A stretch of 64,000 nucleotides of DNA, taken from Fibrobacter sp. (GTDB taxonomy: Bacteria; Fibrobacterota; Chitinivibrionia; Chitinivibrionales; Chitinispirillaceae). This document shows, one piece after another, positions 1 to 64,000 of the stretch. The stretch is from NCBI GenBank assembly GCA_012519985.1, contig JAAYPC010000079.1, positions 1 through 64,000 on the forward strand, written 5' to 3'. The notes beneath the pieces are model-generated. The model ran no database searches, was not told where the DNA came from, and saw only the letters and a program-made list of their open reading frames with translations. The translations under genes and the position numbers were made by a program. Within the stretch, counting starts at the first letter, position 1, and each line of letters opens with the position of its first letter.

Positions 1-71
1 AGATGTTTCCTAATGGATGAAAACAGTAAGTAACCGGCATTGAATTTCATTTACAATAAGAGAAAAGAGCA

Positions 72-1064
72 TTGAAAAGAATGTCTGACAGAATCGAAAA
101 TGAGAAATTTTCCAGAAAAATCATCTATCTTCTGGCCCAGATGGAAACAATGTCAGCAGAGGTGCTTTCTGGTTTTTATTCAAGGGCAGGTTTTAAGCCC
201 GATATGAAATCCTGGATCTCCTTCTCATCCAAATTTGCATTATCGCTTGGTCTGTTATTCCTGGTTTCTGGTGTGATATTCTTTTTCGCTTATAACTGGC
301 GAGAACTTCATAAATTTGCGAAGCTATCAATTGTCGGAAGCCTGATACTTATTCCAGCAATATTCGCATTGCTATCTGATATGCAGAAGTTTCATGTGAA
401 GCTCTCTATGCTGGCAGTTGCCTTGTTTACGGGATGTCTTCTTGCAGTTTTTGGCCAGATATATCAGACAGGAGCAAATGCATACGATCTTTTTCTGAAT
501 TGGGCAATTCTTATCACAGGAATTGTTTTTGTTGCAGACTTCAAGCCACTCTGGTTTTTATGGATAGTCCTTATAAACATATCGACAGTATTATTTGGCG
601 GACAAATAATGCGGCATTGGATTGACCCGTACGTTTTTATATTTCTGTTCGCTGTAGATGCAATTGCACTGTTTATTTATGAATATTTTGGTACCAGAAA
701 TAATCCCTGGTTTGAATCCAGATGGTTACCAAGGATATTGGGTATCGCTGTTGTTTGCTCAATGACTATCGCAGGTATTACCGGGATTGTTACTGATTTT
801 AATGATCCTGGACATATCCTTTGCCTTATGCTGGCTTTCATAAGTTATGCTGGAATCATATTTTTCTATTCACGAAAACTATATGATCTGTCTTCCATTG
901 CAGTCTCTTTTGTGTGCATAATAGCCATGGTATTTACAGGTATCTTAAAGGTCTGTGATTTTAACTCTGCCGCGATATTCTTTATCGGCGGTTTTATAAT
1001 TGTAGGATTAACAATAACCTCAGCAGTGTTATTAATAAAAATCAACAATGCCTGGAAAGCGTAG
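72..1064 (+). CDS. DUF2157-type polytopic membrane protein
   Basis: 330-aa ORF with many TM segments and a DUF2157-like N-terminus (SGFYSRAGF...LGLLFLVSGVIFFFAYNW). Followed by DUF4401-like and GDYXXLXY genes, a known association. Confidence 0.75.
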   Translation: MKRMSDRIENEKFSRKIIYLLAQMETMSAEVLSGFYSRAGFKPDMKSWISFSSKFALSLGLLFLVSGVIFFFAYNWRELHKFAKLSIVGSLILIPAIFALLSDMQKFHVKLSMLAVALFTGCLLAVFGQIYQTGANAYDLFLNWAILITGIVFVADFKPLWFLWIVLINISTVLFGGQIMRHWIDPYVFIFLFAVDAIALFIYEYFGTRNNPWFESRWLPRILGIAVVCSMTIAGITGIVTDFNDPGHILCLMLAFISYAGIIFFYSRKLYDLSSIAVSFVCIIAMVFTGILKVCDFNSAAIFFIGGFIIVGLTITSAVLLIKINNAWKA

Positions 1065-1066
1065 AC

Positions 1067-2152
1067 ATGAAAATAGCAAAATCAATAAAAAACGTTCTTG
1101 ATGAGTCTGACCTTAACGAAGATGATTATAGAGCGTATTCAGGATTTCTTCAGTCGAAGCTAGCACAAGCTGGATCAGAGGTCAACGCACCATGGTTTAT
1201 TAAGGTCATTACAATTCTGGGAGCGTGGTTTGGGTCTTTGCTGTTTTTAGGTTCTCTTATATTAGCTCAGGCTCTGCAGTCTAAAGAATCCATGATTACT
1301 TTTGGAAGCATTTTCATTCTAACCGGGATAATCCTGTCTTATACCAATAAGAAAAATCATCTCCTTGATTCTACCAGCCTTTCATTCTCTGTTCTTGGAC
1401 AGATACTGCTTGGAACAGGAATCGGGTCTAAGATGGATGGATTAAAACCGGTGTGCTATGTTGGAATAATCGTGCAAATGACAATTTATCTTTTAGCTCA
1501 AAGTTACACTCAAAAGTTCATATCTGTAATCCTGTTTCCTGCCTGTTTACTTGGAATTGTCTGGAACAGTCCACTTTTTGAGGTTACCCATTTTCTGATC
1601 GGTGCCTTGAGTGTTGCATCTGTGCTTATTTGGACTAATGAAATACCACTTCAGATTCGGCTTAAAAAACATCCGTATTTTTATATTCCTACTGCTTATG
1701 GCCTGGTTTTAGGGTTATTGCTGATATTGGTTCTTTCTATAAATAACCGGTTTTTTGAAGTAAACATTTCCCATTGGTATATTGCCTCCCTGATTTCATT
1801 TTTGTCATTAACCTTTCTGTTATACAAATCCCTTTGTCAGAACCTGAGGATTGGCAGGCACGCTTTTTGGCTGACAGTTGGCGTGATTGCAATTATATTG
1901 TCTCCAACTGCTCAAGCCCCTGGAATTATTGCCTCTTTGACGGTGATTGTGCTTGGATTCGAAAGAAGTAATCGTACACTATTCACCCTGGGGATCTTGT
2001 TTCTGGCAATTTATGTTATCTCATTTTATTATTCTTTGCAGCAAACTCTTCTGATCAAATCGATCATTTTAATGTCAACAGGTGCCATGTTTTTAGGAAT
2101 TCACCTTGCATTGGCAGAAATAAAGAAGAAATGGCAATTACATGAAATTTAA
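1067..2152 (+). CDS. DUF4401-like membrane protein
   Basis: 361-aa polytopic ORF starting 3 nt after the DUF2157 gene and overlapping the next gene. Confidence 0.7.
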   Translation: MKIAKSIKNVLDESDLNEDDYRAYSGFLQSKLAQAGSEVNAPWFIKVITILGAWFGSLLFLGSLILAQALQSKESMITFGSIFILTGIILSYTNKKNHLLDSTSLSFSVLGQILLGTGIGSKMDGLKPVCYVGIIVQMTIYLLAQSYTQKFISVILFPACLLGIVWNSPLFEVTHFLIGALSVASVLIWTNEIPLQIRLKKHPYFYIPTAYGLVLGLLLILVLSINNRFFEVNISHWYIASLISFLSLTFLLYKSLCQNLRIGRHAFWLTVGVIAIILSPTAQAPGIIASLTVIVLGFERSNRTLFTLGILFLAIYVISFYYSLQQTLLIKSIILMSTGAMFLGIHLALAEIKKKWQLHEI

Positions 2153-2627
2153 AAGATTAATAATAGGTATTTCTGTAATCGTAGTGTTCGTTTCTGTTGG
2201 CTTTTCTGTAGTAAGCAGAGAGATGTTACTCAAAAAAGGCAAAACAGTTCTTTTTGAATTGGCACCTGCAGATCCCAGGTCAATTATGCAAGGTGATTAC
2301 ATGACTCTTAACTATAGAATAACAAGAGTAGAAAAAAGGGACAAGATACCTTCTCGTGGGTATATTGTCTTTAAGACTGATAGTTTCAATGTGGCCAGGA
2401 GCATTCGTTTCCAAAAGAATAAAGAACCTGTAAATGAAGACGAAATGATGATCCGGTATTTCTGTCACAATAGAGATGTCAGTATCGGTTCAGAATCATT
2501 CTTTTTTCAGGAAGGTGATGCGGGCATGTATTCCAGAGCCAGGTATGGAGGGATTAAAGTAGCAAAAAGCGGAGAAAGTATTTTATTTGGATTATTCGAC
2601 GAAAATCGCAATGAAATCAGGAAATGA
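2142..2627 (+). CDS. GDYXXLXY domain-containing protein
   Basis: Signal/TM N-terminus and literal motif GDYMTLNY; third gene of the trio. Confidence 0.85.
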   Translation: MKFKRLIIGISVIVVFVSVGFSVVSREMLLKKGKTVLFELAPADPRSIMQGDYMTLNYRITRVEKRDKIPSRGYIVFKTDSFNVARSIRFQKNKEPVNEDEMMIRYFCHNRDVSIGSESFFFQEGDAGMYSRARYGGIKVAKSGESILFGLFDENRNEIRK

Positions 2628-2702
2628 TGGCATGCCTGAAATACTTGATTAAAATTAGATGATTTGGCCCGAAAGTATAGCAAGAATTGCGCGGAGGATA
2701 AT

Positions 2703-3141
2703 ATGAAATATGTATTGAACAGCTTTGGACATGAATTGAAATTCCCCAATATTATAAAAGCAGAAAATTGCATTCTGATTGATTCTGATGGTAAGGTATT
2801 TAGATCTCGAATCCGGCATCTGGTGTACTTCTATTGGCCATTCTAATCCACGTATTACTAAATTATTATCTGAACAATGCAGTAAAATGATTCACTCAGG
2901 TTATTGTTATCAAAACCCTGTTGTCAATTCAACTGCAAAAAAAATACTTGAGATCACCGGCATAGAATCTGGAAAATGTGTATTCCTGAGTTCAGGAAGC
3001 GAATCTGTCGAATATTCTGTTAAACTTGTAAAAAGTTTCTCTGAAAAACCATATTTTCTTACAATGTCAAACTGCTATTTATCAGCATATGGGATTTCCG
3101 GAGAGCGCTCTGACAAGGATTGGGTTCATTTCGAAGAATAA
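2703..3141 (+). pseudogene. Truncated, frameshifted class III aminotransferase remnant
   Basis: Frame 1 gives MKYVLNSFGHELKFPNIIKAENCILIDSDGK. It continues in another frame as RYLDLESGIWCTSIGHSNPRITKLLSEQ...VFLSSGSESVEYSVKLVK...SERSDKDWVHFEE, then stops. No C-terminal half with the PLP lysine follows. Confidence 0.7.
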
Positions 3142-3172
3142 TGTAATTATACCTTCAGACTGGGAGATAATT

Positions 3173-3868
3173 ATGGATGAGAAACTGACAAAACATGGGA
3201 TAAAGACCTTTCTAGCACCAATTAATTGGATAATTGTTACAGGGCTCGTGTTTTTTATCTCTGCAGGTGGAATTACCCATTTGAGAGCATGGATCTATAT
3301 GGGCATATACGCTATTGGCGGGCTGATTATAGGGATGATACTCCTGAAAAAATCGCCAAAGCTTTTGAATGATAGAGGTAAAATGCAAGAGGGAAACAAA
3401 CAATTGGACAAGATTATTATTCTTGCCTACTTCTTATTTGCGATTGTAATTACTCCACTCGTTGCTGGGATTGATAAAAGATTTAATGTCACTGAAGAGC
3501 AGCCTTTTTTCTATTTGTATATAGGTATCATCCTTTATCTATTTTCGGCAATATTTTCTATATGGCCAATGCTTCACAATCCTTTCTTTGAAGGTATGGT
3601 AAGAATACAGAAAAATAAAAATCATAGAGTGATTAATACTGGTCCCTATAAAATCGTGCGTCACCCCGGTTACATTGGGATGCTTTTGGGTTCAATTTCT
3701 TTGCCTCTGGCATTAGGATCGGTTCTTGCATTTATTCCTGTGTTAATTATGGCTCTATTGATTTTTATCAGGACTTATTATGAGGATACCACTTTAAAGA
3801 GAGAGTTAACAGGATACTCTGAATATTGTAAAAATGTCAAATATAGGTTAATTCCTTATATCTGGTAA
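3173..3868 (+). CDS. Isoprenylcysteine carboxyl methyltransferase (ICMT/PEMT)-like membrane protein
   Basis: In-frame ATG at 3173 (MDEKLTKHG). Multi-TM with C-terminal NTGPYKIVRHPGYIGMLLGSISLPLALGS...YYEDTTLKRELTGYSEYCKNVKYRLIPYIW, typical of the family. Confidence 0.8.
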   Translation: MDEKLTKHGIKTFLAPINWIIVTGLVFFISAGGITHLRAWIYMGIYAIGGLIIGMILLKKSPKLLNDRGKMQEGNKQLDKIIILAYFLFAIVITPLVAGIDKRFNVTEEQPFFYLYIGIILYLFSAIFSIWPMLHNPFFEGMVRIQKNKNHRVINTGPYKIVRHPGYIGMLLGSISLPLALGSVLAFIPVLIMALLIFIRTYYEDTTLKRELTGYSEYCKNVKYRLIPYIW

Positions 3869-4426
3869 AATGAATCATTAAAGCTCTATTTCGTGATCAG
3901 CTGGCTGAGTAATTATGCGAACCTTTATGAAATTTAAATATCCAGGATAGCCAAGGAGTGGTGACAGTTGAAAAAAGAGGGAGAAATAGAGTATATGGAT
4001 GAGTAGGTAGCATCCACTTCAGATGAATTGCAATGATCAGATCCAATGGGGACGGGAACCCAAAATCGAATCATTGTGAAACAATTAAACGGAATCGCTG
4101 GAGCAAAAAAATCCTGAGCCAGATTGTCCTGGTCTTACGTTGTTATTGCTAATTATGACTGACCCAGATTCCCTACTTTTCACATTTTACTATGCTATTA
4201 CTTTAGGATGAAACTTTATAGATTGGTTTGGGGGGATTTTTTGGCATAATTGCTTAAAAAAAGAGGTTGGTCTATTCGTTCCCTCAAACCACCTCCCCTA
4301 GGCAAGCAAAATAAAGAAAAGAAAAATCAGAGGTTAAAATTATACGATTGCATGATTATTGAACATTGTTCATTTTTAGAAGAGATGCAGAATATTCAGT
4401 AAAAGGAAAAAACAAAACAACATCAG

Positions 4427-5797
4427 ATGAAACCGGAACCAAATCAATACGTTATGGAGAATGATATCATTAAAAAATGGGGCACTATCTTAAGGGAATG
4501 CAATCAGGTTAACCCGGAGTTATACACTAAGTATGAAGTAAAAAGAGGACTTCGGGACATTAGCGGCAGAGGAGTAATGGCAGGACTGACCCGAATAGGT
4601 GAGGTGCACTCCTATATTATCGATGAAGGTGAGATGATACCGGTTCCGGGCAAGTTGCTTTATAGGGGTATAGATATTTCTGACCTTATTGATGGATTCA
4701 AGAAAGATGGGCGTTTTGGGTTTGAAGAGACCTGTTATCTGCTTTTATTGGGAAATTTGCCAAAAAAAGAACAGCTTCGGGAATTCGAAGAGATTCTGGC
4801 AGGATACCGAAAGCTACCTGATAATTTTATCCGGGACACTATTCTGAATGCACCAAGCAAGGATATGATGAATGTACTTGCACGCAGCGTTTTGCTTCTT
4901 TACTGCTATGACGATTGTCCTGATGATACATCGATTCCAAATGTTCTCCGGCAGAGCCTGCAACTGATTGCAAGATTTCCGCTTCTGGCTGTTTACGGAT
5001 ACCAGGCGTATGCTCATTATCATGGCAATAAAAGCCTGATTATACATTCTCCCGATCCTGCCCTAAGTACAGCCGAGAATATTCTTCATATGCTTCGACC
5101 GGATAATAAATTCACCCGTCTTGAAGCGGAATTGCTGGATATGGCTCTGGTTTTACACGCAGAGCATGGAGGGGGAAATAATTCTTCATTTACAACGCAT
5201 GTAGTCACATCTTCGGGCACCGATACTTATTCTGCTATTGCAGCAGCTCTTGGTTCGCTTAAAGGCCCTCGACATGGTGGTGCTAATATAAAAGTGGTTC
5301 AGATGCTCCGCGATATGAAAAAGAATATCACAGATTGGACAAGCGATACAAAGATTGCTCAATACCTGTCAAAGTTATTGAACAGACAGGCATTCGACAA
5401 GGCAGGTCTTATTTACGGAATAGGGCACGCTGTTTATTCGGTCAGCGACCCCAGAGCCATCATATTCAAAGAACATGTGGAAAAGCTAGCCGAATCAAAG
5501 GGCAAAAAAGATGAGTTTGAGTTGCTTTCACGGATCGAGCGGTTGGCACCAGAGGTAATTGCCAGTGAGAGAAAAATGTATAAAGGTGTAAGTGCCAATG
5601 TAGATTTTTATTCCGGGTTTGTGTATGAGATGCTTGGAATTCCAGAAGAATTATTTACTCCACTTTTTGCGATTGCCAGAATTGCCGGCTGGTGTGCTCA
5701 TCGCATTGAAGAGCTGGTGAATAACGGCAAGGTAATCCGACCTGCTTACAAATGCGTCGAACCGCGACGCAGCTACATTGATATCTCCAACCGATAA
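4427..5797 (+). CDS. gltA: Citrate synthase (citrate/2-methylcitrate synthase family)
   Basis: 456 aa: GKLLYRGIDISDLI, LHAEHGGGNNSSFTTHVVTSSGTDTYSAIAAALGSLKGPRHGGAN, GIGHAVYSVSDPRA, ANVDFYSGFVYEMLGIP. Confidence 0.9.
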   Translation: MKPEPNQYVMENDIIKKWGTILRECNQVNPELYTKYEVKRGLRDISGRGVMAGLTRIGEVHSYIIDEGEMIPVPGKLLYRGIDISDLIDGFKKDGRFGFEETCYLLLLGNLPKKEQLREFEEILAGYRKLPDNFIRDTILNAPSKDMMNVLARSVLLLYCYDDCPDDTSIPNVLRQSLQLIARFPLLAVYGYQAYAHYHGNKSLIIHSPDPALSTAENILHMLRPDNKFTRLEAELLDMALVLHAEHGGGNNSSFTTHVVTSSGTDTYSAIAAALGSLKGPRHGGANIKVVQMLRDMKKNITDWTSDTKIAQYLSKLLNRQAFDKAGLIYGIGHAVYSVSDPRAIIFKEHVEKLAESKGKKDEFELLSRIERLAPEVIASERKMYKGVSANVDFYSGFVYEMLGIPEELFTPLFAIARIAGWCAHRIEELVNNGKVIRPAYKCVEPRRSYIDISNR

Positions 5798-6101
5798 TCT
5801 TGCCAATTTGTTCTGAAAAGTTCCTGCTTTGCCAATGGTAAGTTTATATACTATTGGCATGGAACACATGTGCGGATGTGGTTTTCAGGTTCAGTATTTA
5901 AAGATCAAACCGCCTGCCTGCAGAAGATCAATTTGTGTATAAAATGAGGATACTCTGTTAAAATTTTATATCAACAGTGTAATTTCATTTAATAAATTAA
6001 TGATGTTTTTACATAATAATGCGGCTATATTACTTAAATATTATAATGTTCTGGGGTGCGAATTTTTTTTCGCAGGTGTTCTTAAATTATCAGGAGGAAC
6101 A

Positions 6102-8765
6102 ATGAATTGCAAAGTAATCCAGACTTTTTGTGTTATTGCTGCATTTTTCTGTCAAAGTATCTGGGCGCTCAGTGGTACCGGTGGCACTCCTTTAGGTGGA
6201 ATGGGTACCGGTTATGTTAAATTTGATGGCCAGAAATTCAGGGTAAGTGGCAAGTTGCCACCAGCGGCTGCTGACCACGCCAAAAGTACCAGCGGAAATT
6301 CTGAAGAAAAACAGATCGCATCAAGTGGATTTTCGTTCTTCGTAAACGGAACTGCCAAAACACAGTTGAAAGCCGCTTCTGAAGATGCAAAATGTCCATT
6401 GCAAATTGCAGATTTCGGTACAATTGAGGGTATTAAATTTACCTTGAATGCTTTTGGTCCCTATCTTCCTGGAGAAGGGAAGGAGAATTACCAGCTCGCT
6501 ACTTCGCCATTAGCGTTTTTCGATATTACTGCAGAAAACAGCGGAAGCGAAGCGAAAGAAGCTGCAGTTGCCATGGAATTCACTAATGGTGGGCTGCTTG
6601 GAGGAGCAAACAGTGGCAAGGTTGAATCCGGAAATAAGGCAATCAGTTTTGCCGGTTCACCCGACAATGCGTATCTGGCAGTTGATTGTGATGGATCATC
6701 ACCGACTTTTACTGCAGGTGCCATAGGCTCTTTCTCCAGCGACGGCAAACTTGCCAATGCTGATGGTAATCTTGTTGCAGCTAAATGTAATATCCCGGCA
6801 GGGGGAAAGGTACATTTCAAATTTGTTCTGGCCTGGTATCGCGAATATGGTTCAGAAGGCTACTATTACCACAATTTTTATACCAATTCAAAGGAAGCTG
6901 CCACATTCGGATTATCAAAATTCGATGCAGTCAGAGATGGTATAACCTCATTTGTTTCCCGATTAATGGCATCAAACTTTCCTGACTGGTATAAAGACCG
7001 TCTGCTTAACAATACCTATCCACTCATTCACAATTCGGTGTGTGCAAAGGATGGACGCACAGCGTTCTGGGAAGGAAACTATGGTATTATCGGTACAATA
7101 GATCAGGGACAGCATGCAGCGGTTTTTTATACGTTTAACTGGCCCAGCGTACAGTGGCATGAACTCCAGTATTGGGCAAGACAGCAAAAATCAAACGGCC
7201 AGATTCATCACGATTTCAATGAAGGTAAGATGAATTTCAGTGCCGGCAATACAAATAATAACCGGAACCTTAAAGCCTGGGATGATAAGACTCATGCTGA
7301 CTACTGGTGGTTTCCGAATACCGATTCCTGGGCAGATCTCAACTGCATGTTCATTTTCAAGGGTTACGAACTCATGCTTGCCACAGGTGATAAAGACTCT
7401 TTAGAGAAAAATTATCCGGCACTGAAAAAAGCTGCGGAACGCATTCTTTCACAATGTGGTTCAGATAAAATTCCTCTCCAGAGTCACAGCACTTATGATC
7501 GGTGTCAGGGCGAGGGTGGCAGAAACTGCAGTTTGACACCTGAGTACAATGGCGGTCTGACAATCACCACTTTCTATGCATTTGCTGAAATAGCCAAATT
7601 TTTAGGGAAAACTTCCGATGCAACCACATTTACCGAACATGCAGAAGCCGCAAAAAAGGCTTTCAAGCAAAAGTATGGTAACTCAGGTGATTTCGCTGTC
7701 AGAGCCTCCACTTCGGGAAGCGGTCGTTTTCCCGAGTCGCACGTCGCAGGATACTCATGGGCAAACTATTTCTGCCTTGATCCGATAATGGATGCGGATT
7801 TTATAACAACAGCCGTGGGTAGATTAAGAAATACACAGAAAAGCGGTAATGTGCGTGCAGTTGGAGAATGGATTTTTTATAATGTGGATCACTACGGTGG
7901 TTCTGAAATTGCACTCAACAGACCAGATGACGCGTTACATATTCACAAACTGGACTATGATTATTACTATAAACAGGTTCCCAACATGGTTTTCTGGCAA
8001 TCTCTACAGGAAGGTGATGGCAACACTCATAAAGACAGTTACATGACTGCACCACTGGTCTGGCACTCCTATTTCCAGTTTTGCGGTTATATGATCGATA
8101 ATGCCAACAAACGCCTCTGGATCCGACCTCGAATTCCAACAGAGATGAAAGGTAAGATCACCAAAGCATTACTGCTGAACCCCAAAGCACTAGGTACTCT
8201 CGACTATGATGAAAACGAAGATGAGGCAACAGGGGTGACACAAGATATTACGGTAAAATTTGATAAACCCGTTACAATCAAAGAATTGATATTAAAGAAC
8301 AACACCGGTATCGATGCACCTTATGTTGGAATAAAAGGAGCTGCTAGCCCGACTATCAAAGTTGAAGGGTCTGATCCAGAAAAGAACATCAGGGTGACTC
8401 TGGCTACTCCAATCGAGATCGGTCCATCAGGAATAAAAATCCAGGTATCCAAAAAACCGGTTTCAGTTGCAAATGCCAAAGAGCTTAACGCAGTGGTTCC
8501 CCTTTCATTTATCAGTACACGGTTGTCTGCAGGTGTGCCGATGTACTATTCAGTTGACGTTGCCGGACCGGTCAAGATTGAATTGTTTGGTATTAATGGG
8601 GCAAAAATCGGAACAATCATGGATCAGCAGGTTTCTGCAGGTAACCATTCATTCAACTGGAGCGGGAAGACTATTGAGGGTAGAAATGTCGGCTCCCTGT
8701 TCGCAGTGCTACGGTTGACTTCAGCAAATGGTTCAGTAACTAAGATGGTCTCGATTTTGCGGTAG
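6102..8765 (+). CDS. Secreted GH116-like glycoside hydrolase with FlgD-like C-terminal tail
   Basis: AGGAGG just upstream of ATG 6102; signal peptide MNCKVIQTFCVIAAFFCQSIWA; GTGGTPLGGMGTGYVKFD, GH116/GBA2-type core (AFWEGNYGIIGTIDQGQHAAVF, YDYYYKQVPNMVFWQSLQEGDGNTHKDSYMTAPLVWHSYFQFCGY). C-terminus VKIELFGINGAKIGTIMDQQVSAGNHSFNWSGKT resembles FlgD-Ig/secretion-tail modules. Confidence 0.8.
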   Translation: MNCKVIQTFCVIAAFFCQSIWALSGTGGTPLGGMGTGYVKFDGQKFRVSGKLPPAAADHAKSTSGNSEEKQIASSGFSFFVNGTAKTQLKAASEDAKCPLQIADFGTIEGIKFTLNAFGPYLPGEGKENYQLATSPLAFFDITAENSGSEAKEAAVAMEFTNGGLLGGANSGKVESGNKAISFAGSPDNAYLAVDCDGSSPTFTAGAIGSFSSDGKLANADGNLVAAKCNIPAGGKVHFKFVLAWYREYGSEGYYYHNFYTNSKEAATFGLSKFDAVRDGITSFVSRLMASNFPDWYKDRLLNNTYPLIHNSVCAKDGRTAFWEGNYGIIGTIDQGQHAAVFYTFNWPSVQWHELQYWARQQKSNGQIHHDFNEGKMNFSAGNTNNNRNLKAWDDKTHADYWWFPNTDSWADLNCMFIFKGYELMLATGDKDSLEKNYPALKKAAERILSQCGSDKIPLQSHSTYDRCQGEGGRNCSLTPEYNGGLTITTFYAFAEIAKFLGKTSDATTFTEHAEAAKKAFKQKYGNSGDFAVRASTSGSGRFPESHVAGYSWANYFCLDPIMDADFITTAVGRLRNTQKSGNVRAVGEWIFYNVDHYGGSEIALNRPDDALHIHKLDYDYYYKQVPNMVFWQSLQEGDGNTHKDSYMTAPLVWHSYFQFCGYMIDNANKRLWIRPRIPTEMKGKITKALLLNPKALGTLDYDENEDEATGVTQDITVKFDKPVTIKELILKNNTGIDAPYVGIKGAASPTIKVEGSDPEKNIRVTLATPIEIGPSGIKIQVSKKPVSVANAKELNAVVPLSFISTRLSAGVPMYYSVDVAGPVKIELFGINGAKIGTIMDQQVSAGNHSFNWSGKTIEGRNVGSLFAVLRLTSANGSVTKMVSILR

Positions 8766-8801
8766 TTAAGAGCGATAACTTATTAGTTTGGTTCTATTTT
8801 T

Positions 8802-8834
8802 AAGGACTCCTTTTTAGAAGGGAGTCCTTTTTTT
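8802..8834 (+). terminator. Rho-independent terminator after the GH116-like gene
   Basis: Inverted repeat aaggactcc / ggagtcctt followed by a T run. Confidence 0.85.
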
Positions 8835-9347
8835 ATGCGGTGCGACCGGTATGGTGCAGATATCTGATGGTGAATCTGACAATGGTTATCAATAATGGAC
8901 GGCAAGAGGTGTTTTAATCATTTACAAAAAGCCACAGGTGATCTGGCCCGTTATCATTTAGAATTTAACCCAAATTGTCCATTAGATAGGGACTTAATTA
9001 AAGCCCGATAAGGCAAATCTGTTGGTTTTTTCCGATAAGCTCTCGTTGACAGTCACTTCAACGAATCTTCGTGGAGAAGTCTTTTCATTTAGAATAAACT
9101 ACATAAAAAAGGCGGGGGACAAATTATAGGACTAGTCCGCACTGCCACACAACCAGTTACTGCCTGGTGGAAAATAATAGATAGAGTATTTCTTATCTGA
9201 GAATGGGCTGGTGCCCAGGAAGATTGCTTACCTTCAGGTTTTCAGTGATAAAAAATCAGGAAAACAAATAAGAATATAATCAGCTTTTTGGTAAAAAAAA
9301 TGAGATATGAGTGTTTAGTGGATGGGAAAAAAAAGGATCCCCATGGC

Positions 9348-9641
9348 CTAAAAAGACCGGGTCTCCTGATAAACTATGTTCTCTGAGCGAGTTGCTTTAG
9401 AGAAATATTCATAAAAGCTTATTATCTGTTCAATCTCCGATATGCTTACATCAAGTTTATCGGCGATATAGTACTGAACCTCTTTGGGAAGTGCTCCGCA
9501 AATCCGATACGCCTGGTGTAAAACCGCGAGTGTATCCATCTTTCTCAAGGAATTGGAATTATTTCTTAGAAACTCAATAAATGAATCGATTTTTTTGAAT
9601 TGTTCCGTATTTACTCTGTCGATACATGTTTGAGTGATCAT
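9348..9641 (-). CDS. Small protein resembling only the N-terminal helical domain of NuoE/HndA (24-kDa subunit)
   Basis: 97 aa: DTLAVLHQAYRICGALPKEVQYYIADKLDVSISEIEQIISFYEYFS resembles the NuoE N-terminal domain. No downstream thioredoxin-like [2Fe-2S] Cys domain. Confidence 0.55.
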   Translation of the reverse strand: MITQTCIDRVNTEQFKKIDSFIEFLRNNSNSLRKMDTLAVLHQAYRICGALPKEVQYYIADKLDVSISEIEQIISFYEYFSKATRSENIVYQETRSF

Positions 9642-9780
9642 TTTTCAGATTATCTCTTTCCATCTTTAATATGAATCAAAACATCAGGAAATAAAGATTG
9701 TACATTGATGGAAAGAGAAATTAAAGAGGAAAAATTTAGAATAGCAAATTCAAGGATTAATGTAGCAACTCGCATCTGAT

Positions 9781-9807
9781 AAAAAAACCACCGTGTTTAA
9801 CGGTGGC
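9781..9807 (-). terminator. Rho-independent terminator of the 9839-10570 gene
   Basis: Hairpin ccaccgt-gtttaa-cggtgg with an A run on the + strand (T run on the - strand). Confidence 0.75.
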
Positions 9808-9838
9808 ATAGTTAAATTGAAACTAATTGATTTTGGAT

Positions 9839-10570
9839 TCAGAACACGTTGATATCTATCTGATAAGTCACTGTTGGTTTGAACTCCTTACGGTCATTAT
9901 AAACATCGTATCCCAGTATCATTCCTACATTTGGAGCGAATTTCCAGGAAGCTCCTATGTTGAGGGCACCGTAGCTGCTTTTCCCACTCTGGAAGTCGAT
10001 ACATAGCCATAACTTATCTGATACCTCGCTCATCACCCTGTCCCATGAAAGCATCACACCTGCATCGGATTTACCAAACAGAAGCTCAGCATTATCATTA
10101 CCTACACCACCTTTGAATCCTCCCACGCTAAATCTGCCCAGTTTCCAGATGCTTCTGGAGACTAAACCGTAAATGATGTTATAGGTGGTAAAATCCTTTC
10201 TGGTTCCGAAATCATATCCGCCAATCGCAACTGCAGGCATATATTTAAAAAATGCGTCTTCAGGCAATCCGATTTTTGCATTAAAATAGAGTGGATCTTT
10301 ATGATTTCCGCTCCCATCCCTATAATCAATACCTACCTCCATGGCGACTTTTGAAAAAGGCAGCACACCTACAGTTATACCACCATTACTCATGATACCC
10401 TCTGTTTCACCACTAGCTGTTCCGATATATGCGTCCCATCCTATATTCAGTTGTTTGTAAGACTGGACATCTGTAGATGGTATCCATATCTGGGTGGAGG
10501 GAGTGGCAGAGATTTCCAGAGAAAATGAGACCATAATAAGTGCAATACAGGCAGTAAACAGTTTGCGCAT
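9839..10570 (-). CDS. Predicted secreted/outer-membrane beta-barrel protein
   Basis: Signal peptide MRKLFTACIALIMVSFSLEISA from ATG at 10570; alternating beta pattern; terminal strand YQIDINVF. Confidence 0.65.
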   Translation of the reverse strand: MRKLFTACIALIMVSFSLEISATPSTQIWIPSTDVQSYKQLNIGWDAYIGTASGETEGIMSNGGITVGVLPFSKVAMEVGIDYRDGSGNHKDPLYFNAKIGLPEDAFFKYMPAVAIGGYDFGTRKDFTTYNIIYGLVSRSIWKLGRFSVGGFKGGVGNDNAELLFGKSDAGVMLSWDRVMSEVSDKLWLCIDFQSGKSSYGALNIGASWKFAPNVGMILGYDVYNDRKEFKPTVTYQIDINVF

Positions 10571-10995
10571 ACAAATCTCCTTTAATAAGGTAAACGTTCC
10601 TCTGCATTTGTATTTGCATAATGCAGTCAGATTCAAAGGTAATAGCATTTATTTGAAAACTGAAAAATCACTAAATAGCAAGCTGCTTGCCTATAGACAG
10701 ACTTCTGAATTTCTAAATCTCATCTATGCTCTTTTTGTCAAAATTTGTTTCGGATCTTATGGGATGATAGTGATTTCTGATAATTGTTAACCGATCCCTT
10801 GTGCAAATTTTCGGGAGTACTAATCCCGGATGTCATTACGTAATGAGTATTCTGCAATGAATGTGCCGGAACGAGGAGGTATTAAAAAACAGGTTAATGG
10901 ACACGTTTTTATGTTTTATTTATCTACCATCCCACAGGGTTTCAGAAAATATTTGGTATCAGTTTTTTCGTATGGGATGGCAGTGGCTTTATTTG

Positions 10996-11919
10996 TTACA
11001 CTGGTCTTACCAGAATAATAAAAATCCACATTAATGCAAAACTAATAATCATGGTAAGATTGGCAATGGTGCCTGCGATTCTGGTGTCATATTCAAATTC
11101 AACTGAATAGGGGATAACCGCAATCCCTGCAGGTAATATCAGGCTTAAAAAAAGCACCATCCGGTATAAATGTGAAAATGGAAGCAACAGGTAAAGAAGC
11201 AAACCTACTGCTAAGCCTGCCGCGTATCTTAATACCAGGACTCTGGTGATGAGTTTCCAGGGGGATGACTCGAAATGAAAATCAAATGTCAAACCAAGGA
11301 CAACCAGCGCCATTCCAGTGTTAGCCTGGGCCAGGACTTCCAGTACATCAGAAGGAAAACCTGATAAACGGACTCCAGTAAGATTCAGGACAATTGCAAT
11401 CAGATAGCTCATGAAAGGAATGGAAGTGCCAAAAAGGATGAATATCTCTTTAAAGGTCAGTTTTCGCCCGGCTCTATTTCCTGAATAGATAAACCCCATG
11501 AAATAACTCAGGCCAAACACCACAAATGCATTTCCAAAATCGAACATAGCGATGGCAGACAGCCCAGAAGCACCGAACAGTCCATAAATTATGGGATAAG
11601 CAAAGAGACCCACATTGAATCCCACCGAGCACATCCGTGAGATTCCTTTATCCTTGTCAATCTCGTTTTTAAATAGAAAACCTGATAAAACCGAAACTCC
11701 AAGGGAGTGAAAAAGGCAGATCAGGGGAGCCAGAAAAAGAGAAAAATCGAGTTCGATGTTGCTTACTGTCTGAAGAATCAATGCAGGAAGAGTGATATTA
11801 AATATTATTCGTGACAGAGCTTTTCCATGCTCGATTGTGAGCACACCTGCTTTCTTGAGCAGAAAGCCAATGGCAACCACTGACAGTGTCTTTAAAAAGA
11901 TGAAATTAAAATCGCTCAT
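10996..11919 (-). CDS. AEC family (auxin efflux carrier-like) permease
   Basis: 307-aa multi-TM: KKAGVLTIEHGKALSRIIFNITLPALILQTVSNIEL; C-terminal LPAGIAVIPYSVEFEYD. Confidence 0.85.
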   Translation of the reverse strand: MSDFNFIFLKTLSVVAIGFLLKKAGVLTIEHGKALSRIIFNITLPALILQTVSNIELDFSLFLAPLICLFHSLGVSVLSGFLFKNEIDKDKGISRMCSVGFNVGLFAYPIIYGLFGASGLSAIAMFDFGNAFVVFGLSYFMGFIYSGNRAGRKLTFKEIFILFGTSIPFMSYLIAIVLNLTGVRLSGFPSDVLEVLAQANTGMALVVLGLTFDFHFESSPWKLITRVLVLRYAAGLAVGLLLYLLLPFSHLYRMVLFLSLILPAGIAVIPYSVEFEYDTRIAGTIANLTMIISFALMWIFIILVRPV

Positions 11920-12020
11920 TTATTTTCTACTCGCCAGAGCAGGGTTAATATCCTGGATTTTGTGTAAAATACATTATGTTCAGGATCTTTAATTTTGCTC
12001 GGGCGAGAGATCTGCTGGTA

Positions 12021-14687
12021 TTACATCTGTAAAATAAGTGAACGGACATGTTCAGCCATATCATCTGGAATGGAGTTGTGCTTAAGCACTCCTGATTTGA
12101 CAAGCCCGGACCAGGTCAGCGGTTTTCCGAAAATCACTCCTTTTGAGCCCTTGCTGACTTTATCTGAACTAAGGTGTGCTGGGCTGACAATCTTCACAGG
12201 TACAATGGATGCGCCTGTTTCACGCGCCAATAAACCGATTCCGGATTTAAACCGGCCAACGTTTCCGTTTCTGTTCATGGAGCCTTCAGGAAAAACTATC
12301 AGATGCCTCTTGTTGCGGATAACTGACAGGTAAATTTTAAGCAGCTCGATGGGATCATCGGATTTCTCCGGTTTAATCATATTGCTGCGATGCAAAACAT
12401 AGGAGATAGCAGGATAAGCACTGGATTCTTTATCACTAATGAAGTAGGTGTTGTTTTTCAGCGAAGATGGCAGTGAATTGAGGATCCAGATGACATCATT
12501 GGCATGCGCATGGTTAGCTGCAAAAATCATGGACTTTGAGTCATCTCTTAAATGCTCTGTTCCACTTTTTTTAATGTTGAAAACCGTACCATAGAGTCTG
12601 GAGATAAGCGGTCCTGTAAAATTGTTCTCAACTGGAAATTTTAACAGGTGGAGATCATCGGAAAGAATCCTTTCCTTAAGTCCTATAACTCTCTCAACAG
12701 TTGGATTATGACTTGTTATATGCTCTCTAACCAGGGTGACCAGATCGCCTACCGATTCCATCTTGTCAAAAACATCCTCAGAAATCCTGATGGAAAAGTG
12801 ACGTTCGATCTGGGTAAGGAGTTCAATTTTTTTGAGTGAATCCAATCCCAGGTCGATTTCCAGATGAGTTCTGGGATTAATGATACGGGGGTCAGTTTTG
12901 GGTGAAATAAGAATGATACTGCTGATTACTCCGGTATACTCAGCCGTTTCCATCAGGGCCATCTCCATCACAGAGAGCTGATCCTCTGGGAGCTCACGGT
13001 TTGCAGATTTTCGTCTGATAGAGTTGTAAATTTTTTTCAGTTCCACTTTTTTAAGCTTGCGCGTAGTGGTTCTGGGCAGAGGAGTGTAGAGGGTGACAAA
13101 GTCGTTGATTCTTCTGTAGACCGGAAGGCTTTTTCCCATCCTCAGTAATTCTTCATAAATAATATCGGTAGCCTGTGTAACAGTATGATTTTTACGAATC
13201 TCCTTTGAGGGTACAATTGCAGCAGCAACGATTTCTGCGCCTTTCTGCTTGACCCCAAACACCCCGATCTCTTCTATAAGTGGAGATGTGCCGTAATAAT
13301 CTTCCAACTCATCCGGATAGACATTTTTTCCAGTATCAAGAACGATCATATCCTTTTTTCTTCCTGATATATACAGGAAATTATCCTTATCCAGACGTCC
13401 CAGATCACCTGTGTGAAACCATCCCTGATCATCGAAAACCTGAGATGTCAATTCTTTGTTTTTGTAGTACCCTTTGAAAACACAACTCCCCCGCAAACAT
13501 ATTTCACCGATTCCGTATTCGTCCGGATCGGCGATTTTGATTTCATTCTCAGGAAGTGCTGGCCCCACAGATCCAAACCGCGGATCTTCATCGGGACAAA
13601 CAGTAATAGGACCGTAAGTTTCGGTAAGTCCGTATCCCTCCAGTATGTTAAAACCCAGGTGGCGAAATCCGTTCCAGTATTTTTTGTTCAGCGCTGCACC
13701 ACCGGATATAATCAACCGGAGCTTACCTCCAAACCCTTTATGAACACTGGAGAAAAGACCACGACGAAACCGGTTTCCAAGAGTATCTCCTGCAGTTGCA
13801 GAGATAGCCTTTAAACCGGCAAAGGCCGTATTTACAATCGGTCCCTTCTTTTTAACGTTATGCATGATACTTTCGTAAAAGAGTGCAATCATCTTGGGTA
13901 CTACAGGGAGGATAGTAACCTCTTTTTCTCTGAGTGCTTCAAGGATCAGTGGTCCTTTTATATACGGCACAATTACCAGATCGAGTCCGGAGGTCAAAGC
14001 TGCAGCAATGCAGGCAGCGGAACCGAAAACGTGATGAAGAGGAAGAACTGCACACATAGTATCGTGGACCCCTGCTCTCATTCGGGGAATACCATGCACG
14101 CTTATGGCGGTAAAATTCTTCTGGGTTAAAACCACTCCTTTTGCTTTTCCAGTGGTTCCTGAAGTGAAAATGATAACCATTGGATCATCAGGGTTGAAAA
14201 CCGATAAAAAAGCATCTTTCTCTTCATTACCTGTTTTAAGAAATTCCTCAAAAGTAGGTTCTTTATCATCTGCTCTGCTTTCCAGAAGTACTATTTTTTC
14301 CAGGTGCTGATATTTCTGTTTCAAAGTTCTGAAAAGATTTAAAAATACTCTGGAGCAGAATACCACCTTTGCTTCGGTGATAGACAGTATAGACTCGATC
14401 TCCGATGGAGGAATGCCGGGATCTACCGGAACAGTGCAGGCACCGGTAAGCATGATTGCATTGTAGGCGATGATCCATTCTGGAGAATTTTCCCCGATAA
14501 CTATGGCGTTGGTACCTTTTTTAAGGCCCAGTTTTTTAAGAGCAGAACTTAGTCGATTCAGATCTTTATGAAAATCAGAGTAACTCCAACTCAGATATTT
14601 TCCATCACGCTTTATATGTAGACAGGGACGGTGGGCATGTGTTAAAACTGATTGATGCAATAGTTTAGCATAGACATGTTCGTTCAT
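12021..14687 (-). CDS. Fusion: AMP-binding acyl-CoA/ACP ligase + acyl carrier protein domain + PlsC-type 1-acylglycerol-3-phosphate acyltransferase
   Basis: IFTSGTTGKAKGVVLTQKN (AMP-binding P-loop), GYGLTETYGP, HTGDLGRLD; ACP motif LGLDSLKKIELL; PlsC NHAHAND (HX4D) and FPEGSMNRNG. Confidence 0.9.
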   Translation of the reverse strand: MNEHVYAKLLHQSVLTHAHRPCLHIKRDGKYLSWSYSDFHKDLNRLSSALKKLGLKKGTNAIVIGENSPEWIIAYNAIMLTGACTVPVDPGIPPSEIESILSITEAKVVFCSRVFLNLFRTLKQKYQHLEKIVLLESRADDKEPTFEEFLKTGNEEKDAFLSVFNPDDPMVIIFTSGTTGKAKGVVLTQKNFTAISVHGIPRMRAGVHDTMCAVLPLHHVFGSAACIAAALTSGLDLVIVPYIKGPLILEALREKEVTILPVVPKMIALFYESIMHNVKKKGPIVNTAFAGLKAISATAGDTLGNRFRRGLFSSVHKGFGGKLRLIISGGAALNKKYWNGFRHLGFNILEGYGLTETYGPITVCPDEDPRFGSVGPALPENEIKIADPDEYGIGEICLRGSCVFKGYYKNKELTSQVFDDQGWFHTGDLGRLDKDNFLYISGRKKDMIVLDTGKNVYPDELEDYYGTSPLIEEIGVFGVKQKGAEIVAAAIVPSKEIRKNHTVTQATDIIYEELLRMGKSLPVYRRINDFVTLYTPLPRTTTRKLKKVELKKIYNSIRRKSANRELPEDQLSVMEMALMETAEYTGVISSIILISPKTDPRIINPRTHLEIDLGLDSLKKIELLTQIERHFSIRISEDVFDKMESVGDLVTLVREHITSHNPTVERVIGLKERILSDDLHLLKFPVENNFTGPLISRLYGTVFNIKKSGTEHLRDDSKSMIFAANHAHANDVIWILNSLPSSLKNNTYFISDKESSAYPAISYVLHRSNMIKPEKSDDPIELLKIYLSVIRNKRHLIVFPEGSMNRNGNVGRFKSGIGLLARETGASIVPVKIVSPAHLSSDKVSKGSKGVIFGKPLTWSGLVKSGVLKHNSIPDDMAEHVRSLILQM

Positions 14688-15135
14688 AGTACCTCATTTA
14701 ATGCTGCTCAACCAGAATAATTCCAATTTTTCTGGTTAAAAAAACAATAAATATAATCACTTGAATATGAATCAGATGATTTTTTAGTGATGTGAATATG
14801 AAGTCGCTCCATAAAAAACGCCAAATTAACAGGTTATAAGGCTCCGGTTCTTCGTTTAGATCTTCTATTCAGATTTCTTCTGATCAGATACTGTTTTGAT
14901 ATTAATTCTAATTCTTTTCATATTTGATATTATAACGTTTACCTGATTAGTTACATTCCAATTTTTAAATAAACAAGATCCAGTCCATTTTTAGTGATCA
15001 GGAGGCTTTAGAAAATACGTTCATGATCAATGATTATTACACGTCAGGTCTTGCATTAGAATTCTCTGGAAAGGATGAGGTTTATAAAAAATTGCATTTA
15101 TTCTGGATAATCATTAGTGCTATGTTGCAGATGTT

Positions 15136-16350
15136 CTAAGATTTTAGTTCTGTTGTTGAAATTGCAGGGATTTCCTGCTCTGCGGTGAAAAACAGGAGTC
15201 CGCTGAAGGCTGCAACCGAGAATAGAAACGCTACCAGCCAAAACCTTGAAAAATCTATCTGATTGAGAGTATTTGCTGAGGTTAAATCTGCAATGGCGCC
15301 GGCAAGAAGGTTCCCTGCAAATGACCCAATACCCCCGATCATGGAAAACAATTGATGAGCTCCAGCTCGAGAATATTTATCACACCTGGTATCCAGAAAC
15401 ATGGTAAGTGGAATGAAAAAGTAGGAATAGGTGAACCCATGAAAGCTTATGCCCAGATAAAGCAGGTTCCGATCTCCAGTTAAAAAAATTAAAAAGCGAC
15501 TGATTTCAAAAAAAGCTCCTATTAATAATGTCTTTTTCAAGCCAAACTTTTTTAACATCAGCCCCAGTACCCCCAGGCCTATGATCTCAGGAATCTGTCC
15601 AAAGCTAAGCACTGGCAGGATTTGCCGGTCCGAAAATCCAAGAGTTTTTAAGAAAGGTGCAGCACCAAACATGTAGAAACGGTCTGCAAAAGTAATCAGG
15701 ATACTTATCAGAGAAAAGATAAGTATCTCCGGTTGCAGCACGACTTTTATGGAATCTCTGGGGAATAATGTTATCTTAGCCTGCTTATCCAGTTTTAAAC
15801 CAACCGGCAAGGTTGTCGCATAAACGGAAATGATAACTGAGGAGAAAGCAGAGAGCGCGAGTGCACTGCGCAAGGTCTCTGAAGTTTCTTTGCCAGACCA
15901 TAAATACCTGAAAACCCATGCTGCCATAAACCAGCCGATAGTTCCCCACAGACGGATCCCACCAAACTTTTTTACCGCTTCAGGAGCATGATGAAAAGAG
16001 ATAGCAGTTGTAAGGGCCATGGCAGGTCCGGTAATCAGGCTATAAAGCAGGTAAAAAAAGAGTACAGGATAAAATTCTCTCTGATGATATAGAGCTGTCA
16101 TTGCGGCTGCACCTGCAATATTACAACAAATTAACAGCCTTTCTGCACTGATAAGACGGTCTGCAATAAAAGAAGAGATTAGCGGAGCAAAAAATGCTGG
16201 AATTGCAGACATTGCCAGAACGATACCGCTTTGTGCACCGGAAAAGTGAAGGCAATCTTTCATGTAAAGGCTAAAGATCGGCATGGTGCAACCGAATACA
16301 AAGAACTGAAGAAACATCATTGTGGACAGGCGAATGTATTTGAAGCGCAT
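15136..16350 (-). CDS. MFS transporter (MFS_1-like / nucleoside-H+ symporter-type)
   Basis: 404 aa, about 12 TM: FFVFGCTMPIFSLYMKDCLHFSGAQSGIVLAMSAIPAFFAPLISSFIADR, KKFGGIRLWGTIGWF. Confidence 0.8.
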   Translation of the reverse strand: MRFKYIRLSTMMFLQFFVFGCTMPIFSLYMKDCLHFSGAQSGIVLAMSAIPAFFAPLISSFIADRLISAERLLICCNIAGAAAMTALYHQREFYPVLFFYLLYSLITGPAMALTTAISFHHAPEAVKKFGGIRLWGTIGWFMAAWVFRYLWSGKETSETLRSALALSAFSSVIISVYATTLPVGLKLDKQAKITLFPRDSIKVVLQPEILIFSLISILITFADRFYMFGAAPFLKTLGFSDRQILPVLSFGQIPEIIGLGVLGLMLKKFGLKKTLLIGAFFEISRFLIFLTGDRNLLYLGISFHGFTYSYFFIPLTMFLDTRCDKYSRAGAHQLFSMIGGIGSFAGNLLAGAIADLTSANTLNQIDFSRFWLVAFLFSVAAFSGLLFFTAEQEIPAISTTELKS

Positions 16351-16480
16351 AGTATCGGTTTCACAAGGTGAATAAGTGAAACCTCAGTATACTTTCTGAA
16401 TCAGTGGCTGTGCAAATCTCAAAATGTACAGTGAAAGAGAAAGTCTGTTAAGTTTAGAATCAGAATGCGCGAAAAATGAA

Positions 16481-17071
16481 TTATCGGTTTAATGTTTTCC
16501 AGATTTCTTTAAGAGCAGAGGATAAAATATCTCTGGTTATACTTTCGGCATAATTACTGGTGTCCAGAGCTGTTTGAGAGTTTTCACTGTCCACTACAAA
16601 CTTAAGGACTCTGGTGGTGTCAAATGGATCGACCTGAGTGACTTCCAGTTTGATTTTAGCGTTTATAGTCTGAGTCAGAAAAGAGCTTTTTTCTATAAGA
16701 TAAAAATCGAGGATTTTAACCCTTATAAGGAAATCAGCAGCACTGGCATCGAGACTTACTACCTTTTTATCGGAAAACAGGTTAAATAGTGAGTTTCTGA
16801 AGACTTTTTCCAGGGAAGGGGAGCAGATAACAGGTGCCTTGGTTTTAATTCCTGTACGGGTATAACCGATTATTCCGGAGTCCTGCCCTGTGACCAGATT
16901 TTCCACAGAGCCTACAAACCACCTTTTGGCGTTGGGAAAAGAGGGGAAAGAGTCAAAGCTACTCACAGTGGGATTTATAATGTACCTGTCTTTTTTTGTT
17001 CCTGCAGACAGAATACCAGGAACAAGAATTATACAGAAGAATACGGAAAGAAAATTTTTGATAAACACCAT
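16481..17071 (-). CDS. Hypothetical secreted protein
   Basis: Signal peptide-like N-terminus; soluble alpha/beta sequence resembling envelope proteins of the YajG/CsgG-type fold (weak). Confidence 0.55.
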   Translation of the reverse strand: MVFIKNFLSVFFCIILVPGILSAGTKKDRYIINPTVSSFDSFPSFPNAKRWFVGSVENLVTGQDSGIIGYTRTGIKTKAPVICSPSLEKVFRNSLFNLFSDKKVVSLDASAADFLIRVKILDFYLIEKSSFLTQTINAKIKLEVTQVDPFDTTRVLKFVVDSENSQTALDTSNYAESITRDILSSALKEIWKTLNR

Positions 17072-17194
17072 TTTTTTGGATACTCCCGGATATGATCTGG
17101 TCTTGAAGTAAAAGTAGCAATTCTCTTACAACTAAAGCAAATCTAAGGCCTGTATGGGGGAGAATTAAACTTCGGAAACACAGCAGCAATTTTT

Positions 17195-17974
17195 TTAACC
17201 TACAATTTTTTTTGACTCTTCCCAATAAATATCCATCTGCTCAAGAGTGGAGTTATGGATATCATTCCCACTCTCTCTGAATTTGTCTTCGATATATTTA
17301 AATCGGCGGATAAATTTTCGGGTGGTATTTCTGAGTGCATCTTCAGCACTGATATTATGATGGCGGGCCACATTTACCAGGGCAAAAATGATGTCACCTA
17401 ATTCCTCGAAGGCATGCTCGTGTTTGCCGCTTAAAAGTGCTTCTCTGAATTCTTTAATCTCTTCATCAACCTTGTCAAATGCAGCACTGGAATCATTCCA
17501 GTCAAAGCCTACTCTGGCTACTCTTCGTTGCACTTTTTCTGCTCTGAAAAGTGCTGGCAGTGCCTCTGGAATGTCATCTACAATATATTTGCGGTGTTCT
17601 TTGCCTTTTTCACTCTTTTTAATGTTTTCCCAGTTAGAGATTACTTCGTTAGTAGAGGAAACTTCAACAGAGCCAAAAACGTGTGGGTGACGTCTGATGA
17701 GTTTGTCGGAAATATCTCTGGCGACATCATTAAAATCGAACTTTTTTTGTTCACTGGCCATTTGGGTATGAAGAACGATCTGAAGAAGCAGATCCCCCAA
17801 TTCTTCTTTCATATGCTCGTAATCGTTCTGTTCTACGGTTTCGAAGAACTCATAGAGTTCATCTAGAAAGCAACTGAGAATACTGTAATGGGTCTGCTCC
17901 CGGTCCCAGGGACATCCATCGGGGCTTCTTAACTTTCGGACAATATCGATTAAACGTTCAGTCTGGCTATTCAT
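17195..17974 (-). CDS. mazG: Nucleoside triphosphate pyrophosphohydrolase MazG
   Basis: LRSPDGCPWDREQTHYSI...ELGDLLLQIVLHTQMA...RRHPHVFG...ELGDIIFALVNVARH. Confidence 0.92.
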   Translation of the reverse strand: MNSQTERLIDIVRKLRSPDGCPWDREQTHYSILSCFLDELYEFFETVEQNDYEHMKEELGDLLLQIVLHTQMASEQKKFDFNDVARDISDKLIRRHPHVFGSVEVSSTNEVISNWENIKKSEKGKEHRKYIVDDIPEALPALFRAEKVQRRVARVGFDWNDSSAAFDKVDEEIKEFREALLSGKHEHAFEELGDIIFALVNVARHHNISAEDALRNTTRKFIRRFKYIEDKFRESGNDIHNSTLEQMDIYWEESKKIVG

Positions 17975-17989
17975 GTTTGATTATCCTTA

Positions 17990-18598
17990 TCAAATGGTAA
18001 AAATACCCTTACCCTCTCTTATCACAACCGGTGTATCGTCGGTTAGATCCACAATGGTAGATTCGGTGGGTTCATCGATTACACCGGCATCCAGCATGAC
18101 ATCAACATCATTAAGCACCGCAGGGCGGATTTGCTCAGGATCTCCGACCAGGTTGTCTGGAACATTAATCGATGTGTTAGCCAAAGGTTCACCCAGAAGC
18201 TCCACCAGTTCACGGGTTATCCTGCAATCCGGAATACGTATACCCACAGTTTTACGTTTAGGACAGATTTTTTTAGGAACCAGGTTGGTGGCATTAAGAA
18301 TGAAGGTGAAGGGGCCTGGCAGATATCTTTTTAACAGCTTGAAATGAGCATTAGAGATGTGCGCATAATTGGAAACCTGCGAGAAACTGCTGCAGATAAA
18401 AGTGAAAGAGCGCTGTTTATCCTTAGCCAGAAGTCTGCTTATCTTTTCGATAGCTTTTGGGTTGCTGACACAAGCCCCCATTCCATACATGGTATCAGTG
18501 GGGTAGACTGCTATTCCACCTTCATCTCTTAAGATTTTTACTGCAGAATCAAGAAATCTACGCTGAGGATTAACCGGATGAACATTATATATAATCAT
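17990..18598 (-). CDS. L-threonylcarbamoyladenylate synthase (Sua5/YciO/YrdC family)
   Basis: GGIAVYPTDTMYGMGACVSNPKAIEKI, KRKTVGIRIPDCRITRELVELLGEPLANTSIN, STIVDLT. Confidence 0.9.
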   Translation of the reverse strand: MIIYNVHPVNPQRRFLDSAVKILRDEGGIAVYPTDTMYGMGACVSNPKAIEKISRLLAKDKQRSFTFICSSFSQVSNYAHISNAHFKLLKRYLPGPFTFILNATNLVPKKICPKRKTVGIRIPDCRITRELVELLGEPLANTSINVPDNLVGDPEQIRPAVLNDVDVMLDAGVIDEPTESTIVDLTDDTPVVIREGKGIFTI

Positions 18599-19009
18599 AA
18601 TTTTTATTTATCCAATGGTTTATCAGGTTAAAAAGAGAAAAAATTTCCAAAATGGAAAATAATATACAGATAACTTTCTTTTCAGGAAGAATCGGGGGAC
18701 CGTATTTTTGCATCTGCTCGTATTGAGTACGTTTAAAAAAGGTGAAATCGTGCAATTTAAAAGGAGTAAGGGTAGGGTGCAGGGTAGAGTTTTTTTCAGG
18801 TCTGAGTTTTGCAGAAGCGAAATAACAGTTTAGAAAACACCGGATCTGGCGGCAAGCAATGGCTAGAGTATAAAAGTGCATTATAGGTAACCTTTTTTTC
18901 TGCAGAACACTAATATACATCAGGAAGAACCCATATAAATGGTTGACTTCTTTTTTATATAAAGATATCATCTTTAACAGGATACAATCATTAAAACCTA
19001 GGGGTGTAC

Positions 19010-19357
19010 ATGAGTGATGTTGAGAATTTGACTCTTGAAGTTACAGTTAAAAGCAACGAAGAAACTCCACTTATAGAGCTGGTTGGCAGAATAGTGGATG
19101 CCGATGTAAAAAAGTTTCAACGACGCATCGATCAAATATATAAGAAAAAACATCAGCAGATTATTGTTGATCTCAGTCGTGCAACATTTATGGACAGTCA
19201 TGGGTTAGGTACAATCGTGTATTATCATACATTAATGCAGAAAGAGAAAAGGGAGTTGGTCATACTCAATGCCAATCCGGATAAAAGCTCCTATTTATGC
19301 AGGCTCTTTGAGTTGACCAATCTGGATAAGGTGTTAAAAATTGTGGATCATCTATAA
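19010..19357 (+). CDS. STAS-domain anti-sigma factor antagonist-like protein
   Basis: IIVDLSRATFMDSHGLGTIVYYHTLMQ: STAS core with Ser at the usual phospho-site. ATG 19010 (GTG 19004 also in frame). Confidence 0.85.
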   Translation: MSDVENLTLEVTVKSNEETPLIELVGRIVDADVKKFQRRIDQIYKKKHQQIIVDLSRATFMDSHGLGTIVYYHTLMQKEKRELVILNANPDKSSYLCRLFELTNLDKVLKIVDHL

Positions 19358-19358
19358 T

Positions 19359-20585
19359 TTATGCAGTTAGCGCTTCGCCGATACGGACAAGCGCCTTTTC
19401 CACATTTTCTTTCTTGTTAAAAGCACTGATTCTTATATACCCTTCTCCACATCTTCCAAAACCGGCTCCCGGTGTACAAACAACTCCTGCCTCAGAAAGC
19501 AGTTTATCGAAAAACATCCAGGAATCAATTTTCCCATTTATCCAGATGTAGGGAGAATTTTCTCCCCCAGTACATGAATATCCCTTTTCGGTCATTGTTT
19601 TTCGGATCATGCTGGCATTGGTCATATATTGATCGATAATTTCTCTTACCTGGGAAGCACCTTCTTCTGAGTAGATCGCTTCAGCAGCCCTTTGTACTGG
19701 ATAAGAAACGCCGTTAAATTTTGTGCAATGTCTGCGGTTCCACAGCGAGTGCAGCGAATGCTGGTTCCCTTGCGAGTCGTATATCATGCAGCTTTTGGGA
19801 ACGACAGTGTATGCGCATCGGGTTCCGGTAAATCCTGCGGTTTTTGAATAACTTCGGAATTCGACTGCGCATTCGCGAGCGCCCTCTATTTCATAGATAC
19901 TATGGGGGAGCGACAGATCGTAAATAAATGCCTCATAAGCTGCATCAAAAAGGATCAGAGCTTTTTCTTTTCGTGCATAATCGACCCACTGTTTCAGTTG
20001 TGATCTGGTGGCGACTGCTCCTGTTGGGTTGTTGGGGAAACAAAGATAAATCAGGTCAACTTTTTGGGAGGGCAGGGAGGGGATAAAGTCATTATCCTCG
20101 GTGCATTCCAGATAGTATAAACCCGAATATCTGCCATTTTCAAAGGAGCCGGTACGTCCAGCCATTACGTTTGTGTCTACATAAACCGGGTATACCGGAT
20201 CAGGGACAGCTATAGAGAGGTCATTTGAGAAGAGCTCCTGAAAATTACCGGTGTCACATTTGGCTCCATCGCTGACAAATATTTCATCTGCTTCAATATC
20301 GGCATTTCTGGCCTGGAAATCGAACCTGGCAATTTTTTCTCTTAAAAATTCATAACCTTGTTCGGGGCCATATCCCTTAAAGGTTGCATCATTGGCCATG
20401 TCATCGACTGCTTTGTGGAAAGCCTCGATACAGGCTTTTGGAAGGGCATTGGTGACATCACCGATTCCAAGGCGGATAATTTCTTTGGAAGGGTTTTGCT
20501 TTTGAAATGCATTGACTCTTTTTGCGATTTCAGAAAATAGATAGGATGAATTTAGTTTGAGGTAGTGTTCATTCAATCGAATCAT
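19359..20585 (-). CDS. dapL: LL-diaminopimelate aminotransferase
   Basis: Start set at [24 protein letters not shown] (20585). [71 protein letters not shown]. Confidence 0.92.
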
Positions 20586-20910
20586 ATTTTTAATTCCTTC
20601 CATATAGGGTTTAGAGGTTGTAGGGTATGATAATTCAAAGACAGGGGGGAAGTCAAGAGGAGATGTTTGGGATGATATTTTGGACGGACTCTCTTCTTTT
20701 GGGACCTGATATAGGGGAGGTTTCGTGGACACGAGTTAAGCCACGAAAAAATTATCAATGTTAAAACTTTTAATGTTAGAACTTTTTTCGAATTCTTCAG
20801 AATTCCAGATAACAAATACTTGAATGTAGCCACTCGGCCCACAAAACATTTCGGAATTCAAGTGACCTTAAGTGAAGCTATTATCAGTCATCACACAGAT
20901 AGTTATTTCC

Positions 20911-22758
20911 TTAACCCAATGCCTCATAAATAGCTTGAGTCAATTGCGCAGACTCAAATGGTTTCACCAGTATGCCAGATACCCCCATCGCTAAAAGACT
21001 GTCCTGATCCATTTCTTCGCTGAAACCAGTACTGATAAGTATCTTGATATCCTTTTTCATCTCTTTCATCCGTATAATACAATCTTTACCACTCATACCA
21101 GGCATAATCATATCCAGAATAACAAGATCGTAGGAGTGCGGTGAGCTTTGAAGTATCCTAATTGCTTCATCTCCACTTTCTGCAACTGAAACTGAAAATC
21201 CCAACCAGTTGAGGGTCTCTCCGATTGCTTCTCTGATAATCAGTTCATCATCAACAAGTAAAATCCTTTTATTGGCAGAGATGTTCTGCTCAAATGAGGT
21301 TTGTAATTTTAAATTGTACACCGGAAAATAAAGTGTAAAGGTGGTTCCTTTTCCTGGTATACTTTCCACATCGATAAATCCATTGTGACTTTTAATTATA
21401 CCGTAAACACAGGACAACCCCAGACCAGTATTTCTGGATCGATCTTTTGATGTATAAAAGGGTTCAAAAATTCGAGGAATCTCCTGCTTGTCTATACCGG
21501 TTCCGCTATCGGATATCAGTATTGCTACATAATAACCAGGTGTTATGGTGAAAAGATGAGAACAGGATGATCCTTCTTCTACTCTGATATTTTCAGTGGT
21601 GATATTGAGTTCCCCACCATCTGGCATTGCTTCCTGTGCATTCACCACTATATTAGTAAGTGCATTGCGAAATTGTTCGCAATCTCCCAGAATACAGGAG
21701 TTTTCTGCTTTCAGGTTAAATTTGATCTGAATGGGTGATTCTGAATCTCTAAAAATCTCTTCCAGAAAAGTCAGTGAGTCATTGATATCAAAACTTGACA
21801 TGACCAGTTTGTTTTTTCGTGCAAACTGAAGAAGTTTTTCAGAAAGAGCTGAGCCACGTCTGCTTGCGGATAATATCATTTTGCTGTATTTATTCAACTT
21901 CTCGTCTGTTGAGTACCGATTATTGATCATTTCTGCGTAACCGGAAACCGCTCCCAGTATGTTATTAAAATCATGAGCAATACCACCAGCCAGACGGCTC
22001 ACTGATTCAATGTTGTAGATAAAGTTGCTCTGTATTTTTAAATTTTTCTGATCTTCTGATTCAAATTCTGATTCTTTTATGAAGATAAAGAAGCTGTTCT
22101 CGTCAACTTCATTTCTTCGGTTAGGTAAAGCATATATACTTGCGGCGAATCTGGAGCCATCTTTTTTTAGCATGAACGATTCAAATGCCGTAGAAAGGTC
22201 TCCGGTAGTAAATAATTGGAACTCAGATCGTTTTGAATCTTGAATCAAATCTAAAAAGTCGCATGAAATCAACTGACTCTGGGAATTATAACCGAACATA
22301 ATAAGTGCATTATTATTACAGTTGCAAATCCTGTACTCATTATTAATGATAAATGTTGCACATGGGAGCCATTCTGAGAGATTATCCAGATGTAAATAAT
22401 GGTCCAGGATCATTTTATTAAGATCTGAAAATCTGGAGTGAGCAAGTATGTTTTCCTCTACAAGTCCACAGATCGCATCTGAGAGTTTTCCCAGTTCTCC
22501 ACCATTTGCACCAACAGCTTTTAATTGCGGAAGGGTCTGATTGGTTAAAAGATTGGTCAGTGATCGGATCATGCTTTTCACTTTAAGGCAAACCAGCGGA
22601 ATTGCGGCAAGCAAAGGAAAAGTAATCAGTGCAAAATGCCACCAGGGCGGACATTCGGAGCTAAGCAGTAGCAAGAGAACTATTTGGGTGAGTGCAACTA
22701 AATGCAGCACTGTCAGAATATATGCGGAAGATGGGTTTTTTTTGAAAACAGAGATCAT
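20911..22758 (-). CDS. Hybrid sensor histidine kinase/response regulator (TM-PAS-HisKA-HATPase-REC)
   Basis: GIAHDFNNILGAVSGYAEMI (H box), NALTNIVVNAQEAMPDGG, GLGLSCVYGIIKSHNG, REC domain RILLVDDE...DLVILDMIMPGMSG...KPF. Confidence 0.9.
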   Translation of the reverse strand: MISVFKKNPSSAYILTVLHLVALTQIVLLLLLSSECPPWWHFALITFPLLAAIPLVCLKVKSMIRSLTNLLTNQTLPQLKAVGANGGELGKLSDAICGLVEENILAHSRFSDLNKMILDHYLHLDNLSEWLPCATFIINNEYRICNCNNNALIMFGYNSQSQLISCDFLDLIQDSKRSEFQLFTTGDLSTAFESFMLKKDGSRFAASIYALPNRRNEVDENSFFIFIKESEFESEDQKNLKIQSNFIYNIESVSRLAGGIAHDFNNILGAVSGYAEMINNRYSTDEKLNKYSKMILSASRRGSALSEKLLQFARKNKLVMSSFDINDSLTFLEEIFRDSESPIQIKFNLKAENSCILGDCEQFRNALTNIVVNAQEAMPDGGELNITTENIRVEEGSSCSHLFTITPGYYVAILISDSGTGIDKQEIPRIFEPFYTSKDRSRNTGLGLSCVYGIIKSHNGFIDVESIPGKGTTFTLYFPVYNLKLQTSFEQNISANKRILLVDDELIIREAIGETLNWLGFSVSVAESGDEAIRILQSSPHSYDLVILDMIMPGMSGKDCIIRMKEMKKDIKILISTGFSEEMDQDSLLAMGVSGILVKPFESAQLTQAIYEALG

Positions 22759-22855
22759 TATAAGGTTCAGATTAAAGTTTTAAATGCTAAAGAGGTCCCA
22801 GAACCTCTTTAGTTTACAATTAACGAAGTATCAAGGCAAGATTAAAGAGGAATTA

Positions 22856-25459
22856 TCAGATTTTACCAAGTTTTTTAAGCTCAATCCAACCACTTACTCC
22901 ATTTGGAAGGCTTACAAGAGCCCAGGAACCATTAACTTTGCGGATCTGCAACTTTGTGCCCTCATGAACCGTAAAAAGCACTTTACTTCCATCCGGCTCA
23001 TTACGTGCTTCGGAAGAGGGATCCAGAAGAATGGCATAAGAGATCTTTTCCAATTCGTAAATTTTAACAGCGGTTGAGATACCGGTTATTACTATCATCA
23101 ACGACAGAAGAACCGAAAGATAGATAAACCAAAGGCGGCCATTACCCGAAAAATAAAGGCTCAAAGAAAGAAACAAAGAGACGATGAATAAAAGTGAGAA
23201 CAGGATCCAAAGCTGAGTTTTGAGTGGAAAGAAAATATGCAGATGCCAAAGCAGATTTTCTATAAAACCACGTTCCTGTTCAGGTGTCTTGTCGATAATG
23301 TTAGCCTTGATGTAGCGGATATTAGAAACGATATCAGGATCCTGAGGATCAAGTTTTGCCGCTTTTTCAAAGTAATAACGGGCCAGGCCGATCTTATTCT
23401 GACGAAAACAGGTATTTCCAAGATTATAAAAAACGGCACTGTTGGATGTTCCGGATTCCACTATCTTTTCATAATAAAAGGCAGCACTGTCATATTGTTC
23501 GTTGGTGTATGCCTGATTCGCCTTTTCAAACCAGAGGTCAACAGGAGCTGAATACACATTACCACAGATAAACAGAGATCCAAGAAAGAATAATAAAGAG
23601 CGGTTAATGATGGCACCTCCCTTTTTAGAGCTTTTCTGCAGGCCATAAAGAAATCTGGAGGTTTTATCAAGAACTGACAGTCTGGATGCATCGTCAAGAG
23701 TCTGTCCACCAAAACGGTAGCTATCCAGATCTTCAATAAATGAGGTAAGATCGGCTACGATCTGTTTGTCGGTATTTTGAGATAGAAGTTCGTTTTTAAG
23801 CTCATCCAGAGTTCTTCCGGTAGCTGCGAATCCAAATTTCTGAGAAATGTACTGTTCGATAGTTTCTGAAACTGTTCCCAGAAATTGCGATGATGAAAGA
23901 CTGGCATGTTTCTTTTTAAGAGCAGCAAGTTTTTTCTGTGCGGCTGAGAGTGCTCTACGGCGTATTTGCTGTGAAGCATTTCTTTTTTGCCTTGAAGATT
24001 GAAATCGGTATAATACTGATAGTATAAAAACGATGAATGGAATGGGAAATAGCAGATAAAATAAGGGTTCCAGATAAGGACGCTCTTTTTGATTCTTAAT
24101 TTTGATGCCGGTCTTTATATAGCGGATATCTTTACCTACTTCTCTGATTTCTTCCTGTGTAAGATAGCGATTTTGTGCCATCTGGTTTTCTTTGCCTTTA
24201 CTTACATCAACTTTTATAGTATCTGAAGAAGCTTTTTTATATGTGCCGGATTCTGGATCAAAATAGAGAAGAGAGATTGGTGGAATTACCAGAGTCCCTT
24301 CCTTTCTGGGAATAAGAAGATATTTGTATGTTTTTCTTGTAGACAGACCATTGATATTGGTATCGGTTACCATTTGCTGCTCAGGTTTGAACACTTCACA
24401 GTCGGCCATTTGTGGCAATATTACATCTCCGATACTACCAGGCCTGGTGGACCCTTTCAGTGATATCTTCAGAGTAATCGCTTCTCCGGCAGGAATTTGA
24501 TTTGGGTTGACACTCGCAGAGAGGGAGAATTTTCCAACAGAACCGGTAAAACCAGAAGGTGCCGAAGGTAATGGCTTAACTGTTATGGAAAGACTATTGG
24601 ATAAGGCATTCTTATCCACCGCCTGAACACCACCACCGAAGAAACTATTCATGTTAAAGAAATCATCAAAGAAAGGATCTGATCTTCTGGAACGCACTCT
24701 TCGGAGTTCCTGGTAACCAAATGGGATCGGCTGGATGTTAAAAGTACCACTGTTAACCGGGTACAATGCATAGCGCAGTGAATAAACTTTGTATATTTCA
24801 CCATCGATTCGCTCCTGAGTAGTACTGATTTGATTAGTAAACAATCTGCTCAAAGCGAAATCCCTCTCAAATGCATTTTCCAGCTTTTCCAGAGCCGACA
24901 TGAAACCATTATTTACATCGGTAGAAGATTGAGCTTTCTGAGCTACCTTAAAAGTTAGCATAGCCTGTTCGCCCACATAAAGAGAGCGTTTATTTATTTG
25001 AAGAAACACTCTGATGTCAGGATTGGTAATGGCTTCATTTCTGACTGTGAAAGCAATAGGATCAGTTTTGTAGTTCGTGCCATCAACAGTTACCTCCAGT
25101 GATGGAAACGTAAAATTGCCAACCTTTGAAGGGGCAATATGGTAATAGAAGATGTGATAAATCTCGGTTTTTTGACTGGCCTTTCCATTAATTATCTGTA
25201 TAGAAGATGAAGAGGACTGACGCTGGTCGGTTTTTAAAACCGTGAAGCCATCAGTATTGCTTATTGCAGGCGCTGAAGGAGTATTTATCTGACGGTTAGT
25301 AATCAGGGTTGCAGTAATTACAATCTGTTCACCCATAGAGATATGCGTTCGGTCTGTTGTTGCAGAAAAACGGACCTGAGCGGAAGCAGTAACTGCAAAC
25401 AGGGTCAAAAAAAACAAAATTGAAATGTACTTTTTCACGATGTGTGCTCCTTTGCCCAT
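22856..25459 (-). CDS. BatD-BatE fusion: BatD oxygen-tolerance domain + C-terminal TPR/TM/SH3-like BatE-type module
   Basis: N-terminal VRFSATTDRTHISMGEQIVITATL and BatD-type beta domains with TM; C-terminal WFEKANQAYTNEQYDSAAFYYEKIVESGTSNSAVFYNLGNTCFRQNKIGLARYYFEKAAKLDP, two TMs and an SH3-like end (VLFTVHEGTKLQIRKVNGSWALVSLPNGVSGWI). Confidence 0.85.
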   Translation of the reverse strand: MGKGAHIVKKYISILFFLTLFAVTASAQVRFSATTDRTHISMGEQIVITATLITNRQINTPSAPAISNTDGFTVLKTDQRQSSSSSIQIINGKASQKTEIYHIFYYHIAPSKVGNFTFPSLEVTVDGTNYKTDPIAFTVRNEAITNPDIRVFLQINKRSLYVGEQAMLTFKVAQKAQSSTDVNNGFMSALEKLENAFERDFALSRLFTNQISTTQERIDGEIYKVYSLRYALYPVNSGTFNIQPIPFGYQELRRVRSRRSDPFFDDFFNMNSFFGGGVQAVDKNALSNSLSITVKPLPSAPSGFTGSVGKFSLSASVNPNQIPAGEAITLKISLKGSTRPGSIGDVILPQMADCEVFKPEQQMVTDTNINGLSTRKTYKYLLIPRKEGTLVIPPISLLYFDPESGTYKKASSDTIKVDVSKGKENQMAQNRYLTQEEIREVGKDIRYIKTGIKIKNQKERPYLEPLFYLLFPIPFIVFILSVLYRFQSSRQKRNASQQIRRRALSAAQKKLAALKKKHASLSSSQFLGTVSETIEQYISQKFGFAATGRTLDELKNELLSQNTDKQIVADLTSFIEDLDSYRFGGQTLDDASRLSVLDKTSRFLYGLQKSSKKGGAIINRSLLFFLGSLFICGNVYSAPVDLWFEKANQAYTNEQYDSAAFYYEKIVESGTSNSAVFYNLGNTCFRQNKIGLARYYFEKAAKLDPQDPDIVSNIRYIKANIIDKTPEQERGFIENLLWHLHIFFPLKTQLWILFSLLFIVSLFLSLSLYFSGNGRLWFIYLSVLLSLMIVITGISTAVKIYELEKISYAILLDPSSEARNEPDGSKVLFTVHEGTKLQIRKVNGSWALVSLPNGVSGWIELKKLGKI

Positions 25460-26202
25460 CTATTCACGGTTCTGCAGAGCAGTTTAACATCACTAACCCG
25501 GGAAAAATTGTGATCGGCGCCATTAAAAACATGATATTCACAATCGATACCGCATTTACGGGCCTCAGTTACATAAACAGACGATTCTTCTACAGTTATC
25601 GACTTATCAGAATCGCCTTGAATAAGAAGCAGCGCCCCTTTAAGATTCTTACAAAGAGTTTCTACCGGATTAATCTCCAGAAGAAACGAGGCAAATGATG
25701 AATCCATTTCGTGAGGCCCGTGCTCATAATAGCCTTCTGAATTTGGACCAGACTCGATAATTTTTTTCTGACTCGAAATCAGTTTTTGTGGATTTCCAAC
25801 TGGAGATAGTAATGTTACTCCATTTGCCTCCTTGCTGCACAGGGCGGCTATCATTCCACCAAAGCTGTGACCCAGTAGAAAAATTCTGGATGGATTGTGG
25901 TTTTTTTTCAACCACGAAATAACTGCCATCAGATCATTTTTCATTGTAGAGACATTCATTTCAGGGAATTTTCCATCACTTTCACCAGAACCACGAAAAT
26001 CAAATCTCACAGAGCAAAATCCTTCATCGGCAAGAGCTCTGGAAATTTTCACAAACAGGTAACCGGGTCCCATCCTCTGACCGGTAAAACCATGGCAAAA
26101 AATGAACCAGGGGGCCTGTATTCCCGAGCCACTAATGTGCAAAGAGCCACGTATAAGCTGATTTTTGTCTCCAGGCAATTCAAAATAACTGAATTTATGC
26201 AT
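25435..26202 (-). CDS. Alpha/beta hydrolase
   Basis: IFCHGFTGQRMGPGYLF, RFDFRGSGESDG, LLGHSFGGMIAAL nucleophile elbow, GADHNFSR catalytic His. Overlaps both flanking Bat genes. Confidence 0.9.
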   Translation of the reverse strand: MHKFSYFELPGDKNQLIRGSLHISGSGIQAPWFIFCHGFTGQRMGPGYLFVKISRALADEGFCSVRFDFRGSGESDGKFPEMNVSTMKNDLMAVISWLKKNHNPSRIFLLGHSFGGMIAALCSKEANGVTLLSPVGNPQKLISSQKKIIESGPNSEGYYEHGPHEMDSSFASFLLEINPVETLCKNLKGALLLIQGDSDKSITVEESSVYVTEARKCGIDCEYHVFNGADHNFSRVSDVKLLCRTVNRWAKEHTS

Positions 26203-26204
26203 CT

Positions 26205-27020
<816 letters not shown>

Positions 27021-27030
27021 AGACTTACCC

Positions 27031-28053
27031 TTATTCAAAACGGCCTTTCCATTCCTTTTTCTTTGAAACCCGTTCAGGAATAAAAAATTCCAGCAGTAAC
27101 AGTAATAATGCAAAAGCAAGAAAAATCTGATACTGCTCTTCATAAGTGCTGAGTTTACTCATTCCCAGATCTTTCTTTTCCATCTGAGCGATTTCACCAA
27201 TGATACGGGCAAGGTCGGAATCGTTACCAGCATGGAAAAATTTTCCATTAGCTTCTTTTGCGATAATTTCCAGTGTTCTGGGATTCAATCTGGTCATCAC
27301 CAGATTTCCCGCTTTATCCTTTTTATAGGTAATCGAACCGCCTTTTTTACTTATAGGAATAGGAGCACCACCTTCAGAACCAACTCCGATGGTGTAGATT
27401 ACGATTCCTTCTTCAGATGCAGCTTTAGCCACCTCAGCAGCTTTTCCCTGGTGATCTTCACCATCAGAAATCAATATGAGAACCTTATGCTTTTTTGATT
27501 TGGAGTTAAAGGCTTTCATAGACTGTTCTATAGCATCCGATAATGCGGTCCCCTGAAGATCGACCCAACCAGTGGTAACTGCATCCAGAAACATTTTAGC
27601 TGCACCATAATCAAGAGTCAGAGGGCATTGTACAAAACTTTCACCTGCAAATACTACGATTCCTATGCGATCCCCATTGAGCATGTCAATAAGTTTTGAG
27701 ATTTCATGTTTTGCCCTTTCGATTCTGTTAGGAGTGATATCTTCTGCCAGCATGCTTTGGGAGATATCCAATGCAACTAAAATATCAATTCCCTTTCTCT
27801 CAACCATCTCCATCTTTACTCCAAACCTGGGTCTGGTCAGAGCAAATACCATAAAGAAAAAGAAAAAGCAGAATAGGGTCCACTTTGATATCTGACGGGA
27901 AAGGCCTGCAGACGGTGTCAGTTTTCTTATGAGTTCAAGTGATGCAAAACGTTTCAGGGCTGCTGTTTTTCTCTGATAAGCCCAGATAAAAAAGCCGATC
28001 AGTACAGGAAGCAATAACCATAAAAGGAAATATTCAGGATTTCCAAATTTCAT
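27031..28053 (-). CDS. BatB-like VWA-domain membrane protein
   Basis: VWA MIDAS DISQSML; GRIGIVVFAGESFVQCPLTLDYGAAKMFLDAV-type segment; TM at both ends. Confidence 0.9.
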   Translation of the reverse strand: MKFGNPEYFLLWLLLPVLIGFFIWAYQRKTAALKRFASLELIRKLTPSAGLSRQISKWTLFCFFFFFMVFALTRPRFGVKMEMVERKGIDILVALDISQSMLAEDITPNRIERAKHEISKLIDMLNGDRIGIVVFAGESFVQCPLTLDYGAAKMFLDAVTTGWVDLQGTALSDAIEQSMKAFNSKSKKHKVLILISDGEDHQGKAAEVAKAASEEGIVIYTIGVGSEGGAPIPISKKGGSITYKKDKAGNLVMTRLNPRTLEIIAKEANGKFFHAGNDSDLARIIGEIAQMEKKDLGMSKLSTYEEQYQIFLAFALLLLLLEFFIPERVSKKKEWKGRFE

Positions 28054-28061
28054 AATTTACC

Positions 28062-29066
28062 TTAAGGAATACGTCTGAAACGGGAATGTTGTAAAAAAAG
28101 TTCCAACATTAAAACCAGAAATCCAGCCCATAACCATGGGTAAAAACGCTCCTCATAGGAGGTAAAGATTTTGGTTTTTATTTCGGTTTTTTCCATTTCG
28201 TCTATCTGAGCATAGATGTTTTTCAGACTCTCTACATCACGTGCACGAAAATAGGTTCCATTAGAGATTTCTGCAATTTCTCTTAATGTTTTTTCATCCA
28301 GATCAGACTGCATCATCTGTGTTTGCTGAGTTATTTCGCCTGTAAAAGGATTTCTAATCTGAACCGGGATTGGCACCTGGCCTTCTTTACCCACTCCTAT
28401 GGTATAGATTTTCATTCCCAGTTCACTTGCGGCTTTTGCTGCGGTAAGAGGTGGTATCTCGCCAGCATTACTGGCTCCATCGGTGAGAAGAATGATCACC
28501 TTGCTTTTAGCAGGTGAGTCTTTGAGCCGGTTTGCGGCTGTTGCCAGGGCAGTACCTATAGCTGTTTGGGAACTGAAATCGGTAAAGGTGATGCCATCGA
28601 TAAACTGGTCTAAGACTGCGTAGTCAAGAGTAAGTGGGCATTTGGTGAAGCTTCGCGCTCCGAAAATGACTATACCGATACGGTCGTGTTGTCTTTTTTT
28701 GATAAAATCACGAATTGTGGCTTTAGCCACAGTAAGGCGGTTATCTGGCTTGAAATCCAATGCGCGCATACTTTCGGAAACATCTAAAACCAGCATAATA
28801 TCCACTCCTTCTGTGGAAACCTCTTCATCAGTTCTGCCTTGCTGAGGACGTGCCAGTGCCACAATTAAAAGTCCGATTCCGATAAGACGCAAAGGAAGAA
28901 GTACATGGCGTGCTTTGACAAAAAACGATGGCTTGATTTTATTAAATACAGAGAGATCTGAAAATGTAACAGCAGGTTTGTATTTTCTTTCCCTGCGGAT
29001 ATAAATCCAGATTACAGGCAGCCACAAAATAAAAAGCAGGAAAAATTCCGGATCTCTGAATTTCAT
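28062..29066 (-). CDS. BatA-like VWA-domain membrane protein
   Basis: VWA MIDAS DVSESMRALDF; ILLTDGASNAG; TM at both ends; adjacent to BatB. Confidence 0.9.
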   Translation of the reverse strand: MKFRDPEFFLLFILWLPVIWIYIRRERKYKPAVTFSDLSVFNKIKPSFFVKARHVLLPLRLIGIGLLIVALARPQQGRTDEEVSTEGVDIMLVLDVSESMRALDFKPDNRLTVAKATIRDFIKKRQHDRIGIVIFGARSFTKCPLTLDYAVLDQFIDGITFTDFSSQTAIGTALATAANRLKDSPAKSKVIILLTDGASNAGEIPPLTAAKAASELGMKIYTIGVGKEGQVPIPVQIRNPFTGEITQQTQMMQSDLDEKTLREIAEISNGTYFRARDVESLKNIYAQIDEMEKTEIKTKIFTSYEERFYPWLWAGFLVLMLELFLQHSRFRRIP

Positions 29067-30052
29067 GAATGTTCACCTGTATTTGAAGGATTGAGCTTGT
29101 TCTGGTTCTCAGAAGTTTGTTCAGATTGAAGGGAGTCGTTTATTTCGGATAGTTGAGGTTTTGTTACTTCCAGAAAATTCATCACTTCTTTTCCGAAACG
29201 CTCCACTGTCGCATCATCAGGGGTAAACTTCGCAAACTTTACCAGATCGGTAGTGCGGAAAAACCATTCGACAGGATGTCGGATTTTCATTTCCAGGCCA
29301 GAAACTCCCAGCCAGGCAATCAGCTCTTCGGCGGTATATTCCTCGGCATTAACCCCGAATCTTCTTCCGATGTATCTTTTAAATATTTCTGAAAGCTCAA
29401 AGACATACTCCCGGATTAAACCCTGCTGAAGGTAACGCTTTCCGTGCAGTATACCCAGGGCTTCTATTGCCTCTTCGTAGGCTGGTTTAGGAGGAGGTAA
29501 TTTTTCCGGTTTACTCAGACGCTTCTTGATAAAAATAATGATAAATATGAGGGCAAAAATTACCACAACAGAGATTAGCAGCCAAAGCCACCATAGTGGC
29601 GCTTTACCGGCAATCTGCTGTGAACGGAGATCTTTTATGTCGATTATGCTGTCCTGAGTATTGATAACCGATAGTATTTGCAAAGGTACATTTTCGGTAT
29701 ACAATGTGTCAGCGGTTGACTCATATTCTATTATAAATTTCAATGGTGGTATGGTGCAGCTTTCAGGTATGTAGGTGGTTATCAGATATTGCACAGATAT
29801 GCTGTCGTAATTCTGAAGCTCTGTTCTCTTAAGATCCCATCCCTTTACAGTCAGCTTACCAAAATTGTCTTCAGGTGCAGGAGGAGTAAATTTCGCGTTT
29901 TTAGGGATATTAGCATTTACAGTGAAATTGATTCTTTCGCCGACTGTGATCTGAGAGCGGCTAAGAGTGGTTTTAAGTTCTGTTGATTGAGTTTCGATAA
30001 AGAATGTGCATACAAGCAAAAGGAAAAAGATCAGAATGGGACCTCTAGCCAT
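29063..30052 (-). CDS. Bat operon-associated membrane protein (BatD-like/DUF4381-like)
   Basis: Signal peptide, beta-rich periplasmic part (SRSQITVGERINFTVNANIP), one TM, cytoplasmic part EEAIEALGILHGK...FELSEIFKRYIGRRFGVNAEEYTAEELIAWL. Confidence 0.75.
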   Translation of the reverse strand: MARGPILIFFLLLVCTFFIETQSTELKTTLSRSQITVGERINFTVNANIPKNAKFTPPAPEDNFGKLTVKGWDLKRTELQNYDSISVQYLITTYIPESCTIPPLKFIIEYESTADTLYTENVPLQILSVINTQDSIIDIKDLRSQQIAGKAPLWWLWLLISVVVIFALIFIIIFIKKRLSKPEKLPPPKPAYEEAIEALGILHGKRYLQQGLIREYVFELSEIFKRYIGRRFGVNAEEYTAEELIAWLGVSGLEMKIRHPVEWFFRTTDLVKFAKFTPDDATVERFGKEVMNFLEVTKPQLSEINDSLQSEQTSENQNKLNPSNTGEHS

Positions 30053-30659
30053 TGAAACCTCCGATAGATACAATTATTAACTGCACAAGTCCCACCACAA
30101 AACCCAGAACACCACCAAAAATTTCTATAGCTTTAAGTTCTTTTGAAGCAATAGAGTAGATGATGGATTCAAGTTTTGTTAAATCAAAACCTTCAATTTT
30201 TTCCTTAATTATCTTTTGGAAGTTGATTCTGGATTCCACAGACTGAAACAGAGTATCGATAACCCCAGGAATCTCCTTATTCAATTCATCCATCAGGGTG
30301 TCTGAGAGTTTTGTAATTACCTCAGGTGTGATAAACATGGATATCAAAGGATTGGAAGCCAATCTGCTCTGAATCAGGCTGTCTATTCTATTTTTAATCA
30401 CATTCCCAATCTGAAGATGAAATTCTTCAGTCTGAATGATTGCCCTGATATCACGGTGTGAGATTAACTCTGTTTCAACAGTCTGAGCAATCTTTGCAGC
30501 CAGATCCTTTTTTCGTTTCGGTATTAGCCCCATTATACGCAGTCCCAGAATACAGATCTCTTTTCGAGGTCTGAAAATCATCTTAACTGCGAAATAATTG
30601 GTGATCCACCCAATAAAAGCACTAATTACTGGAATCAGGCAATAGAGTATTATTTGCAT
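30045..30659 (-). CDS. DUF445 family membrane protein
   Basis: IPVISAFIGWITNYFAVKMIFRPRKEICILGLRIMGLIPKRKKDLAAKIAQTVE: characteristic DUF445 N-terminus; C-terminal GGVLGFVVGLVQLI. Confidence 0.85.
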   Translation of the reverse strand: MQIILYCLIPVISAFIGWITNYFAVKMIFRPRKEICILGLRIMGLIPKRKKDLAAKIAQTVETELISHRDIRAIIQTEEFHLQIGNVIKNRIDSLIQSRLASNPLISMFITPEVITKLSDTLMDELNKEIPGVIDTLFQSVESRINFQKIIKEKIEGFDLTKLESIIYSIASKELKAIEIFGGVLGFVVGLVQLIIVSIGGFNG

Positions 30660-31022
30660 AGTACTTTGCTATATACGTATCAATATTTAAAATATTTAAA
30701 TGATTGCAGAAATTTTTCCTGCTCCTTTTATGCAGGGAGAGAAATCAGTAAAATTAGTTAAAGAGCAGCGTGTTTTCAACTCTTATGTATTATTTATAAA
30801 GCTGCTTTTGAGTGAAACCAATATAAGAATTTAGGTAATTAAGAGAGATGCAGGAACAGAGGTTTTCATTCTGCGATTCGGAGGCGAGATACAGCATTTT
30901 AATGGCTGTATATATATTTAATACTCATCGGATCCGGTTTGTTTATGGTAGGTTGTCTGGAGTGCAGGTTACTTGGCAGCAAACTTACCAAAAGCTGATA
31001 ATTTTAAGAGGTTAGGAATTTT

Positions 31023-31502
31023 ATGACTTTGAAAAATTTTTCCTGGGTTCTTCCTGGAAAGCTGGCTGGCTCGGATATTCCGGGGAGGTATTCTTCAGAG
31101 CCGGATGATGTGCGCAGTGATCTGCAGAAGATGCAATCTGAGGGAATAGCATATCTGGTTTCTCTGGAGAAGCCAGAGGGGCCGATCGAAGAAATCTGTA
31201 CTGAACTGGGAATAGAATGGAACTATTTCCCGATTCAGGACTTTAAGGTTCCTGAAAATGGAGAAAAATTTCTGGCTCTGATAAAACAAATTATCACCGC
31301 TTTTGAATCGGGTAAACCGGTATGTATACATTGCTATGCAGGCATTGGCAGGACCGGACTGGTTTTATCCTGTGTTTTTGGATATTACTTTTCTCTGAAA
31401 GCCTCTAGTGCTATCGCTGCAGTAAGGAGGAACCGGGCTGCACTGGATACCCCGGAACAAGAATGCTTTGTAAAGGATTTTTTAAGTAGCTATGAGTACT
31501 GA
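31023..31502 (+). CDS. Dual-specificity/tyrosine protein phosphatase
   Basis: PTP signature VCIHCYAGIGRTG (CX5R). Confidence 0.85.
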   Translation: MTLKNFSWVLPGKLAGSDIPGRYSSEPDDVRSDLQKMQSEGIAYLVSLEKPEGPIEEICTELGIEWNYFPIQDFKVPENGEKFLALIKQIITAFESGKPVCIHCYAGIGRTGLVLSCVFGYYFSLKASSAIAAVRRNRAALDTPEQECFVKDFLSSYEY

Positions 31503-32658
31503 ATTTAACATTCGAAGGTTTCTTCTGGAAGAAGAAGAGAAACTCAGCCCTTTTGCAAAAAAAAGCAGTGAGTCTGCGGGAAGAAAATTCCCTCTTAAAC
31601 GTGATCCGTTTCGACTCGAGTTTGCTCGTGATGAAACCAGAATCTTGCATTCACCTCCTTTTCGACGTCTCAAACACAAGACTCAGGTTTTCTTATCTCC
31701 CAATAATGATCATATCTGCACCAGAATGGAACATGTGCTGCATGTTTCCAGTATTGCGGCGGTAATAGGACGATGCCTGAATCTCAATATTGATCTTATT
31801 AATGCTATTGCAAAAGGTCATGATCTGGGGCATCCGCCATATGGGCATGCTGGTGAACGTGTTTTGGATAAAATCTTAAAACAAAAGAATGTAAAAGAAG
31901 GTTTCAAGCACGAAATTCATGGCTTACGGGTGGTTGATAAGCTCACAAATTATGGTGCAGGATTGAATTTGACCTATGAAGTAAGAGATGGGATAATTAC
32001 TCATTGTGGTGAATCTTTTGAGAGGATAATTACTCCGGACCGGACCAGAGACATTGAAAAAATCGATTCGATTAATGACCGTGGCCTTTATCCGGCTACC
32101 CTGGAGGGGTGTCTTGTAAGAATGGTGGACAGAATCGCTTATCTGGGAAGAGATATGGAGGACGCCATCAAGGCAGGATTGATCAGAAAGGCTGACATTC
32201 CCTCAGATATAGCCAGGAATCTGGGTACTGAAAATGGCAAGATCATTGGTATCTTTGTAAACGACACCATTGCCAACAGTCATAACAAGGATTCCATAGA
32301 GATGAGCGAAGAGGTGTTTCACTATATGTATCAATTGAAGCTTTTCAATTACAAAAACATCTATCAACATCCTGAGGTGGAGCGCAAATCTCATAAAGCT
32401 GCTCATCTGATCGAGCTTTTGTTCAGTGAACTGGAGTATATCCTGGAAAAATCGGAGCGGGGAAAAAATAGCTCCTATATTCTATCTCTTATAAAGGAAG
32501 CACCTGTAATGGAAGTGTTTTTTAATTTTATAAAAAACACTAATTACAATGATCAGACACCATCATATTTGATGGTAACCGATTTTATTGCAGGAATGAC
32601 TGATATCTTTGCTGAACGTACCTTTATGCAGCTTTTCTCACCAGACAGGGTAATCTAA
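31492..32658 (+). CDS. dgt: dGTP triphosphohydrolase-like HD-domain protein
   Basis: ARDETRILHSPPFRRLKHKTQVFLSPNNDHICTRMEHVLHVSSIA...AIAKGHDLGHPPYGHAGE; overlaps the upstream phosphatase gene. Confidence 0.9.
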   Translation: MSTEFNIRRFLLEEEEKLSPFAKKSSESAGRKFPLKRDPFRLEFARDETRILHSPPFRRLKHKTQVFLSPNNDHICTRMEHVLHVSSIAAVIGRCLNLNIDLINAIAKGHDLGHPPYGHAGERVLDKILKQKNVKEGFKHEIHGLRVVDKLTNYGAGLNLTYEVRDGIITHCGESFERIITPDRTRDIEKIDSINDRGLYPATLEGCLVRMVDRIAYLGRDMEDAIKAGLIRKADIPSDIARNLGTENGKIIGIFVNDTIANSHNKDSIEMSEEVFHYMYQLKLFNYKNIYQHPEVERKSHKAAHLIELLFSELEYILEKSERGKNSSYILSLIKEAPVMEVFFNFIKNTNYNDQTPSYLMVTDFIAGMTDIFAERTFMQLFSPDRVI

Positions 32659-32661
32659 AAA

Positions 32662-32925
32662 ATGGCAGTTCATTCCGACCATCACATACATCGTGATAGG
32701 AATATTCTTACTGATCTTTGGAACTCTTTCTGGAACCCACCAGAGCTGACCTGTCCTAAATGTGGATGTAAAGACACGGAATATTATGATCCGTTCTTTT
32801 TTGCCCCCATACGGGCTTTCAAGAACAAAAGACGAATAAAGTGCTGTTCTTGTGGTTTTATCTGGCGCCCATCAAGGAAAAATCAATCTTTCTGGGACCG
32901 TTATAAAAGAAATTATCTACCATGA
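32662..32925 (+). CDS. Small zinc-ribbon protein
   Basis: 87 aa with CPKCGCKDTEYYD...IKCCSCGFIW, 3 nt downstream of dgt. Confidence 0.65.
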   Translation: MAVHSDHHIHRDRNILTDLWNSFWNPPELTCPKCGCKDTEYYDPFFFAPIRAFKNKRRIKCCSCGFIWRPSRKNQSFWDRYKRNYLP

Positions 32926-32937
32926 AAGACAAGTTTC

Positions 32938-33918
32938 TTACTCTACCAGAACCTTTTTATTATTGACTAAGCTTGATTCGTATGCCAAAGCTAACTTTTC
33001 GCGCACTTCCTGCTGTATTTTGTCCATTTCGTGAGTTTCTATTTGTCGCTTAATTTCACAGTAGAGCTGAGAAATTGCTCGGTCGCGAATCATCTTATGG
33101 GTTTCTTCCGGAAGCTTCTGATATTCCAGTGCAATCAGTTCCTCTTTTTTAATTCTGGGTTTTGACAGATAAATTATCAGGAGTGAGATTCCAACAGTCA
33201 GCAAGGCTATGGTCCAGGGAAGAAAGGTTGTTGGGAAGTTATTTTGATTAAAGACGGAAAAGTCCTTTCCGGTTTTCTGATTTTGTGTTGGGAAACCGAC
33301 AAAAGATTCCGGTGAATTATTGCTGTAGATCAGTTCAAGTTTTCCAAAATCAGGAACCGAAACTTTTGAGACTTGTAAAGGCGGATCAGATTGATAAACA
33401 ATTGCTTTGTCATAAAAAAGGATAAAAGGTGAAAGACTTTTTTCTGCAAGTTCTCCCAGACAGTATTTAAGGTCGATTAGTACCGCTATAACTCCAGCAG
33501 CAGAGGTGTTAAGAGTAAGGGGATAAGATTTTAAAAAACATACATTGGAATTTACTGTAAAAACTTCGCCGGTGTAAGATGATCCTTTTTCTATGGAAGT
33601 TTGAAACCACGGCCGGTTCTTTACGTTTAAAGTGGCATTGGAATTAGTGCCACGATTTATGTCATTTAATACTTTTCCATCTTGGCAAACTCTTAAAATG
33701 CCATACAGTTGAGGATTGTTGTATAGAATATCTCTTAAAAGTGAATCAATTGCTGTTTTGGACCTGTTTTCGAATAACGTACCCTGAGAAAGAAATTCGC
33801 TTATAGAATCTGCCTTTTTCAGATGTGAAATAAAAACAGCAGATGCATTGTCCATATCAAATCCGCTGGTTGATACGCACAGAACCAAAAGAGAAAAAGA
33901 TGTGATTGTTTTTTTCAT
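32938..33918 (-). CDS. PDC/Cache-type sensor protein with C-terminal TM and short coiled tail, no output domain
   Basis: Signal peptide from ATG 33918; Cache-like NRGTNSNATLNVKNRPWFQTSIEKGSSYTGEVFTVNSNVCFLKSYPL...GVIAVLIDL; TM WTIALLTVGISLLIIYL; helical tail. Confidence 0.7.
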   Translation of the reverse strand: MKKTITSFSLLVLCVSTSGFDMDNASAVFISHLKKADSISEFLSQGTLFENRSKTAIDSLLRDILYNNPQLYGILRVCQDGKVLNDINRGTNSNATLNVKNRPWFQTSIEKGSSYTGEVFTVNSNVCFLKSYPLTLNTSAAGVIAVLIDLKYCLGELAEKSLSPFILFYDKAIVYQSDPPLQVSKVSVPDFGKLELIYSNNSPESFVGFPTQNQKTGKDFSVFNQNNFPTTFLPWTIALLTVGISLLIIYLSKPRIKKEELIALEYQKLPEETHKMIRDRAISQLYCEIKRQIETHEMDKIQQEVREKLALAYESSLVNNKKVLVE

Positions 33919-34136
33919 GATAACATCCTTTTCTGGAAGAGGGTAATACATTCTGTATCATTAACAGCAAAATTATCATCATTATACAATTATTATTTAA
34001 AAACTTTCAATACCTCTTTTACGCATAGCAAAGGATATGCACAAAAAACAGATCTTTTATTAGGCTATGTCATAACTTTTGTCATTACAGTGCATTATCA
34101 TGATTTACTATTAGAGAATACAATGAGGCGACATTT

Positions 34137-34544
34137 TTATCTGCAGACTGTTTTAAGTCTGAACTCGATTTCTACCATGATTGAATGGATTTGTGAACAG
34201 ATCGTTTTAAGTGCTTTTTGAGTATGAAGGAGTTTCTGGTAGTCAGAAGAGATGAATGCCTCCAGGAATATCTGATCGGTATTAATACAGATTCTTTGCA
34301 GATCTGAATGAAATGATCCCAGAAGCTTATAATAGGGAGTGGTTTTAAATTTCTGCAGAAAAATTCTGCATTTAAAATTAAATTCCCGGATTTCGCAATA
34401 TGTGCGAGTGATTTCTGATAACACGACTTCTCTTCTTAATCTCTTACCCAGGGTTGTGGCTACATAAAGGCAGATGAAGAAACTGAAAGTGGAAAATAAT
34501 GTTCCCATTAAGGTAAAAAGACATAGAAATGGCTGAATATCCAT
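34137..34544 (-). CDS. Hypothetical protein with N-terminal TM segment
   Basis: 135-aa ORF with TM then helical soluble segment; no family recognised. Confidence 0.5.
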   Translation of the reverse strand: MDIQPFLCLFTLMGTLFSTFSFFICLYVATTLGKRLRREVVLSEITRTYCEIREFNFKCRIFLQKFKTTPYYKLLGSFHSDLQRICINTDQIFLEAFISSDYQKLLHTQKALKTICSQIHSIMVEIEFRLKTVCR

Positions 34545-34639
34545 CGTTTTTTTCTCTCTTCTCTTTGCAGTAATTAAAGCAATTGCTCTACCATGGCACT
34601 TCTGTTGCTTTTAGACTCTTAGCGGAGGAGGTGAAGAGG

Positions 34640-36910
34640 ATGAGGTTGAAATGGTTTCCATGGCAATTCATGGTTAAGCAGGTTGCCCGCTCAAAAGGTT
34701 TTATTGATCCAATACTTCTTCTTTCTCATTTCAACCGCTTTGCGCAGCCTTCCGAAGTTTGGGCGCCAGTGGAGCTTTTGCGCGCTGGAACCGTTCTGCA
34801 TGCAAGGGGTTTGATAAACAGCCAGGTAATCCAACATAATATGGACTGGGTATGGCCTTACTGGGTAGAGCGTCAGTTTGATCCTGAAGACAAATCTTTT
34901 ATTCCCAGGGCATTCTCACTTACCCAGATTAACCTTACTCACCGAAACTGGACTGCTGTTGGGATACCTGGATACCAGGAATTACCGGTGGTTGATCCCC
35001 GGGGACTGGTAATGCCTTTTTTTGACAGTTGGTCTATTGACAGTTGGATTGTGCTGCCAGATGGCGGACGCCTTATTCCTTCAAGAGAGAAAAAGGTGCA
35101 GCAAAAGGTCCAATGGACAGACTCTCTTTCTGTGCTGACAAAATCAGAAAATGATAAGATACAGTTAGAATCAGAAGTCAAAGTGATTCTGGAAAATGGA
35201 ATACCGGTTTGCAGAATCTATTTAAAGGCGATGGCTTTATCCGATGGTTATCTGATAATAGCTTTGCGGCCATACAATCCCGAAGGTGTCAGTTTTATTA
35301 ACAGAATAGAGCTGCTGAAAAAAACTTACGGGTGGTTTATCGATAGAAAATATCTGGTTTTTTTCGATGAAAAGCCTGAAAAAAACCGTTTTTCCCATTA
35401 TCGGAAAGGCGATGTATATCATTGGATATTTTCTCCTATCAATGATAAACAAAGTGGGGTCCAGTGTGAAGTGGGGATGGCAACAGCTCTGGCAGCATTT
35501 TCCATTAAGGCCGGAGAACAGCGCTATACTGCAATCAGTATACCTCTTGAAAAAGGGAAAAAACTACAGTCGATCTATCCATTAACCAAAACCGCTCATC
35601 AGGTTTGGCAGGAAGCTTACGAGGGATGTTGTCAGATTCATCTTCCTTATCGAAATTTCGAGTATCTCTACGAAACTGCAATCAGAACCTTACTTCTGCA
35701 CACGCCCAGAGAATCCTATGCCGGTCCTTACACTTATAAACGTTTCTGGTTCAGGGATGCTGCTTTTATAGTAAAAGCCCTTTTGTGTACATCAAAAATC
35801 GAAAGGGCAGCACGCATAATTAATACTTTTTTTGAAAAACAGAATTCTGATGGTTACTTTCTTTCTCAGGATGGGGAGTGGGATTCCAATGGAGAAGCTC
35901 TGTGGGCCATGCAACAGTATTGTCTTTTCAGCGGTAAAAAGCCGCCATATCGATGGAAAGACAGCGTGATGAGAGCTGCAGAGTGGATCATTAACAAAAG
36001 AGTGAAAACTGAAGATAAGCTCATATACAATGGTTTATTACCATCTGGTTTCAGTGCTGAACATCTGGGACCTAACGACTTTTACTTTTGGGATGATTTC
36101 TGGGGGGTAGCCGGATTAAATGCTGCCGCTTATATGGCCAGGCAATGGGAGGAGCATCGTAGGGCAGAAAGTTTTGAGAACGAATCTAGAGACTTCATGG
36201 ATGCGATTGTCAGTTGTTTACAGAAAGTAGCAGGAAAGATGCGAAAGCCGGTTATGCCTGCATCACCTTACAGAAGGCCAGACAGTGGAGCAGTGGGATC
36301 TTTGGCTGCGGGTTATCCGCTGCAGCTTTGGGCTGAAAAAAACGACAGGTTATTGCTTACCGCAGATCACCTTTTCAATCACTGCCTGATTAATAATGGC
36401 TTCTACCACGACATAAGCCACTCCGGAATTAATCCATATCTAACATTGCACATAGCCCAGGTGCTTATGCGTGCAGGAGATATCCGGTTTAGAAGGCTCA
36501 CTGAAGCGATTGCAGAAATGGCTTCACCAACAGCACAGTGGCCTGAGGCGATTCATCCCAGATTAAAAAGTGGTTGTATGGGTGATGGACAGCATGTCTG
36601 GGCTGCATCCGAATGGATTCTTATGGTGCGTAACAGCTTTATCAGAGAGGAGAGAGAGCGTAATACCCTGGTGTTGTGTTCCGGAATTTATAAGGAGATA
36701 ACCGATTCTGCAGACATTATAAGTTTCGGTCCTGCGCTTAGCTCTTTTGGCTCTGTTTCTATTCAGATAACCAGAGACAAGGGAAAGTTGAAAGTACATT
36801 GGGATGGAAAATGGCACCAGGGGGAAAAACCGGAGATAGAGATCGCCTTTCCCGAGAAAGCTGTGATTAAAGTTGAACCAGGAAAACAGATCTGCCATGT
36901 TCCGGATTAA
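34640..36910 (+). CDS. Six-hairpin glycoside hydrolase (amylo-alpha-1,6-glucosidase/GH15-like)
   Basis: Purine-rich RBS before ATG 34640. TYKRFWFRDAAFIVKALLCTSKIERAARIINTFFEKQNSDGYFLSQDGEWDSNGEALWAMQQY, and DDFWGVAGLNAAAYMAR. Confidence 0.7.
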   Translation: MRLKWFPWQFMVKQVARSKGFIDPILLLSHFNRFAQPSEVWAPVELLRAGTVLHARGLINSQVIQHNMDWVWPYWVERQFDPEDKSFIPRAFSLTQINLTHRNWTAVGIPGYQELPVVDPRGLVMPFFDSWSIDSWIVLPDGGRLIPSREKKVQQKVQWTDSLSVLTKSENDKIQLESEVKVILENGIPVCRIYLKAMALSDGYLIIALRPYNPEGVSFINRIELLKKTYGWFIDRKYLVFFDEKPEKNRFSHYRKGDVYHWIFSPINDKQSGVQCEVGMATALAAFSIKAGEQRYTAISIPLEKGKKLQSIYPLTKTAHQVWQEAYEGCCQIHLPYRNFEYLYETAIRTLLLHTPRESYAGPYTYKRFWFRDAAFIVKALLCTSKIERAARIINTFFEKQNSDGYFLSQDGEWDSNGEALWAMQQYCLFSGKKPPYRWKDSVMRAAEWIINKRVKTEDKLIYNGLLPSGFSAEHLGPNDFYFWDDFWGVAGLNAAAYMARQWEEHRRAESFENESRDFMDAIVSCLQKVAGKMRKPVMPASPYRRPDSGAVGSLAAGYPLQLWAEKNDRLLLTADHLFNHCLINNGFYHDISHSGINPYLTLHIAQVLMRAGDIRFRRLTEAIAEMASPTAQWPEAIHPRLKSGCMGDGQHVWAASEWILMVRNSFIREERERNTLVLCSGIYKEITDSADIISFGPALSSFGSVSIQITRDKGKLKVHWDGKWHQGEKPEIEIAFPEKAVIKVEPGKQICHVPD

Positions 36911-36946
36911 GGCTCTATTACTGCTTTACTTTATTCAGGAGGAGAT

Positions 36947-38215
36947 GTGAATATTTTAATGATAACTAACACCTATTTGCCATTTATTGGTGGGGTTGAA
37001 AGATCAGTTAAAATATTTACTGAAGAGTATCGCAGAATGGGGCACAAGGTAATAATAGTAGCTCCCAGTTTTGAAAACATGCCCACAGATGAAACGGATG
37101 TAATCAGGGTGCCGGCATTGCAGAATTTTAATGGTACCGATTTTTCTGTTCAGCTCCCCATCCCAGGAATCTTGCATAATGCCTTAAAGGATTTTCATCC
37201 GGATATTGTTCACTCTCATCATCCATTTCTGATGGGAGATTCGGCTCTGCGGGTAGCTGCTCAGTTTAAGGTACCAATAGTGTTTACTTTTCACACTTTC
37301 TATGAACGCTACACTCATTATGTCCCTGGTGATTCTCCGGCTTTAAAGCGTTTTGTGATAGCATTGGCCACAGGGTATGCAAATCTGTGCGACCATGTGT
37401 TTGCTCCCAGTAACAGTGTGGCTGATGTGTTGATTAAACGGGGAGTAAATACACCGGTGGATGTAGTTCCTACCGGTATCGAACTCGAGGAGTTTGCCAA
37501 AGGTGATGGTCTGAGATTTCGTAAAGCAATGGGGATTCCCTTAAAGGCATTCGTAATTGGATTTGTAAGCAGGATAGCTCCTGAAAAAAATGTGCGGTAT
37601 CTTGGAGAGGTGGTATGCAGATTTCTTCGCAGCAATGAAAATACCTGTTTTTTGATGATCGGTAAGGGACCTTCAGAAGATTATATCAAGGATATTTTCC
37701 ACAAATACAATCTTTTTCATCGATTTTTTCATCCTGGCACCCTGGTTTCTCAACCCCTGATAGATGCTTACCATGCGATGGATGTCTTTGTTTTTGCTTC
37801 CAGAACAGAGACTCAGGGATTGGTGGTTACCGAAGCGTTGGCTTCAGGTGTACCGGTAGTAGCGGTGGATGGACCGGGGATAGGAGAAATAGTCATGGAT
37901 TATACCAACGGAAGGTTGCTCAAAAATTACGATCCAGATGCATTTTGCGATGCACTCCTTTGGGTTTACAGATTAAGTAACCAGAAGAAACGTCAGTTAA
38001 AGAAAGACGCAAGATTATCGGTATTGTCGTATTCCAAAGATATCTGTGCTGCAAAAGCTCTGGACATCTATATGTCATTATTAACCAGAAATCTTATGGT
38101 ACGCGATCATCTGGATAGCGCATGGGAAAAAACCAAAAGGCTTATAAAAGCAGAATTTGAGCTTTTACGGAATATGAAAAGAGCCACTGATGCTGCAATT
38201 AATGATAATGAGTGA
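36947..38215 (+). CDS. Glycosyltransferase family 4 (GT-B)
   Basis: MITNTYLPFIGGVERSVKIFTEEYRRMGHKV; ...FASRTETQGLVVTEALASGVPVVAVDGPGIGEIV. Confidence 0.92.
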   Translation: MNILMITNTYLPFIGGVERSVKIFTEEYRRMGHKVIIVAPSFENMPTDETDVIRVPALQNFNGTDFSVQLPIPGILHNALKDFHPDIVHSHHPFLMGDSALRVAAQFKVPIVFTFHTFYERYTHYVPGDSPALKRFVIALATGYANLCDHVFAPSNSVADVLIKRGVNTPVDVVPTGIELEEFAKGDGLRFRKAMGIPLKAFVIGFVSRIAPEKNVRYLGEVVCRFLRSNENTCFLMIGKGPSEDYIKDIFHKYNLFHRFFHPGTLVSQPLIDAYHAMDVFVFASRTETQGLVVTEALASGVPVVAVDGPGIGEIVMDYTNGRLLKNYDPDAFCDALLWVYRLSNQKKRQLKKDARLSVLSYSKDICAAKALDIYMSLLTRNLMVRDHLDSAWEKTKRLIKAEFELLRNMKRATDAAINDNE

Positions 38216-38246
38216 AAAGAGGAAACCAGATAAGGAGTAAAAAATT

Positions 38247-40415
38247 GTGAGAGCTTTCTGGAATAAAAACGGAAAAACCGGTCTGATTGATCCCTCACCT
38301 GAGATTACAAATAAAAGCCCGTCTGCAGGCCAGATGGCTCCACCTGTCAGGTTGACTCTGGAGGAGCTTTGCTGCAGATTCAGTCCAGAAAGTCTGAGTT
38401 TTGACACGACAGCCAACCTACCTGTAAAGCACTTATCTGTAGGCCAGGAAAGAGCAGTCAAGGCCATATCGTTTGGACTAAAAATTAAGAGCAGGGGTTT
38501 CAATGTATTCGCTTCAGGACTGGCTGGTACAGGTAAAGATAGCGCAATACTTCAGGAATTAAACTCAATTGCCAGATCTGAACCAGTTCCAGAAGATATC
38601 TGCTATGTTTATAATCATAAAAACCCCCACTCACCGAAACTTCTCTATTTCCCTGCAGGTTTGGGTAGAAAATTTAAATGTGAAATAAAGGAATTGCTTA
38701 GAAAGACTGCAGAACTTTTTCAAAAATACTATCAGAGCGATTACTCGCAGCTACTGGTTTTGTTAGATGGCTTGTTCGGAGAGATGGCACAGAGGTTCAG
38801 TACTATCAAAGGACTATCCGATTATCTTATCGGTCTAAAGGAGGATTTATTCAAAAATATAGGAAAACACAAGCCTGATGATTCTTCAAATAAATTTAGC
38901 TTTTTGGTGGCTCCTGAGAAATATGAGGTAAACTTACTGGTCGATAACAGTGAAACAACTGGCGCACCTGTGGTAGTCGAGCGTAATCCGTCATACAGCA
39001 ATCTTTTTGGATATATCCAATACAGAGTAGAGAATTCTTTTGTAGTTGCTGATCACCTCTGTTTGCAGGCAGGTTCTGTTCACAGAGCCAGAGGAGGTTA
39101 TCTGATATTGGAAGTAGAAGAGATTCTGGGAGATTTACATGCATGGAATGCACTAAAAAAGCTGTTACGTCATGGACATACCAATATAGAATACAGTCCT
39201 GAAAGAACATCCATGTTCCCAGGAGTTTTTCTTAAGCCTGAACCAATATCTATTGATTTAAAGGTGATTCTAACCGGAGATCCTGTATTTTATCAGACTC
39301 TTTACAATAACGATGATGAGTTTGTAAGAATATTTAAAGTAAAGGCAGACTTTGCCGAGCAGTTGAGTAAAACCGAAGAAAACATAGATGGGCTGGTTTC
39401 TTTTATAGCCAGAATCTGTAATGAGGAAAATCTCAGACATTGTGATAGAACGGCTGTAGCCCGGATTATCGATTACAGCTCTCGTCTTGCAGAGCACAAG
39501 CATCGTCTGAGTGCTCAGTTCGAAAAGATCGCAGATCTTCTGAGAGAAGCCGATTTCCATGCCGGTCAAAATGAATGTTCCTTTATTACAGGAGAACATA
39601 TAGTATTGGCTTGCGAAGCCTTGAAGTATAGATGCAGCACGATGGAGGAAAAAATATATGGTCTCATCGAAGACAGTACTCTTTATCTGGATACAACAGG
39701 ATGGGAAACAGGACAGGTGAACGGTGTTTCTATCGTAAACAATGGAGATTATGTATTCGGAGTGCCATCGAGAATTACTGCCAGGACATTTATAGGTGCT
39801 GGCAACATTATCAATATTGAGCGGGAAGCTGAGATGAGTGGAAAAATCCACGCCAAGGGAGTTCTGATTCTAAGTGGATATCTGGGACAGACTTATGCCC
39901 AGGATAAACCTCTGGCGTTATCAGCCAGCATCTGTTTTGAACAACACTACGAAGAAATTGATGGTGATAGTGCTTCAAGTGCAGAACTGTATTGTCTCAT
40001 GTCCAGCCTCTCCGGTCTACCGCTTCGTCAGGACATTGCAGTTACCGGTTCTGTTGACCAGAGAGGTATGATTCAACCGGTGGGTGGAATCAATACAAAA
40101 ATTGAAGGCTTTTTCAAGGCATGTCAATTAAAGGGGCTAAGCGGTACCCAGGGAATGATTATTCCTAAAGATAATGTTAAAAATCTTATGCTTTCCGATG
40201 AAATCCTGGAAGCTGTCAAAAAGAACATGTTTCATATATATGCAGTTTCTACAATAGAGCAGGGATTGCAGATACTTACGGGTAAAGATCCGGGAAAAAT
40301 CTCCAGTGATGGCTCTTTTCAACCAGATACAATCCATTTTCTGGTCAATCAGAAATTGCGTGATTATGCTTCTGTTGTAGACAGTTACGAGAAGGAGAAA
40401 GACCAGTATCTTTAG
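38247..40415 (+). CDS. LonB/YcbZ-like ATP-dependent S16 protease
   Basis: GTG start; Walker A GLAGTGKDS; S16 Ser motif DGDSASSAELYCLMSSLSGLPLRQDIAVTGSVDQRGMIQPVGGINTKIEGFF with catalytic Lys context. Confidence 0.88.
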   Translation: MRAFWNKNGKTGLIDPSPEITNKSPSAGQMAPPVRLTLEELCCRFSPESLSFDTTANLPVKHLSVGQERAVKAISFGLKIKSRGFNVFASGLAGTGKDSAILQELNSIARSEPVPEDICYVYNHKNPHSPKLLYFPAGLGRKFKCEIKELLRKTAELFQKYYQSDYSQLLVLLDGLFGEMAQRFSTIKGLSDYLIGLKEDLFKNIGKHKPDDSSNKFSFLVAPEKYEVNLLVDNSETTGAPVVVERNPSYSNLFGYIQYRVENSFVVADHLCLQAGSVHRARGGYLILEVEEILGDLHAWNALKKLLRHGHTNIEYSPERTSMFPGVFLKPEPISIDLKVILTGDPVFYQTLYNNDDEFVRIFKVKADFAEQLSKTEENIDGLVSFIARICNEENLRHCDRTAVARIIDYSSRLAEHKHRLSAQFEKIADLLREADFHAGQNECSFITGEHIVLACEALKYRCSTMEEKIYGLIEDSTLYLDTTGWETGQVNGVSIVNNGDYVFGVPSRITARTFIGAGNIINIEREAEMSGKIHAKGVLILSGYLGQTYAQDKPLALSASICFEQHYEEIDGDSASSAELYCLMSSLSGLPLRQDIAVTGSVDQRGMIQPVGGINTKIEGFFKACQLKGLSGTQGMIIPKDNVKNLMLSDEILEAVKKNMFHIYAVSTIEQGLQILTGKDPGKISSDGSFQPDTIHFLVNQKLRDYASVVDSYEKEKDQYL

Positions 40416-40465
40416 ATGCTCTGAACTGATTGGATTAAGAAACACAAATAATAAACTGCTGCAGT

Positions 40466-41593
40466 ATGTATATCAACCGAATGTCTTTATTCAGAAATGA
40501 GAGATTTGAATTCTTTATACATGTTCCGCTTATCTGGCAATCTGCAGTAATTTCATGGACTCTGGCTACTGGAATCTTTCCCTATTATTACAAATACCTT
40601 TCCCGGTTTGTTTACTGGTGGATGGGGGTGGCTGCAACTTTGGCACTAATAGCCAGTGTCTTAATGCGTGATACAATCCGCCTTTTGATTTTAAACCGAT
40701 TTGGGACTACTGTGACAAATCTTACTCTGTTTCTTTTTGGTGGTGTTACAGAGTCTTCGGCCAATGCAGATTCGCAAAAAGGAGAGCTTTTTGCGAATCT
40801 GTCTGGCCCAATTATTTATTTTGGTATGGCTTTTTTTGTACATTGTGTAATGATCATCTGCCAGACTCAGAAGCTGCCTCTTGAAATCATTGGAATCGTT
40901 GAGTTTGTCAGAATGATAAATGTAGCACTGGGAGTAATAAACATTTTTCCACTGCTGGTTCTGGATGGAGGTAAGATTGTACTGCTTTTTCTCAGTCGAT
41001 TTTTTGTAAGCTTTAAGAAAGCTGTTGCTTTTTTGGCAGAGATAACAAATGTGGTCGCTTTGTTGATTATGGCAGCGGGATTATTTGTAAGTATAAAGGG
41101 GTATTTTCAGGGAGGTTTATGGTGGATTTTGATTGGCATGTATCTGCAGGAGGGGACTGCGCTTTTTCAAAGAAAACACCAGATACGGGAAATATTGAAT
41201 AGTGAAACTGCAGAGAGAGTTATGAGAAGAGATCCTGTCTCTGTGCGATCTGGTCTTTCCATTATAGATTTCGTACAGAATTATCTTTATGATTTCCATT
41301 ATAAAATATTTCCAGTCTTAGGTTACGATCTTAAATTACAAGGTATATTGTTATCCAGAAAGGTGTTCGACCTGTCCTGTCAGCAGTGGAAAGAGCATAC
41401 AGTAAATGAGATCGCTGTATCACAATTATCAGAACTGACAGTAGATATAAACGAAAACATTTTATCGGTTCTTACCCACATGAAGAGAACTGGCCAAAGT
41501 AGATTAGTGGTAATTGATGGTGAGAAAAAACCAAAAGGAACAATAGTGCTCAAGGATATTTTAAAGTACCTTTCAGAAAAAATGAATCTTTAA
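40466..41593 (+). CDS. Site-2 protease (M50B)-like membrane protein with CBS domains; catalytic HExxH apparently lost
   Basis: SVLMRDTIRLLILNRFGTTVTNLTLFLFGGVTE aligns by position with S2P HELGHxxxARRxGI...LFPFGGVAE; ANLSGPIIYF (LAGP); IFPLLVLDGGKIVLL (PLDGGR). C-terminal CBS pair. Confidence 0.8.
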   Translation: MYINRMSLFRNERFEFFIHVPLIWQSAVISWTLATGIFPYYYKYLSRFVYWWMGVAATLALIASVLMRDTIRLLILNRFGTTVTNLTLFLFGGVTESSANADSQKGELFANLSGPIIYFGMAFFVHCVMIICQTQKLPLEIIGIVEFVRMINVALGVINIFPLLVLDGGKIVLLFLSRFFVSFKKAVAFLAEITNVVALLIMAAGLFVSIKGYFQGGLWWILIGMYLQEGTALFQRKHQIREILNSETAERVMRRDPVSVRSGLSIIDFVQNYLYDFHYKIFPVLGYDLKLQGILLSRKVFDLSCQQWKEHTVNEIAVSQLSELTVDINENILSVLTHMKRTGQSRLVVIDGEKKPKGTIVLKDILKYLSEKMNL

Positions 41594-41680
41594 AGCCCGG
41601 ATTTCATATAGCGTTAACGGAACAGAATTAAGGGCTGTTTTCTACTAAAATTACTGTTTTCACTGATAAGTGTTGCTAAA

Positions 41681-43906
41681 ATGTCTATAAAACCATTTAA
41701 AGTATGGCCTGGAAAGGCATATCCTCTGGGAGCTACCTGGGATGGGGCAGGAGTAAATTTCGCATTGTTTTCTGAGAACGCCACTGGGGTAACTCTGTGT
41801 TTGTTTGATGATACCAATGATGAAAAGGAGATCGCATCAATTGATATTAAAGAGCAAACCGATCAGGTCTGGAGTGTATATCTGCCTCAGGCAAGACCAG
41901 GAATTCGATATGGCTATCGGGTAAAAGGACCTTATGAACCTTCACAGGGACACAGGTTTAATCCTGCAAAACTGCTTTTAGATCCTTATGCAAAGGCCAT
42001 TGATGGAACCATAAAATGGAATGATGCTCTTTTTGGTTATGTGATTGGTGGGAAAGAGACTGATCTGACAAAAGATGAACGGGACAGTGCTCCGTTTCTT
42101 CCAAAATCGGTAGTGGTAGATCCTGCTTTCAGTTGGGGTGATGACAGCAGGCCTCAGATTCCATGGCACAAAACGGTAATTTACGAACTGCATGTAAAGG
42201 GGTTCACTGCACTGCATCCCGATGTCCCCAAAGAGTTGAGAGCTACTTATGCCGGATTAACAAGTCCATCTGTGATTGAATATTTCCATTCGCTGGGAAT
42301 TACTGCTGTTGAGTTAATGCCGGTGCACCAGTTTATTGATGATCGCACATTGATAGAGAAAAATCTCAGAAATTATTGGGGGTATAATTCAATAGGGTTT
42401 TTTGCTCCGGATGCCAGGTATTCATGCTCCGGCTCTTTAGGACAACAGGTAAATGAGTTTAAAACAATGGTAAAGACACTGCACAGGGAGGGTATAGAGG
42501 TAATTTTGGATGTAGTGTACAATCACACTGCAGAAGGAAATCATCTGGGGCCAACACTTTGTTTCAGGGGAATCGACAATTCCAGCTATTATAATCTGAG
42601 TCCCGAAAAAAGATATTATATGGATTACACTGGTTGCGGCAATACTCTGAATGTGACCCATCAGTATGTGTTGCAATTAATAATGGACAGTCTGAGATAT
42701 TGGGTTACTGAAATGCATGTTGATGGATTCCGGTTCGATCTTGCCGCAACCCTGGCGCGGGAGCTTCATGATGTAAACAGGTTGGGAACTTTCTTTGCGG
42801 TAATTCATCAGGACCCTGTTTTGTCACAGGTAAAACTCATTGCTGAACCATGGGACCTGGGGCCGGGAGGTTATCTGGTAGGTAATTTCCCGATACTCTG
42901 GGCTGAATGGAATGGTAAATTCAGGGATACGGTGAGAAGGTTCTGGAAGAGTGATCCAGGGCAGGCTGGTGATCTTGCATACCGGCTTACAGGCAGCTCT
43001 GATCTTTACGAAAGCGGAGGAAGGCGGCCTTATGCCAGCATAAATTTTGTGACCGCTCATGATGGGTTTACTTTAAACGATCTGGTAAGTTATAACCAGA
43101 AGCATAATGAAGCCAATAAGGAGGACAACCGGGATGGAACTAATGATAATCTGTCATGGAATTGCGGAGTAGAGGGACCTACCACCGATGAAAACATTTT
43201 GAATGTACGGGAAAGACAGAAAAGAAATTTCCTGGCTACGCTTCTTCTTTCTCAGGGTGTACCAATGATCACTGCCGGTGATGAGTTTGGCAGAACTCAG
43301 GGAGGAAATAACAATGCCTACTGTCAGGATAATGAGATCTCCTGGGTAAACTGGGACATGACTGAAAAAAACAATGAGCTGCTTCAGTTTACCCGGTTTT
43401 TGCTCAGATTCTTTCATGAGCATCCTATTCTTCAGAGAAGGAGATTTTTTAACGGCCGAGACACCAGGCAAACAGGAATTAAAGACCTGACCTGGTTCCA
43501 TCCTGATGGGCATGAGATGACTGAGGCAGACTGGAATAACTCCCAGATTCGTTTTTTGGGATTAAGACTGGCAGGTGATGCTATAGAGGAGATGGATGAG
43601 CATGGAGAACCGATTACCGATGATACCATTCTTATTCTGCTCAATGGCCACTATGAACCCATTAATTTTGTTTTGCCGGAGTGTCCTGCTTTTGAGCGCT
43701 GGAGACTCATTATGGATACCAGAGAATCTAAAATTCCTCAAGTCCCTATACATTTCGACCCAAAATCCATTTTTAAAATGGAAAGCCGTTCTGTTGCTTT
43801 ATTTGTCCTCCCTCACACAGTTGGCAAAACTGAACTGCAGATTAAAGTCATGGAAAGCACGCTACAGAAGATTCGAAAATTTCTTTTCCCTTCCAAAAAA
43901 AAATGA
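41681..43906 (+). CDS. glgX: Glycogen debranching enzyme GlgX (GH13_11-like)
   Basis: [104 protein letters not shown]. Confidence 0.95.
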
Positions 43907-43918
43907 AACGGGTTTCTG

Positions 43919-45652
43919 ATGAGAATCAGAAATGCGACTGTAGCCGAAATGTTTAATACTATGGCAGATCTGCTTGAAATAAAAGGGGAGAATCCTTTTA
44001 GAATCCGGGCTTATCGTACTGCAGCACACACTATTTATAGTCTTTCAAGTGATGTATCTGAGCTTCTGGAAAATGGAGAGGACCTCTCCAGACTTCCGGG
44101 AATAGGTAAAGACCTGGCTTCCAAAATCGAGCAGATAGTCATGACCGGACAATTGGAAGTTCTTGAAGAGCTTAAAAAGGAAGTGCCGTTTGAGCTTATT
44201 TCTCTCATGCGAATCGCGGGCCTGGGTGGAAAAAGAATAAAAGCGATCAATAGAAGACTGGGTGTACAAAGTGTAGAGCAGCTTGAAAGGGCTGCTCTGG
44301 AACACAAAATATGTAAACTTCCCGGGTTCGGAGAAAAAATTGAGAGAAGTATTCTGGATGGAATAAAGCAACTCAGGGAAGAAACCGGTACCAGAATGAA
44401 ACTTTATGATGCTGAGGAAATCGTAAACCGGATCCGGAAATTTCTTCAATCTGAAAATACAATCGACAAATTGATTGTAGCAGGTTCATTTCGCAGGAAA
44501 AGGGAAACCGTTCGTGATATAGACATCCTGATAACAACCGATGTGCCTCTCAGAGTAATCTCTCTGTTTCTTCAGTTCCCAGAAATAGACAAGGTTCTGG
44601 TAAGAGGGGAGACCAGATGCACCGTTCTCTTAAATTCAGGAATGCAGGTAGACATCCGGGTTGTGGCAAAAGAGAGTTATGGTGCCGCTCTTCATTACTT
44701 CACCGGTTCAAAGGCCCATAATATTGGGATTCGTAAGATGGGAGTCAGACTGGGGCTGAAGATAAATGAATATGGTATATGGAAAGAAGGATCACGGATT
44801 GCAGGTGAGAGGGAAGAAGATGTGTTTAGAGTGGTTGGACTTCCTTTTGTAGAGCCGGAGCTCAGAGAGGACAGAGGAGAGCTGGAAGCAGCTAAAAATG
44901 GCAAACTTCCTCATCTTGTCGAATTACATCAGATCCGCGGAGATCTTCACACCCACACTTCACGTACCGATGGTAAGGCTACAATTGAAGAGATGGTTGA
45001 TACTGCCAAAGCTTTAGGTTATGAATATATTGCTATTACTGATCATTCACAGCGTCTGGCTATGACTCACGGACTTAATGAAAATGATCTGGCCTTGCAG
45101 ATCGATATCATCGATAAAGCAAATGATAATTTAAAAGGATTCAGAATCCTTAAGGGAATAGAGGTAGATATTTTGGAGGATGGAACACTGGATCTTGCCG
45201 ATAGTATCCTCAAAAGATTGGATCTTACAGTTTGTTCTGTACATTCAAAACTGAATCTGAGCAGAAAACAGCAGACTGAGAGAGTATTAAGGGCTATGGA
45301 AAACCCTTATTTCACAATTCTGGCTCATCCTACTGGAAGGCTAATTAACAGAAGAGCTCCCGTTGAAATTGACATGGAAAGGGTTCTTAACAAAGCAAAA
45401 GAGCTTCACCGTGTTGTGGAAATAAACAGTTACCCGGACAGACTTGACATGAATGATGTGCATTGTCGTATGGCAAAAGAGCTGGGAGTGAAAGTATCAA
45501 TAAACACCGATGCTCATAGCACAAATGACCTGAATTTTATTCGTTTTGGTGTGGCACAGGCAAGAAGGGGATGGCTCGAGCCATCCGATGTCATTAACAC
45601 CAGGGGTTTAAATGATCTTCTCAATCTTCTCTGTTCTATTCGCGAAAACTGA
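43919..45652 (+). CDS. polX: DNA polymerase X family with C-terminal PHP domain
   Basis: HhH motifs, VAGSFRRKRETVRDIDILI polymerase site, PHP motif RGDLHTHTSRTDGKATIEEM...AITDHSQ. Confidence 0.95.
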   Translation: MRIRNATVAEMFNTMADLLEIKGENPFRIRAYRTAAHTIYSLSSDVSELLENGEDLSRLPGIGKDLASKIEQIVMTGQLEVLEELKKEVPFELISLMRIAGLGGKRIKAINRRLGVQSVEQLERAALEHKICKLPGFGEKIERSILDGIKQLREETGTRMKLYDAEEIVNRIRKFLQSENTIDKLIVAGSFRRKRETVRDIDILITTDVPLRVISLFLQFPEIDKVLVRGETRCTVLLNSGMQVDIRVVAKESYGAALHYFTGSKAHNIGIRKMGVRLGLKINEYGIWKEGSRIAGEREEDVFRVVGLPFVEPELREDRGELEAAKNGKLPHLVELHQIRGDLHTHTSRTDGKATIEEMVDTAKALGYEYIAITDHSQRLAMTHGLNENDLALQIDIIDKANDNLKGFRILKGIEVDILEDGTLDLADSILKRLDLTVCSVHSKLNLSRKQQTERVLRAMENPYFTILAHPTGRLINRRAPVEIDMERVLNKAKELHRVVEINSYPDRLDMNDVHCRMAKELGVKVSINTDAHSTNDLNFIRFGVAQARRGWLEPSDVINTRGLNDLLNLLCSIREN

Positions 45653-45712
45653 TTTTTAAAATAATCAGGTTAATGATTTTTTTGAGGAGCCTTTCGATGA
45701 GTACAAGACCCA

Positions 45713-46080
45713 GAAGCAACATGCTACCTCGGGCTTTGCACGATGTGCAGACTCTGAAGCAACATGTTACCTCGGGCTTTGCACGGTGTGCAGACTCTGA
45801 TGCAACATGTTACATCAACCTTTGTACGGTGTGCAGACTCTGAATCAACATGTTACCTCGGGCTTTGTACGGTGTGCAGACTCTGAATCAACATGTTACC
45901 TCGGGCTTTGCACGGTGTGCAGACCCTGATGCAACATGTTACCTCGGGCATTGCACGATGTGCAGACTCTGATGCAACATGTTACCTCGGGCATTGCACG
46001 ATGTGCAGACTCTGATGCAACATGTTACATCAACCTTTGTATGGTGTGCAGACTCTGAAGCAGCATGTTACATCAACCTG
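45713..46080. repeat. Tandem array of a 43-bp repeat, 8 full copies plus a 24-bp partial copy
   Basis: Units start at 45713, 45756, 45799, 45842, 45885, 45928, 45971, 46014 and (partial) 46057, exact 43-bp periodicity. Consensus GAWGCAACATGTTACCTCGGGCTTTGCACGGTGTGCAGACTCT with an ATCAACCTTTGTACGG variant. Confidence 0.97.
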
Positions 46081-46169
46081 GAAGCTGGATTACATGTATA
46101 AAGTTACGTGTTTTCAGGTTAAAACGCTTCCTGTTTTTTGAGAAGTAGACTGCTAAACATTTTAAAATT

Positions 46170-46201
46170 ACCATAGAGGTTGCAGTTAGCACCTCTATGG
46201 T
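46170..46201 (-). terminator. Perfect 11-bp stem inverted repeat, probable terminator of the 46241-47998 cluster
   Basis: ACCATAGAGGT-N10-ACCTCTATGGT; on the - strand it is followed by the T-rich stretch aattttaaaa. Confidence 0.6.
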
Positions 46202-46240
46202 GAGTTGTGCGCGCGCTCAGGTTTAGGTTCGCACTTGGTT

Positions 46241-47185
46241 TCAAGACTTTGCTTTATTATCCCCAGAACTGATTGGCTTTGATACCGGTTTTCTTTCGAT
46301 AGAATCGGGCTTAATTAAAGTTTCTTCTTCTTTTTGTAACTGCTGAGATGAAACATTTTCCTCTGGCAATTTTCTGGCCATATTAGAAATCTCGGAAACG
46401 CTTTTTTCCGCCTTCTGTTTTAATTCAGGAGTTTTCTCTTCTGCAATTCGGGTTTCCGTTTTTGTTTCCGGAATCAATAAACCTGCGACTATTCCGGCAC
46501 AAGCTGCAGCGAATCCCAGAATAAGCGGATTTTTACGAACCGAAGACTCTACTCTTTGATAGGAATGAACAGTTTTGGATTGAAGTTCTGAAGCTCTGTC
46601 TCTGAATTCATCACCTCTTTGGCGAGCCTGGCCAAAAAAGGCTTCAGCCTTTTCTTTTGCTTCTGTTGCCAGAGCACCAGTCTTTTCCTTTACAGATTCG
46701 GATGTTTCACCGGCCTTTTCTTTTAAAGTTTCCACTTTTGCACCGGTTCTCTCTTTTATTGCCTCTGTCTTCTGTTCTGTTTCATTTCTTAATTGTTGAA
46801 ACCGTTCGCCTGCTTTACCGTTATGGGATGGTTGATTCATTTCCCAGAGCATCCAACTGGCACCCGCAGCAACCATCATCACCGGTAAAGGATTTCTCTG
46901 AAATGAATCGGATATGCTGTTGGCTACTTTAGAGAGGCTGGTTTTTACTTTTTCCCTGTTTTCACTGTTTTGAAAATAATTATAAGCCTTTTTGTAAAGA
47001 GCACCAGGGTTGGCTTTTTCGTTGAGTGCATCCAGAATAAGATCCATGGAATGGCGGGTCTCTTCTATATCATGTTCAATTTCCTGAGAGCTTTTGGGTC
47101 TTCCGCTTTCATCCACAGGTGACCAATCATGGACAGTAGCAACGCGACCGTTATGTGCGACATTCACAGTTTCCTTCTTATCCAT
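46241..47185 (-). CDS. DUF3618-type membrane protein with LEA/apolipoprotein-like Lys/Glu-rich repeats
   Basis: ATG 47185 after an AGGAGG-type RBS. SSQEIEHDIEETRHSMDLILDALNEKANPG (DUF3618-like), EKTEAIKERTGAKVETLKEKAGETSESVKEKTGALATEAKEKAEAF, TM KNPLILGFAAACAGIVAGLLIP. Confidence 0.75.
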   Translation of the reverse strand: MDKKETVNVAHNGRVATVHDWSPVDESGRPKSSQEIEHDIEETRHSMDLILDALNEKANPGALYKKAYNYFQNSENREKVKTSLSKVANSISDSFQRNPLPVMMVAAGASWMLWEMNQPSHNGKAGERFQQLRNETEQKTEAIKERTGAKVETLKEKAGETSESVKEKTGALATEAKEKAEAFFGQARQRGDEFRDRASELQSKTVHSYQRVESSVRKNPLILGFAAACAGIVAGLLIPETKTETRIAEEKTPELKQKAEKSVSEISNMARKLPEENVSSQQLQKEEETLIKPDSIERKPVSKPISSGDNKAKS

Positions 47186-47598
47186 TTTTGATCCTCCTTG
47201 ATTGAATGAGCCGTTTTCTCTGGCAAAATTGATATTCGCTTTATCTTTTTCATCGATCCGGAAATCATCGACCAGCCGATCAGACTTACAATTATTCCTG
47301 TTATGAGAGGCATCAACCACAGAGATATTGCAGGTGACAATCCCAGTGTGGTAAGCACTACATAGCCAAGAAACGTAATACCTGCCAACAGAAAAAGAAA
47401 TCCAGCATAAAGAACAGCTCCTCCGGCAGAGATTGACGCGGCATTGCTGCCCAGGCTGGAGACTTTTTCGGAAGTCTCGGTCTTAGCCAGTTCTATTTGC
47501 TGGCGAACCATATTTATGGTCTCATCGCGAAGTTCTTTAACCAGATCGGTAATTGATTCCTGTTCAAAATAAACCGTTCTTTCATCTACCAGATTCAT
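47164..47598 (-). CDS. Holin-X/YqjE-type (DUF1469-like) membrane protein
   Basis: SITDLVKELRDETINMVRQQIELAKTETSEKVSSLGSNAASISAGGAVLYAGFLFLLAGITFLGYVVLTTLGLSPAISLWLMPLITGIIVSLIG. Confidence 0.75.
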   Translation of the reverse strand: MNLVDERTVYFEQESITDLVKELRDETINMVRQQIELAKTETSEKVSSLGSNAASISAGGAVLYAGFLFLLAGITFLGYVVLTTLGLSPAISLWLMPLITGIIVSLIGWSMISGSMKKIKRISILPEKTAHSIKEDQKWIRRKL

Positions 47599-47998
47599 AA
47601 TAGTCCTCCCTCGATGGTTGTGTATTGCTTGTTTCTGCAGTTTCCGCTTTTAAAAGACGGGAAACAGCCATTCCAGTCACAAACATTCCTCCAATAGTGA
47701 GATAAGGATTTTTCTGTGCAAAATTCTGCAGATCATGGAGGAGATCTTTTGATTCACGTTCTTTGATGTAGTTAGAAACGTTATCCAGTTTATCCGCCAG
47801 GTTATCTATGAATCCAGCAAAATAGTCATTATTTTCCTGTAGTTTATCTGCTGCGGCATGAAAAGCAGAACTTAGCCTGCTAAACTCGGTGGCAGTAGAA
47901 TTCATTCCGGAACTGGTGAGCTTTTCAGTTCTGTTTCGCAAGTCATCACGCAAATGGTAAAATTTTTGCTTGTTCTTATCATCAGGAGTAAAATCCAT
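47582..47998 (-). CDS. Small YqjD/ElaB-like membrane-anchored helical protein
   Basis: Helical N-terminal part and C-terminal NPYLTIGGMFVTGMAVSRLLKA anchor; first gene of the cluster. Confidence 0.6.
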   Translation of the reverse strand: MDFTPDDKNKQKFYHLRDDLRNRTEKLTSSGMNSTATEFSRLSSAFHAAADKLQENNDYFAGFIDNLADKLDNVSNYIKERESKDLLHDLQNFAQKNPYLTIGGMFVTGMAVSRLLKAETAETSNTQPSREDYYESGR

Positions 47999-48182
47999 AT
48001 TGTAACTCCTTTCGGTTAATGTCTATATAAAATTACGGAAACTGTAGTGATAGATTTGTAAAATGTTGACCGGGTGAATCTGTCATTTAATCGATTCTGT
48101 TGATGATATGGTCCGACCAGCTTTTAAGCCTTATACTATGAGGTCATATTCTAAATCGTTCTGAAAAGTTGTAATCAGCCAT

Positions 48183-48245
48183 AAGTAACATGTAACCCCC
48201 TGGCCAGTGCACTCAGTGCAGAGCCTGAAGTAATATGTAACCTGA
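48183..48245. repeat. Diverged relative of the 43-bp repeat (one 45-bp unit plus partial)
   Basis: aagtaacatgtaaccccctggccagtgcactcagtgcagagcctg followed by aagtaatatgtaacctgag; retains ACATGT and TGCACT-C-AGTGCA palindromes in the same order and spacing. Confidence 0.6.
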
Positions 48246-48546
48246 GTTTGAGAAAGTAGTGTATAGTTTTAGTTCATTAATACCTCAAGCCAGGAGTTGT
48301 TCCCAGGCTGTTGTCATAATGCTTAGTCTTCGCTTCTGACTGTCAAATGTATGAGATGCTGGTTGTAAGTTTCGGTGCCTTCGTTTCGCTGGTAACACTG
48401 TAATTGTGATGACAAGCATGGGCAAAAAAACTTCTGGCAGCATATAAAGTTGCAGGTAAGCGGTAATTGGAGATTATTATCAGATGATTTGCACGAGTCC
48501 CGGATCTGGTTGCAATAACTATTTATAACTCGAAAGAAGGCCCCTG

Positions 48547-48921
48547 ATGAATACTTTTTTGAGATTAATTTTATTATGTTGTCTACTGTTTTCATCTTGT
48601 GCTTTCTCGCAGGAGCCTTCACAAAAAGAGCAACAATTAGAAAAATTGAAGAGTGATATTTCGAAGCTCAATGCAGAGATGGACACTCTCAAATCTGAAG
48701 TCCGGCAACTTCGTAATTTAATTGTAATACCATCATCTTCATCCTCCAGCAATACTTTACCAGAAGATACTCCTTCAACATCAGATAAAAATAGTGAAAC
48801 AGGGTATTGGTGCACCAAGTCTAACAAAAGACATAATTCTTCCTGCAGATATTATAAAACTTCGAATGGCCATCCTTGTGGTCCGAAAGATGGAACGGAG
48901 TGTAAATTATGTGGTGGATAG
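48547..48921 (+). CDS. Secreted small protein: coiled coil plus C-terminal Cys-rich motif
   Basis: Signal/lipobox-like LLFSSCAFS, coiled coil, C-terminus YWCTKSNKRHNSSCRYYKTSNGHPCGPKDGTECKLCGG. Confidence 0.7.
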   Translation: MNTFLRLILLCCLLFSSCAFSQEPSQKEQQLEKLKSDISKLNAEMDTLKSEVRQLRNLIVIPSSSSSSNTLPEDTPSTSDKNSETGYWCTKSNKRHNSSCRYYKTSNGHPCGPKDGTECKLCGG

Positions 48922-49060
48922 ATTAAATCCTGATTTGAATATTTGTTTTACATGAAATATATGAACCTGGAATTGTGTATATATTCCACTCTTTCAGGAC
49001 TTTCGGTAAAAGAATAACCCAGGCCTGAAAGCCAGGGCTATTAGATGTCAAAGTTGGTTT

Positions 49061-51121
49061 TCAGCTCTGAGGAAGTTCGCAATCAGAACTGGCTTCTGCT
49101 TTAGCTGCGAATTTCTGTTTCATTTGCTTAAAAAAATCCTCTATGAATTCCATCTTTTCCTGATCCTGCTTTTCGCCGATTTTACCATCAAGAAACTCTT
49201 CAGGGATCTCTCTGAGAAAGGGGCAGGGGGTAACCGGTCGGATTTTCCTACGGTAAACCTTTGTGCCAGGATAAGTGAGGTAAAGCCGTTTTTGTGCCCT
49301 GGTCATTCCCACATAGAAGAGTCTTCTTTCTTCATCGATTTTACCCTCCTCCAGTGCCCGGGGTGAGGGCATGTAGGTGCTGTCAAGACCAGCCAGAAAA
49401 ACCACCGGGAATTCAAGCCCCTTTGACTTATGAAGAGTCATGATGACAACCCCTTTGCGGGGTTTATCTTCTGTATCCTCATCGGTTTCTGATGTGATTA
49501 AAGCAATTTCCTGAAGATAACCAGCAAGGGTAGGTTTCTTTCTTTTGAACTTGTTTTCGTAAATTTCTATGCCGTGTATCATTTCCTCGATGTTTTCCAG
49601 TCGGCGCTCATAGTCGTCGTCCTCTTTATAGGCACGTTTGAGATGTTCGAGGTATCCGGTTTCCTGGAGTATGTTTCGGATTGTCAAAGAAAGAGAGCTG
49701 TTGTTAAATTGTTCATTGAATTTCTGCCAGAAGGCAATAAAGCTGTCGATTTTATGGTGCTGCTCATTGTTGATTTTTTCCAGAGAACTATGTCTGTTCA
49801 TGGCATCCCAGAGACTCATTTTGCGAAGAGCGGCAAAATCATCCAGTTGCTCAAGAGTGGAGGGAGTTATACCTCTGTTTGGGACCTTGAGCACCCGCAT
49901 CATGCTGAGTTCATCATGAGCATTGGCAAAGAAACGAAGATAGGAGATGATATCCTTTATCTCTTTACGTTCATAGAAACTGGTTGCTCCGCTGACAGTA
50001 TATGGAATTGCTTTTTTTCGCAACTGTTCCTCATAACCTCGCATCATGGCATTTGTTCGTAAAAGTATGGCATGATCGGCATAGCCAAAGGAGGTATGTT
50101 CATTATGCTCAGCTATTTTTTCAGCAATCCAGGTGGCTTCATCCTCTTCATCATCTCCTTTGTAGTGCATGATCGGGTCACCATCACCGGAAACCGCAGT
50201 TATCTGTTTGTGCTTGCGAATACGGTTATGGGATACTACCGCATGTGCTCCTGCAAGGATCTGGTGTGTTGATCTATAGTTTTTATCGAGTATGACAGTT
50301 GTGCAGTTGCGGAATTCCGAGGAGAATGCGAGTATGTTTTCTATTTCTGCCCCACGCCAAGAGTAGATACCCTGGTCATCGTCGCCCACCACCATTATGT
50401 TGTTGAGTGGATGCGCCAGGAGTTTTGCCAGTTTCATCTGCACTGCGTTGGTGTCCTGGAATTCATCTATGGAAATGTAGCGGTAACGGTTCTGATATTT
50501 GGCGAGCACCTCAGGGTATTTTAGAAACAACTGAAGCGGCAGAAGAAGCAGATCGTCAAAATCGACGGTCTGTCTTTTCTGGAGAATGGCGCTGTAGGAG
50601 GAATAGACTCTGCTGAGTTTTCTTTGATCGGGATCTTCCTTTTTTAACTGTTCCGGATCGAGTGTGCTGTTTTTGGCCATACTGATTCGATATGCAAACT
50701 CCTGTGGGTCCTGGTCTTTTAAACCGCGTACTCCTGCGGCTCTCATAATGCTTTTGAGGGTGGAGATCTTCTCGTGTTCATCGATGATACTGAATGATTT
50801 GGTGAAACCAATTTTTTCACCGTCTTCCCGAAGAATTTTCACTCCCAGTGAATGAAAAGTGCATAAAGTCATGGCATCTGCAATTTTGGTGGATGTCAGT
50901 GTCGCTACGCGGTCTTTCATCTCCCGGGCGGCTTTGTTGGTGAAAGTAACAGCCAGGATTTGTTCTGGCTTACATCTTTTTTCATAAACCAGCCTTGCAA
51001 TACGGGTAGTCAGTACTCGTGTTTTTCCACTTCCTGCTCCAGCCAGTACCAATAGCGGGTTTTCATTATGTAATACTGCTTTTTTTTGACTTTCATTGAG
51101 TCCTTGGGTAAAATCTGGCAT
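49061..51121 (-). CDS. UvrD/PcrA/Rep-type ATP-dependent DNA helicase
   Basis: NESQKKAVLHNENPLLVLAGAGSGKTRVLTTRIARL, VTFTNKAAREMKDRV, VVGDDDQGIYSWRGAEIENIL, MTLHKSKGLEFPVVFLAG, RRLFYVGMTRAQ. Confidence 0.95.
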   Translation of the reverse strand: MPDFTQGLNESQKKAVLHNENPLLVLAGAGSGKTRVLTTRIARLVYEKRCKPEQILAVTFTNKAAREMKDRVATLTSTKIADAMTLCTFHSLGVKILREDGEKIGFTKSFSIIDEHEKISTLKSIMRAAGVRGLKDQDPQEFAYRISMAKNSTLDPEQLKKEDPDQRKLSRVYSSYSAILQKRQTVDFDDLLLLPLQLFLKYPEVLAKYQNRYRYISIDEFQDTNAVQMKLAKLLAHPLNNIMVVGDDDQGIYSWRGAEIENILAFSSEFRNCTTVILDKNYRSTHQILAGAHAVVSHNRIRKHKQITAVSGDGDPIMHYKGDDEEDEATWIAEKIAEHNEHTSFGYADHAILLRTNAMMRGYEEQLRKKAIPYTVSGATSFYERKEIKDIISYLRFFANAHDELSMMRVLKVPNRGITPSTLEQLDDFAALRKMSLWDAMNRHSSLEKINNEQHHKIDSFIAFWQKFNEQFNNSSLSLTIRNILQETGYLEHLKRAYKEDDDYERRLENIEEMIHGIEIYENKFKRKKPTLAGYLQEIALITSETDEDTEDKPRKGVVIMTLHKSKGLEFPVVFLAGLDSTYMPSPRALEEGKIDEERRLFYVGMTRAQKRLYLTYPGTKVYRRKIRPVTPCPFLREIPEEFLDGKIGEKQDQEKMEFIEDFFKQMKQKFAAKAEASSDCELPQS

Positions 51122-51535
51122 TACAACCTTTCCATTTACAAACAAATTAATACACAGGCCTTCAGAAAATAATACTGTGACCGATTTTGAAAAGTTGCGA
51201 ATTTTGAGCAAAAAAGAGAGAAAGGATAGCTGTCACGCTTTGGGAATGGACTCCTAATATCATAAAAATCAAAGGGATACGATACGATCAACAAATGAAA
51301 ATCTGGAAATGCTCAGAATTTTTCCAGCACCGCTAAACGTTCTTTATATGTACTGATTTTTAAGGTTTCGTTTTTTCAAAAAAGAATCTTTCAGTTGCCG
51401 GATTGCGCAGATTGTAAATTATACCGCTGTTGGATAGACTAAGGGATGTATTCTCACATTTGGCTTTCAGACTTGGACTCTACACTTAGAGAAAAAAAAC
51501 ACAAATATAACTGACATTTTCGAAGCTGGACTTAT

Positions 51536-52147
51536 ATGAATCTGATGCTATGGCTGGCTCCATTTTTTGTAGTATCCTTAGGATTCTTTCTTTCGCGAGT
51601 TAAAAGGTTGAGGCCACAGAGATACGTTTTTTATGCGGTAATTTTGTTCATAGCATTTTTAATTGATCTGAATTCATTGAAATTCAGCAATTACAGGCTG
51701 GATATTGCGCTATTTCTATTTGTAACGCTGGTTTTTTCTGAGCTTTTCTGGAGTATAAAACGTTCCAGGAATAAAATTTTTAACACAATATCACTGGTAA
51801 CAGGAATCTTGATTTTTAGTTATCTGTTCAGGCAGTGGTTTATTAGCGGACCGGTACATGTCTGCTCTTTATGGGAGTCGCAGGTTGTTTCGGAACATTC
51901 AAGAGGAGATATTAAGTATAGGGTAAGAGAGCCACTAAAAAATAGCGATCAGGCTAGAACATTTAAACTCTATAAGTGCCTCAAATATATTCCTATGGAA
52001 AAATTCATGGGAAAATTCACGATACCCCAGGGATATGACAGAGCTCAGTTTCGTTTTCGATGGTACAAAAAAAACGGTGCGGTAATGGTTGATATAATCG
52101 GCGATTCAGACACACTGTGGACTCTGCAGGGGGGAATCTTGGAGTAG
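51536..52147 (+). CDS. Hypothetical membrane protein
   Basis: 203-aa ORF with about 4 N-terminal TM segments and a soluble C-terminus. Confidence 0.6.
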   Translation: MNLMLWLAPFFVVSLGFFLSRVKRLRPQRYVFYAVILFIAFLIDLNSLKFSNYRLDIALFLFVTLVFSELFWSIKRSRNKIFNTISLVTGILIFSYLFRQWFISGPVHVCSLWESQVVSEHSRGDIKYRVREPLKNSDQARTFKLYKCLKYIPMEKFMGKFTIPQGYDRAQFRFRWYKKNGAVMVDIIGDSDTLWTLQGGILE

Positions 52148-52238
52148 AATTTGGAATTTTATTGCATCGTTAGGTATATTTCTGGACTATTTTCATTTTA
52201 TTTTGAGGCTCAATTTCGTTGGTGAAAGGAGAGGTTGG

Positions 52239-53153
52239 ATGAATCGATCAATTATTAAGGCTGCTCTGGCTTGTGTTACCTCTGTGTCAGCTATTATGGC
52301 ACAAGCGGTCTCTTTTAGCAGTCCTGCATCCTGGATTACTCAAAGAAATGATACGGTATTTATAAGGGCACAACTGGATACTGCTCTAATAAAAAAGAAA
52401 GCGGTTTCTATCTCACTTTTACAGATTAATGAAGGTAAGAAGAAGGTAATAGCGAAAAAGAATCTGAAGATAACCGACAATGTTTTAGAGCTGATGTTTG
52501 CCAAGGTGGGCAAGGACCTGGTTGGTGGGAAGGAGTTTCTTCGTCTGGAGTGGGCATTAGCAGATAACAGCGAAAAAGGGATTATTGAGCCTATTGGGAT
52601 TCTTGATCTGAAAAAAGTACCGAAAACTGACACTGTCAAGGCTTTGCGGGTTCAGGATGGAGCAGAAGTGAAATCAGTTGCCGATATAATGAAAGCCGAT
52701 CAGTTAAAGAAGATCGGTTCAGTAGAATTTGGGACTGCTTGGAATAAGAATGCTCTTTTTATCGTTATGAAAAAAGCACAGGACAGTACCATGATCTGCT
52801 TTGCATTTGATGGTAAAAACGGCAAAAACGCTTTTCTCTCTTATCCGGACCGTATCATCTCCTATATACCTGCAAAGGATTCTCTGAACACAATCCATTA
52901 TAAACGGGATGTAAAAGAGGACACGCTAAGGTATACAGATAAACTCTGGCAATCGGAGATTAAAAAAGAAATTATTGGTGAAAAGGTAGTAATAAGCATG
53001 CCTTGGGCAGATATTGGTGTTATTCCTTTTGAGGAAAGAATGGTGGGAATGGCTGTGTTTGCTCAACAAGGTGGAAAAACCAAGACAGCGATTCCTCAGA
53101 ATGCACAGTTTTACATTCCGGGGACCTGGGGGGATCTTTTCCTTCAGAAGTAG
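52239..53153 (+). CDS. Secreted hypothetical protein with possible CBM9-like C-terminal domain
   Basis: Signal peptide from ATG 52239 (MNRSIIKAALACVTSVSAIMAQA); C-terminal VEFGTAWNKNALFIVMKKAQDSTMICFAFDGKNGKNAF is CBM9/DOMON-like (weak). Confidence 0.6.
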   Translation: MNRSIIKAALACVTSVSAIMAQAVSFSSPASWITQRNDTVFIRAQLDTALIKKKAVSISLLQINEGKKKVIAKKNLKITDNVLELMFAKVGKDLVGGKEFLRLEWALADNSEKGIIEPIGILDLKKVPKTDTVKALRVQDGAEVKSVADIMKADQLKKIGSVEFGTAWNKNALFIVMKKAQDSTMICFAFDGKNGKNAFLSYPDRIISYIPAKDSLNTIHYKRDVKEDTLRYTDKLWQSEIKKEIIGEKVVISMPWADIGVIPFEERMVGMAVFAQQGGKTKTAIPQNAQFYIPGTWGDLFLQK

Positions 53154-53222
53154 TCATTTTTGGGATTGCTTTTTGTGGCATAGTGTTTTATTTTATACCA
53201 ACTTAAAAAAGACTTAAATCAT

Positions 53223-53296
53223 GGTGGCTGTAGTTCAATGGTCAGAGCCCTGGATTGTGGTTCCAGTTGTTGGGGGTTCGAGTCCCCTCAGTCACC
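53223..53296 (+). tRNA. tRNA-His (anticodon GTG)
   Basis: GGTGGCTGTAGTTCAATGGTCAGAGCCCTGGATTGTGGTTCCAG...GGGGGTTCGAGTCCCCTCAGTCACC; anticodon loop TTGTGGT; encoded G-1 opposite C73; CCA not encoded. Confidence 0.95.
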
Positions 53297-53307
53297 CTAT
53301 CGGTTTC

Positions 53308-53339
53308 AAAGCCTCTTGCAGAATGTAAGGGGCTTTTTT
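53308..53339 (+). terminator. Rho-independent terminator downstream of tRNA-His
   Basis: aagcctctt-N9-aaggggctt followed by tttttt. Confidence 0.85.
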
Positions 53340-53419
53340 GTTTTGCTAATTTATTATTAAAACCCTTCCTGTAGAATCAGTTACTCTCTCTTCAGAACCC
53401 ATTACTCTCACATAGCAAA

Positions 53420-53926
53420 TCAATAGCTGGATTCTGTTTTCAGTTGGTTATCCAGATTCACAAGCAAGACATTAAGATCCAAACAGAGATTGTGAATGAT
53501 CTCCCTGAGAAAAGAACTGCTGTAATTACCGGTGAGAGTATACTCTGATAATATGCTGTTAAGCAGATCAGAAAGTTGTCTGAGTTGCTGGAAAATTTCC
53601 TGGCTGCTGAACGGTTCCTCTTTCTGTAAAGTATAACGGTTTTGAGACAGCTTGAGGAAAAGCTGCTGACAATCGAAACTGTCTTGTTCTGGAGAGGTGT
53701 TGGCTTGATCCATAAGCATCTCTGCTATACTGTCAAATTTGGGTGGAAGAGGTCTGGGAGTATGGGCAAAAGAGCCACCCAGAAGAAGATCTTCTTTACT
53801 GGATTGATCCTTTTTTTTAATAGCGATACATTGATCGTTATGCTTGATTTTGCTTGAATTGCTTTCCCCAAAATAGGTTGTGGGGTGGGTTCTATCCGAA
53901 AAGAGCTTACTAATGGAGCGGATCAT
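53420..53926 (-). CDS. Hypothetical protein (flexible N-terminus, helical C-terminus)
   Basis: ATG 53926 preceded by AGGAGT on the - strand; 168-aa ORF with no family recognised. Confidence 0.55.
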   Translation of the reverse strand: MIRSISKLFSDRTHPTTYFGESNSSKIKHNDQCIAIKKKDQSSKEDLLLGGSFAHTPRPLPPKFDSIAEMLMDQANTSPEQDSFDCQQLFLKLSQNRYTLQKEEPFSSQEIFQQLRQLSDLLNSILSEYTLTGNYSSSFLREIIHNLCLDLNVLLVNLDNQLKTESSY

Positions 53927-54286
53927 GGCAATACTCCTGATTTCAGATGTGCATTTGTGATTACATGAAATGATATCAGTTATCAATTTAGCCAGAAAAA
54001 GGCTTACAAGCAAGTTACATTTTTTATAGTGTTTTCATGATATTTGTTTATCTCAATCCCCAAAATGTTCAAGGTAGATTTAACACACACTAATGACACT
54101 GGGTGGACTTTGATCCCTGGGGGGTAGGCCATCTCGCTCTAAGCCCTCCTTTGGTGATTTAAAAGCATTTGGGGAATTAGTGAGCATGGGCAGGATTTGA
54201 CCCGGTCCCTTAAAAAAAATGGCATGTGAGTTGCAAACTGAGAACAGATAGATTTTACCTGAAATCACCCAAGTCGGAGGGATAGT

Positions 54287-54787
54287 ATGAAAAGAATTTT
54301 ATCCTTTTGCTGTCTGCTTTTTATTTTGCAGACCAATAGTTTCTCTCAGTTTGACTCAATTCTGGATGGGGGGATGGTGTCACCGGAGGTTCCCCGCTTT
54401 GAAATAGGCCCCTTTTTAGGACAACCTATCGGTCTTATAGCCAGATGGTGGTTTAATCCGACGAATGCAGTGGATGTAATCGGTGCCTGGTCTTTTACGG
54501 AAAACGGAATTTTCGAACTGGATGCCAGCTATATACTTAACTATTACTATCCTCGGATTAATACCGGAACTCTTCCATTATATGTAGGTGTAGGTGGAGG
54601 GTTTCGTATCGGGGATGACTGGTTTATAGGGGTGCGTTTTCCGGTAGGGGCAATATACCTGTTTGAGAATTTTCCAGTAAGTGTGTTTGCAGAAATCGAT
54701 CCACAATGGCAGTTTCTGCCAGATAACGGCTTTGTTATTGGAGGGGGAGTAGGGATAAGAGTGACCCTGGGAAGTGCTTCCAAATGA
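54287..54787 (+). CDS. Predicted outer-membrane beta-barrel protein
   Basis: Signal peptide MKRILSFCCLLFILQTNSFSQ; glycine/aromatic-rich alternating beta strands. Confidence 0.65.
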   Translation: MKRILSFCCLLFILQTNSFSQFDSILDGGMVSPEVPRFEIGPFLGQPIGLIARWWFNPTNAVDVIGAWSFTENGIFELDASYILNYYYPRINTGTLPLYVGVGGGFRIGDDWFIGVRFPVGAIYLFENFPVSVFAEIDPQWQFLPDNGFVIGGGVGIRVTLGSASK

Positions 54788-54905
54788 CTTGCGATAGGTT
54801 TCGCTTTTGGTACAAATTTCGCTTTTTCTTGGTCGTAGCCTTTTTGGAATAACAGATAGGTTAAGCTTAATATTGGACCAATCCTTTATCATAAAAGGGA
54901 ATGCT

Positions 54906-56339
54906 ATGAACCTGAATACCAGCAACTATCAGAAATTTTTGACCTCTATGGCGTTTGGAATTGGTAACAAAGTGGGGATCTGGAAAATCGCTCTTCCTGT
55001 GATTGAAAAAGTTGCTCAAAGAGTATTATTTAAACAGCTCTCCTCTGAGAGTAATGACTCCAAACGAGAGTATCAGGATCGTTTTTTCATGAAATTCAAT
55101 GTTCTGCGTGCTGCACTCAAGGCTTACGGTAAGGGGGCTCCTGCAGTCAGAAACTGTATCCAGAATTTGTTTATTCGTCAGTTGCTTGGTCCAGGAATCC
55201 AGCAGACAAAAGATCGGTTCAGGTCCAAATATGGGATAAGTCCTCCGGGGTTTATGACCATCTCGCCTGAGGGATGCTGTAATCTGAAATGTCACAACTG
55301 CTATGCTGCAAGTATCCAGGGAAGTCTTCCCAGGCTCTCTAAAGAGGTGTTTGGCAAGATTTTAGACGAGAAATACAATGTCTGGGGAAGTTGGTTCAAT
55401 GTGATCTCTGGCGGTGAACCATTTATCTGGAGAGATGGGAACACCGATCTGATAGACATGGCAAAGCAGTACCAGGATCAGTTTTTCATGGTTTATACCA
55501 ATGGTACCCTGATAGACAAGCAGAAGGCCAAAAGAATGGCTGAAGCAGGAAACATTTCACCAGCTCTCTCGGTGGAGGGCTTCGAGAAAGAGACTGATGA
55601 AAGGAGGGGAAAAGGTACTCATAAACTGATCCTGCAGGCTTTTGAAAATCTTCGTGAAGCAGGAGTTCCCTTTGGTATCTCAGTTACTGCAACCGCTCAG
55701 AATGCAGAGATAATTTTAAATGATGATCTCATAGATTTTTACTTCGATAAGCAAGGGGCCATCTACCAATGGGTCTTTCAGTATATGCCCATAGGCAGGG
55801 GGGCAGATACCCGCAATCAAATCTCTCCTGAGATACGTAAGAAAATCTGGTTCAAGGAGCACGAGTGGGTATGTAAGCGACGCCTTTTAATAGCAGATTT
55901 CTGGAATGGAGGGACATTTGTCTCCGGATGTATCGCAGGAGGCCGGGCGGATGGTTATCTCTATGTTGATTGGACCGGCAATGTGTACCCTTGTGTTTTT
56001 GTTCCTTACTGGAAAGACAATATCCATGATCTTTATTCCAAAGGAAAATCTCTTACCGATGCTCTCTTTTCCGATCTTTTCCAGGGATGGCGGGACTGGC
56101 AGCACAGCTATAGTTTAAATGTGCCGCTGGAGAGAAGAGGAAATCTTATCCGACCTTGTCTAATGAGGGATCATCACGATTGCGCCAGAGATGTTCTGCT
56201 GAGTACTGGTGCAAAACCGGGCAACAGTAGTGCAGAAATCTGTCTTTCCGATAAAAGTTATAAGAATGCACTCAAAGAGTATGACAAGGAGTTGGCTGTT
56301 CAGTTGGATCCAATCTGGAATAATAAATACAAGGCCTAA
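54906..56339 (+). CDS. Radical SAM protein with C-terminal SPASM-like Cys region
   Basis: CNLKCHNCY (CX3CX2C), SGGEPFIW, VYTNGTLID, C-terminal SGCIAGGRADGYLYVDWTGNVYPCVFVPYW. Confidence 0.9.
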   Translation: MNLNTSNYQKFLTSMAFGIGNKVGIWKIALPVIEKVAQRVLFKQLSSESNDSKREYQDRFFMKFNVLRAALKAYGKGAPAVRNCIQNLFIRQLLGPGIQQTKDRFRSKYGISPPGFMTISPEGCCNLKCHNCYAASIQGSLPRLSKEVFGKILDEKYNVWGSWFNVISGGEPFIWRDGNTDLIDMAKQYQDQFFMVYTNGTLIDKQKAKRMAEAGNISPALSVEGFEKETDERRGKGTHKLILQAFENLREAGVPFGISVTATAQNAEIILNDDLIDFYFDKQGAIYQWVFQYMPIGRGADTRNQISPEIRKKIWFKEHEWVCKRRLLIADFWNGGTFVSGCIAGGRADGYLYVDWTGNVYPCVFVPYWKDNIHDLYSKGKSLTDALFSDLFQGWRDWQHSYSLNVPLERRGNLIRPCLMRDHHDCARDVLLSTGAKPGNSSAEICLSDKSYKNALKEYDKELAVQLDPIWNNKYKA

Positions 56340-56472
56340 TACCGGAAAATTCAACAGCAAATTGAACCGGATCTACAGTATTACTGAAAAGCAGTTGTCC
56401 AAAAAGGGGGCAGATCTGTCCCCCTTTTAACTGCCCTGTTAATAGTGAGATACTTTCTCGACACCGGAGTTC

Positions 56473-57048
56473 TCAGTGTGCTGGAATCTCTTTCCCTGTG
56501 GGCTGATAGCTCAAAGAGTACGGCAATGATACCATTACAATACCCTGGATTAGAATCTCTATACCTATCAGTAATCCGATAAACCAGATTGCTGAAACTG
56601 GCCATCCTGAGAGTACGATAAATCCCAGTATCAAGGAGACTATCCCACCAAACATCAGCCATCCCCATTGACTTCCCTGCTCAACCGGGGCAGCGATTGT
56701 CCTGTAGAGTCCGGATGTAATAAGAAATACCGCTATTAGAAAAGTTAAAGAGAGTATTCCAATCACTGGTCTGGAGATAAGAAGTACACCAATCACCAGG
56801 GATAGTGTGCCTCCGAACATTCTCCACCAGAACCCTTTTTCATGCCGGCTTCCCACCGCATGAACTACATCTACGATTCCTCTGACCGATAATACCAAGC
56901 CTAAGAATACCACCGAAACGAAGGTGGTAAAACCTGCTACTGCAATAGTTAAAAGACCAAGGATTATTAATCCTGCTCCCATTGCAATACTCCAGGTTTT
57001 ATACTTTTCCAGGTTTTTTTTCATGGTCACATTCTCAACACCATTCAT
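56473..57048 (-). CDS. DUF308/HdeD family membrane protein
   Basis: ATG 57048 with CAGGAG RBS; six TM; FGGTLSLVIGVLLISRPVIGILSLTFLIAVFLITSGLYRT. Confidence 0.85.
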   Translation of the reverse strand: MNGVENVTMKKNLEKYKTWSIAMGAGLIILGLLTIAVAGFTTFVSVVFLGLVLSVRGIVDVVHAVGSRHEKGFWWRMFGGTLSLVIGVLLISRPVIGILSLTFLIAVFLITSGLYRTIAAPVEQGSQWGWLMFGGIVSLILGFIVLSGWPVSAIWFIGLLIGIEILIQGIVMVSLPYSLSYQPTGKEIPAH

Positions 57049-57215
57049 AAACAACTCCTGCTTGAAAAACCCGCTACGGGACATCCATCTATGCGATTTC
57101 TCCTTTTTCCTGATCTGAAAGGAAAAATTGCCATTTAAAAACGGATGCATTATTCATTAGGATCCCTTACAAAGAATACGCGAAAACGGATCATTTTTTG
57201 CAGAATATTCGGAAT

Positions 57216-57794
57216 ATGGGAAAAATTAATCAAGCCGAACAAGCTTTCTCTTTTATTCCCTTCATTAACACTATAGCAGGAACAGGACAGATTGCACTTG
57301 GAATACTGATAATTATTATTGCCGCATTTACCACCTGGCTGACAGTTTGGGTAATGGGATGGTGTCTTATAGTGTGGGGGGTAATCGATCTTGCACAGTT
57401 TTTCCACAAGAAAGTTGATTTATCCTGGTGGCGTTTCTCTTCAGGAGTATTGGCTATTGGATGTGGTGTGTTGTTGTTTTTTTTTCCGGGTATGGGTGCC
57501 GCAGCAATATCTCTGGTTTTCGTGATTCTTTTTATAATGGGTGGTCTTAATAAGATTTTTGGGGCATTAACGGATCGTCCTGCCAATTGGGGATGGGTGG
57601 TGTTTGGAGGTGGTTTATCTATAATTTTAGGCTTTTTCATATTAAGTCAATGGCCGGTAAAGAGTTTTGTCTTTCTGGGAGTTCTGGTGGGGATCGAAAT
57701 ATTGCTTAATGGATGGACTTTGCTGGCTGTGGGGTATGTTTCCCGAAGATTAATGCATTACAGTCGTGGAACTCCTTCAGGTGCTTCAGAATAA
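57216..57794 (+). CDS. DUF308/HdeD family membrane protein (divergent paralogue)
   Basis: FTTWLTVWVMGWCLIVWGVIDLAQFFHK...WGWVVFGGGLSIILGFFILSQWPV, similar to the divergent neighbour. Confidence 0.85.
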   Translation: MGKINQAEQAFSFIPFINTIAGTGQIALGILIIIIAAFTTWLTVWVMGWCLIVWGVIDLAQFFHKKVDLSWWRFSSGVLAIGCGVLLFFFPGMGAAAISLVFVILFIMGGLNKIFGALTDRPANWGWVVFGGGLSIILGFFILSQWPVKSFVFLGVLVGIEILLNGWTLLAVGYVSRRLMHYSRGTPSGASE

Positions 57795-58600
57795 ATCGAA
57801 TAAGCGGTAAACCTTTGAGAAGCGCATTTTTCCAGATATCTTCTTGCCAGCTCGATTGCATGAATTACCTCTGGTATAAGAGGCAATTGGGCTGTTATCT
57901 GCTCGAAATGTCCTCTTTCTTTTAACAATTGGAAACTACGGGTGAAATTTAGGTCATAAACCCAACCAACCTGAATCAGTTTAAAATCGTTGAGGCATTT
58001 GATCATTGAGAAATCCACTGTCGAACCGCTTGCAACCGCCGAGCAGATTTGGGGAGTAACTGTGGGCAGGTCTGGAAGTCCGGTTTCAAAAATTTCTTTT
58101 CTGACCTGAGAAGGATTGCTGTAGTGTGATGCTACAATCGAATAGATATCCAGCTTGTCAGCATCTCGGATCAGTCTGCATAGAAGATCCTGATCTTTAG
58201 CAAGGTTATCCGGAATAGTCCTGGCGCTGTGATAAAGAATTGCGGTCCGGATTTTATGGGACAAATCCTGAGGGAGATCATCGAGAAGATGGTATTCATC
58301 AATGACTTTTAATCCAAGCTGAGAGTGATTTACCGATTTACGGTCCTGAAAGGTGTTGTGATCTTTATACTGCAGAAATCGTCCTACATCGTGAAACAGA
58401 GCTGTTATTTGGGCTGTGAAAAGAAGTGGATTTCCCAGGGAGATGCTTTTGCAGAGTGAATCCATGTTGCAGCAAACTTGTCTGGTGTGTTCATGCTTTA
58501 ATAAAGCCGCCTCATGAAGTTGCTGAGGGCCGCACTCGAAGGAATGGGCGTAGTCATCAAACCATCTGGAAAGCTTGTTTATTGTTTGGGTGTAGTCCAT
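57758..58600 (-). CDS. HD-domain phosphohydrolase
   Basis: LLKHEHTRQV...TALFHDVGRFLQY...AILYHSA...IRDADKLDIYSIVASHY; ATG 58600. Confidence 0.88.
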   Translation of the reverse strand: MDYTQTINKLSRWFDDYAHSFECGPQQLHEAALLKHEHTRQVCCNMDSLCKSISLGNPLLFTAQITALFHDVGRFLQYKDHNTFQDRKSVNHSQLGLKVIDEYHLLDDLPQDLSHKIRTAILYHSARTIPDNLAKDQDLLCRLIRDADKLDIYSIVASHYSNPSQVRKEIFETGLPDLPTVTPQICSAVASGSTVDFSMIKCLNDFKLIQVGWVYDLNFTRSFQLLKERGHFEQITAQLPLIPEVIHAIELARRYLEKCASQRFTAYSIYSEAPEGVPRL

Positions 58601-58930
58601 TATGGTTTGAGAAAATAGTTTTTGAGAGGGAAACCGAACAGATATTTTAGCGCATGATTTCTTATCTTGTGCGTTATTCGCTGGCACCACCCAATATTTC
58701 CCTTTTTCCATTCATTTCAGGGCTCCCGAATGGTGCGAATGACCTTCTTGTTAAGGGTGTCGGGTTGGGATGTATACATCTTGTATACGGAAAATTCTAT
58801 GCGGTTTCATTATAAAATGAATCTGACTATTATGTTTCGTATTTTGTGCATATAAAAGACAATTGTATTCCATAATTTTATAATAAACATATCGTTTACA
58901 TAAATCTTAAAATGTTTCAAGGGAGGGGTT

Positions 58931-60763
58931 GTGAAAATTCTACATCTACTCATATTCATACTGTTATTTGGAGCCGGTTATTCTATGGCTGATACCAAAT
59001 ATGAATACCAGATTACTGGAACTGTATCTAAAAAGGGTGGGGGACCTCTCGAAGGAGTAACCGTCTTATTAAAGGGTAAAGATGTTTCTGCGCTGACCGA
59101 CGAGGATGGAACCTTCGAAATCGTTTCGCCTGTTGCAATCCGGATGAAAGCAGCACAGAAGCAGACTTTGGCGTTTAAACTCCATGGAAACGCTATAAGG
59201 TTTTCTCTTGTTGAAGGTAATTTAAGCGGTAATGTTTCCATTTTTTGCGGAAACGGTAGAAGAATCGCATCGATCGATTTTTCGAACCTGAATCCAATGA
59301 CTGAGCAGATCACACTACCGCAACTTTCATCTGGTCTCAATATTGTCCGGGTGATCATAAATAATAATGTGTATACCTGTCAGCTTGTTCGTTTGGGAAA
59401 CGAACTGCATTTGACCAACAGAAACACCGCTTCCAGAACCGATGATATTTTTTCACTGGCCAAAATAACAGATTCAGAAGCAATTGATTCACTTATTGCC
59501 ACCAAAGAAAATTTCAAAGAGTCTGTAACTCCGATTAATTCCTATAATCTTAGCGATATTTCTATTGAAATGGACAGTATTGTTGAGGAGAGTGAAATCG
59601 CCTGGGGGCGGAAGGAAAATCCTACAGATCACTGTACAGTAGGCTCGCTGCCGGAATATAGCGCGCTTAATAAAGCTAATTCCAAACTGCCTGATCCTTT
59701 CATGAAGCTTGATGGAACCCGCATCACCAGTAAAAGCGAATGGGCCTGTCAGCGGGAATTGCTCTATCGACAGTTGATAAAGTACATCTATGGAGAAAAA
59801 CCAATTCCTCCCAAAGAAGCGGTCTCCGGAACTGTAAGCACCCAAAGCATTTCTGTAAAAGTAAAGGATGGTCAAAAAGAATGTTCTTTTACTGCTACTG
59901 TAAAAATGAACGGAGCTACACAGCCTGCACCCGCTATTATCCAATACGCCTCAGGTGCATCGGCTCCAAGTGGCGTAGCCACTATCTCCTTTTCTCCAAA
60001 AGAAGTTTCAGGTGGCAGTGGTGACAAGGAGGGGCCGTTCTTCGATTTTTATGGTAAAAGACATGAAGCTGGTTACCTGGTAGCGTGGGCCTGGCAAGTC
60101 AGTCGTATTATCGATGTCCTGGAACAGAATCCGAGCATTATCGATCCCAGCAGAATTGCTGTAACTGGTTGTTCCCGCTTTGGTAAGGGAGCATTCGTTG
60201 CAGGAGTGCTTGATAACCGCATTGCTCTGACAATTCCGGTAGAGTCTGGAATCGGCGGAACTGTAGGGTTGCGACTGGTCGAGCAGCTTGACACTCAGGG
60301 AGAGTGGCCATATCACGCAATAAGTTATGTTCGCTGGTTTTCGGAGGTGGCTCTCGGTAAATTCACCAGTGGCAATAATGCCGGTGCTGATAACACTGAT
60401 CGGTTACCTGTGGACATGCATTCGGCAATGGCTTTAATAGCACCGCGGGGACTCTATATCGTGGATAATCCAAGTGGTACATACGCTGGATTAGACGCAA
60501 AATCGGCATGGGTAACTGCAAGTATAGGCAAAAAGATCTTCGAAGCACTCGGAGTTGGTGACCACTTCTCATGTGTGGGAGCTTCTGGAAACCATTGTCA
60601 GTGGCGTAACAAATATGATGCTTCAATGAATGCTATGGTTGATAAATTCCTTAAAGGCAATAATTCTGCCAATACAGGGGAAGTTAGTACCGATCTTGGC
60701 AACAAGCCAAATCCTGAACAATATATTGATTGGACAGTACCCACTCTTGATGGCGAGCTATAA
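58931..60763 (+). CDS. Secreted CE15-like glucuronoyl esterase with N-terminal carboxypeptidase-regulatory-like and FlgD-like segments
   Basis: GTG start with GGAGGGG RBS; TGTVSKKGGGPLEGVTVLLKG...TDEDGTFEI; CE15 nucleophile VTGCSRFGKGAFVAG; catalytic His motif GNHCQWRN. Confidence 0.85.
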   Translation: MKILHLLIFILLFGAGYSMADTKYEYQITGTVSKKGGGPLEGVTVLLKGKDVSALTDEDGTFEIVSPVAIRMKAAQKQTLAFKLHGNAIRFSLVEGNLSGNVSIFCGNGRRIASIDFSNLNPMTEQITLPQLSSGLNIVRVIINNNVYTCQLVRLGNELHLTNRNTASRTDDIFSLAKITDSEAIDSLIATKENFKESVTPINSYNLSDISIEMDSIVEESEIAWGRKENPTDHCTVGSLPEYSALNKANSKLPDPFMKLDGTRITSKSEWACQRELLYRQLIKYIYGEKPIPPKEAVSGTVSTQSISVKVKDGQKECSFTATVKMNGATQPAPAIIQYASGASAPSGVATISFSPKEVSGGSGDKEGPFFDFYGKRHEAGYLVAWAWQVSRIIDVLEQNPSIIDPSRIAVTGCSRFGKGAFVAGVLDNRIALTIPVESGIGGTVGLRLVEQLDTQGEWPYHAISYVRWFSEVALGKFTSGNNAGADNTDRLPVDMHSAMALIAPRGLYIVDNPSGTYAGLDAKSAWVTASIGKKIFEALGVGDHFSCVGASGNHCQWRNKYDASMNAMVDKFLKGNNSANTGEVSTDLGNKPNPEQYIDWTVPTLDGEL

Positions 60764-60871
60764 TGCTCATTGTATCCGATGGGATTGCGCGGGGTTTTAA
60801 TACCCTGCGCCCGTATCCCGAAACAACCCATTCCTGTTATCGCATGGGTTTTCCAGGTTCCTCTGCAAGCA

Positions 60872-62491
60872 TCAATAATTTCCCAGATAACATGGGCTAG
60901 TATATCCTTCCAAGGTAATGTTGTCCTCCAATATGCTTACCACTTCCGCCCGAAGATAGCAATTCTGGGGGAGTTCGGTTGGGGGAACCGGTTCTGCGGC
61001 TTCATAGATGTTTTCTTTATAATGTTTTTTCATTAACAGTTTTTCTTCAATTGAAGGGCCGCCCAGAAAAACACTCAGTTTCAGCAATCTTCCAAATTCA
61101 GCAGTGCTTTTGGCATAAACGATAAGCCTGGAGAGATCGGAGGAGTCGATCGAACGATTGGATATAACCGGTTCGAATGGGAAGATGGATCGAATGATGG
61201 AGATGAAGGGACCGTTAGTGATAAAAGTAGCACCATCATGGATACTATCAAGAATTTCATCAGACGAACGTTTCCTGCCATAGACACCACTTTTTCCATA
61301 ACCCATATACCGGTCAAAACCTTCATAGATGCTCACAAATGGGATACTGGTTGCTCTGTAGCGGTTAAAATCGCCATGTGCATCATTGCCTCCCAGTAGC
61401 GGTATGCGCGCCCCTTTTTTTAACAGGTTAAGCCATAAGGATTTAGCCCGAGACCACGACTTGTGATATCCGCTGTTCAAGGCTTGGAAACCATCAAGTT
61501 CTTCTGAACAATCCATTTCTGACCAGCTTCCCCGATGAAGCAAAAGGCTCTGTAGAAAGTTTGCCTGGGAGCCGGGGTGAGCTGCAAAAGCAATTCCGCC
61601 CTGTTTGTGAATTTCTTTAATTGCCTGATTTATAGAGAGTTGCTGAGGGAAAACGGTATTTCTGCGGGCTCCGTCAAGAGTACCACTGATAAAATCTTGC
61701 AGTCCTAATCCACAGAGATGAACCACCTTACCATCTTTGTTGAGACAGGAGATCTCTTCTCCAGGAATCATGATAGTTTTATAGTCAACCAGAAAATCTT
61801 TCAGGTAAAGATTCCATTTTGTAAGTGCTTTATCCTGTTCCAGATAGTTCTCCCGCTTACAGGCCAGATCATAGGAGTGATCGGTGATTCCCAGAAAATC
61901 AAGGCCGGAAGCTGAGGCCATTTTGTCATAAACTTGCAATGGTGGTCCAAATTCTACATGGCTTTGGGAGTAGATTGAATGGTTATGAAGATCACCATAG
62001 GTACAAAACTCATTTCCTGGAAGAGATTCATTGCAGACTCTGCATTTGAAAGAGGCTTTGGATGAAGAAAAAAGGTTATCATTAAGCACTGTCCAAGTGC
62101 GCTTTTTTCTGCTAACAGAGACCGTCGCGTTTACATAAACCTGACCCTCAGGCAGTTTTGATCGTGGTATTTCAAAGATAAAAGCTAGAAGCTGATCATC
62201 CAATGAATGCTTTATTTGGTGATCTGTCAGATTTTTAAACCTGAATAATTGTGGTGGAGCATTGCAAGTGGAAACAGCTATTGCTACTTCATTTACAGAG
62301 ACAGGATAACGGTGAATATCGTTTATTAATAAAGCTACAGGAAGATCAGAGCCCGGACCGATTCGTCTGGGAAGGTCAAATGTGATTTCTGGTTCCCTGC
62401 GATAAAGAAGGCTGGGGAAATGAGGAAAGAACCTGAAATGTATTTCTGCATACAGTAACAGAATCGGGAAATCGAAAAATGAAGGCAACAT
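60872..62491 (-). CDS. PHP-domain metal-dependent phosphoesterase/hydrolase (CehA/McbA-type)
   Basis: YGDLHNHSIYSQSH, LDFLGITDHSYDL, MIPGEEISC, GIAFAAHPGS, LLGGNDAHGDFNRYR. N-terminal start uncertain (ATG 62491 or TTG 62527). Confidence 0.85.
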   Translation of the reverse strand: MLPSFFDFPILLLYAEIHFRFFPHFPSLLYRREPEITFDLPRRIGPGSDLPVALLINDIHRYPVSVNEVAIAVSTCNAPPQLFRFKNLTDHQIKHSLDDQLLAFIFEIPRSKLPEGQVYVNATVSVSRKKRTWTVLNDNLFSSSKASFKCRVCNESLPGNEFCTYGDLHNHSIYSQSHVEFGPPLQVYDKMASASGLDFLGITDHSYDLACKRENYLEQDKALTKWNLYLKDFLVDYKTIMIPGEEISCLNKDGKVVHLCGLGLQDFISGTLDGARRNTVFPQQLSINQAIKEIHKQGGIAFAAHPGSQANFLQSLLLHRGSWSEMDCSEELDGFQALNSGYHKSWSRAKSLWLNLLKKGARIPLLGGNDAHGDFNRYRATSIPFVSIYEGFDRYMGYGKSGVYGRKRSSDEILDSIHDGATFITNGPFISIIRSIFPFEPVISNRSIDSSDLSRLIVYAKSTAEFGRLLKLSVFLGGPSIEEKLLMKKHYKENIYEAAEPVPPTELPQNCYLRAEVVSILEDNITLEGYTSPCYLGNY

Positions 62492-62810
62492 GAGATGAAA
62501 AATAGCTACTTGGGCCAATTGGTTCAAACCAGTATTTCTACAATTGCGGGAGTCAGGAGGGGAGATGAATTAAAAAGGTAGTCTTGCGGCCACTCATACC
62601 GATGGATCTTCTTTTTAGAGGTTATCCGATATTATTTTTGCCTGTCTGACTATTAGATCAGATATTAAGATAGGCCTAAATCGAACGATTCTTTTACGTG
62701 ACTCACTTCGATCCATTGTTTATCGGCTGAAGTTTTTTGATCATATCACCTGGTAGATATGCTCTTCCTGTCTCCCATCCACCTTCCAATAGCAGGGCTG
62801 ATTGAATGGT

Positions 62811-62874
62811 GAACCTGTTCTCCGAAGCCCTGCGAAGGACGAACCTGTTCTCCGAAGCCTTGCGAAGGACGAAC
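62811..62874. repeat. Two tandem copies of a 30-bp repeat plus 4 nt
   Basis: gaacctgttctccgaagccctgcgaaggac / gaacctgttctccgaagccttgcgaaggac / gaac; one mismatch between copies. Confidence 0.9.
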
Positions 62875-63050
62875 AAAACTTCAGGACCGCTAGCCTAATG
62901 GGCTCTATGCGATTCACGCAAAACAATCGTCCGGATCAGGTAGAAATTATTTTACTGAAGTACGGGTTGGGATATCCCGGATTCTTTTTTCCTTGTCCAG
63001 GTGCATTTCATCAGGTTCCAGAAAACTCTACACAATAAATCCGGCATACC

Positions 63051-64000
63051 ATGAGAAAATGGAGATTTATTATCCGGCTGGGGATAATTTCAGCCGTCAT
63101 TATCATATCAATAGCTTTTTTTTGTGCTACCATCTATGGTGTTCTTCTGTTGCCTCCTGTGCAGAATTATGTCTGTGATATCGTAGAAAAAGAGCTGGAT
63201 TCACTTCTTGAGGGAAATGTTGAGATCGGAAGGATCAGATCAAATCTGCTCTCCAGGCTCGATATTCACGATTTAAAGGTTAGGGATAAAAGCGGACGTG
63301 AAGATTCCGTTTCGATTGATTATATCAGGGTACGATATAACATTCTGGCTCTTTTGAACCGGACAGTACACGTGGTTTCAGTCTTTGGGAGAGGGCTGAA
63401 TGCAACTCTTTCGGTTACAAACGATGGAGAGCTTAAGATACCGGTCTATCCGGATTCGGCATTGGTTGATTCGCTTATGAAAAAGGAGCCACCAAAAGAA
63501 CGGGGACGTGTGAATATTTCTCCAAAGAGCTCATCTCCGTGGAAAATGATAATTGGAAACGTCAGGTTAAACAATGTGAACGCTGTGTACAAAGACAGTT
63601 GCTTGCATTTTATGGGATCTGTAAGAGGTGCAAGAATAAGGGCCAGGTTTCCTGAAATTGATTCCATAAAGTTGGAGTTGCGGGTTCCTCAGGCGGAGTT
63701 TAGCAGTAATTGGTGGGAAGGGACTCTGGACACTATTGGCGGTAGTGCAATTTTACGTTTTAATCAGTTGAATCTACTGGAATCCTATGTGAAGGGATCT
63801 GGGACAGAAATTACCGGATGGGGCACGATTCCTTTTGATATGAAAGAAAGCTGGGATCTTCATGCCACTGTAAGCACAGAGATGGCACCGGTACTGGCAA
63901 TTCATGGATATGTTCCAGCTTTTAAACCTCAGGGGTCTCTATGGGCAGAGGCATCCTGGCAAGGAACTCTGGAAAACCCGATATTAAAATACAGAACTAC
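63051..64000 (+). CDS. TamB/AsmA-like translocation and assembly protein, N-terminal part (runs off window)
   Basis: My own translation from ATG 63051 is open to the window end: MRKWRFIIRLGIISAVIIISIAFFCATIYGVLLLPPVQNYVCDIVEKELDSLLEGNVEIGRIRSNLLSRLDIHDLKVRD. N-terminal anchor followed by AsmA/TamB-style beta repeats. Absent from the ORF track because it has no stop. Confidence 0.75.
   Translation, partial: MRKWRFIIRLGIISAVIIISIAFFCATIYGVLLLPPVQNYVCDIVEKELDSLLEGNVEIGRIRSNLLSRLDIHDLKVRDKSGREDSVSIDYIRVRYNILALLNRTVHVVSVFGRGLNATLSVTNDGELKIPVYPDSALVDSLMKKEPPKERGRVNISPKSSSPWKMIIGNVRLNNVNAVYKDSCLHFMGSVRGARIRARFPEIDSIKLELRVPQAEFSSNWWEGTLDTIGGSAILRFNQLNLLESYVKGSGTEITGWGTIPFDMKESWDLHATVSTEMAPVLAIHGYVPAFKPQGSLWAEASWQGTLENPILKYRT

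Follow-up and report, generated by a model that had tools for sequence, protein, structure and literature searches.

Can a member of the site-2 protease (S2P) family that has lost its defining catalytic motif still be a working protein, and what would be left for it to do? The question is raised by a gene at 40466..41593 (plus strand) of the window, by which we mean the whole stretch of 64,000 nucleotides analyzed here (contig JAAYPC010000079.1, assembly GCA_012519985.1, Fibrobacter sp.). A reading made from the letters without database searches (the sequence-only reading) had described its product as an S2P scaffold in the usual order, followed by a CBS pair, in which RDTIR stands at the HELGH position, and had proposed a pseudoprotease. 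Our analysis supports both the scaffold and the substitution and suggests that the gene most likely encodes a lineage-specific dead protease kept for binding or regulation and is not an enzyme of a novel type.

An S2P fold without HExxH

The gene forms an intact frame from an ATG at 40466 to a stop codon at 41591-41593 and encodes a 375-aa protein which, by its ORF, Pfam matches, and fold, is an S2P-CBS homolog (M50B, group III-like) without HExxH. Pfam matched Peptidase_M50 at residues 131-188 (38.4 bits; cutoff, 27.2) and CBS at residues 324-370 (44.3 bits), and PDZ gave no Pfam match in the protein; the minus strand of 40466-41593 carries stops throughout, and promoter and terminator scans returned site numbers not above those of shuffled sequences. 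AlphaFold2, run with a 29-row alignment, predicted an S2P fold (mean pLDDT, 90.1; pTM, 0.76), for which the best PDB match by Foldseek was 3b4r, the S2P of M. jannaschii (E value, 6.9e-9; TM score, 0.78, normalized to the target), with SpoIVFB (8vjl) also among the matches. The first CBS domain, missed by Pfam, is present in the model, and CBS-pair structures were matched over 120-143 columns; the pair covers approximately residues 247-375 (41204..41590, plus strand). By descent and predicted fold the protein is an S2P; as a member by descent that lacks the defining catalytic motif, it should therefore not be classified among the peptidases.

The family profile places the zinc helix of 3b4r on residues 68 to 72, where the codons CGT GAT ACA ATC CGC (40667..40681, plus strand) encode R68-D69-T70-I71-R72, and both the codons and the alignment of relatives (A2) confirm that the two histidines and the glutamate are gone. 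The protein keeps LTLFLFGGVTE, NLSGP, the invariant asparagine upstream of LDG identified in the alignment (N152; 40919..40921, plus strand), and the LDG motif itself (L166-D167-G168-G169; 40961..40972, plus strand) with its aspartate, the third zinc ligand; the motif reads FPLLVLDGG in place of the usual PAFPLDGGR, so that Pro165 has been lost to valine.

Alignment A2 comprises 29 rows of relatives from the same phylum, of which at least 90% carry H68, E69, and H72. HExxH, aligned without gaps, is present in 27 of the 29 rows; the two exceptions, the RDTIR protein and a paralog with HVTGH, both belong to the genome studied here. Eleven positions (G92, G114, P115, N152, P162, D167, G217, P283, V284, G358, and D364) are invariant with the RDTIR protein included, and the presence of D167 among them means that the LDG aspartate was kept while both histidine ligands and the glutamate were lost. 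Nine of the 30 columns conserved in the other rows are lost, the highest loss of any row; all nine, the three catalytic positions among them, lie in the membrane domain, and the conserved CBS columns are all retained. Neighbors of the active site and TM1 residues have changed as well (S21P, W22L, G60A, S118Y, and P165V), a pattern that fits refunctioning and relaxed constraint alike. At the CBS ligand residues ([ST]xxD; alignment A1), CBS2 keeps Asp364 and has valine at the T/S position, and CBS1 has Lys299 where the homologs have aspartate; judged from these residues, nucleotide binding by the pair appears doubtful.

Given established M50 chemistry, the replacements H68R, E69D, and H72R would preclude S2P-type zinc binding and peptide bond cleavage; catalysis has very likely been lost, and intramembrane cleavage by this protein would be expected to be absent. 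Cleavage could in principle persist if a metal were bound in a rearranged site by D69 and D167 together with a further residue, for example H125: D69 preserves the acidic charge of the glutamate, D167 and N152 are kept, and H125 is located in TM3. However, a histidine equivalent to H125 also occurs in homologs with intact HExxH (L027 and L016), indicating that H125 is not compensatory, and arginine at both histidine positions would put positive charges at the metal site. An alternative HExxH elsewhere in the protein, which the sequence-only reading had considered, is likewise excluded because the HE dipeptide does not occur anywhere in the 375 residues. We regard a rearranged metal enzyme as very improbable.

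Intact homologs in a conserved operon

Three genes precede the RDTIR gene on the same strand. The first (34583..36910) encodes a protein of 775 aa that weakly resembles oligosaccharide amylases (GH15-like) and is conserved upstream of the second, a GT4 glycosyltransferase gene (36947..38215) that served as the synteny anchor and whose product is 59 to 64% identical to its homologs. The 775-aa protein has no Pfam match, and its gene immediately precedes the GT4 gene in 10 of 10 relatives' loci examined. The third (38247..40415) encodes a LonB/LonC-like S16 protease of 722 aa, whose S16 Ser and Lys motifs are retained, in agreement with the sequence-only reading; that reading did not mention that approximately 100 internal residues found in the syntenic Lon-like homologs are missing here or that the Walker A motif reads GTGKD, compared with GTGKS in genome G016 and GTGKN in G010. 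Downstream, the neighbor in this genome is a gene for the glycogen debranching enzyme GlgX (41681..43906, plus strand).

G010 and G016 share the gene order amylase-like, GT4, Lon-like, S2P, and G008 and G005 have amylase-like, GT4, S2P; all four genomes belong to the Fibrobacterota, and the named matches are MAGs of Chitinispirillales/Chitinivibrionales. Their S2P-CBS proteins resemble the RDTIR protein in following GT4, in two cases after a Lon-like gene, and in falling into one clade with it, but all four, from three other genera, retain HExxH (HELFH, HELSH, HELSH, and HEYVH) together with the aspartate at the LDG position. In the tree, the RDTIR protein groups with these four homologs (support, 85/86) on long branches; when four long-branch rows were removed, it was unresolved near the G010/G016 pair, so that orthology rests mainly on synteny. 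Its identity to the four (28 to 30%) is no lower than the identity among the intact homologs (27 to 32%, apart from a same-genus pair at 49%), and therefore there was no general acceleration of the RDTIR protein.

A second member of the subgroup without HExxH was not found among 24 genomes of the family, 40 of the order, and 168 of the phylum, a sample in which the genus has no further representative, and a contig scan with the RDTIR protein as the query returned no close relative. Because the four syntenic homologs are intact, a clade-wide pseudoprotease, which the sequence-only reading had implied, is not supported, and the loss is known from one MAG.

Two further loci were observed. In a Chitinivibrionales MAG, a canonical S2P-CBS gene adjoins the GT4 gene in convergent orientation (L091:9001-11518), so that S2P and GT4 may have been associated before the present subfamily arose. 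On a contig assigned to Candidatus Jettenia ecosi (Planctomycetota), a GT4 gene (L086:9001-10266) encodes a product 60% identical to the GT4 protein of the window, which is as close as the GT4 proteins within the Fibrobacterota family are to each other; transfer or misbinning could account for it.

Artifact, decay, or retention

The genome (G000) is a MAG of 4.74 Mb in 367 contigs with 5.2% contamination, and an assembly of this kind invites the suspicion that RDTIR is a sequence or assembly artifact. Against this, three distinct codons of the motif have changed over a stretch of 15 bases with the frame intact, the contig is 129,640 bases long, and the order of the operon matches that of four other genomes; contamination, moreover, would not alter orthology. 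For this gene, contamination and misassembly were rejected in view of the conserved operon and the multiple codon changes, and an artifact is very improbable.

Decay deserves more weight. An accessory S2P that had lost its substrate or purpose could drift under weak or no selection, its frame being unbroken so far. The intact syntenic homologs in four genomes, the restriction of RDTIR to one genome, and the loss of nine normally conserved membrane-domain columns would all fit such a course, as would the HVTGH paralog and the shortened Lon-like neighbor, which suggest that accessory proteolysis may be relaxing in this genome; the whole module could be losing importance. Opposed to this are the 375 codons without stop or frameshift, the retention of structural Gly and Pro residues, N152, D167, and the conserved CBS columns, and an identity to the homologs that equals the identity among the intact ones. 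When neutral substitution was simulated from each intact homolog, all three residues were lost before any stop arose with a probability of 0.0005 to 0.001, and approximately 12 stops were expected by the time all three catalytic residues had been lost; the simulation ignored indels, which favors the null. Strict neutral decay is unlikely, although the simulation is compatible with partly relaxed selection. The sequence-only reading had named intact orthologs, with recent decay in this genome only, as an outcome that would count against a pseudoprotease: the intact homologs do exist, but recent neutral decay fits poorly, since the frame is intact, divergence is not raised, and the CBS invariants are kept. 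We consider a decaying gene possible but on the whole unlikely. With the zinc histidines and the glutamate lost, the fold kept, and a frame that does not decay like that of a neutral pseudogene, the proposal of a pseudoprotease is supported, and it is likely that the protein has retained a function.

Other S2P genes of the same genome

The genome contains three S2P-CBS genes, namely, the RDTIR gene, an intact one on contig C260 (HELSH, PLDGGR), and one on contig C19 (HVTGH), in addition to genes for RseP (HELGH) and a small M50 protein (HEFAH). The C19 paralog (G000:C19:6612-7622, minus strand; L003:1498-2571) keeps the zinc histidines and has valine (GTA) in place of the catalytic glutamate; its nearest relatives read HESGH, HETGH, HESGH, and HELGH, and the homologs in G010, G016, G005, and G008 keep HExGH. 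This change amounts to a single base in a MAG, for which an artifact is a stronger explanation than it is for RDTIR. If both RDTIR and HVTGH are real, two of the three S2P-CBS genes of this genome would be noncatalytic. The neighbors of the C19 paralog are genes for a sigma-54 response regulator and a Ser/Thr kinase.

As an intact canonical S2P-CBS is encoded on C260, activity need not vanish from the genome with the RDTIR gene. The C260 gene lies near GalT-like and trehalose-synthase-like (TreT-like) genes; a tie of S2P-CBS genes to storage-carbohydrate operons is suggestive only.

Discussion

The explanation that we favor, and consider probable, is that the RDTIR protein is a lineage-specific S2P pseudoprotease that acts by binding. 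In this Fibrobacterota family, a paralogous S2P-CBS gene may have entered the conserved operon of amylase-like, GT4, and, in some genomes, Lon-like genes; the operon S2P would have stayed a fast-evolving intramembrane metalloprotease with an intact active site in most lineages, and in the present lineage H68R, E69D, and H72R would have replaced both zinc histidines and the catalytic glutamate. Since the membrane fold, the LDG aspartate, the GP and N motifs, and the CBS pair are kept, binding is the most likely mode of action of the protein, which might hold a membrane substrate or partner, or pair with the intact C260 protein as a regulatory or decoy subunit. A response to ligands through the CBS domains, whose binding residues are partly kept, is a speculative addition, as is the idea that D167 may persist because it salt-bridges R68 or R72 in place of the zinc.

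Precedent for binding without cleavage comes from SpoIVFB, in which E44Q in HExxH abolished activity while pro-sigmaK was still bound (PMC11486902); an S2P without catalysis can thus still bind its substrate. A narrower form of the favored explanation is that the RDTIR protein, in an iRhom-like manner, inhibits or tunes the C260 protease, either by forming hetero-oligomers with it or by competing for substrate. The presence of an intact S2P-CBS in the same genome, the position of both genes beside storage-carbohydrate genes (GT4 and GlgX here, TreT-like and GalT-like at C260), and the substrate binding of the E44Q variant would agree with this; the oligomers of SpoIVFB, however, are a likely detergent artifact according to the authors (PMC11486902), and we judge this specific arrangement to be rather unlikely.

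Pseudoproteases are well known among rhomboids, and MEROPS lists nonpeptidase homologs in M50. With group III of M50B, represented by the M. jannaschii S2P (3b4r, which ranked first in PDB by both profile and fold) and SpoIVFB of B. subtilis, the RDTIR protein shares the membrane core, LFLFGGV, GP, N...LDG, and the C-terminal CBS pair, but it lacks HExxH and the proline before LDG. The nearest known kind, compared by description, is EGY3, a chloroplast S2P homolog of plants that is predicted to be inactive and was called the only pseudoenzyme of the family, confined to plants, in 2022 (PMC9355673). Both are S2P-family homologs for which inactivity is predicted, and the RDTIR protein has lost the catalytic residues while keeping the fold; unlike EGY3, which is conserved across plants, the RDTIR protein is bacterial, has CBS domains, occurs in one genome, and has intact homologs. 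The iRhoms, rhomboid pseudoproteases reported to inhibit rhomboid-dependent signaling (PMC3149277), offer a functional analogy in keeping an intramembrane protease fold without catalysis, but their fold and mechanistic class are unrelated.

A bolder extension of the explanation to the genome as a whole, which we judge rather unlikely, is that two of its three S2P-CBS proteins may have become noncatalytic regulators by different routes, one through RDTIR with a possible bridge from arginine to D167 and the other through loss of the glutamate in HVTGH, both working with the remaining active S2P-CBS and forming a bacterial counterpart of iRhoms and EGY3 tied to storage-carbohydrate operons. The case is weakened because only one genome carries RDTIR. 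With plant EGY3 alone named as a pseudoenzyme of the S2P family (PMC9355673), the RDTIR protein would be a bacterial case. A noncatalytic bacterial S2P that has an active paralog and intact homologs would permit the active and inactive forms of a single gene to be compared directly and the role of the S2P fold without zinc to be tested.
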